Shown: positions 1 to 44,889 of the stretch, piece after piece
Layout of the letters: each line of letters opens with the position of its first letter
How positions within the stretch are numbered: the stretch's first letter is position 1
Virus record (IMG/VR): IMGVR_UViG_3300036820_000251
Location: 1-44,889 of that record
DNA length: 44,889 nt
From: a virus
Reading direction: 5' to 3' (one strand)
The notes under the pieces: model-generated
Databases searched by the model: none
What the model was told of the DNA's origin: nothing
Seen by the model: only the letters and a program-made list of their open reading frames with translations
Translations under genes and position numbers: made by a program

Positions 1-113
1 TCGGGGCAATATGCTGGTATGTCACCGGGGCCGCTCGCCGCGCATCCGCACGGATATTTGCGCGTCGTGAACAATCCGAAGTCTGATTGCAAATTCAACA
101 TGCTTGGCATCAT
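1..113 (-). CDS. 5' fragment of the lipoprotein-like gene (duplicate of 44763-44875)
   Basis: This is the first 37 codons of the gene seen complete at 44225-44875, repeated here only because the circle was opened inside it. The ATG is at 113-111. It is preceded by AAAAGGAAGCGCCC, which supplies a Shine-Dalgarno sequence and lies just past the stop codon of the 85-residue gene (127-129). In the circular genome the late operon therefore continues without a break from coordinate 127 into 44875. Confidence 0.9.
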   Translation of the reverse strand, partial: MMPSMLNLQSDFGLFTTRKYPCGCAASGPGDIPAYCP

Positions 114-127
114 GGGCGCTTCCTTTT
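1..127. repeat. Terminal direct repeat, left copy
   Basis: Bases 1-127 are identical to 44763-44889. The simplest reading is an assembly overlap that closes a circular or circularly permuted genome; 127 is also a common maximum assembler k-mer length. A genuine short terminal redundancy, as in T7-like phages, is the alternative. The repeat contains the 5' end of the lipoprotein gene whose full copy lies at the other end of the window. Confidence 0.95.
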
Positions 128-384
128 CAGCCTTGCGGCGTGATGATAATGCTTAGCGAATTACTGATGGCTTTTGTTTCGTAGTCCGTGCTCTGGCTGC
201 CGTACGCACTGACTTCTACGTTTGGCGAGTAACCTTGATGCTCTAGCGCCAAAGCGATCAATTCTCTCGCCTTTTGTCGAATCGTCTCTTCCGGTTCGAT
301 GCAGGGGCCGCTTGTCTCAAATTGCTTGGCGATTACGTCTTTGACTTGCGTGACTGGACCCTTGGTTCCAACGCTCCAACTCAT
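127..384 (-). CDS. Small conserved-looking phage protein, 85 aa
   Basis: I do not recognise a function. The product is soluble, acidic to neutral, with a helical middle (roughly residues 32-50, rich in Ala, Leu and Glu) and a Ser/Thr-rich C-terminus. Its ATG overlaps the stop of the membrane-protein gene upstream (381-384, ATGA), so the two are probably translated together. Its stop lies 14 bases before the start of the lipoprotein-like gene on the circle. Its position among membrane and envelope genes suggests a role in lysis or at the end of virion assembly, but nothing in the sequence proves this. Confidence 0.75.
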   Translation of the reverse strand: MSWSVGTKGPVTQVKDVIAKQFETSGPCIEPEETIRQKARELIALALEHQGYSPNVEVSAYGSQSTDYETKAISNSLSIIITPQG

Positions 385-650
385 GGCTTTGCCTCCGGTG
401 CCGCTGGCAGCCCAATCAGCTTGGCAGCAGCGGTAAAGTTCGGTGAGTTTTCGACGGCGGTGGAAAGAGCGCGAAGCAGGTTGCCGCCGAGAGTGTTCGA
501 GAATTTGAAAAAGAACTGGTAGAAACCGGATGACGTAGCCGTGGGAGCTGGCAGCGAACTGATGAAGGCGCTCACAATCCAGAAGGTCGCCACGGTCGAA
601 ATCACTTGGTGATGGCGAAGCATTTCGGCAATCGCTTGTAGTTCGATCAT
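381..650 (-). CDS. Small membrane protein, holin candidate, 89 aa
   Basis: One clear hydrophobic segment (about residues 16-34, ending SSLPAPTAT) is followed by an aromatic amphipathic stretch and a polar tail, so it is probably anchored in the inner membrane. Size, single membrane span and position between virion genes and envelope genes fit a holin or similar lysis protein, but there is no diagnostic holin motif. A GAGG Shine-Dalgarno sequence lies a few bases before the ATG. The gene overlaps its downstream neighbour by 4 bases. Calling it a holin is inference; an unrelated small virion or membrane protein is possible. Confidence 0.7.
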   Translation of the reverse strand: MIELQAIAEMLRHHQVISTVATFWIVSAFISSLPAPTATSSGFYQFFFKFSNTLGGNLLRALSTAVENSPNFTAAAKLIGLPAAPEAKP

Positions 651-659
651 TTCGCCTCG

Positions 660-857
660 CTATGCTCTCAGTTCTCCGCGTACCGCCATCACGATCAACC
701 GCCGCCCATCTCCGCTGCCGTAGAGCCCGTTGCGCTGCATGATGCGCGCCGTGTACCAGGACACGGTGCTCTGCGTGATGCCCAGCTCCTCGGCGATCTC
801 TTGGCGTGTTTTGCCCTTCGCCAAAAGCCTCACGACTTGGCGCTCCCTGCGCTTCAC
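660..857 (-). CDS. Stand-alone LuxR/GerE-type helix-turn-helix protein, 65 aa
   Basis: The whole protein is one LuxR C-terminal (GerE-type) DNA-binding domain: an R-E-R-Q-V start, the G-K-T-x-x-E-I-A-E-E-L helix, then I-T-Q-S-T-V recognition-helix residues. No receiver or ligand-binding domain is attached. The start is GTG, overlapping the lipoprotein stop (GTGA at 854-857), so it is translationally coupled. It should bind DNA as a dimer and act as a small transcriptional regulator. Its place at the far end of the tail operon suggests a late regulator or a factor acting on host genes. The domain call is strong; the target is unknown. Confidence 0.85.
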   Translation of the reverse strand: MKRRERQVVRLLAKGKTRQEIAEELGITQSTVSWYTARIMQRNGLYGSGDGRRLIVMAVRGELRA

Positions 858-1300
858 TGGACGGCTGCGGTGAGAGCTGTCGGCGCGTCGGCCGCCACCG
901 TGATGGGCGTAGCCGTGGTGATCGCCGCGAGCGTGCTGGCCGTGCCCGTCGCGTTCACGTAATCGAGCACCAGCCCGAATGTCACGCTGCCGATCGGCAG
1001 AGCCGCCGTGTTGAACGTCGTTGTGCAGGCTAGGGGCTCGGTCGTGCCAGTGCAGACGGCCATCGTGTCCGTGTGCAGCGAAGTGAACGTGGTTCCGTTG
1101 ACCGTGCCCTCGGAATATCCGCTAAGGCATGAACTTGTGACCGTCGAGGAACAGACGGGCGAATCGGCCTCGCTCTGCGACCATGAAAGTGTGACCGAAT
1201 GATCAGCGTTCGGCGGCGGCGCGGGCGGATTGATCGCAGTAGTCTTGGTGCAGCCACCCAGCAACACAATGAGGGGCAGAAGCAGCAAAAGTCTTTTCAT
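854..1300 (-). CDS. Predicted lipoprotein with beta-sandwich-like domain, 148 aa
   Basis: I chose the ATG at 1300, not the in-frame start at 1330, because GGAGGA lies directly before it and it begins a textbook lipoprotein signal: two basic residues, a Leu-rich core and the lipobox LLGGC. The mature protein, after a Pro-rich linker, is Ser/Thr-rich with four Cys residues and a V-T-L-S-W strand typical of Ig/fibronectin type III-like folds. It would be exported and lipid-anchored in the host envelope. It follows the 603-residue beta-helix-like gene by 26 bases. Superinfection exclusion or receptor masking by a phage lipoprotein is a known role for such genes, but here it is only inference. Confidence 0.85.
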   Translation of the reverse strand: MKRLLLLLPLIVLLGGCTKTTAINPPAPPPNADHSVTLSWSQSEADSPVCSSTVTSSCLSGYSEGTVNGTTFTSLHTDTMAVCTGTTEPLACTTTFNTAALPIGSVTFGLVLDYVNATGTASTLAAITTATPITVAADAPTALTAAVQ

Positions 1301-1326
1301 CTTGTCCTCCGATGCGCGGGAGTATA

Positions 1327-3138
1327 TCACGGGGTTACGCAGTTGATCTGCACGAGTTCGGTGTCGCTCACGGTTGGCGTCAGGCTGAAAGTGAAAACCA
1401 CTCCGGTTGCAGTCAGCGAAGAGATGGTAAATGTGCCAAGAGTGTTTGTGCCGGAAGGATCGACTGCTGCGCAGGAGAATGGGGCCACCAGCAGGGGCGT
1501 CGGGAAAGTGTAGGTGATCGTCGGCGAAGCGCCCTGCCCGGTCCCGCTATTCGTGATCGTGCCCTGAATTGGGAAATCGCCACCGGATAGCGAAGTCCAT
1601 GCTGCCGTCGAGCCCCATCCAGAGCTGAGCACGAGCTTCGCTGCCGTAACGGGCGTGGCGTTGGCCGAATTCGCTTCTCCCATAATTTGCCCGGTGACCG
1701 TGAAGCTGCTTCCGAGAGTATTTCCACCTTGATCGAAAAGCAGGCTGCTAGCCGAACCGTCTATGTAGTCCTTCCCGGTACCGTGTGTTGCGAGAATCGA
1801 GTTATTCAAATAATTGGTGCAGGTCGCCGAGCAGTCGATGGAGTTCACGTTTCCCGAACCAGCGAGAACGACAACGAATTCATGCGCCCGGAATTGACAG
1901 CCTGCGGCGTCGCAGTAGTAGGCCGTCGCCCCGGAGTTCTGGGCCACGACCGAAGATTGCCCCACTCCGCCGTCCCACCATACCGTGCCGCCGTGGTTCC
2001 AAATCCCCACGGCATCGCTGAACTGCGAGGTAAAAGCGTGCGAGGAGGTAAAATGAACCGTTCCGGCGTTTATGTAGAAATTCCCTCCTGCCGCATTCTC
2101 GCCGATCACATGATCGAAGTCCGCCAAGGCGGTCGGATCGATTCCGTAGTTGTATTGCCCGCATCCAGATGCGTCCACCTGCCGCAATTGCGCCCAATGG
2201 GAAGCATAGATTCCGTAGGACTGATCGCCAGGATCGCTTTGGATGTTCGTGCAGGTGACATCTTCCAGCGTGCCAACGTCTACCGTAAGGTAAGCTTTCT
2301 CGTCAGGCATGCCCGTCGAAGTTTGCAAGCCGCCGCCGTTGAAGCTGAGGTGTGCGAAAGTGCCGGATATTGGAACGAACCAACACGATTGTTGCGTCAC
2401 GCCCGAAGGTGGGTGCTGGGCGCAAGAGCCTGTCTCGGGAAAGTCTGGTGGCGTATAAATGTTGGTAGGGCCTACCGAGTTTCCCGCGCCACTCCAACTG
2501 AATCCCGCCGCGTAGAACATGTTCGTCTGCGCCGCGCCGTACGGAAACAGAGATGGCAGCGCGAGGCATGCGGGAGGATTAGTGAAAAAGTGCGGCGTTG
2601 TGAAAATGGCATTTCCGCTGTCCTGCTGAATGTGGGCGCAGTACGAAAGGCCCTGCGCATAGGTGTCGGCGGCGGCCGCCCCCGTATCCGAGGGCACGCC
2701 CCAGATCAGGCATCCGGTGGTCGTCGCGGCGTGGGCTGGATCACCGCTCAATGTAATTTGCGTCGAACTCGAATACGTGGCCGTGAGATGCGTGGCCGTC
2801 ATTTGCAAGACGGTCGAAACGGCCAGATAAGGATTGCAGGTGCTAGCCCCCCAAACGATCGTAGATGCCGTTACGTTTGCGGCAGTGAACGGCGCATCCG
2901 AGCAGGCCACTGTCGTGCTCGATGCGGTCCATGTGCAGGAATTGTCGATATAAGACGGGTTGAGAGGGAAGCAGTTTGCCTGCGTTCCGCAGTTCGTCGA
3001 GAGGTGCACCATGTTCTGATTCGGTGCGAAAGCGGGCGCGCGCACCTGAAAGATGCTGATCGAAGTTACGGCCGCCGTCAGGCCGAGAATAACGAGCACG
3101 GTCAAAGCGAAGATCGAAAGCCAGCGTCTTGTTGTCAT
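1327..3138 (-). CDS. Tail fibre/spike-like repetitive protein with N-terminal signal/anchor, 603 aa
   Basis: Residues 7-30 form a hydrophobic signal or membrane anchor after two Arg residues. The rest is a long Gly/Ser/Thr/Asn-rich beta-structure sequence with scattered Cys residues, as expected for a parallel beta-helix or fibre. The C-terminus (about residues 500-603) looks like a beta-sandwich knob. A signal at the N-terminus is unusual for a virion fibre, so this may be a secreted or periplasmic protein and not a structural one. The gene begins one base inside the stop of the fibre gene upstream (TGATG at 3136-3140). No catalytic motif was recognised. Confidence 0.8.
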   Translation of the reverse strand: MTTRRWLSIFALTVLVILGLTAAVTSISIFQVRAPAFAPNQNMVHLSTNCGTQANCFPLNPSYIDNSCTWTASSTTVACSDAPFTAANVTASTIVWGASTCNPYLAVSTVLQMTATHLTATYSSSTQITLSGDPAHAATTTGCLIWGVPSDTGAAAADTYAQGLSYCAHIQQDSGNAIFTTPHFFTNPPACLALPSLFPYGAAQTNMFYAAGFSWSGAGNSVGPTNIYTPPDFPETGSCAQHPPSGVTQQSCWFVPISGTFAHLSFNGGGLQTSTGMPDEKAYLTVDVGTLEDVTCTNIQSDPGDQSYGIYASHWAQLRQVDASGCGQYNYGIDPTALADFDHVIGENAAGGNFYINAGTVHFTSSHAFTSQFSDAVGIWNHGGTVWWDGGVGQSSVVAQNSGATAYYCDAAGCQFRAHEFVVVLAGSGNVNSIDCSATCTNYLNNSILATHGTGKDYIDGSASSLLFDQGGNTLGSSFTVTGQIMGEANSANATPVTAAKLVLSSGWGSTAAWTSLSGGDFPIQGTITNSGTGQGASPTITYTFPTPLLVAPFSCAAVDPSGTNTLGTFTISSLTATGVVFTFSLTPTVSDTELVQINCVTP

Positions 3139-3770
3139 CAGTAGGTGTACCAGGCAAAGAAAGTGTCGCCCGCTTCGGGCGCATTCACGAGAGTAAGTCC
3201 CGCGCCAGAGAGCGTGTAGTCCGCTCCTGCGGGAGCCAAGATTAAGCCGTTTTGACAGAGCATGAAAAACTTCCCGTTGGGCGTGTGTCCCAGCGTCGCG
3301 CTGCTCCCGCTGAAACTGACTGTTTCTTGGTTGGAGAATCTGGCGGCCGCTGTCACGGCGCTGTCCGCGTAAGCCGTTGTGGCGACCTGGGTGTTATCGG
3401 TCAGAGCGGTAGCCGTCGGCGCAGTGGGAGTTCCCGTCAGGGCAGGCGAAGCGAGAGGGGCCTTGGTGTCCGCGTAGGTCTTTACCGCTTTCTCGCTCGG
3501 AAGCAGCACATCCGAATCGGAGGCTAGAGTTCCGTCTGTCGTAAGAGACAGCCCGTTATCCGCCAGCAGCTCGCCCGTCGTTCCGCTGAATTGCGCAAAA
3601 TCGGCAGAAACCGACGAATCCGGCCCGACGACGTTTCCGCCTCCTCCGCCACCGAGCGGTTCCCCGTTCTGGTAATAGTCACCAGTGACGTTGAGATCGC
3701 CTTCGATGGTTTGCGTGCTGACGTTGGCCGTGACCGGAACGGTCGTCATCTTGGCTGTGCGGTCACTCAT
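3138..3770 (-). CDS. Tail fibre protein with phage-fibre repeat, 210 aa
   Basis: Residues 100-137 contain the collar/fibre repeat seen in many phage tail fibres (L-A-S-P-A-L-T-G-T-P-T-A-P-T followed by T-Q-V-A-T-T-A-Y), preceded by the S-E-K-A-V-K-T-Y-A-D segment that usually accompanies it. A Gly6 linker lies near residue 41. The C-terminus is beta-rich and ends in aromatic residues, as fibre tips often do. It is expected to trimerise on the tail and contact the host surface. A 33-base gap separates it from the upstream gene; the motif CTCTTTGATAGC lies immediately before its ATG. Confidence 0.85.
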   Translation of the reverse strand: MSDRTAKMTTVPVTANVSTQTIEGDLNVTGDYYQNGEPLGGGGGGNVVGPDSSVSADFAQFSGTTGELLADNGLSLTTDGTLASDSDVLLPSEKAVKTYADTKAPLASPALTGTPTAPTATALTDNTQVATTAYADSAVTAAARFSNQETVSFSGSSATLGHTPNGKFFMLCQNGLILAPAGADYTLSGAGLTLVNAPEAGDTFFAWYTY

Positions 3771-3803
3771 GCTATCAAAGAGAGCTTTTCAGTCCCTTCG
3801 GCA

Positions 3804-5213
3804 TCAAGGCAGGTACTCCGCATAGACGCCGATCTGGTACTCCATGCCAGTCGCACCCGATGAAGTGTAATCGAATGAAAAAGTGATGTTCGTGCCCTGC
3901 TCGGCGTTCACCACTACGGCGCCGCTCAATTGGGTTGCCGTGGTGTTCCCGGTGCCGTCCGCATTGGGCACGGCCAACGGCGTGAGCGAGACGGCATCTG
4001 TTACGTCCGTGTAGGTTATCTGAAAGCCGCTCGTTCCACCGAGAGTGGATGAGCTTGTCGCGGCTCGCGTAACCTTCGCGCGCCAACTGATGCGGTAAAA
4101 CCCTCCGAGCCCCAAGGGCACCCGGTAGAGTTGCTGTCCGCTTATGGCGGAGCCCTGGGTCGCATTCGAATTGTAGACTGCGGAAATTGTAGGAATCGAG
4201 GGCGTCGCCCCTGCGGCAGATCCACACTTGAAATCCGAGAACTGAATATCCGTCACGGCGCTCGCGGGCGCGGCGCCTAAGAGAATGGAGCCCGATCCGC
4301 TGAACACGAAATCGAACGTGCCATCCGTCTCCGCTGCATAGAGCACTCCGTTGTAAAACAAGTAGTGCGTATTGCCGAGGCAGGCGACCGCAAAGACATC
4401 TCCCGGATTCAGGGTGGCTGCAATGGTGGCGGAAACAAAGTTGTTGACGATTCCGTTGACGATCCTTCCGATCAGCATCGTCCAGTTGCCAAACTGGTAG
4501 TTAACGGACGCCACATAACCGTAGCCGCTTTCCCGCGAACTGTCGTAACGATAGGCCATGAATGGCACCGATGAAGTGTTCGCCGGTGCGGCTGCAAGCG
4601 TGAACTGCGCAAAACAATTGCTCGGTCCAACGCCGACCCACGCCTGTATGTTGTCCGCTCCCGTTATGGTCCCTTGGCATTTATTGCTCGCCACTTCTAA
4701 CGGACCGACACTTAGACCAAAAAAAGTGGAGATTTCAGACCATTTTGCGGGATCGAGCGGATTCTGATCCGCATCGGTTGAGAAAGGATCGTGGAATAGC
4801 GTCGTAAAGCTCGGCACTACGACAGCGCCATTCGTGAAGCTGATGTCGCCGAAGCCGTCATCGGCGATCAGTACTCCAGGCCCCGCAACGAGGTTCAGCA
4901 AATCCTGATCGCCGGTGTCCGTGCCGTCTACCTGCAACCTCAGCGTATTCCCGACCGGCGGACTTGGAGTCGAGCCGCCTCCGCCAGAATTCACTACCAC
5001 GAACGACGGTGCAGCCGCGGCCGGAGTTGCCACACTCGGCGCGGGCGTGCTCTGAATACCGTTGATCTTTGAATTGAGCGCCGAGAACGCCGTTTGAATA
5101 TCATCGATCGCTTCGGCGAGTTTCTCCGGATCGAGCTTGCCGTTCGGCCCAAGGCTCTGCAGGTACGCGAGATTGCGGATGTTGATGGCCGCGTTGCCGG
5201 AAGGAAGGCTCAT
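3804..5213 (-). CDS. Virion tail protein with jelly-roll (lectin/glucanase-like) domain, 469 aa
   Basis: The first 60 residues are helical and coiled-coil-like. A Pro/Ala/Gly linker follows, and then from about residue 140 a domain resembling concanavalin-like jelly-rolls, beginning F-H-D-P-F-S-T-D and containing alternating aromatic strands. The C-terminal 130 residues form a second beta-rich domain. The architecture fits a base-attached fibre or receptor-binding protein. It overlaps the hub gene by 4 bases (5210-5213), so both belong to one tail operon. The carbohydrate-binding role is inference. Confidence 0.75.
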   Translation of the reverse strand: MSLPSGNAAINIRNLAYLQSLGPNGKLDPEKLAEAIDDIQTAFSALNSKINGIQSTPAPSVATPAAAAPSFVVVNSGGGGSTPSPPVGNTLRLQVDGTDTGDQDLLNLVAGPGVLIADDGFGDISFTNGAVVVPSFTTLFHDPFSTDADQNPLDPAKWSEISTFFGLSVGPLEVASNKCQGTITGADNIQAWVGVGPSNCFAQFTLAAAPANTSSVPFMAYRYDSSRESGYGYVASVNYQFGNWTMLIGRIVNGIVNNFVSATIAATLNPGDVFAVACLGNTHYLFYNGVLYAAETDGTFDFVFSGSGSILLGAAPASAVTDIQFSDFKCGSAAGATPSIPTISAVYNSNATQGSAISGQQLYRVPLGLGGFYRISWRAKVTRAATSSSTLGGTSGFQITYTDVTDAVSLTPLAVPNADGTGNTTATQLSGAVVVNAEQGTNITFSFDYTSSGATGMEYQIGVYAEYLP

Positions 5214-8200
5214 ACCGCGAAGACGCTGCCGCGCACGGGCGTGAACTTATCGACCGCGCCTTGGATGATGAAGTTGGTGATCTGGAACGATGCGCCCTGT
5301 CCCGGAGAATTCGGCAGAGCCTGAATCTTCCATGCGACGCGGTTGCCTTTCACATTGATCGGCATCTGGAAATCGTAGCCGGGATCCGTGAGAGAAATCG
5401 CGAACGATGGGACCGCGGGCAGCGGATTTGAAAGCGCGTCCGCATAGGGCGTGAGTTGCAGTTTTCCCAAGCCTACGGCGTGGATGCTCAGGTAGTTATA
5501 GACCTTGTTGAATTGCGTGAGAATGGGCTGCATTTCCACGTCGTGCGCGAACCAGAAGTAGGTTACGTAATAGGCGGGGATCAGACCATAATCGTCGTCC
5601 AGTCCCGTTTCAAGGCTCTGCTGGAAATTAAGCGTATACAGGTTCCCGTAATCCGCTCCCGCCAGGTGCATGTAGTAGGCGAGTCCTTGGCCCAAATCCA
5701 CTTGGCACATATCGGCGGCGTTCACCGGAGCATTCCAGATGCTCCACTTCCGCGACATGTCGGTGGCGAGGATTTTGCCCGTATATTGCGACACGTGGAT
5801 CGGGTCGGGAATGTCGTAGAGATCGGAAACCAGGCGGAAGCTGAGATAGAAAACCTGATTCACGGTTGCCGATCCGTTCGTGGGCACGCCCCAATAGGTG
5901 CATTTCTGCACGGGATCGTTCTTGACCCACATGAGCGTCTGCGCGTTCCAGTTGATGGCTTCCCACTTGGAATTGATCTCTTGCGATAGCTTATTCACGG
6001 TCGGATTGCCGTTGAAGATGCGCGCGCCGTACCGCCCGGCCCACCACGCCGTCTCTTCCGAATAGTCGACGGCGTTAGGTCCCGAGGCCCCACAGTTTGA
6101 GGCGTAGGGCGTGAACGTCCATCCAAAAGGCTCCGTGGTGCCGTTGTCGCGCGTCTGCCAGAGCGATTTGTTCGTCAACGGATAGAAATAGGCGCGCTGC
6201 GGAAAGGCGGCGGTAAAGCTGTCGGTGGTCTGCAACGTCACGAGCCCGGTTGCGCCGGAATAGCCGAAAGGATTCCCGGAGTAGCTGAAGAGCAGCGAGT
6301 TTTGCAACACGGGCGCCGCGAGGTTCACGAATTCCTGTTCGTCAAACACCGCCGTCATGGTTCCGGAGAAAACAGCCGTCCATGTCAAATCTGAAGGCAG
6401 CGAAGCCGGAGTCGCGGCCGAAAAAGCACCTTCAACCCAAGACGGTGATTCCGAAAGCTGCGTGGCATCGAGTGCGATGGTGGCGACCGAGCTAAAACCT
6501 GTAGTCGCTGACGCCAGCGTAATTCTCAGCGTTCCCGTACCCGTGGATCCTCCCGCCGGCAGTGACACGAGGCAGCGGAAGAGATAGGAAGTGCTTGCCG
6601 CGAAGATCGGAGCACCGTCCCACGTTTGATAGCACGCCTGGCTCCACGATGTTGAGTCCTCACCGCTCACCTGAAAACCGAATCCTGTTTCATCGATCGT
6701 CTCAACGAGTGTTGCGATACCGGCGTTGGCAATCGTATAAGCGCCGGGCAGCGCGCCCACCGGACTGAGAACTGAAAGAGTCACGGTGCCAGTCGAGCCG
6801 ATGAACGGTGATGTCAAGGTGATGGATGTCGCGGTCGCCGATTGGATCGTATAAAGCGTTCCTGCCACCACGATTTGCGATCCGGCCCATGCGGAAAAAA
6901 ACCCCAATCCCGTGATACGCGCGCTGCCATTCGTGGCGTTGCCGGTAGTGGCAAAAGGCGCGTAGCCGCCATCGAATGAAAGATTGACCAAACCATCGAT
7001 GAGATTCAGCGCGCCCCACCAGACGAGACGATCCGAAAATGCCTCCACTCCAAGGCATGGCGGCAATTCGATTTGGCTGAAAAGATCGTTGCCCTCATCC
7101 GTGTTCTCATCCGCGGCTACGCCTGCCACGAGCGACACGTCCGAGAAATCGATCACGGCGCTTGTGGTCACGTTGTCGTTGAGAATCGTTCCTGCCTGCA
7201 GCAGCGGTGGGCCTCCGCTCGCGGCCGGCGCGAAGCTTGGGGCCAAGTAGAAGAAATCTTCTCCATCTGCGGCGGTGAAAAGCAGTACGCGGCTCGATGT
7301 GCCCGACGGTCCAAGAAGTATTCCCGAGACGGAAAGGAAATAGATGCCGCCGTAGGTCGTAATCTGTAGCGGAGGAGATGGCGCGGTTTGCGCGGCATCC
7401 GCCGTCTCGAATACGGTCGCGATATAGCGCACGCCGCCCTGCAGCTGTGAGATCGGCTGGCCGTAGAATGATCCTGAAGCCACCACGGCGTTGGGGCCGA
7501 GCTGGAACCACTGCACGAACCAGTTGCCACCGTTTTCGTAGACGTTCGTGACCTGCCACGCATTCGCGTAGGTTCCACCGAAGCCGGACCATACCTGATA
7601 GACCGTTCCGCCGCTGGTCTGAATCGTGTTCTGCAGCGTCGAGACGGACGCCTGATAGGTGAAGATCGTGTTGCCGCTCGAATTCTGCGCGACCGACAGC
7701 ACTTCGATGAATCCCGGCGAAAAGATGGTGGAATCCGTCGCGGTTCCCGTTCCGATGCTTGCCACGTTCGCAACCGCCGCATAAGCCGTGATCGCACTGC
7801 CCGTCGCCGAGACGACGCTAACCACGAGGCCATTCAGCACCGCTCCCGCGCCAGAGAATCCGGAAAGTGTGATGGATTCGCCCGCCACAAACGTATTCGT
7901 CGCGGTCATCGAAAGCACGCCCGTCGCCACGCTACCCCCGCTGATGGTTGCGGAAAGCGGAGTCGGTTCCACGTAGAGCTGCGCGCCAGGAAGCAGGTTC
8001 GTCAAGTAGGTATCGAGCGTGACGGTGATGATGCCCGTAGAATTCAGGCTGAAATTCGTGGCGGTCCAGTCCGCCCCTTGGATTTGCGTGCCGTCCGCAT
8101 TCTCTACTTGGAGCCAATATCCGGGCTGAACGAAACTCGGCAGGGTTGCTCCGCAGCATGCGGTCACGATGTTGCCGTTGCGCGACAGATACACTCCCGC

Positions 8201-9082
8201 GGCCACCGCCGATCCCGACTGCCCCGTTAGCGGATTCGTGGGCACGAGGCTCGCGAGCAGGTTGACGGCCAGGGTGAACGTATCGCCCGTTTGGGCGATC
8301 ACCGTCCCCGTCAAATTGAGCGCATTATTCGACATGCCCGTCACGGCCACGCTGCTGCCCACCACAAGGCTGGCCGCGCTGCTCGAGCAGGTGAAAACCA
8401 CCTGCGTGTAGTAAATAATCGTTTCCTGCTGATAGCTGATCGTCGGATCGATGAAGGGATTGTTGATAACAGGAATTTCAATCGTGGTGTATTTGACGCC
8501 CGTGGCCTGCGCTTGGGTGATCGTCAAACTGCCCGAGCCCCCGAATTCCACAAGATCGAAAGGTGAGCTCTGCACGTTCTGAAATGATGGGCTCGTGCTG
8601 GGCGCGGCGGGAGTCACCTTATTGAGCGCCGTGCCATTCCAGTAGCGCGGAATGTCCGCTCCGCAAAAGGGATTCGCGGACCACTCCGATGTCACTTCGT
8701 TGTTGAAGAACGCATAGAACTGTTTGCCGAAGCTGGAACACGCCTTGAACGTCGAGCCCGGCAATACCTGCCCCATCGTGGTATTCGTTTCAGTCGCCGG
8801 ATTGTTGCTTCTGAGTTCGCCATCGGCGGTGAGGAAGATCCTGCAGGGCACCGTGGCATTCGCCGCGAAATTTGCAACCGAAGTGACGGAGACGTTTCCG
8901 ATCGACGCAGCGAGCGCTCGCACGAGCGCGGGCCGAATCTGGATGTAGCCAACGAAAAAGCACACGTCCTGATTGTCTGGCGAGGCACCCAAGGGGAGCA
9001 CCTGCGGGGCCACATCGGTGATGAGCGAGCCCCAAACGCTCAGGTCGATGCTGAAGGCTTCATCGTTGCGCTGGAATGCCAC
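5210..9082 (-). CDS. Large tail hub/nozzle-like structural protein, 1290 aa
   Basis: This is the longest gene in the genome. The N-terminus carries a pattern common to phage hub or tail-tubular proteins (A-P-Q-V-L-P-L-G-A-S-P-D near residues 25-36, then a G-Y-I-Q-I-R-P-A-L segment), where the chain threads between tail subunits. The middle (about 190-800) is a series of Ser/Thr/Gly-rich beta domains. The last 400 residues are richer in Trp and Tyr. With no tail tube, sheath or tape-measure gene present, it is the best candidate for the nozzle or hub of a podovirus tail. The family is assigned from pattern, not from a database match. Confidence 0.7.
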   Translation of the reverse strand: MAFQRNDEAFSIDLSVWGSLITDVAPQVLPLGASPDNQDVCFFVGYIQIRPALVRALAASIGNVSVTSVANFAANATVPCRIFLTADGELRSNNPATETNTTMGQVLPGSTFKACSSFGKQFYAFFNNEVTSEWSANPFCGADIPRYWNGTALNKVTPAAPSTSPSFQNVQSSPFDLVEFGGSGSLTITQAQATGVKYTTIEIPVINNPFIDPTISYQQETIIYYTQVVFTCSSSAASLVVGSSVAVTGMSNNALNLTGTVIAQTGDTFTLAVNLLASLVPTNPLTGQSGSAVAAGVYLSRNGNIVTACCGATLPSFVQPGYWLQVENADGTQIQGADWTATNFSLNSTGIITVTLDTYLTNLLPGAQLYVEPTPLSATISGGSVATGVLSMTATNTFVAGESITLSGFSGAGAVLNGLVVSVVSATGSAITAYAAVANVASIGTGTATDSTIFSPGFIEVLSVAQNSSGNTIFTYQASVSTLQNTIQTSGGTVYQVWSGFGGTYANAWQVTNVYENGGNWFVQWFQLGPNAVVASGSFYGQPISQLQGGVRYIATVFETADAAQTAPSPPLQITTYGGIYFLSVSGILLGPSGTSSRVLLFTAADGEDFFYLAPSFAPAASGGPPLLQAGTILNDNVTTSAVIDFSDVSLVAGVAADENTDEGNDLFSQIELPPCLGVEAFSDRLVWWGALNLIDGLVNLSFDGGYAPFATTGNATNGSARITGLGFFSAWAGSQIVVAGTLYTIQSATATSITLTSPFIGSTGTVTLSVLSPVGALPGAYTIANAGIATLVETIDETGFGFQVSGEDSTSWSQACYQTWDGAPIFAASTSYLFRCLVSLPAGGSTGTGTLRITLASATTGFSSVATIALDATQLSESPSWVEGAFSAATPASLPSDLTWTAVFSGTMTAVFDEQEFVNLAAPVLQNSLLFSYSGNPFGYSGATGLVTLQTTDSFTAAFPQRAYFYPLTNKSLWQTRDNGTTEPFGWTFTPYASNCGASGPNAVDYSEETAWWAGRYGARIFNGNPTVNKLSQEINSKWEAINWNAQTLMWVKNDPVQKCTYWGVPTNGSATVNQVFYLSFRLVSDLYDIPDPIHVSQYTGKILATDMSRKWSIWNAPVNAADMCQVDLGQGLAYYMHLAGADYGNLYTLNFQQSLETGLDDDYGLIPAYYVTYFWFAHDVEMQPILTQFNKVYNYLSIHAVGLGKLQLTPYADALSNPLPAVPSFAISLTDPGYDFQMPINVKGNRVAWKIQALPNSPGQGASFQITNFIIQGAVDKFTPVRGSVFAV

Positions 9083-9092
9083 GTATCCTCAT

Positions 9093-10886
9093 TTACGCAA
9101 TCGGAATCCATGCGGTTGTCGCCGTGTCGTAAACGTAGAGCAGCGTCGGCCCCGAGTGCGCACCGGATGTGTTGATATACAGGCTGCCATTCACGGCCGA
9201 ACCGGAAGGCGCTCCCGCTCCCGTTGAAATCGTCGGCCCGCCCGCTCCCAGCGTCAGTTCAGGAACCTGAAGGCTGGCTGTCGTCAACTGCGCGATGAGC
9301 CCATACACTCCAAACGAACCAACCCACTGTTCGATCACATCAGACGAACCGCTCGGAGCCACTTTGTAGCTCATCACGTAGGCATCGGTGTTTGTGATGG
9401 AATTTACAGTGTCGTCTATCGTGTCGGTCCAAACGCCTTGATTAAAAATGCTTTGGAGGACGATATTGGCGACTGTTCCTCCGGCGTCTTGAACCAACTT
9501 GATGCACGCGGTTCCGGCGCTGGCGGCGTTCGTGAACGTCAAACCGCTGCCAAAAATGCTTGTGGCATTCTCGATCAAGATGCCAATGTCCCCGGAGTTG
9601 GTCGATTCGAACTGGGTACCGTAGAAGGTGATTCCGCTGAGGTTGGCACCGTTGGCGACGACGTTTTTCAGCCACACGATGGGGAGACCGCCGCTGCCAG
9701 GGTGCGTGTACGATCCGCCGATGAAATTGATGTTGTAACACGAGCCAGCATTTGACTCAGTGGTTATCAAAACAGGCTGAGCGCCTGAATTCCCCAATCC
9801 GTTGACGCTCAGATTATCGAGATTGATTGGGCCACTACAGGCATTCAGGTGCAACCCGACCCCGAAGAAATTCCAAATCAGGACATTCCTGATCGTGCTC
9901 ATGTCCGTCACATATTCGAGGTCCACAAGACTGTCGGTGACTGTGGCGCTCGCGTTACTTGCAAAAGTTACGCCTTGGATGTAGCAAATGCATCCTGGCG
10001 AGCCCTCCGTAGTCAGGATTGAAGAAACGTTCGCACTGGCGGTCAACTGGAACGTAGCGTTCGTGGCGTTGGTCGAGTTAAACGCCACCAGCGAGCATTT
10101 GTTGTGCAGGATGATTGCAGGAAGACCGCCTGTGTTTGAAATGTTGAACTGGGTGTTGGCATCCACGATCAAACACACAGGTTTCGTGTGGGAACCAATC
10201 ACAAGTTGAGTCGATACGGCTTGCGCGCTCGTCCCGAATCCACGTGCATCCACAGTCCCGCCCGTGCTTGGAAGAGCGGCAATCGCAGCGTTGATTTGCG
10301 CAAAAGCGTCCGCCCCGGTGAAAGCATCGGCATACACCACGTTGTTGAGCGTTTGGACGCTGGTTTCCCCGGAGAGCGTCGCCGATTCGATTGTTGGCTC
10401 GGGAATGAGTGACGTAGCTTCGATGGTTCCGGTCCCATCGGCCGAAAAGCTTGCTCCATCACCGACCACCATATCGGCTTGCGTATTTATTCCCGAAGTG
10501 AGCAGCGAAAAGGGTGTCTGTGCGCTCGAAAGCACCGATCCCAAAGAAATTCCTTGCAGGTATTGCTGTTCGGTGACTCCATTGACGACCTGATAGATAC
10601 CCGCTCCATAGATTTGCAGCACGTACCAGCCGTTGGGAGCCCAAAACTCGTAATTTCCCTGATCGTCGGACTCGATCACGCTGCCTTCGATGGGATATTC
10701 GCCGTAAGGATCGGAATAGATGGCGGCAAGAGGGCTTCCGGGCTGCGCTGAGACATTCACGGCCTGCGGGCCGCTGATCGTTCCGGAAAGCACGGCGATC
10801 TGCGCGCTTGGTAGAGCGGCACCCTCGACAGTCTGGACTTTTCCGCTCCACGAGCTAAGTGTAGGGCTCGAACCTGATCCGCTCAC
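9093..10886 (-). CDS. Tail spike with pectate-lyase-like right-handed beta-helix, 597 aa
   Basis: Residues 1-150 form an adhesion-like head with an S-G-T-I-S-G and a Y-G-E-Y-P-I motif. From about residue 190 the sequence reads D-A-F-T-G-A-D-A-F-A-Q-I-N-A-A-I-A-A-L-P, the typical entry to phage pectate-lyase-3-type beta-helices. About 300 residues of short Gly/Asn-rich turns follow. The C-terminal 60 residues (S-A-V-N-G-S-L-Y-I-N and onward) match common fibre tips. Such spikes bind, and often cleave, capsule or O-antigen. No catalytic residues can be fixed by eye. It overlaps its upstream neighbour by 4 bases. Confidence 0.8.
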   Translation of the reverse strand: MSGSGSSPTLSSWSGKVQTVEGAALPSAQIAVLSGTISGPQAVNVSAQPGSPLAAIYSDPYGEYPIEGSVIESDDQGNYEFWAPNGWYVLQIYGAGIYQVVNGVTEQQYLQGISLGSVLSSAQTPFSLLTSGINTQADMVVGDGASFSADGTGTIEATSLIPEPTIESATLSGETSVQTLNNVVYADAFTGADAFAQINAAIAALPSTGGTVDARGFGTSAQAVSTQLVIGSHTKPVCLIVDANTQFNISNTGGLPAIILHNKCSLVAFNSTNATNATFQLTASANVSSILTTEGSPGCICYIQGVTFASNASATVTDSLVDLEYVTDMSTIRNVLIWNFFGVGLHLNACSGPINLDNLSVNGLGNSGAQPVLITTESNAGSCYNINFIGGSYTHPGSGGLPIVWLKNVVANGANLSGITFYGTQFESTNSGDIGILIENATSIFGSGLTFTNAASAGTACIKLVQDAGGTVANIVLQSIFNQGVWTDTIDDTVNSITNTDAYVMSYKVAPSGSSDVIEQWVGSFGVYGLIAQLTTASLQVPELTLGAGGPTISTGAGAPSGSAVNGSLYINTSGAHSGPTLLYVYDTATTAWIPIA

Positions 10887-11641
10887 CAGTTCCTCCCTCT
10901 GCGATTTCGAAAAGGTCTGCGTTGAAAGCTCGAATAGCTCTCTTTGATGCCCGAACGGTTGATAATCAGGTGGATGGCCTCTTCAGTGAGCGGATGCAGC
11001 ACTTGGGCCATCTGAGGGCCGCCAAAAGTGCGGCACGCTTCTTCCGCGATCAGCAATCCGAGTGCGGTTTGGCAATTCAGGATCAGCACCGGGCTCGATG
11101 CGCCCGTGAGGGCCGGCGCATATGTGAGCATTTTAAATTTCAGGTCATTGGTCTGCGTCGCGCCCGGCATATAGAGCGTGTCCTGTTTGTAATCCCAGCA
11201 GCGGAAGCGCGCGGTCTGCGTGCTGGAACTCAGGCTCGATGGGAGCTGCTTCATCGGAATCCAGTGCTGGCCGCCGGTCTGGCATTCCCAAATTTCCAGC
11301 GGCTTCAAACAGGATGGCGGAAGCACCACGCGCCCGTTGATGTCCATGCCGTTGAAATACCCATGGAAATCGATGCTCACGATCACTCGCGGATTGCGCG
11401 CGGCCGTCGGCGGAATGCACCGGATGTAGCCGTACTTCGTGAACGTCTCGACGCCGCCTGAAATCAGCCGATCCTGCAAATAGAGATAGCGTTCTTGGGC
11501 CATCGTGAAGGTATAGGGCTGCGCGTCGTTCAGCGTGCTGCCAGCGAGTCCCTGGCCGCCGCCAGCATCGTTGATTTTCACGCGCGCAATGTTCAGAATG
11601 CTTTCAAGCGGCACGTACGGTGCGACCGGAACGATGGGCAT
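10883..11641 (-). CDS. Putative head-tail adaptor protein, 252 aa
   Basis: The protein starts with a short Pro-rich lead, then P-L-E-S-I-L-N-I-A-R-V-K-I-N-D, a helical opening often seen in connector/adaptor proteins that dock under the portal. A mixed alpha/beta body follows, with a helical segment near residues 185-225 and a strongly basic C-terminal tail (about eight Arg in the last 14 residues). Gene position, between capsid and hub genes, fits an adaptor or gatekeeper. I do not recognise a specific family, so this call rests mainly on context. It overlaps the next gene by 1 base. Confidence 0.6.
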   Translation of the reverse strand: MPIVPVAPYVPLESILNIARVKINDAGGGQGLAGSTLNDAQPYTFTMAQERYLYLQDRLISGGVETFTKYGYIRCIPPTAARNPRVIVSIDFHGYFNGMDINGRVVLPPSCLKPLEIWECQTGGQHWIPMKQLPSSLSSSTQTARFRCWDYKQDTLYMPGATQTNDLKFKMLTYAPALTGASSPVLILNCQTALGLLIAEEACRTFGGPQMAQVLHPLTEEAIHLIINRSGIKESYSSFQRRPFRNRRGRNW

Positions 11642-12276
11642 CAGCCAATCTCCGTCGGGATCTGATAGAAGCGCTCCGGTTTTTCATGGATCAGCGAGGC
11701 ATCCGAGATCAGCCGCTGAATGTAGTCCTCTCGCTTGGCGGCCTGCGAATCGAGCCCCGCCGCGCCGCTTGAGAACAGGTAAGTGCGGTCGCCCACGCCC
11801 GCATTTTCAAGCTGCACGTCGAGCCAATGTTCGCGTTCGCGGTCGGCAGCCTCCATTCCTTCAAGCGCCTGCACGCGAATATCGGCCTTGCTGCGGCCGC
11901 GCGCGAATTCCCGTTCCTGGTAGCGCAGGTTGAAGTTGAGCCACGATGGCGTCAGCGCTTCCTGCTTGAATCCCATCACGGCCACGTACATGCCGTGCGC
12001 GGGATAAGGGCCCAGCGGCAAAAACCCGTCCTGCTCGCGGTTCCCGTCCCATGCTTTCGGGCTGCCGAAGAAACCTGCATCCAGCCATTTCTCGAGGATG
12101 AAATCTATTGAGCCCGGGTAACGCGGGATTCTGCGGTATTCATGATTGCCAGTGTCCGAGAAGTAGCCGCCCACGATGTAGGAGGCGCGCGGGGCGAAGA
12201 CGAGCCTATACAGCGGATTGCCGAAGCGGTTCCGGCCGTACTTTGAGCAGATCGTCTCTGTCCAGGACAAGCCCAT
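11641..12276 (-). CDS. Virion-region protein of unknown function, 211 aa
   Basis: No known family was recognised. The N-terminal 90 residues are aromatic and Gly-rich. Residues 125-165 form a charged helix and the C-terminus is also helical. The first 71 bases overlap the end of the glycosyltransferase gene in another frame, an unusually long overlap. I prefer the ATG at 12276 to the GTG at 12279. The motif ACTCTGTGATAGG sits directly before it. Its position next to the adaptor suggests a structural or assembly role. Confidence 0.65.
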   Translation of the reverse strand: MGLSWTETICSKYGRNRFGNPLYRLVFAPRASYIVGGYFSDTGNHEYRRIPRYPGSIDFILEKWLDAGFFGSPKAWDGNREQDGFLPLGPYPAHGMYVAVMGFKQEALTPSWLNFNLRYQEREFARGRSKADIRVQALEGMEAADREREHWLDVQLENAGVGDRTYLFSSGAAGLDSQAAKREDYIQRLISDASLIHEKPERFYQIPTEIG

Positions 12277-13243
12277 CACCTATCACAGAGTGCTTGGAGT
12301 CGCGCACCGATGATGCGAGAGGATAGCCGCACTGTTTGCAGCGGACGACGAAACTCCGCGCGAACTTCGTCGATCCGCATTTCTGGCATATGCCAGTGAA
12401 GTCCCGCTCTTCCGGTGCCAGCGCCATGTACCACGTGTGGACTTTCACTAGCTTTTGCGGGTCCCACTGTTTTGCGCGATCGTTCAAATGGGCCGAAACG
12501 GAGTTGAAGCCCCACGGCTGATGCCAGCTCAATCCCGGCTGAATCCAGAAACCGTGAAAGCGCGAGTCATGGTACATCAGCATCTTTTCTTCGCGCATCA
12601 CGATGCCCACCCAGCAGTCTTCCGCCCAACTGGTAATCTTAGCCGCAGCGATCCGTTCCATTGCCCCGCGGCTCAAGATATAAGAGGGTCCGCCGAACGG
12701 CGCGTCGGCGATCAGGTCAATCGGATTGCGAAACATGTGGCCGGTGCAGTCGTAGCGTTCCCAGGGTTTCTCACGCAGCAATCTGTCGTACTTTTCCGCA
12801 AAAATGTAGGTGTCCGTGAAGCAGCGGACGCTCGCGGAATAGCCCTGCTCCAAGGCCCAGGCGAGGCTTTGCTGCGTCTTCCACGGCAGGAACACATAGC
12901 CATCCGGGCATGGCAGCCACAGGATGTCTCCTGGGAATTTGCTTTTGTCCGGCGGCGATTCGAGGCGCTTCGTATGCGCGTGCGACATCGCGCCAAGCGT
13001 GGGAGGGGATTTCAGCAATTCCGGATCGAAGTTCTTTTCGAGCAGTTCGGCGGCGGGGGAATAGTCGCCGATGCAAAAGAAAACGTCATAGCCCAAAGCG
13101 CGAACGCGCGGAATCCACGTCTTGCGCAGAGCGTCGTTCGCTCCGTTCGTTTCATCCTTGAGGCAGCTGCTTATGAGGAAAACCGGATTCGTGAGCATAA
13201 AAGAAAAGGGATTCGGCCGTCGAACCGAACCCCCTCCCAGCAT
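12206..13243 (-). CDS. GT31-like (Fringe/galactosyltransferase-type) glycosyltransferase with C-terminal zinc ribbon, 345 aa
   Basis: Features of a GT31-like sugar transferase are visible in order: a conserved start F-L-I-S-S-C (residues 22-27), R-K-T-W (40-43), a metal/nucleotide motif C-F-T-D-T-Y-I (141-147) in place of the usual DxD, G-G-P-S-Y-I-L-S (184-191), the acidic E-D-C-W-V-G (208-213) and H-D-S-R-F (225-229). The C-terminus adds a Cys4 zinc ribbon (C-Q-K-C and C-K-Q-C, about residues 287-310). It probably transfers a sugar from a nucleotide sugar to a glycan or protein. It directly follows the capsid gene, and a paralogue lies at 30374-31102. Its Shine-Dalgarno sequence lies in a hairpin loop. 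Confidence 0.8.
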   Translation of the reverse strand: MLGGGSVRRPNPFSFMLTNPVFLISSCLKDETNGANDALRKTWIPRVRALGYDVFFCIGDYSPAAELLEKNFDPELLKSPPTLGAMSHAHTKRLESPPDKSKFPGDILWLPCPDGYVFLPWKTQQSLAWALEQGYSASVRCFTDTYIFAEKYDRLLREKPWERYDCTGHMFRNPIDLIADAPFGGPSYILSRGAMERIAAAKITSWAEDCWVGIVMREEKMLMYHDSRFHGFWIQPGLSWHQPWGFNSVSAHLNDRAKQWDPQKLVKVHTWYMALAPEERDFTGICQKCGSTKFARSFVVRCKQCGYPLASSVRDSKHSVIGDGLVLDRDDLLKVRPEPLRQSAV

Positions 13244-13245
13244 TG

Positions 13246-13267
13246 CTTAGGCCCTCTCGTGCCTAAG
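13246..13267 (-). promoter_or_regulatory. Hairpin presenting the Shine-Dalgarno sequence of the glycosyltransferase gene
   Basis: CTTAGGC (13246-13252) and GCCTAAG (13261-13267) form a perfect 7-bp stem with an 8-base loop. On the minus-strand transcript the loop and adjoining bases read GAGAGGG, the ribosome-binding site of the gene starting at 13243. The stem lies only 4 bases after the capsid stop codon. It may set the low ratio of glycosyltransferase to capsid protein, or mark RNA processing. There is no U-tract, so it is not a classical terminator. Confidence 0.55.
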
Positions 13268-13271
13268 AGCG

Positions 13272-14642
13272 TTACGCGGACCATCCAGTCGGCAGCGACA
13301 GTCCGGTGAGTGATCCGCCGGCGCGTGCCTTCTGGTTTGCCAGCTGGAATCCGCAGACGTAGTAGAACGCCGTGACCGGCGCCACTCCGCCATCGGACCC
13401 GTTGAGCCAGAATGTGGTGATCCCGCCCACATCGTACAGCGAGACTGGTTTCACCTCGGCGATGAACCACATCTTGAGCGCCATCAGGTCGACGCGCTCG
13501 GTCAGCGCCTTGATGTTGACGATCAGCGGCATGCCAAGGAACGATTTCACGCGCTCCTTGTCGACGTAATCCTTGCGCTTGCCATCCTGGTCGACGAACG
13601 CGGTGGCGACGCCCGAGGTCGTGATGAGCCCCAGCAGTTCCCACGCGGTCGTCTGATCGAGGTTCATCATGGCGGTAATTTCGCCGATGTCGTCCTCGTC
13701 CACGCCGTTGGCTTTCTGCATGTAGCTCTGGATCTGAATCGCCACCTGCGGAGTGAGCGGGCCAGCCACGTCGATCGTCGGCGTATACAGCAGCCCGATG
13801 TAGGTGGATTTCGGGATGCCGAACCAGTCGCCGGAATCCGAGCCGTTGTTGATGGCCGGGACGCCGTTCAAAGCAGACGCCACGGTTGCCGAAGTGTAGC
13901 GGTCGGGCGCGTAGGTCTGGCTCTGCGTTCCGCCTGCCCCGGAAACGATCAGCACATCGCCTTCGGTCGTGCCGGAGGGGTAGTAGCTTCCGGCAACTTC
14001 CGTCAGCGCCAGTTGATCCGCCACGGAATCGACCGATTGCACGAGGATCGTTCCGCGCACCGTCTCGTAATTGGATGAAACCACCTGATAGGTCACGCCC
14101 GCTTGGAAACGGTTCGCCACATCGACATTGATGATATTGCTCTGGCTCGACGCGGGAGGCGTCACAGTCACGTAGCCGAGTTCGCCCGCTCCCGTCGAGT
14201 TGCACAGCAACCCTTCGATGTTCGAACGCAGCAGGTTGAGGTCGAGTTTGATTTCGGCCTTGAAGATATCGACCACAGAGCGCCCGTCGCCTTCAGTCGC
14301 CCATTCGGCGGCCTTGGTGACTTGCCCGCTCTGGCAATAGAACACCGGAACGGTCACGCCCACGTCATAGATCGAGCCGCCGCCGGTGCCCATAGAATCG
14401 GTCGTGCCGTCGGGAAAGAACTGGATGAACGTCGCACCAGGCTCGGCGAGGATCGGAATGCGCACGAGGCGCAGCGAGACATCGACATCGTGCTCGCCTT
14501 CGCCCTTGCCGCGCTTGGTGGGGATCTTGCTATAAAACGTGTCATCGGTGACGAACTGCTGGTACACCGTCGCCATGACTTTTTCCATCTCGGTTGCGAT
14601 GGCCGATGCTGAGTTTAGCGGTGTTCCGTCCGCTGCTGCCAT
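13272..14642 (-). CDS. Major capsid protein, HK97-type fold candidate, 456 aa
   Basis: A 456-residue protein encoded directly after the portal gene. It has a helical N-terminal region (residues 10-40), an extended E-loop-like stretch, a long spine-helix region and an S-L-Y-D-V-G-G-I strand near the C-terminus, all typical of phage capsid proteins. Residues about 185-320 are Ser/Thr/Gly-rich and could be an inserted surface domain. AAAGGT lies about 10 bases before the ATG. The 103-base leader holds a strong hairpin. Size, composition and position make this assignment secure even without a motif test. Confidence 0.85.
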   Translation of the reverse strand: MAAADGTPLNSASAIATEMEKVMATVYQQFVTDDTFYSKIPTKRGKGEGEHDVDVSLRLVRIPILAEPGATFIQFFPDGTTDSMGTGGGSIYDVGVTVPVFYCQSGQVTKAAEWATEGDGRSVVDIFKAEIKLDLNLLRSNIEGLLCNSTGAGELGYVTVTPPASSQSNIINVDVANRFQAGVTYQVVSSNYETVRGTILVQSVDSVADQLALTEVAGSYYPSGTTEGDVLIVSGAGGTQSQTYAPDRYTSATVASALNGVPAINNGSDSGDWFGIPKSTYIGLLYTPTIDVAGPLTPQVAIQIQSYMQKANGVDEDDIGEITAMMNLDQTTAWELLGLITTSGVATAFVDQDGKRKDYVDKERVKSFLGMPLIVNIKALTERVDLMALKMWFIAEVKPVSLYDVGGITTFWLNGSDGGVAPVTAFYYVCGFQLANQKARAGGSLTGLSLPTGWSA

Positions 14643-14713
14643 GTGGATTTACCTTTGTGCCGCGCTCCTCGACTATCCCTGTTGTTATTCCGGGCGGGTC
14701 CCGGTGCGTTCGA

Positions 14714-14730
14714 GCCTGCCGATGGCAGGT
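14714..14730 (-). promoter_or_regulatory. Hairpin in the capsid leader
   Basis: CCTGCC (14715-14720), GAT and GGCAGG (14724-14729) make a perfect 6-bp stem with a 3-base loop, extended by a G-T pair. It sits in the only sizeable gap (14643-14745) between portal and capsid genes. A stable stem in this position could protect or process the capsid mRNA or attenuate read-through from the portal gene. No T-run follows on either strand. Confidence 0.45.
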
Positions 14731-14745
14731 GCGCTGGCCTCAAAA

Positions 14746-17178
14746 TCAAAGAGTCCCCGGGCCCAGGGATGGCTTCGCGGGTCCGCCGAAAAGAGACTTC
14801 GCGGCCGCCTTCGTGACTTCCGTTTTCCGCTTCTCCCCCTCAACCGCGATGTCCTTTTTGGCCTCGGCACCTTCCTTGGCGTCAGCCACCGCGCCCACTT
14901 GCGCGGCCTGTGCCTGCGTGCTCGTGGCCGCTCCAGCCACCGCTTTCTTCTGCGAGTCCTGCTGGTGCAGGATCAGGTGCAACTTCACGTTCAGATAGCC
15001 TTTCGGGTTTTCTTCTTTCGCCGATTGCCCTTCGATGGAATTCATCCATTCGATGCCTGCCTGAAACTCCACGGGCGAGTCGTCCGAAAACGGATCGATC
15101 GGCACGGACGGCGTGAAAAGCTTCGTTAGAGCATCCGGCGGGAAATTCGGGTCCATCGGGTCCTGCGGCGGCTTGCCCAGCATGGGAGCCATCTGGTTCA
15201 TTTGCTGGAAGGAAGCGTAGTTCGCCGTCGGCACGGGCACCGATTCAAGCAACTGCTGAATCTCGCGGTTCTGCTTTTCAATCGAAGCTGCTCCGGGAAT
15301 CACCAGTCCGGGGATGCCGAGATACTTCTCATAGAGCGGCGCGTTGCCCTTTTCGGACATGATGGCGGCGGCGTTCTGATCGCCTTGCACCGCCTGCGAA
15401 GCGAGCCACTGGAAATTCCTTTGCTGTTCGCCATACGTCTCGGGGAAGTCTTGATCGGATGCGGGCACGCAAGTCAGATTCGCGTCGCGCAAATCCTCAA
15501 GGTCCACTTCGTAGGCGTGGCCCTGCACGGTGAATTTGGCGGTGGGCCCGGCCGCCTGCTTGTAGTACGCCTCGATGCGGATCAACTGTTCGCAGCTTCG
15601 GCAGTAGGCGCGCCGGAATGCCCGCCAGGCGACTCCCTGCTGGCCCAGCGAAGCGTCGCGCAGCGCGAGCGTCCCACCCAACGTTTCGGTGGCCGGCTCC
15701 TGCTCGCCGATGGCTGCGGGGAAAAGGCCGCTCATGCTCTGCGGCAAAGGCCCTGCCAATTGTCCGTAAAACTCCACGGCGTCGGGAGGCAGTTGGCCCG
15801 GAGTCGGCTGCCACGCGCAGTCGGATACTTTCATACCCTCTGGCGGATTCTTCACTGGCCAATTCTGCCCGGGCACGCTCGCCTGCTTCGCCATCGCGGC
15901 GAAGTCGAATACTTCCTTGAGCCCGTAGATCGGCGGAATGGCTTTCAGGTAGGTTTCCATCCGCATATCGGTCATGTCGATAAGGGCGTCCTGAATCGGG
16001 ATCATGATCTGGCCGCAGGCAGGCGTCATCTGCCCATCGCCCTGAATCGGGTGAACGATGGTCCAGTGATCGTCCATTGACTCATTGCGGCTCTCGGCGT
16101 AAGTTCCGCCAACGTACGTCACGCGGCAACCGTCCGGAAAGCTGTCCTGAAACCACTGCCGGCAATCGTCGTCGGTGATTTCAAAGAACTTCGATGGGCG
16201 AATCCAGGTGATCTCAAGCGTCGGCAAATCTTTGATGGTGCTGCCCTGTTGCGAAAGCAGCTTTACGCCCTGATTGACGGCGATGCGCGTCTGCCGCTCG
16301 TACTCGAATTCCCCCGGTGAAATCTCGCCTCCATTGATCAGGTCCGCGATGTGCGGATAAAGCGCCTGCGACGCGCTCTTGTTGATTTCATAGGCCAGCC
16401 GCAGGTAGGAGAAATCGGGGATCTCCAAGATGTCGATGGGCACTTGCAGGTTGAGCACACCGTAGCCGCTGATCCGCGCTCCGCCTTTCGGCACGCGCGG
16501 CTGCTTCGTCGGCGGATCGAAGTCATCCTCGGCGCCCAAGCCTTCGGGGGTCGATTCATCGACGTGCGTTTCATCCTCGTAGCCGTAGCGCGATCCGCTC
16601 ACCACGTAGCGGGAATACAGGCCCACGCGGCCATCGGTCCACATCAACCGGGCTACCTGCTCGGCAAACACGTCCACGCAGTTATTCGATTCGATGGACT
16701 TGAGCATGCACGTCGCGACCGTTGCGAACGTCATGCCTCGAGGGTTTTTGTTCTCTGCCTCGAACCGCACTTTCGCGATGATCCCGACCTTCGAGATGAA
16801 TGCGCGGCCAAAACTCTGGTAGATGCCGAAAGGATAGGACAGCGAAACGTCGCCCTGTTCGTCATTCTCGCCGTAGCCAGCGCCTTGGCCGGCCTGCGCC
16901 CACGTCGTGTTCTTTTCGTCGAAGTACACGTCGAACATCAGCCGCCAGTAGAAGCGCGAGATGGCCGCCTTGCGGATTTCCTCGATGCGCGTGTAGATGC
17001 CTTCGCGGGCGATGCCCTCGAGAATCTTCTTGAGCCAGCCCTGATATTCATCGGGCAGATTCTCGTTGCAATAGCCGTAATTCGGAGTGGGAACTTGGGC
17101 GGCGGTAAGCTCGCCAGGTGCGTAGCGCTCTTCGGTGTCTTGCCCTTGAATGTTCTGCTCGACTGTGGCGGAGGCCAT
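14746..17178 (-). CDS. Portal protein, 810 aa
   Basis: The protein forms the dodecameric DNA gate at the capsid vertex. It has a helical N-terminal clip/wing region, a central stretch on residue identification (S-F-G-R-A-F-I-S-K-V-G, near 122-132; M-W-T-D-G-R-V-G, near 178-185) typical of large P22-like and T7-like portals, and an Ala/Gln/Lys-rich helical barrel tail after residue 700. At 810 residues it is at the large end of the family. It lies directly upstream of the capsid gene, with several small virion genes before it. Its stop codon is inside the motif ACTCTTTGAT. Confidence 0.88.
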   Translation of the reverse strand: MASATVEQNIQGQDTEERYAPGELTAAQVPTPNYGYCNENLPDEYQGWLKKILEGIAREGIYTRIEEIRKAAISRFYWRLMFDVYFDEKNTTWAQAGQGAGYGENDEQGDVSLSYPFGIYQSFGRAFISKVGIIAKVRFEAENKNPRGMTFATVATCMLKSIESNNCVDVFAEQVARLMWTDGRVGLYSRYVVSGSRYGYEDETHVDESTPEGLGAEDDFDPPTKQPRVPKGGARISGYGVLNLQVPIDILEIPDFSYLRLAYEINKSASQALYPHIADLINGGEISPGEFEYERQTRIAVNQGVKLLSQQGSTIKDLPTLEITWIRPSKFFEITDDDCRQWFQDSFPDGCRVTYVGGTYAESRNESMDDHWTIVHPIQGDGQMTPACGQIMIPIQDALIDMTDMRMETYLKAIPPIYGLKEVFDFAAMAKQASVPGQNWPVKNPPEGMKVSDCAWQPTPGQLPPDAVEFYGQLAGPLPQSMSGLFPAAIGEQEPATETLGGTLALRDASLGQQGVAWRAFRRAYCRSCEQLIRIEAYYKQAAGPTAKFTVQGHAYEVDLEDLRDANLTCVPASDQDFPETYGEQQRNFQWLASQAVQGDQNAAAIMSEKGNAPLYEKYLGIPGLVIPGAASIEKQNREIQQLLESVPVPTANYASFQQMNQMAPMLGKPPQDPMDPNFPPDALTKLFTPSVPIDPFSDDSPVEFQAGIEWMNSIEGQSAKEENPKGYLNVKLHLILHQQDSQKKAVAGAATSTQAQAAQVGAVADAKEGAEAKKDIAVEGEKRKTEVTKAAAKSLFGGPAKPSLGPGTL

Positions 17179-17187
17179 GCGGTCTCC

Positions 17188-17598
17188 CTAGAGCAGCTTG
17201 AGAACTACCGTTCCGGCTGCGGCCCCGGTTTGCGCGGTGATGGTGACTCGGAAGAACGAGAAGTTCTTGAGATCATCAGTCGAGATATAGCGCGTCTCGC
17301 CGCCCGTGCTGGTGCTTGAATCAAGATCGTTCCAGGTCTTGCCATCGATCGATCCCTGCAACTCGATGGTGATGGCGCTCGCCGCGGTCGTCCAATCGGT
17401 CTGCCAGGCGAGTTGCCGCTGCGTGTAGCCGTGCATGCCGAACGCCGGCGAGACGCACAGCGTGCGGCTGATATAACCGTCGGTCACCGCTTCCGGCGCG
17501 ACTGTCTTCTGGCTCGTGCCGATCGCGCTGCCCAAACCGACGAAGTAGCCGAGGTCTCCGGGGCTGAGCGTCTTCATCGCGGATGTGGATGGCGGCAT
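17188..17598 (-). CDS. Small beta-rich virion protein, decoration-protein candidate, 136 aa
   Basis: The sequence alternates short beta strands (A-I-T-I-E-L-Q-G-S-I-D-G-K-T-W-N-D-L near residues 75-92; F-S-F-F-R-V-T-I-T near 111-119) in a jelly-roll-like arrangement, as in many head-decoration or tail-accessory proteins. No family was recognised. A GAGGAG Shine-Dalgarno sequence precedes the ATG. It ends 9 bases before the portal start, consistent with a virion component. Confidence 0.65.
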   Translation of the reverse strand: MPPSTSAMKTLSPGDLGYFVGLGSAIGTSQKTVAPEAVTDGYISRTLCVSPAFGMHGYTQRQLAWQTDWTTAASAITIELQGSIDGKTWNDLDSSTSTGGETRYISTDDLKNFSFFRVTITAQTGAAAGTVVLKLL

Positions 17599-17605
17599 GA
17601 TCTCC

Positions 17606-17929
17606 TCAGTGCTTGCTGTTCATGAATCCCAGCGCCAATGTGGCGCGCGCTCGTTTCTTCGGATCGCTGTCGTGCTTATGCTGCTCGGCCCATTCCCGCG
17701 TGGATTCTCCGGCTCGGTGCGCGGCGCGACGGGTCGCGCCCGGATGCTTGATGTGCGAAGCCGCTTCGGTCAGTGGCTTTTTCATCGGCGGATCGTCCTT
17801 CTTTTTCTTCTTCTCCGGCAACTCGGAAAAGTTCGTCGCGTTCGACCATTCCTTGAGTCCGCTCGCGCCGCCGAACTTGCTCGGATTGGCGTAGGCGAAT
17901 CGTTGCTGCGCTCTGCTCTTAAAAGGCAC
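17606..17929 (-). CDS. Small basic virion-associated protein of the M-P-F-K-S-x-A-Q-x-R type, 107 aa
   Basis: The N-terminus M-P-F-K-S-R-A-Q-Q-R-F-A-Y-A is a recognisable signature of small phage proteins encoded near head genes. The rest is strongly charged, with a Lys5 run and an Arg/His-rich helix. The function is not known. A charged, probably nucleic-acid-binding or virion-internal protein is likely. It sits 1 base from the His-rich gene upstream and 7 bases from the beta-rich gene downstream. Confidence 0.75.
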   Translation of the reverse strand: MPFKSRAQQRFAYANPSKFGGASGLKEWSNATNFSELPEKKKKKDDPPMKKPLTEAASHIKHPGATRRAAHRAGESTREWAEQHKHDSDPKKRARATLALGFMNSKH

Positions 17930-17930
17930 G

Positions 17931-18401
17931 CTACTCGCCCGCGGTCATGGCCCCGAGCGCCGATCCGCCCATGCCGCCCGCTGGCGCGCCGCCGCCCATT
18001 TCATCGTCCATGCCAGCCCCAGCTCCGGGCATGGGCTCTTCGCCCATCGATGCGGAAATGTGGTCGCGCACGTGCGGCACGCTGGGATGCCCTGCGGATT
18101 CGTGAACGTGCCCGTCTTCGTGGTGCGAAGTCACGTGGTGATGGCCGCTCGACTCTTCGTGCTTCACTTCGATCTTCTTGGCAGGGCCATGCTCGGCCGC
18201 GATGGCTTGGATGTCCTCGTGACTGCCCTCTTCGCCTGCGTGGTCGTGCTCGGACTTGCCGGCCATGTGGTCCTCGACCGAGGAGCCCACTTTCTTGGCG
18301 GCTTCCGTTTCATTTTTGGTGTCTCCGCGAAAGCGAGCGAGATTCCGCTGGACCGATTGGCCGCCGTAACTCTTGCTGCTTTTGCCGTCGCTGATCTGCA
18401 T
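17931..18401 (-). CDS. Histidine-rich low-complexity protein, 156 aa
   Basis: There are about twenty His residues, clustered around residues 52-112 in patterns such as G-H-H-H-V-T-S-H-H, followed by a Gly/Ala/Met-rich tail. The protein is likely disordered and able to bind metal ions. No family was recognised. A GAGAGGG Shine-Dalgarno sequence precedes the ATG, and the motif ACTCTTTGAT lies in the 23-base gap upstream. Context suggests a minor virion or assembly protein. Confidence 0.65.
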   Translation of the reverse strand: MQISDGKSSKSYGGQSVQRNLARFRGDTKNETEAAKKVGSSVEDHMAGKSEHDHAGEEGSHEDIQAIAAEHGPAKKIEVKHEESSGHHHVTSHHEDGHVHESAGHPSVPHVRDHISASMGEEPMPGAGAGMDDEMGGGAPAGGMGGSALGAMTAGE

Positions 18402-18424
18402 AGGCCCTCTCTACATCAAAGAGT

Positions 18425-18715
18425 CTATGGCGTTTTCTTCGCCATCTGCTTCTGGATGAATTCGGGATCTCTGCGGCTGGCAATGAATTCGTCCCTGCGC
18501 TCGTGCCACGCTTTCGGCCGAGGCGTGCGGAGCTGCGGTTCGTCTTTCTTTTCCTCGGGAGCGGTTCTGGCGTCGATAAGCGAATTGAGGCTGGTTTCGA
18601 GGCCCTTCAGCGTCTCTTCGATAAATTGCTGCGAGACTTCGATCGTACGTTGGCTTTCGCGAATCGCTGCGACATTCGCGACGAACGCCCCAAGCGATTT
18701 GAAAGGGTTTTTCAC
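18425..18715 (-). CDS. Small helical protein, 96 aa
   Basis: A helical N-terminal half (residues 10-50, with heptad-like Leu/Ile/Val spacing) is followed by a charged Pro-containing C-terminal half. No family was recognised. It overlaps the zinc-ribbon gene upstream by 4 bases and belongs to the same operon of small head-region genes. It could be a scaffold-like or internal head component. Confidence 0.65.
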   Translation of the reverse strand: MKNPFKSLGAFVANVAAIRESQRTIEVSQQFIEETLKGLETSLNSLIDARTAPEEKKDEPQLRTPRPKAWHERRDEFIASRRDPEFIQKQMAKKTP

Positions 18716-19509
18716 GCCTCAGCTTGCATCTTCTCGTAGAGCTTTTTATTGAGCACCTGTTTGCAGTTTGGGCACATGGCGAGGTCGGGCTTATTCTCGA
18801 ATCCGCAGAAGCGGCATTCGATCTTCGCGGGGCCGGGCTTGGTGCCGCGCCGCGCCGCCCATTCGCGATCCCATTCGTGGCTGGTAGGATCGAGCGATTG
18901 CAGGAACAGCAGGCATCTCCGGTGGACTTCGATTACGTTCATCCGCATTTTCTGGTCGGGCCAGAACTCATCCGCTTGCAGTACTTTGCGCGCGCAGAAC
19001 AGGCGATGCTTCTCGTTAGCGTTTTCAAGCAGCGTCTCGCGTTCTTCGGCCGAGAGTCGCTCAAGCGGCGCATCGGTTGAGAAGCAGCCCGCTTCCCTGA
19101 GATCGTAGCCTTTCTTGCGGGGATTTTCGTAGGCGCCGAGAACATCGCGTACCATGTCTTCGGCGAGCGTGATAACCGGCTCCGCGACGCCTTCGCCCTT
19201 CACCACGTACCGTACGGATGCGCCGAGCACAACCAAGGCGTGCGATACTTTTTCGCCCTCGTGGCGCTTGGGCACGAAGAAGCCGACGCCGCCCGCGCGG
19301 CGCTTCCACGCGAAGATCGGGCTCACGTTGTAGATATAGCGGCGTTCTTTGCGGATTTCGATGAGAGCTTTTTTCTGCAAAGCATCGAGCGGGCGTACGG
19401 CTGTTCCGCCGCGGCTGCGCATCCGCTGAAATCCTTTGCTGGGCGCGAAGCTGTGGCCGGTTTCGGCTTCGATCCTTGCGGCAACCGGCTCTGCTACTTT
19501 TCTCGGCAC
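18712..19509 (-). CDS. Protein with C-terminal zinc ribbon, 265 aa
   Basis: The last 40 residues contain C-R-F-C-G-F and C-P-N-C-K-Q, a Cys4 zinc ribbon. The upstream 220 residues are mixed alpha/beta, with many charged residues and an M-R-S-R-G-G-T stretch, and resemble no family I know. I chose the GTG at 19509, which begins one base after the stop of the preceding gene (TAACGTG). A TTG at 19563 in the same frame would add 18 residues but overlaps that gene by 53 bases. Confidence 0.65.
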   Translation of the reverse strand: MPRKVAEPVAARIEAETGHSFAPSKGFQRMRSRGGTAVRPLDALQKKALIEIRKERRYIYNVSPIFAWKRRAGGVGFFVPKRHEGEKVSHALVVLGASVRYVVKGEGVAEPVITLAEDMVRDVLGAYENPRKKGYDLREAGCFSTDAPLERLSAEERETLLENANEKHRLFCARKVLQADEFWPDQKMRMNVIEVHRRCLLFLQSLDPTSHEWDREWAARRGTKPGPAKIECRFCGFENKPDLAMCPNCKQVLNKKLYEKMQAEA

Positions 19510-19510
19510 G

Positions 19511-19822
19511 TTACAGTTCCAATCTGTCGAGGATATCTCCAAGAACGGAGTCGAGTACTTCAAGTTGATCGTTGTGGTTGGAGAGTGATTGTGCGTGGCC
19601 TACGAGCGTCGGCTTCGATTCCTTTTGGTTTTCTCCGGACGGAGCCGAGGCAAGTACAGGCTGAAGCCGCTCGTATAGCGATGCGAGTTTGTGTTCCATC
19701 CGTTCGATGACTTTCGCGCTACGCGAAACCTGCTCTTGGACTTGTGATTGTCGCGGGGCCACGCTTGCCTGACCCTGACCCGGGATACCCTGGCCCGTGA
19801 TACCAACTGCCTGATTCAACAT
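19511..19822 (-). CDS. Small Gln-rich coiled-coil-like protein, 103 aa
   Basis: A disordered Gly/Gln-rich N-terminus (residues 1-30) is followed by helical segments at 33-58 and 84-103 with Leu spacing suited to coiled coils. A GGGAGG ribosome-binding site precedes the ATG. It is placed 10 bases after the scaffold candidate, as a head-region assembly protein might be. The function is not recognised. Confidence 0.65.
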   Translation of the reverse strand: MLNQAVGITGQGIPGQGQASVAPRQSQVQEQVSRSAKVIERMEHKLASLYERLQPVLASAPSGENQKESKPTLVGHAQSLSNHNDQLEVLDSVLGDILDRLEL

Positions 19823-19832
19823 GTTGCCTCCC

Positions 19833-21155
19833 TCAGAGGAAATAGAGCGGCTTCTGCCCCTTCAAATAGAATTCGCCATTCGCGATCATGGCCTGCGCTT
19901 TGTCGGGGCCGAATTCGCCCCGCATCCGCGCGTGGTCGATCGTGCGCGGGTCCACGCCGCCCGTGCCGGGATAGCGCGGCCCGGTGTACTTCTGGCGGGT
20001 TGCGGCCTCACGCGTGCCTGCTCCCTGCACTTCCTTGCGCGTCTGCGCATCCTTCGCGATCTCTTCGTTTCGGCCGGCGTAGCGGCGGGCGATGGCTCTC
20101 GCGATCTTGGGCATTTCTTTCGCGATGCGCGCCTGCAGGAATTTGTTGAAGCCTTCGTTGTCCTGCGAGGAAATCAGCGCTTTGCCGTCGGAGATGAACT
20201 TCGCGTCCGGCCCTGTCACCTTGTCCCATTCAATCAGCGCGAGAGTGGTCAGGTCCTTTTCGCGCTCGGGGCCCAGCTTCTGCCCGCGATAGAGATGGCG
20301 AATCGCCTGCTGCGCGCCGGAAGTGATGAAGCCGTTCGCGCGCTTCGTGACGCCTTGCACGTACTCGGTGGCTTTCGTGCGGCTGGCGGCGGCGTTCGTC
20401 GCCTCGGCAGGATCAAGCTGCTTGGGCGCTTTCGAGCCAATGTCGTGCATTTCGTTGACAGTTTGTCCCAGCGCGCCGAGCAGTGCTTTCAACTCTTTGT
20501 TGTCCCCGGCCTTGTTGTACGCCTCGTTCAGCACGGAAATGAACGTGCGCCCCTGCGCATCGATCGGCGCGCGCAGCAGGCCCATAAACCTGCTCGCCAT
20601 GTGGTACTGGTAGACTTCGGGCGCTTTCGTATTCAGCGTGTCGAGGTAATTGCCGGACAGCCGCGCCATGCCCTCAGGAGCTTCCGTCCAGTAGGTTTCG
20701 AGGATGGCAGGATCGGCGGCCTGCAGCGATGCGAAGCGCGACGCGGACTCGCCCAGTTCGGTTTCGATCTTCTCGACGCCGCCGAGCGATTCGACCTTGG
20801 CTTTGAACTCTTGCGCAGCTTTTGGCGTCTCGTGAATCCGACGAAACGCCTTGTTCTCGTGAAACTCGCGCTCTACCTGCTTGACGAGGGCGGGATCGGC
20901 CTTCAGGGCTTCGGTGATCTTGGGATCGAGCTTATCGGGTCGCGCGGCATCGGGCGATTCCAGCTCTTCGCTGATCTCCGCGCCATCCCAGCTAAACTTA
21001 ATAGGCTCATCGTGGACCTGCGTTGGCGCAGCGTCCGGGGCGCTACTGGTATCTGGTGCAGGTGCAGGTGTCGGTACAGCGTTCGCTGGCGGAGCGGGCG
21101 CAGCATCAGGCGTTATCGTTACCGGGGGCGCTGCGGTCGCGGTTGCGTCTGCCAT
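19833..21155 (-). CDS. Scaffold or internal head protein candidate, 440 aa
   Basis: The first 50 residues are almost all Ala, Pro, Thr and Asp (disordered). Residues 60-420 are strongly helical and charged, with many E-x-x-K pairs and no hydrophobic core pattern of an enzyme. That composition and the position upstream of portal and capsid genes are typical of scaffolding proteins, though the gene lies on the far side of the portal from the usual scaffold position. The motif ACTCTGTGAT lies directly before its ATG. An internal virion protein is the alternative. Confidence 0.6.
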   Translation of the reverse strand: MADATATAAPPVTITPDAAPAPPANAVPTPAPAPDTSSAPDAAPTQVHDEPIKFSWDGAEISEELESPDAARPDKLDPKITEALKADPALVKQVEREFHENKAFRRIHETPKAAQEFKAKVESLGGVEKIETELGESASRFASLQAADPAILETYWTEAPEGMARLSGNYLDTLNTKAPEVYQYHMASRFMGLLRAPIDAQGRTFISVLNEAYNKAGDNKELKALLGALGQTVNEMHDIGSKAPKQLDPAEATNAAASRTKATEYVQGVTKRANGFITSGAQQAIRHLYRGQKLGPEREKDLTTLALIEWDKVTGPDAKFISDGKALISSQDNEGFNKFLQARIAKEMPKIARAIARRYAGRNEEIAKDAQTRKEVQGAGTREAATRQKYTGPRYPGTGGVDPRTIDHARMRGEFGPDKAQAMIANGEFYLKGQKPLYFL

Positions 21156-21256
21156 GACATCACAGAGTCCGCCGCCGCCGAAAACTGTGAAACATAGTAC
21201 CGAAGTCCTATTGTATGCTGCGGATGCGGGCGAGAGTATGGGGTATGGAGGAACCG

Positions 21257-21421
21257 ATGAAAGTTACCTGGATTCAAGCGTTGGGCAGCGCGGCGGCCCT
21301 CGGAATACTGACCGGAGCTTTCTTCGAAGCGAGCATCGCGTGGAAGATCATTATCGCGGCAGGCTTCTTGGGATGCTGGATGCGGAAAGAGATTAAGGCT
21401 TCCGCCGAGCCAACGCGATAA
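21257..21421 (+). CDS. Lone plus-strand small membrane protein, 54 aa
   Basis: I chose the ATG at 21257 because GGAGG stands 5 bases before it; earlier in-frame ATGs lack such a site. The product is about 70% hydrophobic, with two possible membrane segments (residues 5-23 and 27-42, including A-W-K-I-I-I-A-A-G-F-L), then a short basic tail. It is the only plus-strand gene inside a 37-kb minus-strand region. It runs head-to-head with the scaffold candidate and overlaps the end of the 499-residue gene tail-to-tail by 29 bases. This arrangement resembles a moron, an independently expressed accessory gene; exclusion or holin roles are inference. Confidence 0.65.
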   Translation: MKVTWIQALGSAAALGILTGAFFEASIAWKIIIAAGFLGCWMRKEIKASAEPTR

Positions 21422-22892
21422 TATCGCGCGGCTTGAATCCCTGATCGAGCAGCCAATTGAATTGCTGGGCGCGTTCCTTGCTGCTTGAATCCCCCACCTT
21501 GAAGCGCTGACCTTCCTGGCCGACCGTGTTCACGTCGCCGCCGCCATTCACGAATGCCTGCCGCACTTCCGTATTCTTCAGATCGTGGACCTGTTTCGCC
21601 AGCGCCGTATCGCCCTGCGTGGCTTCGTACATCCTGCGACCATTCGCCGCTTCCATGCCGAATGTTCGGCCCTCGTGCGTGATCGTGGCACGGTGCGCTA
21701 CGGGCTCTTTCGGCGGTCCTTCGCTGATGATATCGCGCAATGTTTTTCCTTTCTGCGGCCCTGCCGCGAGAGGCCGCACAGCTTCGGGCTCGGTGGCCGA
21801 GTTTACTATATCGCTCGTGGTCTGGCCAACCGATGGTTTGAACGGAACGTCGGCACCGACGGCTCGCGGCGTTCGCGTGCTTTCCTCGAGCTGTTTTCCG
21901 AGGATGTTGATGGGCGAGCGGCCGGCTGCAAACTTCTTCTGCAGATCCAGCTTCTGCCGCGCGTAGTTCTCCGCTTCTCCGGCGGGCATGCTCTTTGGCA
22001 CGGACACTTCGGCAGGCGCATTCGGAAGCTTGGCCCACTTCGTGCCGTTCTGATCGGTGCGGAAAGTAACTTCCTCGGAGCTCGCGGGAAGCAGCGGAAT
22101 TGGCCGCACAATCACGCCGTTACCAGGAAGCTGCTGCGTTCCTTGGCCGGGGAAAGGCGATACGCGCTCGGCCGGCGCGCCGACATGTTCTGGCGCAATT
22201 TCGCCAGGTACGCGCCGCACGCTGATCGGCGGATTCACGGATGCCCCAACCAAAGGTTTCTCCGCAGTTATAGGCGGTTCGGCTTCCCCTGCGAATGGAA
22301 CGTTGCGGAAGTCCGGCGACGCCATGCTGCCCAATCCGTAGGCTCCGGCTCCGATCAGCGCGCCGCCTGCTCCGCCTACCAGCGCATCGCGCACGGGATG
22401 GCCGCGAAAAGCGCCCTCGACTCCGCCGTAGGCTGCTCCGGTCGAAGCGCCGCGCGCAGCCGCTTTGAATGCGGACGGAGCTTCTTCCGCGAACTTCAAG
22501 ACTCTGCCAGCGTAGGGTACCCCGCGTTCGATGGCGGGCAGCACGTTCTCTTCAAGGAATGGCGCAGCTGCTTTCGTAGCAGCGCCCAGCCCTTCGCCGG
22601 CACCGAATGTGGCCATCGTCATAGCTTCGTCCACGCCCAATTCTTTTGCGCCGCTTTGCAACTCTTCAGGCGTGTGCGTCTCCATCAACCGTCTTGTGGT
22701 CAGTGGGACCGCACGTTTCCACGCTGGACCGTTCTGGAAGTCAGATGCTTGCGCAGCAGGTTTCGGGGGTCCGGCGGTGGCTGGAGCCATTGGCGGAGGA
22801 ATGATCTTATCGACATCGTCCCACGTGGAAGAACCGTGCGCGGCCGGTGCCTGATCGACCTCATCCCACGTTGCTGTCGCGTCGCCTGCCAT
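21393..22892 (-). CDS. Probable internal virion/ejection protein with glycine-zipper segment, 499 aa
   Basis: The protein opens with two copies of a T-W-D-(E/D)-V-D motif (about residues 8-12 and 23-28). Residues 150-195 form a Gly/Ala-rich zipper (G-G-A-G-G-A-L-I-G-A-G-A-Y-G-L) able to insert in membranes, within a largely disordered Pro/Ala-rich chain. The C-terminal 100 residues are mixed helical. Such a layout suits proteins injected with the DNA to form a conduit through the host envelope. It is adjacent to two other low-complexity virion candidates. The functional call is inference from architecture. Confidence 0.65.
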   Translation of the reverse strand: MAGDATATWDEVDQAPAAHGSSTWDDVDKIIPPPMAPATAGPPKPAAQASDFQNGPAWKRAVPLTTRRLMETHTPEELQSGAKELGVDEAMTMATFGAGEGLGAATKAAAPFLEENVLPAIERGVPYAGRVLKFAEEAPSAFKAAARGASTGAAYGGVEGAFRGHPVRDALVGGAGGALIGAGAYGLGSMASPDFRNVPFAGEAEPPITAEKPLVGASVNPPISVRRVPGEIAPEHVGAPAERVSPFPGQGTQQLPGNGVIVRPIPLLPASSEEVTFRTDQNGTKWAKLPNAPAEVSVPKSMPAGEAENYARQKLDLQKKFAAGRSPINILGKQLEESTRTPRAVGADVPFKPSVGQTTSDIVNSATEPEAVRPLAAGPQKGKTLRDIISEGPPKEPVAHRATITHEGRTFGMEAANGRRMYEATQGDTALAKQVHDLKNTEVRQAFVNGGGDVNTVGQEGQRFKVGDSSSKERAQQFNWLLDQGFKPRDIIALARRKP

Positions 22893-24389
22893 CTATTCCC
22901 CCAACTGGATTCCGTGATCGAGATAGCTCTGCACGCGATCGCCGGGAACCTCACGGACCTTTCCGGCCGAGTCTTTCATCTTCACCTCTACGCCGGCGGG
23001 CAGAAAATCAATCGGCTGTTTGCGGCGAACCGCTTCTTTTGCGGCGATCTGCCACGTCAGATTGCGCATGTTCGTAATGAGGCCGTCAAACTCTTTCCGC
23101 TGATCCGGGCTCAGCTGTTGGCCGCTCGCGAGATTGTTTGCGAATCGCTCGATCTTATCCTGCGTGCCGATGGCGTCCTTGTGCTCCTGGATCAGGTCTT
23201 TATTCATGCGCGAGCCTTTGACCTGTCCGAACGTCGTCGCGAGGTGCTGCGAAAGCAGAAGCATATCCTCAGCGCCCGTCTTCGCGTCGCCCGCCTGAAT
23301 CGCTTTGTACGCGTCCTGGAACATATCGTAACTGCGCTCGATGGCGTTGGCTGGATCGACATAGCCCTTATTGAACGCGTCGGTTTCTTTTGCCGTCGCG
23401 GCGTTGCCTTGAGCCGTATTGCCCGGCAGCGCACCGGCTGGGATGATCTGGCGCGGGTTCTTACTGTCATAGAAGCCCACGACGTTGTTGTCGGGGCCGT
23501 AGAGCGGCTGATAGGTTCCAGCGCCAGCGGATATTTGCGGTCCAAGCGTGCCAGCTTTTTCGTAGGCTTTGGCCCACGCCGCATCCTCGGGCTTAATCGG
23601 CTTGCCCATCTCTCTCTCTGCCGTGATCTGCTCGTAGCGTTCGCGGTCCTGATTCGCGGTATCAGGCTTCTCTGTCTGCACGGCCGCCAGCGCTTCCTGT
23701 TCGGTGTAGGGCTTGCCGGTCGCAGGATTCGTCTGCTTCAACAGCGCGTCGTAGGTCTGTCCCTGCGGTGAACTTGGCGTCTTCTTCTCGGCATCGGCGA
23801 GCTGGCGTTGCCGATCCGTCTCCTCGGCCGCGTTCTTGCCTTCCGTATCGGAAAGCTCGCGTTCTTTGGCGTTCTGATTGAACGCGATGTTCTGGCCCTG
23901 CTGTTCCTTGGCGGCCCACTGCAGTGGTTGCTGCTGCAACCGCTCAGCGGCGTTCTCGCGCTCGGCCGCGATGGCGGGATAGTTCTTGCTCAGTCCTTCC
24001 GCGCCGGCTCCCGCGCCTGCGCCGAGCCGCTGAAAGAAGCCCTTCACGCCGCCCGATTCCTTGCCTTTCGCGTTGAGCGCGGCCCACGGATTTACCTGCT
24101 CTTCAGCTTGGGCGTGCGTGATCGGCGTAGCGGGATTGAATGGCTGTCCGTTGGTCGATGGCGCATGCGCTGGCACCAAAGGCTGCGGCTGAGTCGCTGG
24201 CACCGTGGTCGCGTGGCTCGTGGTCGCGGGCGTGAACGGCAGATTCACTTCGACAGGCGCCATCGGATGCACGAGTGGCGTAGCCGCGGGCTGTGCCGCC
24301 GGAAAGGGCAGAGCTTGCGCGTTCGGGTCGATTACGTGAGCGGGAATGAGCGGCTGCTCGTCCTGCTGTTTGTCCTGATCGTCTGCCAT
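22893..24389 (-). CDS. Probable internal virion/ejection protein, 498 aa
   Basis: Residues 1-110 are Pro/Ala/Thr-rich and disordered. A short G-A-G-A-G-A-G-A stretch lies near 130. Residues 145-250 are charged helix rich in Gln, Glu and Ala. The C-terminal 200 residues are helical, with the heptad-like segment L-I-T-N-M-R-N-L-T-W-Q-I-A-A-K near 440-455. No enzyme motif was seen. The gene ends exactly where its downstream neighbour begins and starts 2 bases from its upstream neighbour, so the three form one block. Confidence 0.65.
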   Translation of the reverse strand: MADDQDKQQDEQPLIPAHVIDPNAQALPFPAAQPAATPLVHPMAPVEVNLPFTPATTSHATTVPATQPQPLVPAHAPSTNGQPFNPATPITHAQAEEQVNPWAALNAKGKESGGVKGFFQRLGAGAGAGAEGLSKNYPAIAAERENAAERLQQQPLQWAAKEQQGQNIAFNQNAKERELSDTEGKNAAEETDRQRQLADAEKKTPSSPQGQTYDALLKQTNPATGKPYTEQEALAAVQTEKPDTANQDRERYEQITAEREMGKPIKPEDAAWAKAYEKAGTLGPQISAGAGTYQPLYGPDNNVVGFYDSKNPRQIIPAGALPGNTAQGNAATAKETDAFNKGYVDPANAIERSYDMFQDAYKAIQAGDAKTGAEDMLLLSQHLATTFGQVKGSRMNKDLIQEHKDAIGTQDKIERFANNLASGQQLSPDQRKEFDGLITNMRNLTWQIAAKEAVRRKQPIDFLPAGVEVKMKDSAGKVREVPGDRVQSYLDHGIQLGE

Positions 24390-24390
24390 G

Positions 24391-25020
24391 CTATTTGCCG
24401 ATTCCTAGTCCGGTGGCGACAGAGCCCGCAGCTTGGCCGAGCGTGCCGATGTCGCCAATGGCCGTCTGGAACGCGCCGGGATTCGCCTGCATCGCCGTGG
24501 ACCATGCCTGCACGCCGCCATTCGATGCAGCGATGGAGTTAAGCGCGGTCTGAATCTCTTCCTGCGAAAGCCCTTGCAATCCGGCGATCCCCGCTTGCTG
24601 CTGCTGCTGCTTGAGCTGATTGTTCTGCAGGCCGATGTCCAAGCCCGTGTTGGCGTTCGCCGACAGCGCGCGGCGGATGTAGGAGTCTGTCGCGGGATTG
24701 GCGCTTGATTGCGTTCCGCTGCGAGCCTGCCCGAGTCTTTGCTGCTCTTCGGCCGTTCCCAGCGCGGCGGCGGTATTTTGACCAGCTTGCGTCGTCATCT
24801 GATTCAGCGCTTGCTGGCCGAAGCCTTGCGGATTGTACGCTTCCTGCTGAAAGAATGAATTGAGCGGCGCGAGCTGCTGGCTTCCAGAGGCCATGAGCGG
24901 CGACGCCCACGATCCAGCCGTCTTCGCGTTGTTGAGCGCTTGCGCCGACGCGGCAGAGCCTTTGTGGCGCGAACGATCGTGCTCGATCAGGGATGGATTG
25001 AAGTGATGGACTTCGTTCAC
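24391..25020 (-). CDS. Gln/Ala/Asn-rich probable internal virion protein, 209 aa
   Basis: A polar, low-complexity protein rich in Gln, Ala, Ser and Asn, with a poly-Gln run near residue 135 (K-Q-Q-Q-Q-Q) and a Gly-rich C-terminus. Composition and operon position recall the small internal-core proteins of podoviruses that follow an acetyltransferase-like gene. It overlaps that gene by 4 bases (25017-25020). The function is not proven by any motif. Confidence 0.65.
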   Translation of the reverse strand: MNEVHHFNPSLIEHDRSRHKGSAASAQALNNAKTAGSWASPLMASGSQQLAPLNSFFQQEAYNPQGFGQQALNQMTTQAGQNTAAALGTAEEQQRLGQARSGTQSSANPATDSYIRRALSANANTGLDIGLQNNQLKQQQQQAGIAGLQGLSQEEIQTALNSIAASNGGVQAWSTAMQANPGAFQTAIGDIGTLGQAAGSVATGLGIGK

Positions 25021-25445
25021 GCTGCCAGCTCCTTCAGATAAACGAGGATTTCAAGCGCGCGGGCTCGCGTCAGTTCGAGCAGTTCTCCCACAGGTTTCGC
25101 GAATCCCATTTGGATTAGGCGTTTGGCCGTCTTGGGATAGTTGGCGTCAACCCACACGAATGCGCTCTTCACCCAGGGCATTGAGTGGGTAACGTAATCA
25201 GCCATGCGCATCGTCAAGCATTTCAGCAGTTCGACCCGGAGCTTTGGCGGCAACTTCGTGTTCGTGATGAAATAGGCTTGGATCGTCTTTTCGCATCCGA
25301 TCCATGCCTCCACTTCGCCGTCGATTATCGCGACGAATCCCGTGCGCAATGTCTCATCCGGCGGCAGAACGTGCTCGTAGCCTGAGGCTGCGTGCAGAGC
25401 TTTGATGGCCGGCAGATGCGACGGCAGCGTGGGCGTGAGCTTCAT
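25017..25445 (-). CDS. GNAT-like acetyltransferase-fold protein, 142 aa
   Basis: The spacing of strands and helices fits a short GNAT fold: a Pro-rich start with an H-L-P-A-I-K-A-L-H helix, a central V-A-I-I-D-G-E-V-E-A-W-I-G-C hairpin, and W-V-D-A-N-Y-P-K-T-A-K-R-L-I-Q-M-G-F near residues 98-115, the usual neighbour-helix and beta-bulge region. The typical acetyl-CoA loop (R/Q-x-x-G-x-G/A) is not clear, so activity is doubtful. GNAT-like proteins are known next to internal virion genes of podoviruses. The start was set at the ATG (25445), not the GTG 3 bases earlier. Confidence 0.65.
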   Translation of the reverse strand: MKLTPTLPSHLPAIKALHAASGYEHVLPPDETLRTGFVAIIDGEVEAWIGCEKTIQAYFITNTKLPPKLRVELLKCLTMRMADYVTHSMPWVKSAFVWVDANYPKTAKRLIQMGFAKPVGELLELTRARALEILVYLKELAA

Positions 25446-25469
25446 CACTACTCACAGAGTGATTCGAGG

Positions 25470-25874
25470 CTAGTTCGGCTTCGTCGGCGGGATTTCCAGA
25501 GTTTCGCGGCGCAGAAGCTTCTCGCGGAAGTCTTCGATCTCAGCCACGCTCGCATTCTCAAACTTGTCGGCGTTCGGCGCTGGCAGCCGTGGAGCTGGCT
25601 TCCCTTCGCCGTAGTGCAGGAACATCTCGGCATGCCGCGCGCTCCCCTTCATGGCTTGCCGGAGGCAATAATCCGCCAGTTTCTGCACGCCGGTTCGGCC
25701 GTCTTTGCCCACCTCTGCGGCCAGCTGTCTGCAGGCTTCAGCAAACTTAGCCGTACGCGGTCGACCACCGCCGCGATTGCCCGGTTTGAATTGCGTGGCC
25801 TTGCCAACGTCTGGCGATGGCCCTTTGAATGCCGATTGGTTGCCGTTTTTCACTTTCTTCGTTGTCCGGCCCAT
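25470..25874 (-). CDS. DUF5681-like basic protein, terminase-associated, 134 aa
   Basis: Residues 27-45 read Q-F-K-P-G-N-R-G-G-G-R-P-R-T, the hallmark of DUF5681-type proteins often found beside phage terminase genes. A helical domain follows, ending in a Pro-rich tail. The gene overlaps the terminase large subunit by 25 bases and has AAAGGG before its ATG. It may be a DNA-binding partner of the packaging motor, possibly the small terminase subunit, but the family has no settled function. Confidence 0.7.
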   Translation of the reverse strand: MGRTTKKVKNGNQSAFKGPSPDVGKATQFKPGNRGGGRPRTAKFAEACRQLAAEVGKDGRTGVQKLADYCLRQAMKGSARHAEMFLHYGEGKPAPRLPAPNADKFENASVAEIEDFREKLLRRETLEIPPTKPN

Positions 25875-27541
25875 ATGTGCCCTTTGCGAATCACAGCGTT
25901 ATTCACGAAGCCTGTTTGCGCGCGGCGCTCGGCTTCCTGCATCTTGAGCGTTGCCAGCGTTCTGGCGCTTCCTGCGACGGGCAGACCTTGCAGTCTTTCC
26001 TTCAGCCGCACATCGAACGGTTTGGCGGCTGGATCGAATGCTTTGCGCGACGCCACGGTGTATCGCGCGCTGTCGTATACGTCGTCCAGTTGCCCAGGAG
26101 TCTTCAGCACATCGCCCTGCTTCTTCGGATCGCACATCATGGCCGGAATCGCTCGCATCAGCAGCGGGCAAGTTGTGTCGTCGATGAGTATCCCGCACAC
26201 TTCCTCGTCGCTTGCAAGGATATACCGTTCGTCAAGGGCCGAGTAAAGCAGGGCTGCTCCGTCGATGCGGGAATTGAACGCAGGCCGAGCTCGAACTACG
26301 CCTTGCGCCACATAGACATCCCCCATTCGGGCGCCGCGCGAGAGTATGGGATCTTCAAAGCCAGCGTCGGGTGAGAGATACACGGCGTCAATCCGCTTTT
26401 TCTCGTCTTGCGGCGTGCGATCCATGATTTCAGCGGCCAGGGCGCGTTCGCCGAGTCCGCGATCGCTCCATTCGCGGTAAATGTACGGCAGTTTGACGGT
26501 GCCAGCTGCGTCGACCCACTTCCCGCCGTCTTGCCCCGGCTCCCATCGCGCTTTGATGTTGAGCTCGAGGAATGTGGCCCAATGAGTCGAAAAGAAATGC
26601 CCTGTGTCTCCGGCGATGTCCGTGCCGATCCAGATGGGCTGCCAGCGCTGCTCGTGCATCAGCTTCAGGCCCAGGTCGTGCGGCCACTCCGCAAGTTCTT
26701 TCACCCAATTCTGGAAGTAGGAGCCTTCGCCGATGCCGAAACGTCCTTCAACCCAGGCAGCTTTGATCGAGGCCGGCGCGGAAGCGAGAATCCGGCGGTA
26801 AGCGTCACCTTGGATCGTACCCTTCGCGTACGAGGGATTGGCGTCGATCGAGGCGAAGATGCCTTCATATTCTTCGGGCTTGTAGGATTCGGGATCGTCG
26901 CCGAGGGCCGGGGCTTTGGGTACGTCGCAGCCGAAGACGTGATTCATTTCATCCGAGCTGATGCCGACGGGATTGCCTCCGCCCTTCACCTGCGGCACGA
27001 TTATGCGGCTGTACTTGTCGCGCTCGATGGGCGTCCGCACGCTGCCAGCGATCTGTCGCCATTGCAGGTAAGGGAAGTCGCACCATTCGTCGATGTGCAG
27101 TTTCACCAGCTGCCGCGAAAGGTACTTCTTTACGTCTTTCTCTTCCTTGGCCGATTGCAGGTACACGCGATGCCCGTTCGGAAACAGGAAGTGAAGGCTT
27201 CCGGACTTTGCCACATAGCGGCCGCGGATTTCTCTTGGAAGTTCGAGCATGCGCGAAATGATCGTGCTTTCAAGCTCCGGCATGGTGCGGCGCATGATGA
27301 GCTGCGCTTCGCCGGGTATCGCATGCGCGGTGAAGATCGCATCCCACACGATGCTTTCGGTCGAGCCTTTGCCGCGATTGCCCCACAGGAATACGTACGG
27401 GCGCTGCGAAGTCAGGTATTGCCTTTGCGGCTCGTTCGGGAAGCCGGGGCGAGTGATCTCCGCGACAGGGTCGCCGTCGTCATCAACCCAAAACGCTTTG
27501 AAATTCTGGTGGTCAAGTACGGCGATCATGGTCCCACACAT
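25850..27541 (-). CDS. terL: Terminase large subunit (DNA-packaging ATPase/nuclease), 563 aa
   Basis: The ATPase part has a Walker A-like loop (G-N-R-G-K-G-S-T, about residues 54-61) and a Walker B strand ending in acidic residues (L-V-K-L-H-I-D-E-W). The nuclease part has I-G-T-D-I-A-G-D near residue 305 and D-A-V-Y-L-S-P-D-A-G near residue 385, the acidic residues expected for an RNase H-like packaging nuclease. It pumps and cuts DNA at the portal. The start was set at the ATG 27541, preceded by AAGGG at suitable spacing; the ATG at 27529 is an alternative. The start overlaps the small Cys-rich gene upstream by 29 bases. Confidence 0.9.
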   Translation of the reverse strand: MCGTMIAVLDHQNFKAFWVDDDGDPVAEITRPGFPNEPQRQYLTSQRPYVFLWGNRGKGSTESIVWDAIFTAHAIPGEAQLIMRRTMPELESTIISRMLELPREIRGRYVAKSGSLHFLFPNGHRVYLQSAKEEKDVKKYLSRQLVKLHIDEWCDFPYLQWRQIAGSVRTPIERDKYSRIIVPQVKGGGNPVGISSDEMNHVFGCDVPKAPALGDDPESYKPEEYEGIFASIDANPSYAKGTIQGDAYRRILASAPASIKAAWVEGRFGIGEGSYFQNWVKELAEWPHDLGLKLMHEQRWQPIWIGTDIAGDTGHFFSTHWATFLELNIKARWEPGQDGGKWVDAAGTVKLPYIYREWSDRGLGERALAAEIMDRTPQDEKKRIDAVYLSPDAGFEDPILSRGARMGDVYVAQGVVRARPAFNSRIDGAALLYSALDERYILASDEEVCGILIDDTTCPLLMRAIPAMMCDPKKQGDVLKTPGQLDDVYDSARYTVASRKAFDPAAKPFDVRLKERLQGLPVAGSARTLATLKMQEAERRAQTGFVNNAVIRKGHIWAGQRRK

Positions 27542-27668
27542 AATCGCGGCCCTTGGGCGGGATTTCACCGCAGCCGCATTGGCAGGTTTGGACGGTCTTT
27601 ACTTCGACGTGCGCGAGGTATTCGAGTTCCCGCAGAGTCTTCAAATCGATGCGGTCAGGCTCATACAC
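27513..27668 (-). CDS. Small Cys-rich protein with C-x-C-G-C-G motif, 51 aa
   Basis: The C-terminal half has C-Q-C-G-C-G-E-I-P followed by G-R-D-Y-V-W-D-H-D, a compact pattern seen in small phage proteins thought to bind zinc and related to HNH-type zinc knuckles. I chose the GTG at 27668, one base after the stop of the co-chaperonin gene (TGACGTG), with AGGCGG upstream. A longer frame exists but overlaps that gene. It sits immediately before terL, where HNH proteins often aid packaging; here the catalytic HNH residues are not complete. Confidence 0.6.
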   Translation of the reverse strand: MYEPDRIDLKTLRELEYLAHVEVKTVQTCQCGCGEIPPKGRDYVWDHDRRT

Positions 27669-27669
27669 G

Positions 27670-27969
27670 TCAGTCCGCCTTGGACAGATGCAGGCGAATG
27701 TCCGCGTCTTCGAGCAGCAGCATCTCTTTGATTTCATTCGCGGCAGAATCGTAGAGCTTCACGGTTGCGCCATACGCCGCGAATTCGTCGTAAAGAACTA
27801 GTTGTCCGACTTCGAGGTCTTTGGCGCACCTAGGCCCCAACGCGCGGATATAGCCGAATTTTTCGCGCTGGCTCATTCCTGGCAGAAGGCAGAAGGCCGA
27901 GCTGCTATGCGTGGCTGAGACCGGTTCGATCAGGACGTTCTTGCCGCGCGGCGTTCCTGCGTAACTCAT
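27670..27969 (-). CDS. GroES-like co-chaperonin, 99 aa
   Basis: The length matches bacterial GroES (97 residues). In order: a first strand G-K-N-V-L-I-E-P-V (9-17), a mobile loop with T-H-S-S-S-A-F-C-L-L-P-G (20-31) whose hydrophobic F-C-L-L stands in for the Ile-Val-Leu that contacts GroEL, F-G-Y-I-R-A-L-G (38-45) for the R-G-E-V-L-A-V-G strand, L-E-V-G-Q-L-V-L-Y (52-60) and E-M-L-L-L-E-D-A-D-I (82-91). It should cap the GroEL ring encoded just upstream. The ATG overlaps the GroEL stop (ATGA), so expression is coupled. An in-frame start 159 bases earlier would only add GroEL-overlapping sequence. Confidence 0.82.
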   Translation of the reverse strand: MSYAGTPRGKNVLIEPVSATHSSSAFCLLPGMSQREKFGYIRALGPRCAKDLEVGQLVLYDEFAAYGATVKLYDSAANEIKEMLLLEDADIRLHLSKAD

Positions 27970-29588
27970 CTCTGCCCAGCCCTTGCGCCCATCTCGAAAG
28001 CCTTCATTGGGTCTGTGGGCGTGTTGATTACGAGACTTTCTGTCAGCAGGATTTGGCAGGCCACGCTCGCCGCATTCACGAGGCATGAGCTCACTACGCT
28101 CGAGGGATCGAGCACGCCGGATTTCCAAGGGTCGCGTATCCGTCCGGCGCGGATATCGTACACGGACCCAGGAGAGTTCATTAGCTTGCTAGCGATAATG
28201 CACATCGCGGCTTCTGTCTCTCCAGCGTTCCGACACAAAGTCCCGAAGAGCGTAGAGCAGGCATCCGAAAGCAGGGCTGCTGCTTGAGTCGAGAGTTGCT
28301 TGTAAACTTTATGGCTCTCGCGTAGAAGTGATGCTCCCCCTCCCGGCACGACGCCTTTATCCCGTGCACCACGCACCGCGTAGATCGCATCCTCTGCGCG
28401 CAACTTCAGGTCTTCCAGTTCAATTCGCGTCGGCGCGCCCAGCGAGAGGAGCACGATCTTTCCGCCGAATCTCGCCAGCCTTTCTTCGATGCGGTGAACG
28501 TCTTTCTTGCGGTCCTGATTTGCGATCAGCGCGCCCATTTGCGCCACCATGATGTCGGCGCGCGTTCGGATGGCGTCCGGATCGCCCATGCCGCCGATGA
28601 TCGTTGTGGCGTGCCGCGTCACGATTACGCGCTCGGCCTGGCCCAGATCATGCAGAGTGAGTTTGTCGAGCATTTCCGTGCGCCCGGTTTCCTGCAGGAT
28701 AGCTTCGCCGCCCGTCGCCACCGCGATGTCGGTGAGCAGGTCTTTCTTGTACTCGCCGATCAGTGAAGGCTTCACGACGCAGACGGGGAATTTCGCCCTT
28801 TGAGCCACTAGGTTGCGAAGCGCTTCGCCATCGCAATCGTCCGCGATGATAAGTAGCGAACGCTGCTCTTTCTCGAAAACGGGCTTGAAGATATTTACGA
28901 GCAGATTGTTCAGGATCGAGAGTTTGCGATCCAGCAGCAAAATGTACGGCCGCTCAAGGACTACACGCTGTCTCTCCGCATCGTTCACGAAAAGATGTGA
29001 GATGTAGCCTGAGGGAATCTCCATGCCTTCGCTCACGCGAATCGAGGATGCCACGTTCTGCGATTCCTCAGCGCCCACTAGACCGCGCTCGCCAGCCTTA
29101 TCGAAGGCTTCCGCGATCAGCGTGCCGAGCTCGACATCGTTCGACGCCAGCAGCGCCACTTTGAGCGCGGAATCGCCATCGAGCGGCACGGCTGCGCTCG
29201 CGAGATTGTCGCGAATCGCCGCGACCGCTTCCTCGATTTCCCTCTTGAGCACGACGGGATTGGCCCCAGCATCCACGGCATCGAGGGCGCGCTGCGCGAT
29301 GGCTCGGGTCAGAATGGCGACGCTCGTGGTGCTGTCGCCGGCCTCGAGGGCTTGCTGCATCGATACGCCCTGAATCAGGCGGCAGCCTACCGCGTCGAGC
29401 TCGTCCTCCAGTTCGATATTGCGCAGCACGGTAAAGCCGTCGCGCGAGGAAATAGGGTCGCGCATGGGACGAATGATGAGCGCGTTCCGGCCGGCCGGAC
29501 CCAGCGTAGTGGACACACAGGCCACTACCAGATCGATGCCGCGCATGATCGCCTTGCGAGCTTCGGAACCATAGAGAATGGTTTTCAT
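27966..29588 (-). CDS. groEL: GroEL-type chaperonin, 540 aa
   Basis: A full-length group I chaperonin: T-T-L-G-P-A-G-R-N (27-35), S-R-D-G-F-T-V with the D50 equivalent of D52, the ATP motif G-D-S-T-T (84-88; usually G-D-G-T-T), G-Y-I-S-H-L-F in the apical domain (194-200), L-L-I-I-A-D-D (245-251), A-E-D-A (D400, equivalent to catalytic D398) and G-V-V-P-G-G-G (412-418). The Gly-Gly-Met C-terminal tail of bacterial GroEL is missing. The protein should refold viral proteins with the GroES-like partner downstream. The stop of the small gene upstream overlaps its ATG. The sequence is well diverged from host GroEL, which argues against recent capture. Confidence 0.95.
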   Translation of the reverse strand: MKTILYGSEARKAIMRGIDLVVACVSTTLGPAGRNALIIRPMRDPISSRDGFTVLRNIELEDELDAVGCRLIQGVSMQQALEAGDSTTSVAILTRAIAQRALDAVDAGANPVVLKREIEEAVAAIRDNLASAAVPLDGDSALKVALLASNDVELGTLIAEAFDKAGERGLVGAEESQNVASSIRVSEGMEIPSGYISHLFVNDAERQRVVLERPYILLLDRKLSILNNLLVNIFKPVFEKEQRSLLIIADDCDGEALRNLVAQRAKFPVCVVKPSLIGEYKKDLLTDIAVATGGEAILQETGRTEMLDKLTLHDLGQAERVIVTRHATTIIGGMGDPDAIRTRADIMVAQMGALIANQDRKKDVHRIEERLARFGGKIVLLSLGAPTRIELEDLKLRAEDAIYAVRGARDKGVVPGGGASLLRESHKVYKQLSTQAAALLSDACSTLFGTLCRNAGETEAAMCIIASKLMNSPGSVYDIRAGRIRDPWKSGVLDPSSVVSSCLVNAASVACQILLTESLVINTPTDPMKAFEMGARAGQR

Positions 29589-29866
29589 GGTTTGGCGTCG
29601 CCCTTCGTTGAGACGATGTGCGTATGCTTGGCCGCTTCGGCTTTCGCGTTGATGGCGGCGATCCCCGCCTGAAGCTGCTCGCGCACCATATTGATTTGCT
29701 GCGTGAGTACGGAAAGATAGATCAGCGCGCAGGATCCTTGGAGCTTCCGGGCTTCGGCCGCCTGTTCTGCGGTGATTAGGCCGCGCTTCGCCAGCTTGTC
29801 GATCACTTTCAAATTCTCGTCGACCATCGTGAGGTCTGGTATCTTCGTTCCGGGTGCGTCAGCCAT
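29585..29866 (-). CDS. Small helical protein, 93 aa
   Basis: An N-terminal M-A-D-A-P-G-T-K-I-P-D-L-T lead is followed by two long helices (about residues 15-45 and 50-80) with Leu/Ile/Gln spacing suited to a coiled-coil or four-helix dimer. No family was recognised. I chose the ATG at 29866. It overlaps the sigma-like gene by 8 bases upstream and the GroEL start downstream, so it lies in the same coupled operon and could assist either product. Confidence 0.65.
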   Translation of the reverse strand: MADAPGTKIPDLTMVDENLKVIDKLAKRGLITAEQAAEARKLQGSCALIYLSVLTQQINMVREQLQAGIAAINAKAEAAKHTHIVSTKGDAKP

Positions 29867-30377
29867 TCTCCATCCCCTCTCGCAACTGTTCGAGCGCTTC
29901 GTCGAAAACCGATTGCGCGGTCTGCACGTGGCAGCCGAGCTTGTTGGCAATCCATTCCCAGCGGTGCGCGGCCGCTCCATTCAGTCCGAAGCGCATCTCG
30001 ACGATGATTCGCGAGCGCTGCGGCAAATCGTTCAGGACTTTCAGCATCCGTTCTTCGTCTACGAAACTGTAAGTTACCGATCCGCGATTGGGAGGCGGTT
30101 CGGGATCGATTGCGAATTCATGGAAGCCGATCGGCATCCGATCGACCGCGTCGCGAATCGCGCCCTTTCTGAATCCGCGCGGCAGATAGCTTCGCAGTTC
30201 GGCGAGCACGGCGTTCTTCGCGACCGTGACCTGATATCCGATGCTCTTGCCCTGCACGCCGCACAGCGCCACGCATGCCGCTTGGATCAGATCGCGATCG
30301 GTACCAGGCGGCAGATGGTAGGTGCGCTGCATCTTACCCGCCAAGCCCGTAACCGTTTTCATCAGCTGCGGGCTCAT
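29859..30377 (-). CDS. Sigma-70-family-like transcription factor, 172 aa
   Basis: The N-terminal half resembles sigma region 2 (D-R-D-L-I-Q-A-A-C-V-A-L, 27-38; then A-V-L-A-E-L-R-S-Y-L-P-R-G-F-R-K-G, 56-72, like the E-L-R...P-R..R segment of sigma28/sigmaF types). The C-terminal half matches region 4: L-N-D-L-P-Q-R-S-R-I-I-V-E-M-R-F-G-L-N-G (115-134), then a helix-turn-helix (W-I-A-N-K-L-G, 142-148) and A-L-E-Q-L-R-E-G (161-168). It should direct host RNA polymerase to phage promoters. Region 2 is short, so a sigma appropriator role is also possible. Its ATG overlaps the upstream gene's stop. Confidence 0.75.
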   Translation of the reverse strand: MSPQLMKTVTGLAGKMQRTYHLPPGTDRDLIQAACVALCGVQGKSIGYQVTVAKNAVLAELRSYLPRGFRKGAIRDAVDRMPIGFHEFAIDPEPPPNRGSVTYSFVDEERMLKVLNDLPQRSRIIVEMRFGLNGAAAHRWEWIANKLGCHVQTAQSVFDEALEQLREGMENG

Positions 30378-31102
30378 GGGTGCGGGAAAGCCTCCCGGCG
30401 GCGGACGTTATGCGGTGTTTCTACGTTGAGCAGCTCTTGCCGCTCTTCGTCGCGCAGCCATTGCGGATCGAAATGGTCGAATCCGGTGATCTGATCCCAA
30501 TCGCAGTAGTGCGTGAAAAGATGGTTCGTGATGTTGCCGTTGTCGCGCTTCACGCCGCCGCGAAAGGAAAGGTGATCGTAGCGCGAATCGTGGAAGTGGG
30601 CGAAACCGTTGCGCGCCATGATCTGGCCGATCCAGATGTCTTCTGAATTGTTGGCCTGTGCGAGAGTCTCGATCGGTTCGCGGGCTACCGCTTCCATTCC
30701 GTCGCGCCTGAGCCAGTAGCCCGCGCCTCCGCAGGGCCCTCCTTCCTCGAATCCGTGAAAGAAATAATTTCCGGTGATGGGATGAGCCAACTCCCGCCGC
30801 GCCTTGATGAGCCGCGGAATTGAAATGTAGGTATCGACGAAACATTGGAACAAGAACTCGCAGTGCATCGCGAGCGCGAGCCGCACGTTGAAAAGAGTTT
30901 TCCTGCCAAGGCTCTCCCAATCGTCGTCCGTACCGCTGCCGATTTCGTGCGAGTCGCGCGGATCAGGGAAGCCGCCCATCGTGAGGATGTAGGGCACGCC
31001 CGATTCTTCGGCCACGGCTCCCCAGGTCTCGCGGATCACCTCGTGGATTCCGGCATCGCGATCCCGCTGGCAGCTCGATACGGCGATCAGGAAATCGATC
31101 AT
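30374..31102 (-). CDS. GT31-like glycosyltransferase, paralogue of 12206-13243, 242 aa
   Basis: The start was set at the ATG 31102, which overlaps the methyltransferase stop. Motifs match the paralogue one for one: L-I-A-V-S-S-C-Q (5-12), R-E-T-W (24-27), Q-C-F-V-D-T-Y-I (86-93), G-G-A-G-Y-W-L (125-131), E-D-I-W-I-G (154-159) and H-D-S-R-Y (171-175). The E-D-x-x-V/I-G motif is characteristic of GT31 beta-3-glycosyltransferases. There is no zinc ribbon. It lies downstream of an epimerase and a methyltransferase, so all three may build or decorate one glycan on host surface or virion. Confidence 0.78.
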   Translation of the reverse strand: MIDFLIAVSSCQRDRDAGIHEVIRETWGAVAEESGVPYILTMGGFPDPRDSHEIGSGTDDDWESLGRKTLFNVRLALAMHCEFLFQCFVDTYISIPRLIKARRELAHPITGNYFFHGFEEGGPCGGAGYWLRRDGMEAVAREPIETLAQANNSEDIWIGQIMARNGFAHFHDSRYDHLSFRGGVKRDNGNITNHLFTHYCDWDQITGFDHFDPQWLRDEERQELLNVETPHNVRRREAFPHP

Positions 31103-31614
31103 TTGCGCCTCGCCGCAACCCTGTCGTCGCCGGTCGGAAAATTGGGATCGAATTCTTCGATGGCGAAGCCGGCGGCTATCAAAGGCAACCGAGAATCCCG
31201 TTGAACGTCTTCGATACAATAAAAGCCGCCCTCTTTGACCAACGGCCAGAAATTGCGAAACGCTGCGCACTGATCTTCAATTTGATGGCTGCCATCGTCG
31301 ATCACAATGTCGATCTTGAGCGGGAATTTTACGGGATCGGCTGCGGCTGCGTTCGCGCACAGCGTCAGAATCCGTTCTTCGGCGAACATCCGTTTCGCAT
31401 CGATGTCCAAGCCGATCACCAGCACGCGCGGGAAATAGTCGCGCCACATCCGGAGACTCGCGCCGGTTTCCACGCCAATCTCGAGCAGGATTTCCGGGTC
31501 CAGGCCGGCGAAAAGCTTTTCGTAGAAAGGGGTATAGCTGTGGCCGGGTCGCAGCCCTTTGTGCGACGGGCTCTTGTCGGTTCCGTACTTATTTGCTAGC
31601 TCGGTGAGATTCAT
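31099..31614 (-). CDS. SAM-dependent class I methyltransferase, 171 aa
   Basis: A Rossmann methyltransferase: motif I L-L-E-I-G-V-E-T-G-A-S-L (43-54), the acidic strand end G-L-D-I-D (68-72) and D-I-V-I-D-D-G-S-H (102-110) that contacts the cofactor or metal. The N-terminal T-E-L-A-N-K-Y-G-T-D-K-S is typical of sugar O-methyltransferases of the TylF/MycE-like group. It probably methylates a hydroxyl of a nucleotide sugar or glycan. It overlaps the epimerase by 26 bases and the glycosyltransferase by 4, forming a tight sugar module. The exact substrate cannot be read from the sequence. Confidence 0.82.
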   Translation of the reverse strand: MNLTELANKYGTDKSPSHKGLRPGHSYTPFYEKLFAGLDPEILLEIGVETGASLRMWRDYFPRVLVIGLDIDAKRMFAEERILTLCANAAAADPVKFPLKIDIVIDDGSHQIEDQCAAFRNFWPLVKEGGFYCIEDVQRDSRLPLIAAGFAIEEFDPNFPTGDDRVAARRK

Positions 31615-32458
31615 AAACGCTGGGAAAGCTGTCGCGCACGATGCGGTCCATGCCGATTCTGGCCTCGAATCCTAGCACACGCTTGGCTGGTTCCGGATCG
31701 CTGATGAGCTGCATCGCGTCACCGGGCCGTGGGTCTGTGTACTGAATGGGTACAGCGAGCAGCTTCGCGATTTCGTTCAGGCTGGTTTGTTTGCCGGTGC
31801 AGATGTCGAGTGCCAGTCCCGCGTAGCTTGAGCCGAGCGCCATGCCGAACGCGCGAGCCACGTCCTGCACATGAATCCAATCGCGCGTCTGCGTTCCGTC
31901 GCCGGTGATCTGCATTACGCCGTCCCGCTCGATAGCCAAATCCATTCCCGCCATGGCACACGGCTGATACTCCGTTCTTGATTGGCCGGGGCCGCAGATG
32001 TTCGACGGTCTGAGAGCCAGGCAGGACAGCCCGAGCGACTGGTAGTAGGCGACGGATCGCTCGACGGTTTCCTTGGTGAACTTGTACATGGTGGGTTTCG
32101 GCGAAAGGACGATGTTGGAGGAACAGACGATCACGCGCTTGAGGCCCATTTCCCGCGCCGCTTCCAACACGTTCACCGTTCCGTTTACGTTCACGTCCCA
32201 TGCTTCGCGGCGGAATCTTTCGCAGGTCAGATTGCGTCCATAGGCCGCGAGATGGATGATCGCGTCGGGCCTTTCGTAGTCCAAGACATCTTGGAAATTG
32301 CCTATATTGCGCACGTCCCAGGGAACTGTGGGCTTGGCATGTCCACCACAGCGAGAATCGAGATTATCGTAATTCCAGACTTCGTGTCCGCAAGACTTTA
32401 GGTGCGCCACAACCACACGCCCGAGAAAGCCGCTTCCGCCTGTCACAAGAATTTTCAT
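31589..32458 (-). CDS. NAD-dependent epimerase/dehydratase (extended SDR family), 289 aa
   Basis: The NAD(P) loop is T-G-G-S-G-F-L-G (6-13). D49 and the L-A-A-Y-G strand follow. The catalytic set is S-S (113-114) with Y125-x-x-x-K129 (M-Y-K-F-T-K). R-P-S-N-I-C-G-P-G and T-R-D-W-I-H-V-Q-D-V-A occur as in GalE- and RmlB-type enzymes. It should interconvert or dehydrate a nucleotide sugar, supplying the glycosyltransferase encoded two genes on. The ATG at 32458 has AAGAGCG before it. Whether it is an epimerase or dehydratase is open. Confidence 0.88.
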   Translation of the reverse strand: MKILVTGGSGFLGRVVVAHLKSCGHEVWNYDNLDSRCGGHAKPTVPWDVRNIGNFQDVLDYERPDAIIHLAAYGRNLTCERFRREAWDVNVNGTVNVLEAAREMGLKRVIVCSSNIVLSPKPTMYKFTKETVERSVAYYQSLGLSCLALRPSNICGPGQSRTEYQPCAMAGMDLAIERDGVMQITGDGTQTRDWIHVQDVARAFGMALGSSYAGLALDICTGKQTSLNEIAKLLAVPIQYTDPRPGDAMQLISDPEPAKRVLGFEARIGMDRIVRDSFPSVYESHRASK

Positions 32459-32467
32459 GTGTGCGCT

Positions 32468-32476
32468 CTTATATCA
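32468..32476 (-). promoter_or_regulatory. Possible extended -10 element before the sugar/sigma/chaperonin operon
   Basis: On the minus strand the bases read TGATATAAG, an extended -10 (TGn plus TATAAG, 5 of 6 to consensus). No good -35 is seen 17 bases upstream. Transcription would begin about 3 bases before the epimerase ATG, giving an almost leaderless mRNA. The same 78-base gap (32459-32536) holds a GGCGCGCGCC palindrome. The evidence is positional only. Confidence 0.35.
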
Positions 32477-32536
32477 CGGAATTTACGCGGGGCGCGCGCC
32501 AAAACTGCACGAACGCCCCACGTAGAGGGAAGCAAC

Positions 32537-32857
32537 TCAGGCTGTTTGGTTGATGGCGAGCGCGGTCGGCAACGGCGGCGCGGTCGGCAGGATCGGTATG
32601 TTGACGGGTCCGCTGGTAATCGGCCCTGGCAGCGCGGCGGATGTTCCGGTTGCGGTGAGATTGAACGATGTGGCTGTGTCGGACGGATCAACCGACGCGA
32701 CGACCTGTGTGCCGTCACTCGATGGCGCGAGCGTCACCAGCGGATCGTCAACGGTCCAGGTTACGGTGAGGCTGGCTCCTGCCGGCAGAGCTGCGTTGGT
32801 CGGAACGAAGGATTCAACGAAAGTTCCACTTCCACCTACGGGCACTCCTGTAATCAT
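32537..32857 (-). CDS. Ig-like domain protein, virion decoration candidate, 106 aa
   Basis: The core reads like a bacterial Ig-like domain: F-V-P-T-N-A-A-L-P, L-T-V-T-W-T-V-D-D-P-L-V-T-L, Q-V-V-A-S-V-D-P-S and F-N-L-T-A-T-G-T-S-A, alternating strands with Asp-rich turns. Such domains are displayed on phage capsids and tails and bind surfaces weakly. I chose the ATG at 32857, preceded by AAAGGAG. An in-frame ATG at 32953, also with a plausible ribosome-binding site, would add a 32-residue, strongly basic arm. Confidence 0.72.
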   Translation of the reverse strand: MITGVPVGGSGTFVESFVPTNAALPAGASLTVTWTVDDPLVTLAPSSDGTQVVASVDPSDTATSFNLTATGTSAALPGPITSGPVNIPILPTAPPLPTALAINQTA

Positions 32858-32973
32858 GGTTCTCCTTTCGTGCTTAACCTGCATGATTTGCAGTTCTTTT
32901 GGGCGGCGCCGGTGATGGTGACGGCGCTTCTTGCGCTTGCATTTCTTCTTCATGGGTTTTACCCCGCCGCAGA

Positions 32974-33378
32974 TTACAGAACTTCTTCCCGCAAAGTCCA
33001 CGTCTTTCGCTTGCCGCGCGAGCCTTTTTTGCTCCACGAATGCAGCAGGATCACGCCGCCGGCGTCCTTCCACTTCTGCGCCAGAGGCTCGGCCGCGATC
33101 TTGTCTTTTCGGTGATCGTGATGCGATCCGCTCGTCACCTGCACAAGGGCGATTTGCGGAGGATCTTTATAAAACGTAATCGTCACATTCAGATCGCTAA
33201 GATCGACGTATTTTTCTCCCGGAGATTTCGCCGCCAACAGGTCACCAAAATTGAAGGCATCCTTTGTGATCGGGAACGGCGACTTCGGCATGTGTAGGCG
33301 CTGCTCGACCCTCGCAACTATCCAGCCGCGGTCGCGAAGGTACTTTGTGCTGCGCGCGCTCGGCGTCATAGGCTTCAT
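32974..33378 (-). CDS. Nuclease-fold-like (VRR-NUC/resolvase-like) phage protein, 134 aa
   Basis: The C-terminal half has A-L-V-Q-V-T-S-G-S-H-H-D-H-R (96-109) followed by W-K-D-A-G-G-V-I-L-L-H-S-W-S-K-K-G (118-134 region) and a final W-T. This pattern recurs in small phage proteins with a PD-(D/E)xK-like fold, with F-G-D-L-L upstream supplying an acidic residue. The complete catalytic triad is not evident, so it may be a DNA-binding or degenerate nuclease. Its ATG overlaps the stop of the gene upstream and GAAAGG precedes it. It fits the recombination module around RecT. Confidence 0.6.
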   Translation of the reverse strand: MKPMTPSARSTKYLRDRGWIVARVEQRLHMPKSPFPITKDAFNFGDLLAAKSPGEKYVDLSDLNVTITFYKDPPQIALVQVTSGSHHDHRKDKIAAEPLAQKWKDAGGVILLHSWSKKGSRGKRKTWTLREEVL

Positions 33379-33536
33379 GTCCTTTCGCCGACGGCCGCGC
33401 GGAACTCCATTGCCGCTTCCCTGGCACGATCAAGCAGTTCCTGTTCGGCTTCAATGCGAGCGCGGCATCGCTCGGAGACTGCCTCTTCCATTTTCCGGTG
33501 GGCCCATGCCAATCTTGCCGATTCTGAGCGTGTCAC
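33375..33536 (-). CDS. Small charged helical protein, 53 aa
   Basis: Almost entirely one amphipathic helix rich in Arg, Glu and Ala, probably a coiled coil. The start is the GTG at 33536 that overlaps the stop of the upstream gene (GTGA), an arrangement used elsewhere in this genome. No family was recognised. Confidence 0.6.
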   Translation of the reverse strand: MTRSESARLAWAHRKMEEAVSERCRARIEAEQELLDRAREAAMEFRAAVGERT

Positions 33537-33754
33537 GGCTCGGCCCTCACTTCCTCTGGCAGGATTATGCAAGGCAGACCCTTGCGTTTTACCACGGCCG
33601 CATATCTTCTGAGGAAATTACCGCTATCCCTTAAGTTAATCATTCCATTGCCGAAAGCGGAGTTTTCCACAAGAGGCTGTGAATTCCACAGCTTTCCTCC
33701 CCTTGCTTTCCCCTTTCCTCTCCCCTTATGATCCCCTCTCTTTTCCCCTATCAT
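33533..33754 (-). CDS. Small protein with basic N-terminus, 73 aa
   Basis: The ATG at 33754 has AAGGAG 4 bases upstream and the first 25 codons are very purine-rich, encoding a Lys/Arg/Gly tail. The C-terminal 36 residues (starting M-I-N-L-R-D-S-G-N-F-L) look like a small folded domain. A shorter product from the internal ATG at 33643 is possible. A DnaA-box-like site lies within it. The function is not recognised. Confidence 0.55.
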   Translation of the reverse strand: MIGEKRGDHKGRGKGKARGGKLWNSQPLVENSAFGNGMINLRDSGNFLRRYAAVVKRKGLPCIILPEEVRAEP

Positions 33755-33816
33755 TCCTCTCCTTTCAGTACGGCGGCTACGGAGGCTGTGAATAAAACTG
33801 TGGAAATTGTGGAAAA
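33663..33816. promoter_or_regulatory. DnaA-box cluster, replication-origin candidate
   Basis: Matches to TTWTNCACA: TTTTCCACA at 33663-33671 (+), TTATTCACA at 33787-33795 (-) and TTTTCCACA at 33808-33816 (-), plus a one-mismatch box at 33799-33807 (-). A pyrimidine-rich, low-GC stretch (33690-33770) lies between. Three boxes crowd a 30-base intergenic gap. As the phage has no recognisable replication proteins, host DnaA loading here is plausible. The boxes may instead regulate the adjacent genes. Confidence 0.5.
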
Positions 33817-33831
33817 CCTCAGCGGTCCCCT

Positions 33832-34146
33832 TTACGTGCGCACGAATCGCACTTCATCGGCCTCCATCGCCCAGTTGTGCCACCATGCCGTATCGGTCCT
33901 CGCCGGAAGCAAGTAGACGGCAATCTTTGCATCGCGGGATTTTCGTAGCCACTTTTCGATGCCCGGCCCATACGGCGGATTGCAGTACACGCGCTCACCG
34001 GACCAATCGTAAGTCAGTCCGCTAATCGAGTTGTGATTTAGCGGGCAAGGATCCAGGGTGAAATGAAATTCGGCGTCCAGCGATGCGTATACATGCTTCG
34101 GCGTGGCCCAGTGCTCCGAAGCATTCGAGAATAAAACCTTGTTCAA
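33832..34146 (-). CDS. Phage DNA N6-adenine methyltransferase (Dam-like), C-terminally short, 104 aa
   Basis: The start is the TTG at 34146, giving the family-typical opening (M)-N-K-V-L-F-S. Then come W-A-T-P (13-16), F-H-F-T-L-D-P-C (28-35), the catalytic C-N-P-P-Y-G (55-60) and V-Y-L-L-P-A-R-T-D-T (77-86), the exact order of phage adenine methyltransferases. The chain stops at E-V-R-F-V-R-T, where relatives continue for about 30-60 residues. In-frame codons after the stop read R-G-P-L-R-F, resembling the expected continuation. It may protect phage DNA from host enzymes if still active. Confidence 0.78.
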   Translation of the reverse strand: MNKVLFSNASEHWATPKHVYASLDAEFHFTLDPCPLNHNSISGLTYDWSGERVYCNPPYGPGIEKWLRKSRDAKIAVYLLPARTDTAWWHNWAMEADEVRFVRT

Positions 34147-34180
34147 CTCTTGTGCCTTTCGAGCGCGAAGCCGCGCACCT

Positions 34181-34639
34181 TCATGCCTCAAGCCATCCCG
34201 GCCCCAACTCTTCTTCGATTAGCGGATATAGTGCTGCAGGCAGGACAGTTTTCATCCTCCGGAAGCGCGCTATCCCTTCTTCTCCGCCTCGACAATCAAC
34301 CGCTTCGCCGACCAGTTCCTGCTCTTTTGCTGTGAGTCTTCGCCGAAGATGGAATCCTTTCGGCCGATCGTCAATCCATTCGCCAAGGCTCGCGTCTCCG
34401 AAGCCCTCCAGCATTTCGAACGCCGCCTCGCGCAGAACGGCACTGTTTACCAGAGCCAACGGACTTGCCACCGAGCAGTGCCAGACCGGCCCGCCGAAAC
34501 CATTCTCGATTCATTCGTAGCCCGAATTGACGGTGATGATGACGCTCAGTCCGCGCCGCCAGAAATGGAACTGTGGGTGCGCTGTCTCGAAAGCAAATCG
34601 GCAATGATGCTTCAACGCAATTACGTGTTGATGGCTCAT
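34181..34639 (-). pseudogene. Gene interrupted by an in-frame TGA (42 + 109 codons)
   Basis: One reading frame runs from the ATG at 34639, which overlaps the recT stop (ATGA), to the stop at 34181, broken only by TGA at 34511-34513. The sequence on both sides is protein-like: L-S-V-I-I-T-V-N-S-G-Y-E before it, I-E-N-G-F-G-G-P-V-W-H after it, then a charged helical domain to E-E-E-L-G-P-G-W-L-E-A. A separate restart at the GTG 34471 would give a 96-residue protein. Options are a nonsense mutation, read-through, or two real genes. The family is not recognised. Confidence 0.6.
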
Positions 34640-35829
34640 CCTTTGTGCCTTTCCAAAGAAAATCCGCGAATCTGGAACTCTCGTTTCAGTCCTTCAAGCT
34701 CTTTGGCGTTCGGCGCGACGTGGCCTTGCCGCACCAGCTTCTTCAGGATTGCCTTCAGCTCGCCGCCGATGTCGAACGTTGGCGGAAGGATCGTGGCCGT
34801 CTCACTTGCCGGATGCCAGATGTAGTAGGCGATTGGTTTGACGGACGCGCTTGCGGGACCCTGTTCCTTTGGCGCGTCCACCTCTTTCGCAGGTGCCTCA
34901 TGTTTGACCGGCGAAACTTGTGCGTGTTGTTCTGCCGGATGCGTCGCCCCGGCTACTGAACTGGCCCGTACGTTAGGTCCGGGTTGATGGGCATCACCTC
35001 CCTTCGATTCGCGCATCTTGCGCTCGACGACTTCGCGCTGTGCCGGCGTGAGCTTCTGTAGCTGCTCTTGCTCGCGCTGCTCGTAGGCCGATAGGAACTT
35101 ATTCTCGGGCTCGGTGGCTTCAACCGTGTAAATCCGGCCCTCCGGCGTGATCTGCTGAAACTCTCGCGCCTGCATCTCTTCGGGGATCAGCAAGCCGCCC
35201 GTCTTGGGATAGCTGGTGCGCGTCACTTGGGCCTTGGCACATTTCCCCAGCATTAGCCGCTTCATGCGGCGCACCAGCGGAGCGCGGTCGATATCCGGGT
35301 AGATTTCCTCCCACCAGACCTTCGCAATGGTCGGATGGATTGCCCCTTTCTTCCAAGCCTCGATCCGCGCCCATTCCGGAACCATGAGCTTTTTAGTCGC
35401 GCCTTCGCCCCTGTCGCGGTAGGTCACTTCGATCATCGGGCCGTATTCTACTTCCGAGAATGAGCCGAAATCGGCGTGATCCCGCGCGGCAATATGCAGC
35501 AATCCGTCGATGCCGACCACGGGCACGTACACGTAGCCGCCTTTTTTCCCATCCGATTGTTCGGCCTGCGAATCCCACCGCCGCACGAAATGAATCTCCC
35601 TGCGGAATGGGTCGAGTTCGTACCTGCGGGCCACGGCGAGGCAGAATTCCAGCTCTTTATCCGATGCTCCCTTGCAAATCGAGTTTTTCAGTATCACGAT
35701 TTCGGATTGGTTGAGCAACCACGGTTTCGGGTCCGGCGCGCGCACTACGATGGCAGCGGAACGGCGCTTTGGGCTGGGACCGACCGATTTGCCCTTCCGG
35801 GACCTTGCGCCTCTCATATTGGCTGCCAT
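34636..35829 (-). CDS. recT: RecT/Bet-family single-strand annealing recombinase, 397 aa
   Basis: Residues 40-220 carry the family's hallmarks: C-L-A-V-A-R-R-Y-E-L-D-P-F-R-R-E-I-H-F-V-R-R (63-84), Y-V-P-V-V-G-I-D-G-L-L-H-I-A-A-R (100-115), W-K-K-G-A-I-H-P (158-165), R-M-K-R-L-M-L-G-K-C-A-K-A-Q-V (193-207). It anneals complementary strands during phage recombination and replication. The C-terminal third is a disordered Pro/Ala-rich linker and a small helical domain, an extension beyond the usual core. AGGAGG precedes the ATG. No RecE-type exonuclease is evident nearby. Confidence 0.9.
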   Translation of the reverse strand: MAANMRGARSRKGKSVGPSPKRRSAAIVVRAPDPKPWLLNQSEIVILKNSICKGASDKELEFCLAVARRYELDPFRREIHFVRRWDSQAEQSDGKKGGYVYVPVVGIDGLLHIAARDHADFGSFSEVEYGPMIEVTYRDRGEGATKKLMVPEWARIEAWKKGAIHPTIAKVWWEEIYPDIDRAPLVRRMKRLMLGKCAKAQVTRTSYPKTGGLLIPEEMQAREFQQITPEGRIYTVEATEPENKFLSAYEQREQEQLQKLTPAQREVVERKMRESKGGDAHQPGPNVRASSVAGATHPAEQHAQVSPVKHEAPAKEVDAPKEQGPASASVKPIAYYIWHPASETATILPPTFDIGGELKAILKKLVRQGHVAPNAKELEGLKREFQIRGFSLERHKG

Positions 35830-36012
35830 CGCGTATTCCTCCTGAATGTGGGTGGGGCGCTGTCGGCATCTCAGCCGAGGGTACCTGCCCGAGAGTGCGA
35901 CTGTTGCCAGTCATTAGCGGTATCGGAGTGGAGGGTCTACTCCCTTTCCCGCACATCCCGCCGCTCTGCGCGGCACAGCGCCCATCGCACTTCCACTGCA
36001 AGCCGATTGCCG
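35830..36012. other. Gap between the recT and coiled-coil genes
   Basis: No gene is supported here. Read on the minus strand it contains a weak 5-bp hairpin (GGAGT / ACTCC) about 90 bases before recT and the strong AGGAGG site of recT. It may hold a promoter, but no clear -35/-10 pair was found. Confidence 0.5.
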
Positions 36013-36852
36013 CTAACCCTTGCTCGTGAACTTCACACCAGGCAAGAGCAAAGCCGCCCCTTCGTTATCCTTCATCTGCCGAGCGAAGGCTCCGACTTCC
36101 TTTTCGTCCACCATCACGAACCGAGAAAGGAATGCCGCGCGGTCCTTGTCACCATCGCGAATTGCTTTATCGTACGCAAACAGAATGGCGCTTCCGTTCG
36201 TCACTTCCGCGAAGTAGAACGTTCGATTGTTTGGCAGTCCGGCACCCTTTGGCAGATTCGGCAGCACCTTGACTTCGGGCACGTCGTTCGCCGCGAGCAC
36301 GGCGTCTTCCGCAGCCCGTTGCTTCTCGCGCTCGGCAGCCGCAACCGCTTCCTTGCGAAGCCTCTCAGCCTCGCGGGCCTTGATTTCGCCAGACTTCCGC
36401 TGCGCCTCGATTTCCTTCTCGCGAGCTTTGCGATCCGCCTCAGCTTGGCGCTCACGTTCCTTCCGTTCCTCTTCGGCCTTGATAGCCGCGGCGCGCCGGT
36501 TCTCTTCGTTGATTCTCCGGGCTTCCGCTTCGGCTTTGCGCTTCTCTTCGGCGTGGTAGTTCCTCTGCCGATCTACAAGGCTCTTGAGCCACCCTTTAAC
36601 GGGCGTGACGAGCTGCGACATCGCGAGCTTGCAGCGTGCAACCGTCTCTTCCGCCGGCGCCAGTTCCGGCTCGAAATGCGCTTCGACTGATCGGATGTAG
36701 CTCTCGAATTCGAGCTTGGCTTCCGCCGATCGGACGAGCGTGTCGCTGTCCACGATGGCGAGTTCCGACTTCGCCTTTAATTCGGCGAGACGCTGAGTCA
36801 GCTTATCTAGCGCCGTGTTGCTCGTTTGCTCTATTGCTTGGTTCGTCGCCAT
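36013..36852 (-). CDS. Long coiled-coil protein of the recombination module, 279 aa
   Basis: Residues 85-190 are an unbroken charged helix (E-E-K-R-K-A-E-A-E-A-R-R and similar) flanked by an N-terminal helical domain with V-K-G-W-L-K-S-L-V-D-R-Q (85-96) and a mixed C-terminal domain with F-Y-F-A-E-V and F-L-S-R-F-V-M-V-D-E-K-E-V-G-A-F-A (240-256). Proteins of this layout often stand next to RecT and are sometimes labelled TolA-like from composition alone. A role in recombination or nuclease inhibition is inferred from position. AGGAGG precedes the ATG. Confidence 0.75.
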   Translation of the reverse strand: MATNQAIEQTSNTALDKLTQRLAELKAKSELAIVDSDTLVRSAEAKLEFESYIRSVEAHFEPELAPAEETVARCKLAMSQLVTPVKGWLKSLVDRQRNYHAEEKRKAEAEARRINEENRRAAAIKAEEERKERERQAEADRKAREKEIEAQRKSGEIKAREAERLRKEAVAAAEREKQRAAEDAVLAANDVPEVKVLPNLPKGAGLPNNRTFYFAEVTNGSAILFAYDKAIRDGDKDRAAFLSRFVMVDEKEVGAFARQMKDNEGAALLLPGVKFTSKG

Positions 36853-37007
36853 GAGTCCTCCTGAAAAGCTTCTTCGTGTAGTATCTCCATCGTCCGCGAA
36901 TTCAATGGCTCTAGATTATCCCCGCGAAAAGTCCCGACGTCGGGCACGGCGCGCTCCCACCGAAGATACATGTCTCGCTGCGAGAGGGCTTGCGTGTCCG
37001 TTGCCAT
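36831..37007 (-). CDS. Small overlapping gene, 58 aa
   Basis: The ATG at 37007 lies 2 bases after the stop of the zinc-protein gene, with GAGG at a good distance, and codons read M-A-T-D-T-Q-A-L-S-Q-R-D-M-Y-L-R-W-E. It ends 22 bases inside the coiled-coil gene. It fills the 157-base gap that would otherwise separate the two. The product is charged and helical; no family was recognised. Confidence 0.5.
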   Translation of the reverse strand: MATDTQALSQRDMYLRWERAVPDVGTFRGDNLEPLNSRTMEILHEEAFQEDSWRRTKQ

Positions 37008-37009
37008 GA

Positions 37010-37459
37010 CTATTTCCTCACCCTAAAGTTTGCCGCCTCTGGGCAATCCACGAAATGGGGCTGCCTTACTTCTGCGGAAGTCTTGAGCGGATCGCCCGGC
37101 TTGATGACGCTCATGGGAATCTTCTTGCCGCCGGGAGTGATCCACCACTCGATTGGCGCTTGGCAGCCGCGACACGCCGAATCGTTGTCGTATTCGTAGC
37201 CTGCGGCTTTCAGTTCATCAGAGCTTGCCGGATATTTCGGCGCTTTCAGCTCTGTTTTCGTGTCCTTCGGACTGGCGAGGAACTTTTGAGCGTCTGTGAA
37301 TGCCACTTCGTAGCCTTCGCCGAATCGCCTGTAAAGTGCCGACTGCATGACCTTCGGTAAAATGTGATAGCAGCGCCCGCAGAACGAATGACTCGACTGC
37401 TTCGCTCGGCCGCACGTGCTGCACTTCGTCCCGAGAAAGTCCTCAAGCATGCTTGGCAT
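37010..37459 (-). CDS. Protein with two Cys-rich zinc-binding modules, 149 aa
   Basis: The start at 37459 has GAAAGGCG upstream. Residues 13-33 hold C-S-T-C-G and C-G-R-C, a Cys4 zinc finger. Residues 98-125 hold C-R-G-C-Q-A-P-I-E-W-W-I-T-P-G-G-K-K-I-P, a second motif family common in phages, with a late Cys near residue 140 that could complete the site. It is probably a nucleic-acid-binding accessory protein. It is the first gene after the ribbon-helix-helix gene, 69 bases away. Confidence 0.75.
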   Translation of the reverse strand: MPSMLEDFLGTKCSTCGRAKQSSHSFCGRCYHILPKVMQSALYRRFGEGYEVAFTDAQKFLASPKDTKTELKAPKYPASSDELKAAGYEYDNDSACRGCQAPIEWWITPGGKKIPMSVIKPGDPLKTSAEVRQPHFVDCPEAANFRVRK

Positions 37460-37528
37460 AGTCGCTCGCCTTTCTCCGGAAGCCGCTTCCCGCAACTCGA
37501 TGCGCGTGGCACGGTCGCCCGGTGACGT

Positions 37529-37690
37529 TCATGGTTTGGCTTTTCCATTCCGTGCGAAGTGCTGTTCCAAGATCACTTCGAGCTGCATGGTAAGCGTTCG
37601 GTGCCAATCTTTAGCGTCGGCGCGCAGCCGTTGAATCGTCGCGGACGACAGCCTGAAACTGATCGGGACTTTCTTCTGCGGATTGAACAT
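37529..37690 (-). CDS. Ribbon-helix-helix (Arc/CopG-type) repressor candidate, 53 aa
   Basis: The sequence gives the whole fold: strand K-V-P-I-S-F-R-L (7-14), helix S-S-A-T-I-Q-R-L-R-A-D-A (15-26), a turn, then T-L-T-M-Q-L-E-V-I-L-E-Q-H-F (31-44). It lacks a Shine-Dalgarno site, but a minus-strand promoter ends 7 bases before its ATG, so the mRNA is probably leaderless. Just upstream is an 11-bp inverted repeat suited to a dimer. It likely represses the divergent early operon and itself. Confidence 0.72.
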   Translation of the reverse strand: MFNPQKKVPISFRLSSATIQRLRADAKDWHRTLTMQLEVILEQHFARNGKAKP

Positions 37691-37696
37691 GGGCCG

Positions 37697-37725
37697 ACGA
37701 TATCCCATTTTGTATTACGTGTCAA
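37697..37725 (-). promoter_or_regulatory. Minus-strand sigma70-like promoter for the RHH gene
   Basis: A perfect TTGACA (-35, 37720-37725) and TATCGT (-10, 37697-37702; 4 of 6) are separated by exactly 17 bases. The expected start site falls at about 37690, the A of the RHH ATG, giving a leaderless transcript. The -35 element lies inside the inverted repeat 37706-37735, so a bound dimer would block this promoter. Confidence 0.6.
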
Positions 37726-37735
37726 ATACAAAATG
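37706..37735. promoter_or_regulatory. 11-bp perfect inverted repeat, operator candidate
   Basis: CATTTTGTATT (37706-37716) and AATACAAAATG (37725-37735) are exact reverse complements around an 8-base spacer, in an AT-rich patch of a GC-rich genome. It lies between the RHH gene and the first rightward gene, covers the minus-strand -35 and lies just before the plus-strand TTGACA. It is the obvious target for the RHH protein. Confidence 0.65.
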
Positions 37736-37740
37736 CACGC

Positions 37741-37769
37741 TTGACATACATTCCTATACATGCGATTCT
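37741..37769 (+). promoter_or_regulatory. Candidate promoter for the rightward early operon
   Basis: TTGACA at 37741-37746 is a perfect -35. At 17-base spacing the -10 would be GATTCT (3 of 6), which is weak and would need an activator. TATACA at 37755-37760 is a better -10 but lies too close to that -35. The first gene's AGGAGG follows at 37777. Confidence 0.4.
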
Positions 37770-37792
37770 GCGCTCAGGAGGAACACCCGCCC

Positions 37793-38008
37793 ATGACCAC
37801 CGCAGAGCGCATCAGCCCGTTGCAGCGTCCGCAGACCGCCGAAGAACGCATGTCGCGAGCCTTGGCCGTGCGCGGCTACACCGCACCGCCAGATTGCCCG
37901 GTCTGCCGATCGAATGAGCACGTCATGCCTATTAGCGTCGTGATGGTTGCCGGAACTTGGCATTGCGACGCCTGCTTTAAGACGTTCTCGGATCAGGGGA
38001 GCATATGA
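37793..38008 (+). CDS. Small zinc-ribbon protein, first early gene, 71 aa
   Basis: The ATG at 37793 is preceded by AGGAGG with 10 bases spacing. The C-terminal half contains C-P-V-C-R-S-N (35-41) and C-D-A-C-F-K-T-F (58-65), a Cys4 zinc ribbon, and the N-terminus is a short helix. It overlaps the next gene by 4 bases. It may bind nucleic acid or a host protein early in infection; the sequence does not say which. Confidence 0.7.
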   Translation: MTTAERISPLQRPQTAEERMSRALAVRGYTAPPDCPVCRSNEHVMPISVVMVAGTWHCDACFKTFSDQGSI

Positions 38009-38454
38009 GCATGAGCGAGCGAAATTTCTATCGAGTCGTCACAGATGAGGAACCCTGCAAAAGCTGCCACGCGGGACAGACGTGGACCGTAGAGTGGATT
38101 GAGAACGGAGAGCCTATCACGATTGGCGAATCTTTCGGCGACGAAGACGAAGCGCAATCACGCTGCGACGATATGAACCTAGCATTCGATGTTGGCCGCA
38201 CCGCCCACGACCAACTTAGGCGCGAAATAATACAGGAGCAGGACGAGCATCTACGGCTGTGCGTATGGTGCAGCGAAGCTACGAAACGTCTGGAACGAGA
38301 ACGCGACGCGCTGCGAGAGGCGCTGGGACATATCCGGGAAATCACGCGATCTGGATACCTCACAGAAAGGGATTTGCAAACTATATTCAGTATTGCCGAT
38401 GCCGCTCTGGCCGATCCTGTCGCCCGCAAACAGGGAGAGCAGGAGCGCACATGA
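38005..38454 (+). CDS. Early protein with Cys pairs and helix, 149 aa
   Basis: C-K-S-C (18-21) and C-V-W-C (86-89 region) are separated by a beta-rich segment. Residues 90-125 are a charged helix. It starts at the ATGA shared with the upstream stop, then immediately repeats M-S-M-S-E. Its 3' end carries the junction repeat CAGGGAGAGCAGGAGCG that also ends the next gene. The function is unknown. Confidence 0.65.
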   Translation: MSMSERNFYRVVTDEEPCKSCHAGQTWTVEWIENGEPITIGESFGDEDEAQSRCDDMNLAFDVGRTAHDQLRREIIQEQDEHLRLCVWCSEATKRLERERDALREALGHIREITRSGYLTERDLQTIFSIADAALADPVARKQGEQERT

Positions 38455-38686
38455 GCCGCGTGGGAGCATTTGCCGTTTGGTATTACCACATCATCGTCCG
38501 CGGACCATTCGCCACGAAAGAGCGAGCGCGGAAGGCTATGGCGAAGGTCAAGAAAGATTCAAGCTGCGTTCACGAACGTTTGCGAGTGGGAAAATACGAC
38601 AAGGCAGCGGACGCACAAGACCCGCAGGGGCATTGGACGCACCCGAGCGTTCTGTTGCTTCGCCGTCCTCAGGGAGAGCAGGAGCG
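38431..38686 (+). repeat. Repeated gene-junction cassette CAGGGAGAGCAGGAGCG
   Basis: The 17-mer occurs at 38431-38447 and 38670-38686, each time ending one gene and serving as the ribosome-binding site of the next ATGAGC start. A shorter relative (CAGGGAGACTCGC) precedes the GTG at 42171. Confidence 0.7.
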
Positions 38687-38693
38687 GGGATGA
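38451..38693 (+). CDS. Small basic early protein, 80 aa
   Basis: The N-terminal M-S-R-V-G-A-F-A-V-W-Y-Y-H-I-I-V-R-G is followed by a Lys/Arg-rich helix and an H-P-S-V-L-L-L strand. The ATG overlaps the upstream stop. It ends in the same P-Q-G-E-Q-E-R residues as the previous gene (K-Q-G-E-Q-E-R) because the junction DNA is repeated. No family was recognised. Confidence 0.6.
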   Translation: MSRVGAFAVWYYHIIVRGPFATKERARKAMAKVKKDSSCVHERLRVGKYDKAADAQDPQGHWTHPSVLLLRRPQGEQERG

Positions 38694-38947
38694 GCGCGAC
38701 TGCGGACTACAGCTTCACTTTCGACAAGGCCAAGAACACGTGGGTATGTTCCGTTCATGGCGAGACCGACTCGACCGCGTGGATTCCGTGCTGGAATGGC
38801 TGCCAAGACGGCTACATCGATGCGTACGAAGATGATCCGATCAACAACGATGAAGGGGATTTGGAACCTTGCCCGGAGTGCCACGCTCTAGGCGGCTGGA
38901 CGGTATGCGGCATGTGCAACATCCGTAACCCGGATGCAGAGTTTTGA
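38690..38947 (+). CDS. DnaJ-like zinc-motif phage protein, 85 aa
   Basis: The pattern C-W-N-G-C-Q-D-G-Y-I-D-A-Y-E-D-D-P-I-N (34-52) followed by C-P-E-C-H-A-L-G-G-W-T-V-C-G-M-C (61-76) is a recognisable small-phage-protein family with paired Cys-x2-Cys knuckles like DnaJ zinc domains. It should bind zinc and perhaps unfolded protein or DNA. The ATG overlaps the upstream stop by 4 bases. Confidence 0.7.
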   Translation: MSATADYSFTFDKAKNTWVCSVHGETDSTAWIPCWNGCQDGYIDAYEDDPINNDEGDLEPCPECHALGGWTVCGMCNIRNPDAEF

Positions 38948-38984
38948 GCCCCGCAGGCAGATGTAGCGAAAGGGAGGATCAGCG

Positions 38985-39173
38985 ATGGCAGACGAAACGA
39001 AAGAGCATCTATGGACGAAATCGCCCGACTGGACGTGTCCAAATCCTGAATGCCAATGCGTCAATTTCGCGATCCGCGAGAGATGCCGTTGCTGCGGATA
39101 CGATTCTAATTGCGGCGAGTTCCCGTGGTACAACCCAATGCCGCCATACGACGGCCTGCCGAAGATCGGCTAG
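38985..39173 (+). CDS. RanBP2-type zinc-finger protein, 62 aa
   Basis: Residues 16-37 fit the RanBP2 finger rule exactly: W-x-C-x4-C-x3-N-x6-C-x2-C (W16, C18, C23, N27, C34, C37). The finger is flanked by an acidic N-terminus and a Pro/Tyr-rich tail. GGGAGG precedes the ATG. In eukaryotes this finger binds RNA or ubiquitin; in a phage, RNA or host-protein binding is a guess. Confidence 0.7.
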   Translation: MADETKEHLWTKSPDWTCPNPECQCVNFAIRERCRCCGYDSNCGEFPWYNPMPPYDGLPKIG

Positions 39174-39223
39174 GTCCGTCGCCTGCCAATCCAGCGGGTG
39201 CTATTTCAAAGGGGGAGGATGCA

Positions 39224-39457
39224 GTGCGAGTTCGATTTCAAAAAGTCGAGGTTATAGCGCGAAAGACATGGAAGGACGCAAACGGGAAGCGCCATCAAGA
39301 AACGCGCCGATTCTGGCAGACCCTGAGTCCGTTCAATACCGATGCGGACGGTAACCCCAAAAGTCGCGAGCAAGTGATGCGTGAAATCATGCAGGAACGC
39401 AAGGAATGGCTCGCTGGATTTCGCGAACAGGCAGAAACTTACGAAACGCGAGGCTAA
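39224..39457 (+). CDS. Small early protein, 77 aa
   Basis: I chose the GTG at 39224 because GGGGGAGG stands 7 bases before it; a longer frame would overlap the zinc-finger gene. The product is basic, starting R-V-R-F-Q-K-V-E-V-I-A-R-K-T-W, with a helical C-terminus rich in Glu and Arg. Possibly nucleic-acid binding; the family is not recognised. Confidence 0.6.
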   Translation: MRVRFQKVEVIARKTWKDANGKRHQETRRFWQTLSPFNTDADGNPKSREQVMREIMQERKEWLAGFREQAETYETRG

Positions 39458-39484
39458 CTTTGAAGTCTAAGCAGCGAGGACCTG

Positions 39485-40027
39485 ATGTCCACTAAGCCGA
39501 AACGCGAGCCGCGTCCGTCGCCACGGCGTCCGAAGAAATGCCCGAGCTGCATGAAACATCGCGAATGGGCAAAGAAGCAATACGCTCGGATTGAGGAACT
39601 CACCAGCGAGTGCGCAAAGATAACGAACTATTACAAAATCCGCACTCAGGAACGCGACGCCTGGCAAGAAGAGGCCGAAAGAATTCAGGCCGAGCGCGAC
39701 CGCCACGCATCCGAGAAGAAAACGCTGCTGTCGGAAACGCTGACGCTGAAAGAGGAGAATCGGAAACTCACTGCCGAGCGCGATCAATTGCACAGAAGCG
39801 AGTGTTACCAAAACATGATGCGCGACAATCTCCGCTCCGAGCGCGACGGAGCCATCGAGCAGGCGGATCAGTTTAGGCGGGAATTGAGCGAACTACGGAC
39901 AAAGTACAAAGAATCCGTCGCCAAGCTGGAAGTCGATGTGCTAGCGATCCGCAAATCGCGGGATGAGGCGGCGCGGAAAATCGAAGCACTGGTGATTGGA
40001 TATAATCTGCCGGTTCCGTTGGCGTGA
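39485..40027 (+). CDS. Coiled-coil early protein with Cys pair, 180 aa
   Basis: A basic Pro-rich start (residues 1-18) is followed by C-P-S-C (19-22), then one long charged helix (25-165) with Leu/Ile heptads, so a dimeric coiled coil is likely. GAGGACCTG precedes the ATG. The function is unknown; it could be a structural linker or an inhibitor of a host complex. Confidence 0.65.
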   Translation: MSTKPKREPRPSPRRPKKCPSCMKHREWAKKQYARIEELTSECAKITNYYKIRTQERDAWQEEAERIQAERDRHASEKKTLLSETLTLKEENRKLTAERDQLHRSECYQNMMRDNLRSERDGAIEQADQFRRELSELRTKYKESVAKLEVDVLAIRKSRDEAARKIEALVIGYNLPVPLA

Positions 40028-40070
40028 ATCTCGCGGAAGTGATCCGGCGCAAGTGGGGAAAGGTGAGCGA

Positions 40071-40226
40071 ATGAAAAGCAAGAAGAAGCGCAGTGTACCG
40101 ACGAAAGTAGGCCATGAGCGATGCATGCGCTTTGATAAGTGGGTATTTTACCACCAGGACTACGGGACTCACGTTCACGATGCGAAGATATCTCCGTCCC
40201 GGCGAACCAAGGAGCATCAGGCATGA
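40071..40226 (+). CDS. Small basic early protein, 51 aa
   Basis: The ATG at 40071 has AAAGGTGAG upstream. The product begins M-K-S-K-K-K-R-S-V-P-T-K, then aromatic and His residues (F-D-K-W-V-F-Y-H-Q-D-Y). Overlaps the next gene by 4 bases. Likely nucleic-acid binding by charge alone; no family was recognised. Confidence 0.55.
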   Translation: MKSKKKRSVPTKVGHERCMRFDKWVFYHQDYGTHVHDAKISPSRRTKEHQA

Positions 40227-40492
40227 GCGAGCAAGCTGAAAGTGGGATGGCGATGGCGAAGCGGTGGCGCTTGCTTGGAAAGCCGAAAGATCAGGGGCTT
40301 CCGACTGGCGACGCAATGCGATCAACATATTGTAGCTGCGCCGCCGAACTCGAACGCTTCCTGGCGGGGTTGAAGGGAGAACTCGAAATCCTGTCGGCTC
40401 TGATTGGCACCACTAACCTAGCCAACATTGGAGCGCTGGACGGATTGCGTGCGCGGATCGGCGACGCCCAATCTGCGGGAAAGGAAACATGA
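40223..40492 (+). CDS. Small early protein, 89 aa
   Basis: The ATGA at 40223 joins it to the upstream gene. The second half is an amphipathic helix (A-E-L-E-R-F-L-A-G-L-K-G-E-L-E-I-L) followed by a short Ala/Gly-rich end, Q-S-A-G-K-E, shared with the next gene through the repeated junction CAATCTGCGGG. No family was recognised. Confidence 0.6.
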   Translation: MSEQAESGMAMAKRWRLLGKPKDQGLPTGDAMRSTYCSCAAELERFLAGLKGELEILSALIGTTNLANIGALDGLRARIGDAQSAGKET

Positions 40493-40680
40493 AGCGCTGC
40501 GGAAAACACAACGTGAAACTGGTCCGCGCGAAGCCGATGCCGAATTCCGTAGAAACGTATTGTTGTCCGAAATGTGAGAGCGAACGTCTCGGGTGTGAAT
40601 GCCCAGAAACGAACTTCATGGACGGCAAAGGGCACGAGGCTTGGTGTCCTTTGGCATCGGTTCAATCTGCGGGGAAGGAA
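40469..40680 (+). repeat. Repeated gene-junction cassette CAATCTGCGGG[A/G]AAGGAA
   Basis: The 18-mer occurs at 40469-40486 and 40663-40680 with one mismatch, at the 3' ends of successive genes, and gives both proteins a Q-S-A-G-K-E end. Confidence 0.7.
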
Positions 40681-40689
40681 GGTGTCTGA
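40489..40689 (+). CDS. Small zinc-binding early protein, 66 aa
   Basis: C-C-P-K-C (25-29) and C-E-C-P plus H-E-A-W-C (36-53) supply enough Cys and His for one zinc site. The N-terminus is Lys/Arg-rich. The start overlaps the upstream stop by 4 bases and GAAAGGAAAC lies just before. It ends Q-S-A-G-K-E like its neighbour. Function unknown. Confidence 0.6.
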   Translation: MKRCGKHNVKLVRAKPMPNSVETYCCPKCESERLGCECPETNFMDGKGHEAWCPLASVQSAGKEGV

Positions 40690-40690
40690 G

Positions 40691-41212
40691 ATGAGCGAGT
40701 ATGGAATCAGCAAATCACAGGACAAGAGGTTGAGAGCGCAGGGTAAGCCTGAGCCAGCTCCGCCCACTGAGGCCAAGGGGACGACGCTTACGATGGAAGA
40801 TTTGATGGCGCATGAACCGATCAGTTTCGCGAGCGGCGAAGGAATGACATCAGTAGCCTGTAAGTGTGGACAGGTGTTCCAGGCCAAGTGGGGGTATTAC
40901 AAAGAGCCTGCCGTACAGCAACGAGAGCATCGCGTGACGGAGTTAAACAGGGTTCTCGCCGACCTAACCGCCCGCATCGAGCATGACTCAGCGAACGAGA
41001 TGTTACGAATGGTTGTGGGCAGCTTACAAGACTATCCGAATCACGGTGGAGATATTAGGGTGATGAAAGAAGTTGACCGCATCGAGCGAGAGGCGCGGCA
41101 GAAAACGTGGGAAGACGCATCCTGCGAACTATGCCGCGTATTCGGTTGGCCTATCAACGACGATAAAAATCGTACGACTGCTGCGCCGCGCGACGACGAA
41201 AGGAAGGATTGA
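40691..41212 (+). CDS. Early protein with Cys pair and helical C-terminus, 173 aa
   Basis: I chose the ATG at 40691, following GGAAGG. Residues 57-60 are C-K-C, part of a short beta segment (V-A-C-K-C-G-Q-V-F-Q). Residues 75-150 are charged helix, with C-E-L-C near 147-150 giving a second half-site. It ends with the 15-base repeat GAAAGGAAGGATTGA over its stop. Function unknown. Confidence 0.65.
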   Translation: MSEYGISKSQDKRLRAQGKPEPAPPTEAKGTTLTMEDLMAHEPISFASGEGMTSVACKCGQVFQAKWGYYKEPAVQQREHRVTELNRVLADLTARIEHDSANEMLRMVVGSLQDYPNHGGDIRVMKEVDRIEREARQKTWEDASCELCRVFGWPINDDKNRTTAAPRDDERKD

Positions 41213-41329
41213 GCATGTGCAGAAATCGTCGTAAGTCTGATCGGTGCAAACATTGCGGCAATTTCCGTGGCGGATGTCGATGGTGCAGATTGTGAGCCGG
41301 CATCGCACGGCAATGAAAGGAAGGATTGA
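41198..41329 (+). repeat. Repeated ribosome-site cassette GAAAGGAAGGATTGA
   Basis: The 15-mer is exact at 41198-41212 and 41315-41329, each a few bases before an ATG. The first copy includes a stop codon. Confidence 0.7.
41215..41295 (+). CDS. Cys-rich microprotein, 26 aa
   Basis: The 26-codon frame reads M-C-R-N-R-R-K-S-D-R, then C-K-H-C (11-14) and C-R-W-C (20-23), an almost minimal Cys4 zinc knuckle with a basic lead. AAGGAAGG stands before the ATG, 2 bases after the upstream stop, inside the repeated GAAAGGAAGGATTGA. The strong ribosome site and motif argue for a real gene despite its size. Confidence 0.55.
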   Translation: MCRNRRKSDRCKHCGNFRGGCRWCRL

Positions 41330-41332
41330 ACC

Positions 41333-42178
41333 ATGAGTGACCACATCAAATGTGGACATACCAAAAATCTGACGGTCTTTGTGCATCGCGGACCTGAGCA
41401 TCCGTGGAACGCCAGATGTGGACCAGAATGCCAAGCAGGACCAATATGCGTCGGATGTTTGGAATCGCGAATCACCGATCTGCAATCGCAGCTCGCCGCA
41501 GAGCGTGCCAAGCGGGGAGAACTGATTGAGCGCGCAGCGCAAGTAATCGACAACGAAATCGCGCTGCGTGAAAACGAGCATCTCGGCTACGACCATCTTC
41601 GGCCTATCGATGAACTCGCCGAGGACATCCGCGCCCTCGCGGACCCCTCCGCCAGCGCGGCCGGCCCTGTCGAGGATCAGTGCCCGCACGGCTACGTCTG
41701 GGGAGATTGCGCGAAATGTCCTCCTGCTGCACTGTCGCTGCAAGAACTGGTCGAAGAGGCTGGGATAGCGTTGGCTGAGGCCGAGATTGATTGTGGCAAA
41801 AAGCATTCGCAAGCGTTTGCTGCGCTGTCAAAGATTCGCGACAGCATCGCCGGAACGAATGCGGCGGTGCGGAGTCGGGCACTGGAAGAAGCAGCACAAT
41901 TCGTTCACTGCGGACACGAAGGACCGGAATTCAATACTTTGCGCCTTGGCATAGCGGCGGGAATCTCGCGCTTGCCGCCCTCAGGGGAAATGGAGCGGAT
42001 GCTGCGAGCAAAGCTCAGCGACCTGGCAACCGAGATGGAGAAACACAGCAACGATCACATTCACGATGCTGACGCCTACAACAGAGTTGGGGTCGCCGTA
42101 GAGGGAGTGTGCGCCGATAGAATTAAAGCCATACTCGCGGCCCTCCCCGAGGCCAAGCAGGGAGACTCGCGTGAGTGA
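41333..42178 (+). CDS. Early protein with two Cys-rich segments and coiled coil, 281 aa
   Basis: An N-terminal Cys/His-rich part (C-G-H, C-G-P-E-C, C-V-G-C within residues 7-42) is followed by a helix (45-100), a second Cys group (C-P-H-G-Y-V-W-G-D-C-A-K-C, about 117-129), and a helical rest. GAAAGGAAGG precedes the ATG. The mix of zinc knuckles and helices recurs through this operon. No family was recognised. Confidence 0.65.
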   Translation: MSDHIKCGHTKNLTVFVHRGPEHPWNARCGPECQAGPICVGCLESRITDLQSQLAAERAKRGELIERAAQVIDNEIALRENEHLGYDHLRPIDELAEDIRALADPSASAAGPVEDQCPHGYVWGDCAKCPPAALSLQELVEEAGIALAEAEIDCGKKHSQAFAALSKIRDSIAGTNAAVRSRALEEAAQFVHCGHEGPEFNTLRLGIAAGISRLPPSGEMERMLRAKLSDLATEMEKHSNDHIHDADAYNRVGVAVEGVCADRIKAILAALPEAKQGDSRE

Positions 42179-42350
42179 CGGAGGAACTTTTGTGCTGGCG
42201 TTTCTGCTGCTGATCGTGCTGTGCGATACTCAATGGTGGACGATGTCCGACGAGAAGGAGATGACAACTTATGAACGTGACTTTCAGAACCGAGCAAGGT
42301 CCGATCCAGAACACATGGAGCAGCTATGCAATTGTGCCAGTCGTTGGTGA
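42171..42350 (+). CDS. Small membrane-protein candidate overlapping the next gene, 59 aa
   Basis: From a GTG at 42171, with GGGAG before it, the frame encodes F-V-L-A-F-L-L-L-I-V-L-C (residues 7-18) as a membrane segment, then a charged tail. It overlaps the last gene of the operon by 80 bases in another frame, which lowers confidence; a shorter translated form may exist. Confidence 0.42.
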   Translation: MSDGGTFVLAFLLLIVLCDTQWWTMSDEKEMTTYERDFQNRARSDPEHMEQLCNCASRW

Positions 42351-42456
42351 CCATCTCACTTCGATCCCAGGTCAACTAGGGCCGTGGCTGGTTACCAAGC
42401 GAGAGTTCAAAAGTTCGCTGGACGGCCGATACGTTTCCCTAACAGTGAAGGCGTGA
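42271..42456 (+). CDS. Last early gene, small beta-rich protein, 61 aa
   Basis: GAAGGAG stands 10 bases before the ATG at 42271. The sequence alternates short strands (M-N-V-T-F-R-T-E-Q-G; A-I-V-P-V-V-G-D-H; G-R-Y-V-S-L-T-V-K-A) and is likely a small beta barrel. No family was recognised. It meets the minus-strand operon tail-to-tail 55 bases later. Confidence 0.6.
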   Translation: MNVTFRTEQGPIQNTWSSYAIVPVVGDHLTSIPGQLGPWLVTKREFKSSLDGRYVSLTVKA

Positions 42457-42484
42457 TGTCTCATGTAGTGTCCAAGAACTCGCC

Positions 42485-42510
42485 GGGGAATCCCCTGCTT
42501 AGGATTTTCT
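42485..42510 (+). terminator. Weak intrinsic terminator candidate between converging operons
   Basis: GGGGAATCCCC (42485-42495) can form a short G-C stem, followed after about 8 bases by TTTTCTTCT. The stem is short and the T-tract is displaced, so this is a weak call, but it is the only hairpin in the 55-base gap where the two transcription units meet. Confidence 0.3.
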
Positions 42511-42511
42511 T

Positions 42512-42889
42512 CTAGGCCGCTTCGAGGTATTCCACTTCAAATTCTTGCGGCAGCCGATGGAACAGCGGGAAGAACGCGAGCTCGCTGCCCATCACTTCGT
42601 CGGTGCCGCGCTCCATGCCCACCAGCGTACAGCCTTCGGTGTCTTCCGGGAAGTTTCCTATGTGGATCTCGATTTCCGTGAAGCCGGGAACGTTCGCGAG
42701 CAGCGGAACGCGGAACGGGTAGCCGCGGAGCGCCGTCCACTTCGGGCTCACTTCAAGCGTAGCGGCGTAGGTTCCGGCGGGGATGCGGCGCACGGGTTCA
42801 AGCGTGTAGCAGAAGAACACGCCATCGATCGATAGCTTGCCGCTGGTGCTCTTGGCCGTAGGGGCATCGCGCTGGATGGTGAGCTTCAT
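42512..42889 (-). CDS. DUF5675-like protein, lysis-module associated, 125 aa
   Basis: The order matches DUF5675: M-K-L-T-I-Q-R at the start, L-S-I-D-G-V-F-F-C-Y-T-L-E (19-31), I-P-A-G-T-Y (36-41), Y-P-F-R-V-P (57-62), N-V-P-G-F-T-E-I-E-I-H-I-G-N (66-79) and D-T-E-G-C-T-L-V-G (83-91). The conserved His and Cys suggest a small catalytic or metal site. Such proteins are often encoded with lysis genes. As no classical endolysin is present, it is the best enzymatic candidate for lysis. It overlaps the next gene by 4 bases. Confidence 0.8.
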   Translation of the reverse strand: MKLTIQRDAPTAKSTSGKLSIDGVFFCYTLEPVRRIPAGTYAATLEVSPKWTALRGYPFRVPLLANVPGFTEIEIHIGNFPEDTEGCTLVGMERGTDEVMGSELAFFPLFHRLPQEFEVEYLEAA

Positions 42890-43608
42890 GGCAGGAAACT
42901 CCGCGCGATGTGCGATGCTAGCGGGAAGGGAATCTTCGCGATCATGGACGAGGCGGCTTTACGTTTTGGTGATTTCGATCCGTATAGCCGCGATATCGAA
43001 GGCTCCTTGTTGTTGAACCAGTCGCCGCCCTGTTTCGTTCCATTCTCCGATGGATTCGTCCAATGATTCATTGGTGAGTGCGGAATGCCTTTCTCGCAGT
43101 GGAAATTCGACGAACCATCTGAACGATGCGTGATCCCAGGTTTCATGATGCCGCGTTTCATCGTAATCGGCATCAGTGCCGGCACGTCGCCCCAAAGATA
43201 GAAGCTCCCGAAGTTCCATGCGGCAGGCCCGACCCACGGCAGCGCCCCGCGGACATTCTCGACGATCACCGGCACGCCAGCATCGTGGGCCAGTTTGAAG
43301 CATGCGTAGAACAGGCATATGAACGTCGAGGGCGGCTTCGAGTTCAGGGCCTTCGCGCGGCTCCAAGGCATCGCGCGATAGCTCGGTTCTGTGCAGGGCG
43401 GCGAAGCGACGATCACACGGGGATTGAGCGCGCGAATCTCCGCCGCAGTGATGTCGAGTACGTCCTTGAGGATCAGCGTGCCCGGATACTTCTGGTCTCC
43501 ATACTCGTGCCTCTCAATGTCGTAGCCGATCACGTCCCAGTCCTCGGCGAGAAAACCTTCCGCCCATCCGCCCAAACCGCAAAAGAGGTCGAGCGCTCGC
43601 GGCTTCAC
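42886..43608 (-). CDS. DNA cytosine-5 methyltransferase, 240 aa
   Basis: Motif I is A-L-D-L-F-C-G-L-G-G-W (5-15), the catalytic P-P-C lies in V-A-S-P-P-C-T-E-P (67-75), and motif VI is V-I-V-E-N-V-R-G (114-121). A motif X-like I-A-K-I-P-F-P-L-A-S-H-I-A-R-S-F-L-P closes the chain. At 240 residues it is shorter than most family members, and the Q-x-R-x-R motif is not obvious. It probably modifies phage DNA to evade host restriction. It overlaps neighbours on both sides by 4 bases. Confidence 0.88.
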   Translation of the reverse strand: MKPRALDLFCGLGGWAEGFLAEDWDVIGYDIERHEYGDQKYPGTLILKDVLDITAAEIRALNPRVIVASPPCTEPSYRAMPWSRAKALNSKPPSTFICLFYACFKLAHDAGVPVIVENVRGALPWVGPAAWNFGSFYLWGDVPALMPITMKRGIMKPGITHRSDGSSNFHCEKGIPHSPMNHWTNPSENGTKQGGDWFNNKEPSISRLYGSKSPKRKAASSMIAKIPFPLASHIARSFLP

Positions 43609-43886
43609 TTGCCGCGCTCGAACTTCGAGAGTTCATCGATCTTGCCGTTGGTGTCGCGCGCTTCCGTCTTGAGGTCGTTTACTTCTTCTCGCAAATCGTT
43701 CACCGATTGTACGAGTGATCCGTTCTGCGAGATGATCTCCGAATCCACGTCGGTTCGCGTCATGGTCGCGTGATGGTCAAGTGCCAGAGAGATGTATCCG
43801 GGCGCGCCGCCGAGAATGATGCCGATGGCGGTGATCGCGACGAATTTCCAAATCCCGTTCACTACGTCCGGACCTTTTTCCGTCAC
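43605..43886 (-). CDS. Small membrane protein with coiled-coil tail, 93 aa
   Basis: One membrane segment (about residues 13-33, W-K-F-V-A-I-T-A-I-G-I-I-L-G-G-A) is followed by a coiled-coil helix (60-85, heptads of Val/Leu). The pattern fits a spanin-like or holin-associated protein. It sits between lysis and cytosine methyltransferase genes and overlaps both by 4 bases. A lysis role is inferred from context and shape only. Confidence 0.65.
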   Translation of the reverse strand: MTEKGPDVVNGIWKFVAITAIGIILGGAPGYISLALDHHATMTRTDVDSEIISQNGSLVQSVNDLREEVNDLKTEARDTNGKIDELSKFERGK

Positions 43887-44065
43887 GGCGCCGGGGATGG
43901 GGTCGCCTGCTCCTGCGAGATGAGGGTTTGCGCGAGTGCGAGATAATCCGCGGCAGTCAATTGCTTGTGGTGAATCTTCGAGATCAACCCTGCGATGGCT
44001 TGCTGCACTGGCGGTTCAATCGTCTCGAAGAGCTGAATCATCGCGAGGATTTCGGCTGGGCTCAT
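43883..44065 (-). CDS. Small helical protein, 60 aa
   Basis: The start is the ATG at 44065, overlapping the stop of the gene upstream (ATGA). The chain is one or two helices (M-S-P-A-E-I-L-A-M-I-Q-L-F-E-T-I; L-T-A-A-D-Y-L-A-L-A-Q-T-L) with an Ala/Pro tail. No family was recognised. It is likely an accessory to lysis or the virion. Confidence 0.6.
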   Translation of the reverse strand: MSPAEILAMIQLFETIEPPVQQAIAGLISKIHHKQLTAADYLALAQTLISQEQATPSPAP

Positions 44066-44223
44066 CGGCTTTCCTTTGCGATCTTCAGCACCTTGCGCTT
44101 CAGTCGACGCGCGTAGCAATAGATTGCGCCACTCTCTTCTGGCGGCCAAATCATTTCTTGCCGCGTGAAGAGCCAGTCACGCACCGATTTGTAAGCTGCA
44201 ATCGCCCCAAGCAGGTCTTCCAT
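44062..44223 (-). CDS. Small basic protein, 53 aa
   Basis: From the ATG at 44223, one base after the lipoprotein stop (TGACATG). The first half is a helix and the second half basic (Y-A-R-R-L-K-R-K-V-L-K). A longer frame would overlap that gene by 47 bases. No family was recognised. Confidence 0.55.
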   Translation of the reverse strand: MEDLLGAIAAYKSVRDWLFTRQEMIWPPEESGAIYCYARRLKRKVLKIAKESR

Positions 44224-44224
44224 G

Positions 44225-44875
44225 TCAGAGCCCGTACGCCGGAACGCCGACGCGATGCGCGAGCGCCACAAGGTCGTGATGCGACGGCGGATCGGCGGCG
44301 ATCTGCGGCTGCGGGTGCGTGGCGAGTTGGTAGATCGTGAGAGCCCCGTTCACCGCGAGAATGGCTGCGGTTGCCCACAGTTCCACTTTGGCTTGCGATG
44401 CCGGGCTCAGGATGCGAAGCTGCGCGAGCTCGGCTGGACTGGTGAGCCCCGCCGCGAATACGTTGAAGCACGCGCCGAACGTCGCCACATTGCCGTTCGT
44501 TCCGCCAGCCGTGATGCAGGAAGCGAGCTGCGTGTCGAGCGTCTGGCCCGTCGCGAGCCACTGAGAGGCAATCGGCTGATCGGCGGCCGGCAGAGCCGGG
44601 ACATCGGCCTGCACGATATTCAGGATTCCCGCGATGACGACTTGGAACTTCGTCGCGGTCGTGTATGCCGATTGGCTGCAGCCTACGCAAGAAAGCGCGA
44701 GCAGGACGGGTACGGCGAGAAATCGCAGGAGCCAAGGTTTTTTTGGCGACGGTCTGTCGTGATCGGGGCAATATGCTGGTATGTCACCGGGGCCGCTCGC
44801 CGCGCATCCGCACGGATATTTGCGCGTCGTGAACAATCCGAAGTCTGATTGCAAATTCAACATGCTTGGCATCAT
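44225..44875 (-). CDS. Envelope-anchored protein with Cys-rich head, 216 aa
   Basis: An N-terminal Cys-rich stretch (C-G-C-A-A-S and C-P-D-H near residues 22-39) is followed by a hydrophobic segment W-L-L-R-F-L-A-V-P-V-L-L-A-L-S-C-V-G-C (48-66), which may be an anchor or a non-standard lipoprotein signal. The remaining 150 residues are Ala/Thr-rich helices. It starts at the ATG 44875, which is coordinate 113 in the other copy of the terminal repeat, with AAGGAAGC upstream. It leads the lysis-like block 44875-42512. Confidence 0.75.
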   Translation of the reverse strand: MMPSMLNLQSDFGLFTTRKYPCGCAASGPGDIPAYCPDHDRPSPKKPWLLRFLAVPVLLALSCVGCSQSAYTTATKFQVVIAGILNIVQADVPALPAADQPIASQWLATGQTLDTQLASCITAGGTNGNVATFGACFNVFAAGLTSPAELAQLRILSPASQAKVELWATAAILAVNGALTIYQLATHPQPQIAADPPSHHDLVALAHRVGVPAYGL

Positions 44876-44889
44876 GGGCGCTTCCTTTT
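44763..44889. repeat. Terminal direct repeat, right copy
   Basis: Identical to bases 1-127. See the left copy. It shows that the molecule closes on itself; the late operon runs across the join on the minus strand. Confidence 0.95.

Follow-up and report, generated by a model that had tools for sequence, protein, structure and literature searches.

The stretch of viral DNA analysed here (the window; 44,889 bp, IMG/VR record IMGVR_UViG_3300036820_000251) carries a groEL gene followed on the same strand by a short groES-like open reading frame, the stop codon of the one and the start codon of the other overlapping in the sequence ATGA, an arrangement suggestive of translational coupling. The position of the pair relative to terL and to the gene run upstream, and the other features discussed below, are given in Table 1. 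Because an exact 127-bp direct repeat is found at both of its ends, the window is probably a complete genome of ~44.76 kb, in keeping with the ~45 kb assigned to it in an earlier description drawn from the letters alone (the sequence-only reading). Among the proteins scanned with PHROGs and Pfam none was recognised as a tail protein, so that the podovirus-like character proposed in that reading is tentative.

Table 1. Coordinates of features in the window referred to in the text.
Feature	Positions	Strand	Evidence or remark
127-bp exact terminal repeat, left copy	1..127		
Candidate major capsid protein, 456 aa	13272..14642	-	Candidate client
Candidate portal protein, 810 aa	14746..17178	-	
terL, terminase large subunit	25850..27568	-	PHROG 979, E 1.9e-12; next recognised gene downstream of the groES-like ORF
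groES-like co-chaperonin, 99 aa	27670..27969	-	Roof loop 8 residues; mobile loop VSATHSSSAFCLLPGMSQREKF
ATGA stop-start overlap	27966..27969	-	groEL stop / groES start
groEL, group I chaperonin subunit, 540 aa	27966..29588	-	Pfam, PHROG, NCBIfam, solved structures
94-aa ORF	29585..29869	-	4-base overlap with groEL start
Sigma-70 region-4-like protein, 172 aa	29859..30377	-	Same gene run, upstream; PHROG 351, E 7e-5, weak
NAD-dependent epimerase/dehydratase, 289 aa	31589..32458	-	PF01370, E 5e-39
RecT-family recombinase, 397 aa	34636..35829	-	PF03837, E 7e-13
127-bp exact terminal repeat, right copy	44763..44889		

As judged from its sequence, the groEL product is unambiguously a full-length three-domain group I chaperonin (GroEL/Cpn60). 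It scores above the cut-off of PF00118 (E 3.5e-48), matches PHROG 5725 'chaperonin groEL' over residues 2-525 (E 3.6e-105) and NCBIfam GroEL at E about 1e-119 (over the NF009487 cut-off and under the strict one of TIGR02348), and corresponds over its full length to GroELs of solved structure. Identity to E. coli GroEL is ~36%, and the maximum among all proteins compared is 39%. The catalytic aspartates D52, D87 and D398 are all present, as are G414-G416, and the sequence-only reading was thus right in describing a complete GroEL with its key ATPase residues. At other positions the protein has changed: the ATP-site loop GDGTTT has become GDSTTS, one residue is deleted at S151, G375 is replaced (G375K) and the R197/E386 pair is lost; because of these alterations, and of the very long branch on which the protein sits in the GroEL tree (3-4 changes per column), it is possible that its activity is reduced or altered. 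The GGM tail is absent. The inter-ring contact residues K105, E434, R452 and E461 are not conserved, which would be compatible with a single ring, though these residues vary in other GroELs too. On the apical face Y199, S201, F204, L234, L259 and V263 are unchanged and three positions are substituted (Y203L, L237F, V264A); these positions are substrate and GroES binding sites of GroEL, and most residues contacting GroES are retained.

The identity of the 99-residue downstream product required independent support, because its match to Pfam Cpn10 (18.8 bits, E 0.0017) falls below the curated cut-off of 21.1—a threshold, not a biological feature—and because a search of PDB sequences with it returned no match. 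A profile of seven sister lids from which the window's own was left out picks up this ORF with E 7e-19 (62 bits), as against E 5 for the next ORF in the window and 5 bits for the best of 1000 shuffles. Lids from seven of ten records of the same phage family pass the PF00166 cut-off, among them an orthologue in the sister record G001 which is 37% identical to the window protein and matches PHROG 3188, co-chaperonin GroES. The AlphaFold single-chain model of the window protein (pLDDT 84, its mobile loop modelled with low confidence) resembles Mtb Cpn10 (Z 10.4), GroES (Z about 9.4-10) and T4 gp31 (Z about 9), while unrelated oxidoreductases reach 6.5 or lower, the alignment that feeds the model including true GroES sequences and so leaning it towards the GroES fold. 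Profile and model together confirm, indirectly, that the ORF encodes a GroES-fold co-chaperonin; a GroES below Pfam's cut-off can be recovered through its relatives. The mobile loop carries a hydrophobic motif, FCLLP in the window and LVLP or LILP in the sister lids. The sequence-only reading had proposed a ring-and-lid pair, with a 99-residue GroES-like protein translated through the ATGA overlap, and had named as grounds for abandoning it a lid without the GroES fold or an apical domain unable to bind one; the fold matches, the motif is in place and the apical contacts are mostly kept, so that the proposal stands.

One trait of the lid had been missed in that reading. The roof segment, taken as the GroES stretch that is bounded by the AVG and VGD motifs and forms the roof hairpin, is 7-8 aa long in all eight family lids compared (8 aa in the window). 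Its length in E. coli is 16; nearly all bacterial lids have 16 or 11 residues there, and most of the viral lids compared have 16-17. The model of the window lid has no strand at residues 45-56. Sequence and model thus both point to a roofless lid, like gp31 of T4. The mobile loop of gp31 is a lengthened one (22 residues versus 16; PMC6318259), whereas that of the window lid, and of the family lids generally, is not extended but about GroES length. Lids of G001-G004 and G007 (loci L112, L104, L105, L106 and L117) bear N-terminal extensions of 66-122 residues, those of G001-G004 having in common a GD.LASG motif near the start; the window lid has no such extension, and a search of the rest of the window for one gave nothing.

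The family was assembled by searching IMG/VR with the 810-aa and 456-aa proteins common to the window and G001, which yielded four large sister records (G001, 45,804 bp; G002, 42,250; G003, 45,330; G004, 45,364) and five shorter fragments, G005-G009. A GenBank phage set contained no relative of either protein, and the window accordingly belongs to an unclassified ~45-kb phage family absent from that set. Plasmids searched for relatives of the 456-aa protein yielded none. Orthologues of terL are present in all nine family records compared. What is new is that every large record of this family (5/5 of those of 42-46 kb) has both GroEL and GroES, the lid being roofless throughout. With fragments included, GroEL is found in eight of ten records and the lid in nine, the two without GroEL being fragments of 8.3 and 35.6 kb, where its absence is no evidence of loss; G006 and G009 have near-identical GroEL and lid genes. 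In the window and G001-G004 groEL precedes groES, whereas G006, G008 and G009 have the reverse order. In these last three and in the window terL comes just downstream of the locus, but in G001-G004 the pair lies away from terL; in G001 the two genes are in addition separated by a 444-aa ORF (L013:6603-7937) with GIY-YIG, NUMOD3 and DNA methyltransferase matches, which looks like a homing element fused to a methyltransferase. Because the pair is found away from terL in the large sisters and is split by this ORF in one of them, tight coupling of the two genes is not needed.

In a tree the family GroELs group as a single clade (SH-aLRT 98), still supported at 93 and 95 after removal of one or the other half of the relatives; its survival under both omissions argues against long-branch attraction as its source. 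Two Acidobacteriota sequences adjoin the clade (fork support 83) and the window protein moves when G001-G004 are withheld; we make no claim for Acidobacteriota as donor or host. Between G001 and G003, GroEL has dN 0.12 and dS 1.8, the latter near saturation, which indicates purifying selection on GroEL in the sisters; the window protein has no relative close enough for the comparison.

A groEL-groES pair in small or mid-sized phages is already known, and the sequence-only reading overstated its case in calling one unusual in a genome of this size. Flavobacterium podovirus isolates of about 60 kb (vB_FspP_elemo, MT497098, and relatives) likewise have groEL followed directly by groES, with a full-length ring protein and a lid whose roof segment is 7 residues; they belong to a different phage group, their GroEL being only 32% identical to the window's and outside the family clade, and their pair does not adjoin terL within the stretch seen. 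The complete circular genome MW202566 (Caudoviricetes sp. cthkR962; 38,956 bp) has an mhsp60-groEL pair shortly upstream of terL, as in the window, but here the lid gene lies upstream of the ring gene, the roof segment is of full length (17 aa) and the GroEL is 33% identical. More broadly, published surveys record GroEL in marine viruses of archaea and Bacteroidetes (PMC5332604) and, as transcript and peptide, in soil viruses (PMC8390657). A GroEL is encoded in over 500 viral contig stretches, and an adjacent lid is present at ~96 of the 159 viral GroEL loci examined, a sample made up of two overlapping scans in which some loci stop at the boundary of a provirus and could belong to the host. 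At the start of loci L006, L009, L049, L071, L074 and L076, all from IMG/VR genome-assembly records, GroEL lies at the very edge of the predicted provirus; such GroELs are probably host groEL genes, and the viral counts are inflated for that reason. When viral contigs were scanned with the window GroEL and lid as lone sequences there were no matches, and alignments were required.

Other known systems may also be compared. With E. coli GroEL-GroES the window pair shares the fold, the catalytic aspartates and most apical contacts, but its gene order is reversed, it lacks the GGM tail, its roof loop is short, and the ring-ring and R197/E386 residues are changed. T4 gp31 has the GroES fold and no roof loops, and serves phage morphogenesis through the capsid protein gp23 (PMC6318259), but T4 uses the GroEL of its host whereas the window phage encodes its own. 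The giant phages EL, OBP and AR9 also encode relatives of GroEL; theirs are reported to act without a co-chaperonin (PMC9598537, PMC7185714), whereas the window phage has a lid gene.

We favour, at a probability of about 0.72, a phage-dedicated group I chaperonin, in which a GroEL ring and a cognate roofless lid act on a virion protein. In outline, groEL and groES would probably be expressed late in infection with the late genes; GroEL subunits would assemble into an ATP-hydrolysing, seven-fold ring; a heptameric GroES-type lid, the product of the gene downstream, would dock through its mobile loop on the apical domains of the ring; and the missing roof loops would leave a wide opening atop the closed chamber, as with T4 gp31, the chamber serving to fold the virion protein. 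More tentatively, and in our view rather improbably as a whole, the two-part chaperonin with its roofless lid, possibly a single ring, may be an open-topped cage fixed family-wide for one large virion protein.

By analogy with T4 (PMC6318259) and lambda (PMC9598537), the best candidate for such a client is the capsid protein, most plausibly the 456-aa product. Assignment of the latter as capsid rests on the match of one of the nine members of its protein family to PHROG 14242 'major head protein' (E 2.9e-6), since its AlphaFold model reaches a pLDDT of only 37; the neighbouring 810-aa protein is a candidate portal on a weak match, again by one member of nine, to PHROG 1216 (E 0.0087). In T4, gp23 at ~56 kDa already exceeds the GroEL-GroES cage, and the wider opening left by the roofless gp31 is thought to aid its folding (PMC6318259). 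The 1290-residue hub put forward in the sequence-only reading, at ~140 kDa, far exceeds gp23 in size and is too large for a closed cage, and is for that reason an unlikely client if folding proceeds by encapsulation; the companion suggestion, that the host system cannot fold the virion protein concerned, is an inference. Of that interpretation as a whole, which is partly supported, the ring-lid pair survives, with conservation in the family and, in the window and three fragments, the place just before terL as supporting context; its exceptionality does not survive, and its largest client is unlikely.

The strong divergence of the window GroEL, with its altered ATP loop and allosteric positions, could be taken to mean that the lid acts mainly with host GroEL, as gp31 does (PMC6318259), the phage's own GroEL serving separately as a holdase or being a partner in decay; one fragment, G007, has a lid and no GroEL in its 35.6 kb. 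Against this stand a full-length GroEL with D52, D87 and D398, its presence in all five large records, strong purifying selection in the sisters and the overlap of the two genes in the window, and we regard this explanation as unlikely. Slightly less probable still is a general auxiliary chaperone that relieves infection stress for host and phage proteins alike, with no dedicated virion client: GroELs do occur in many unrelated phages, scattered among bacterial ones (PMC5332604), but retention throughout the family, a common short roof loop and, in part of the family, adjacency to terL suggest a specific client.

Loss of the R197-E386 pair has also been reported for OBP (PMC9598537), and this, with the unconserved inter-ring residues, might place the window GroEL with the EL/OBP/AR9 type that needs no lid, the small ORF being functionally unrelated. 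A GroES homologue is nevertheless found beside or near GroEL throughout the family, and the window GroEL is 36% identical over its length to that of E. coli, compared with about 25% for EL (PMC9598537); we consider a lidless chaperonin very improbable. In this phage family the genes for a ring, a roofless lid and a candidate capsid protein occur together within ~45 kb. Why some phages carry a full chaperonin can thus be addressed with three or four proteins, and so can a second question, whether a lid that has lost its roof admits a broader set of clients, an idea put forward for gp31.

Other genes in this part of the window may be recorded here. The sigma-70 region-4-like protein, encoded two genes upstream of groEL, is perhaps a phage sigma factor. 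Further upstream lie the RecT-family recombinase and the epimerase/dehydratase, a sugar-nucleotide enzyme common to the window and G001, whose orthologue is 54% identical.
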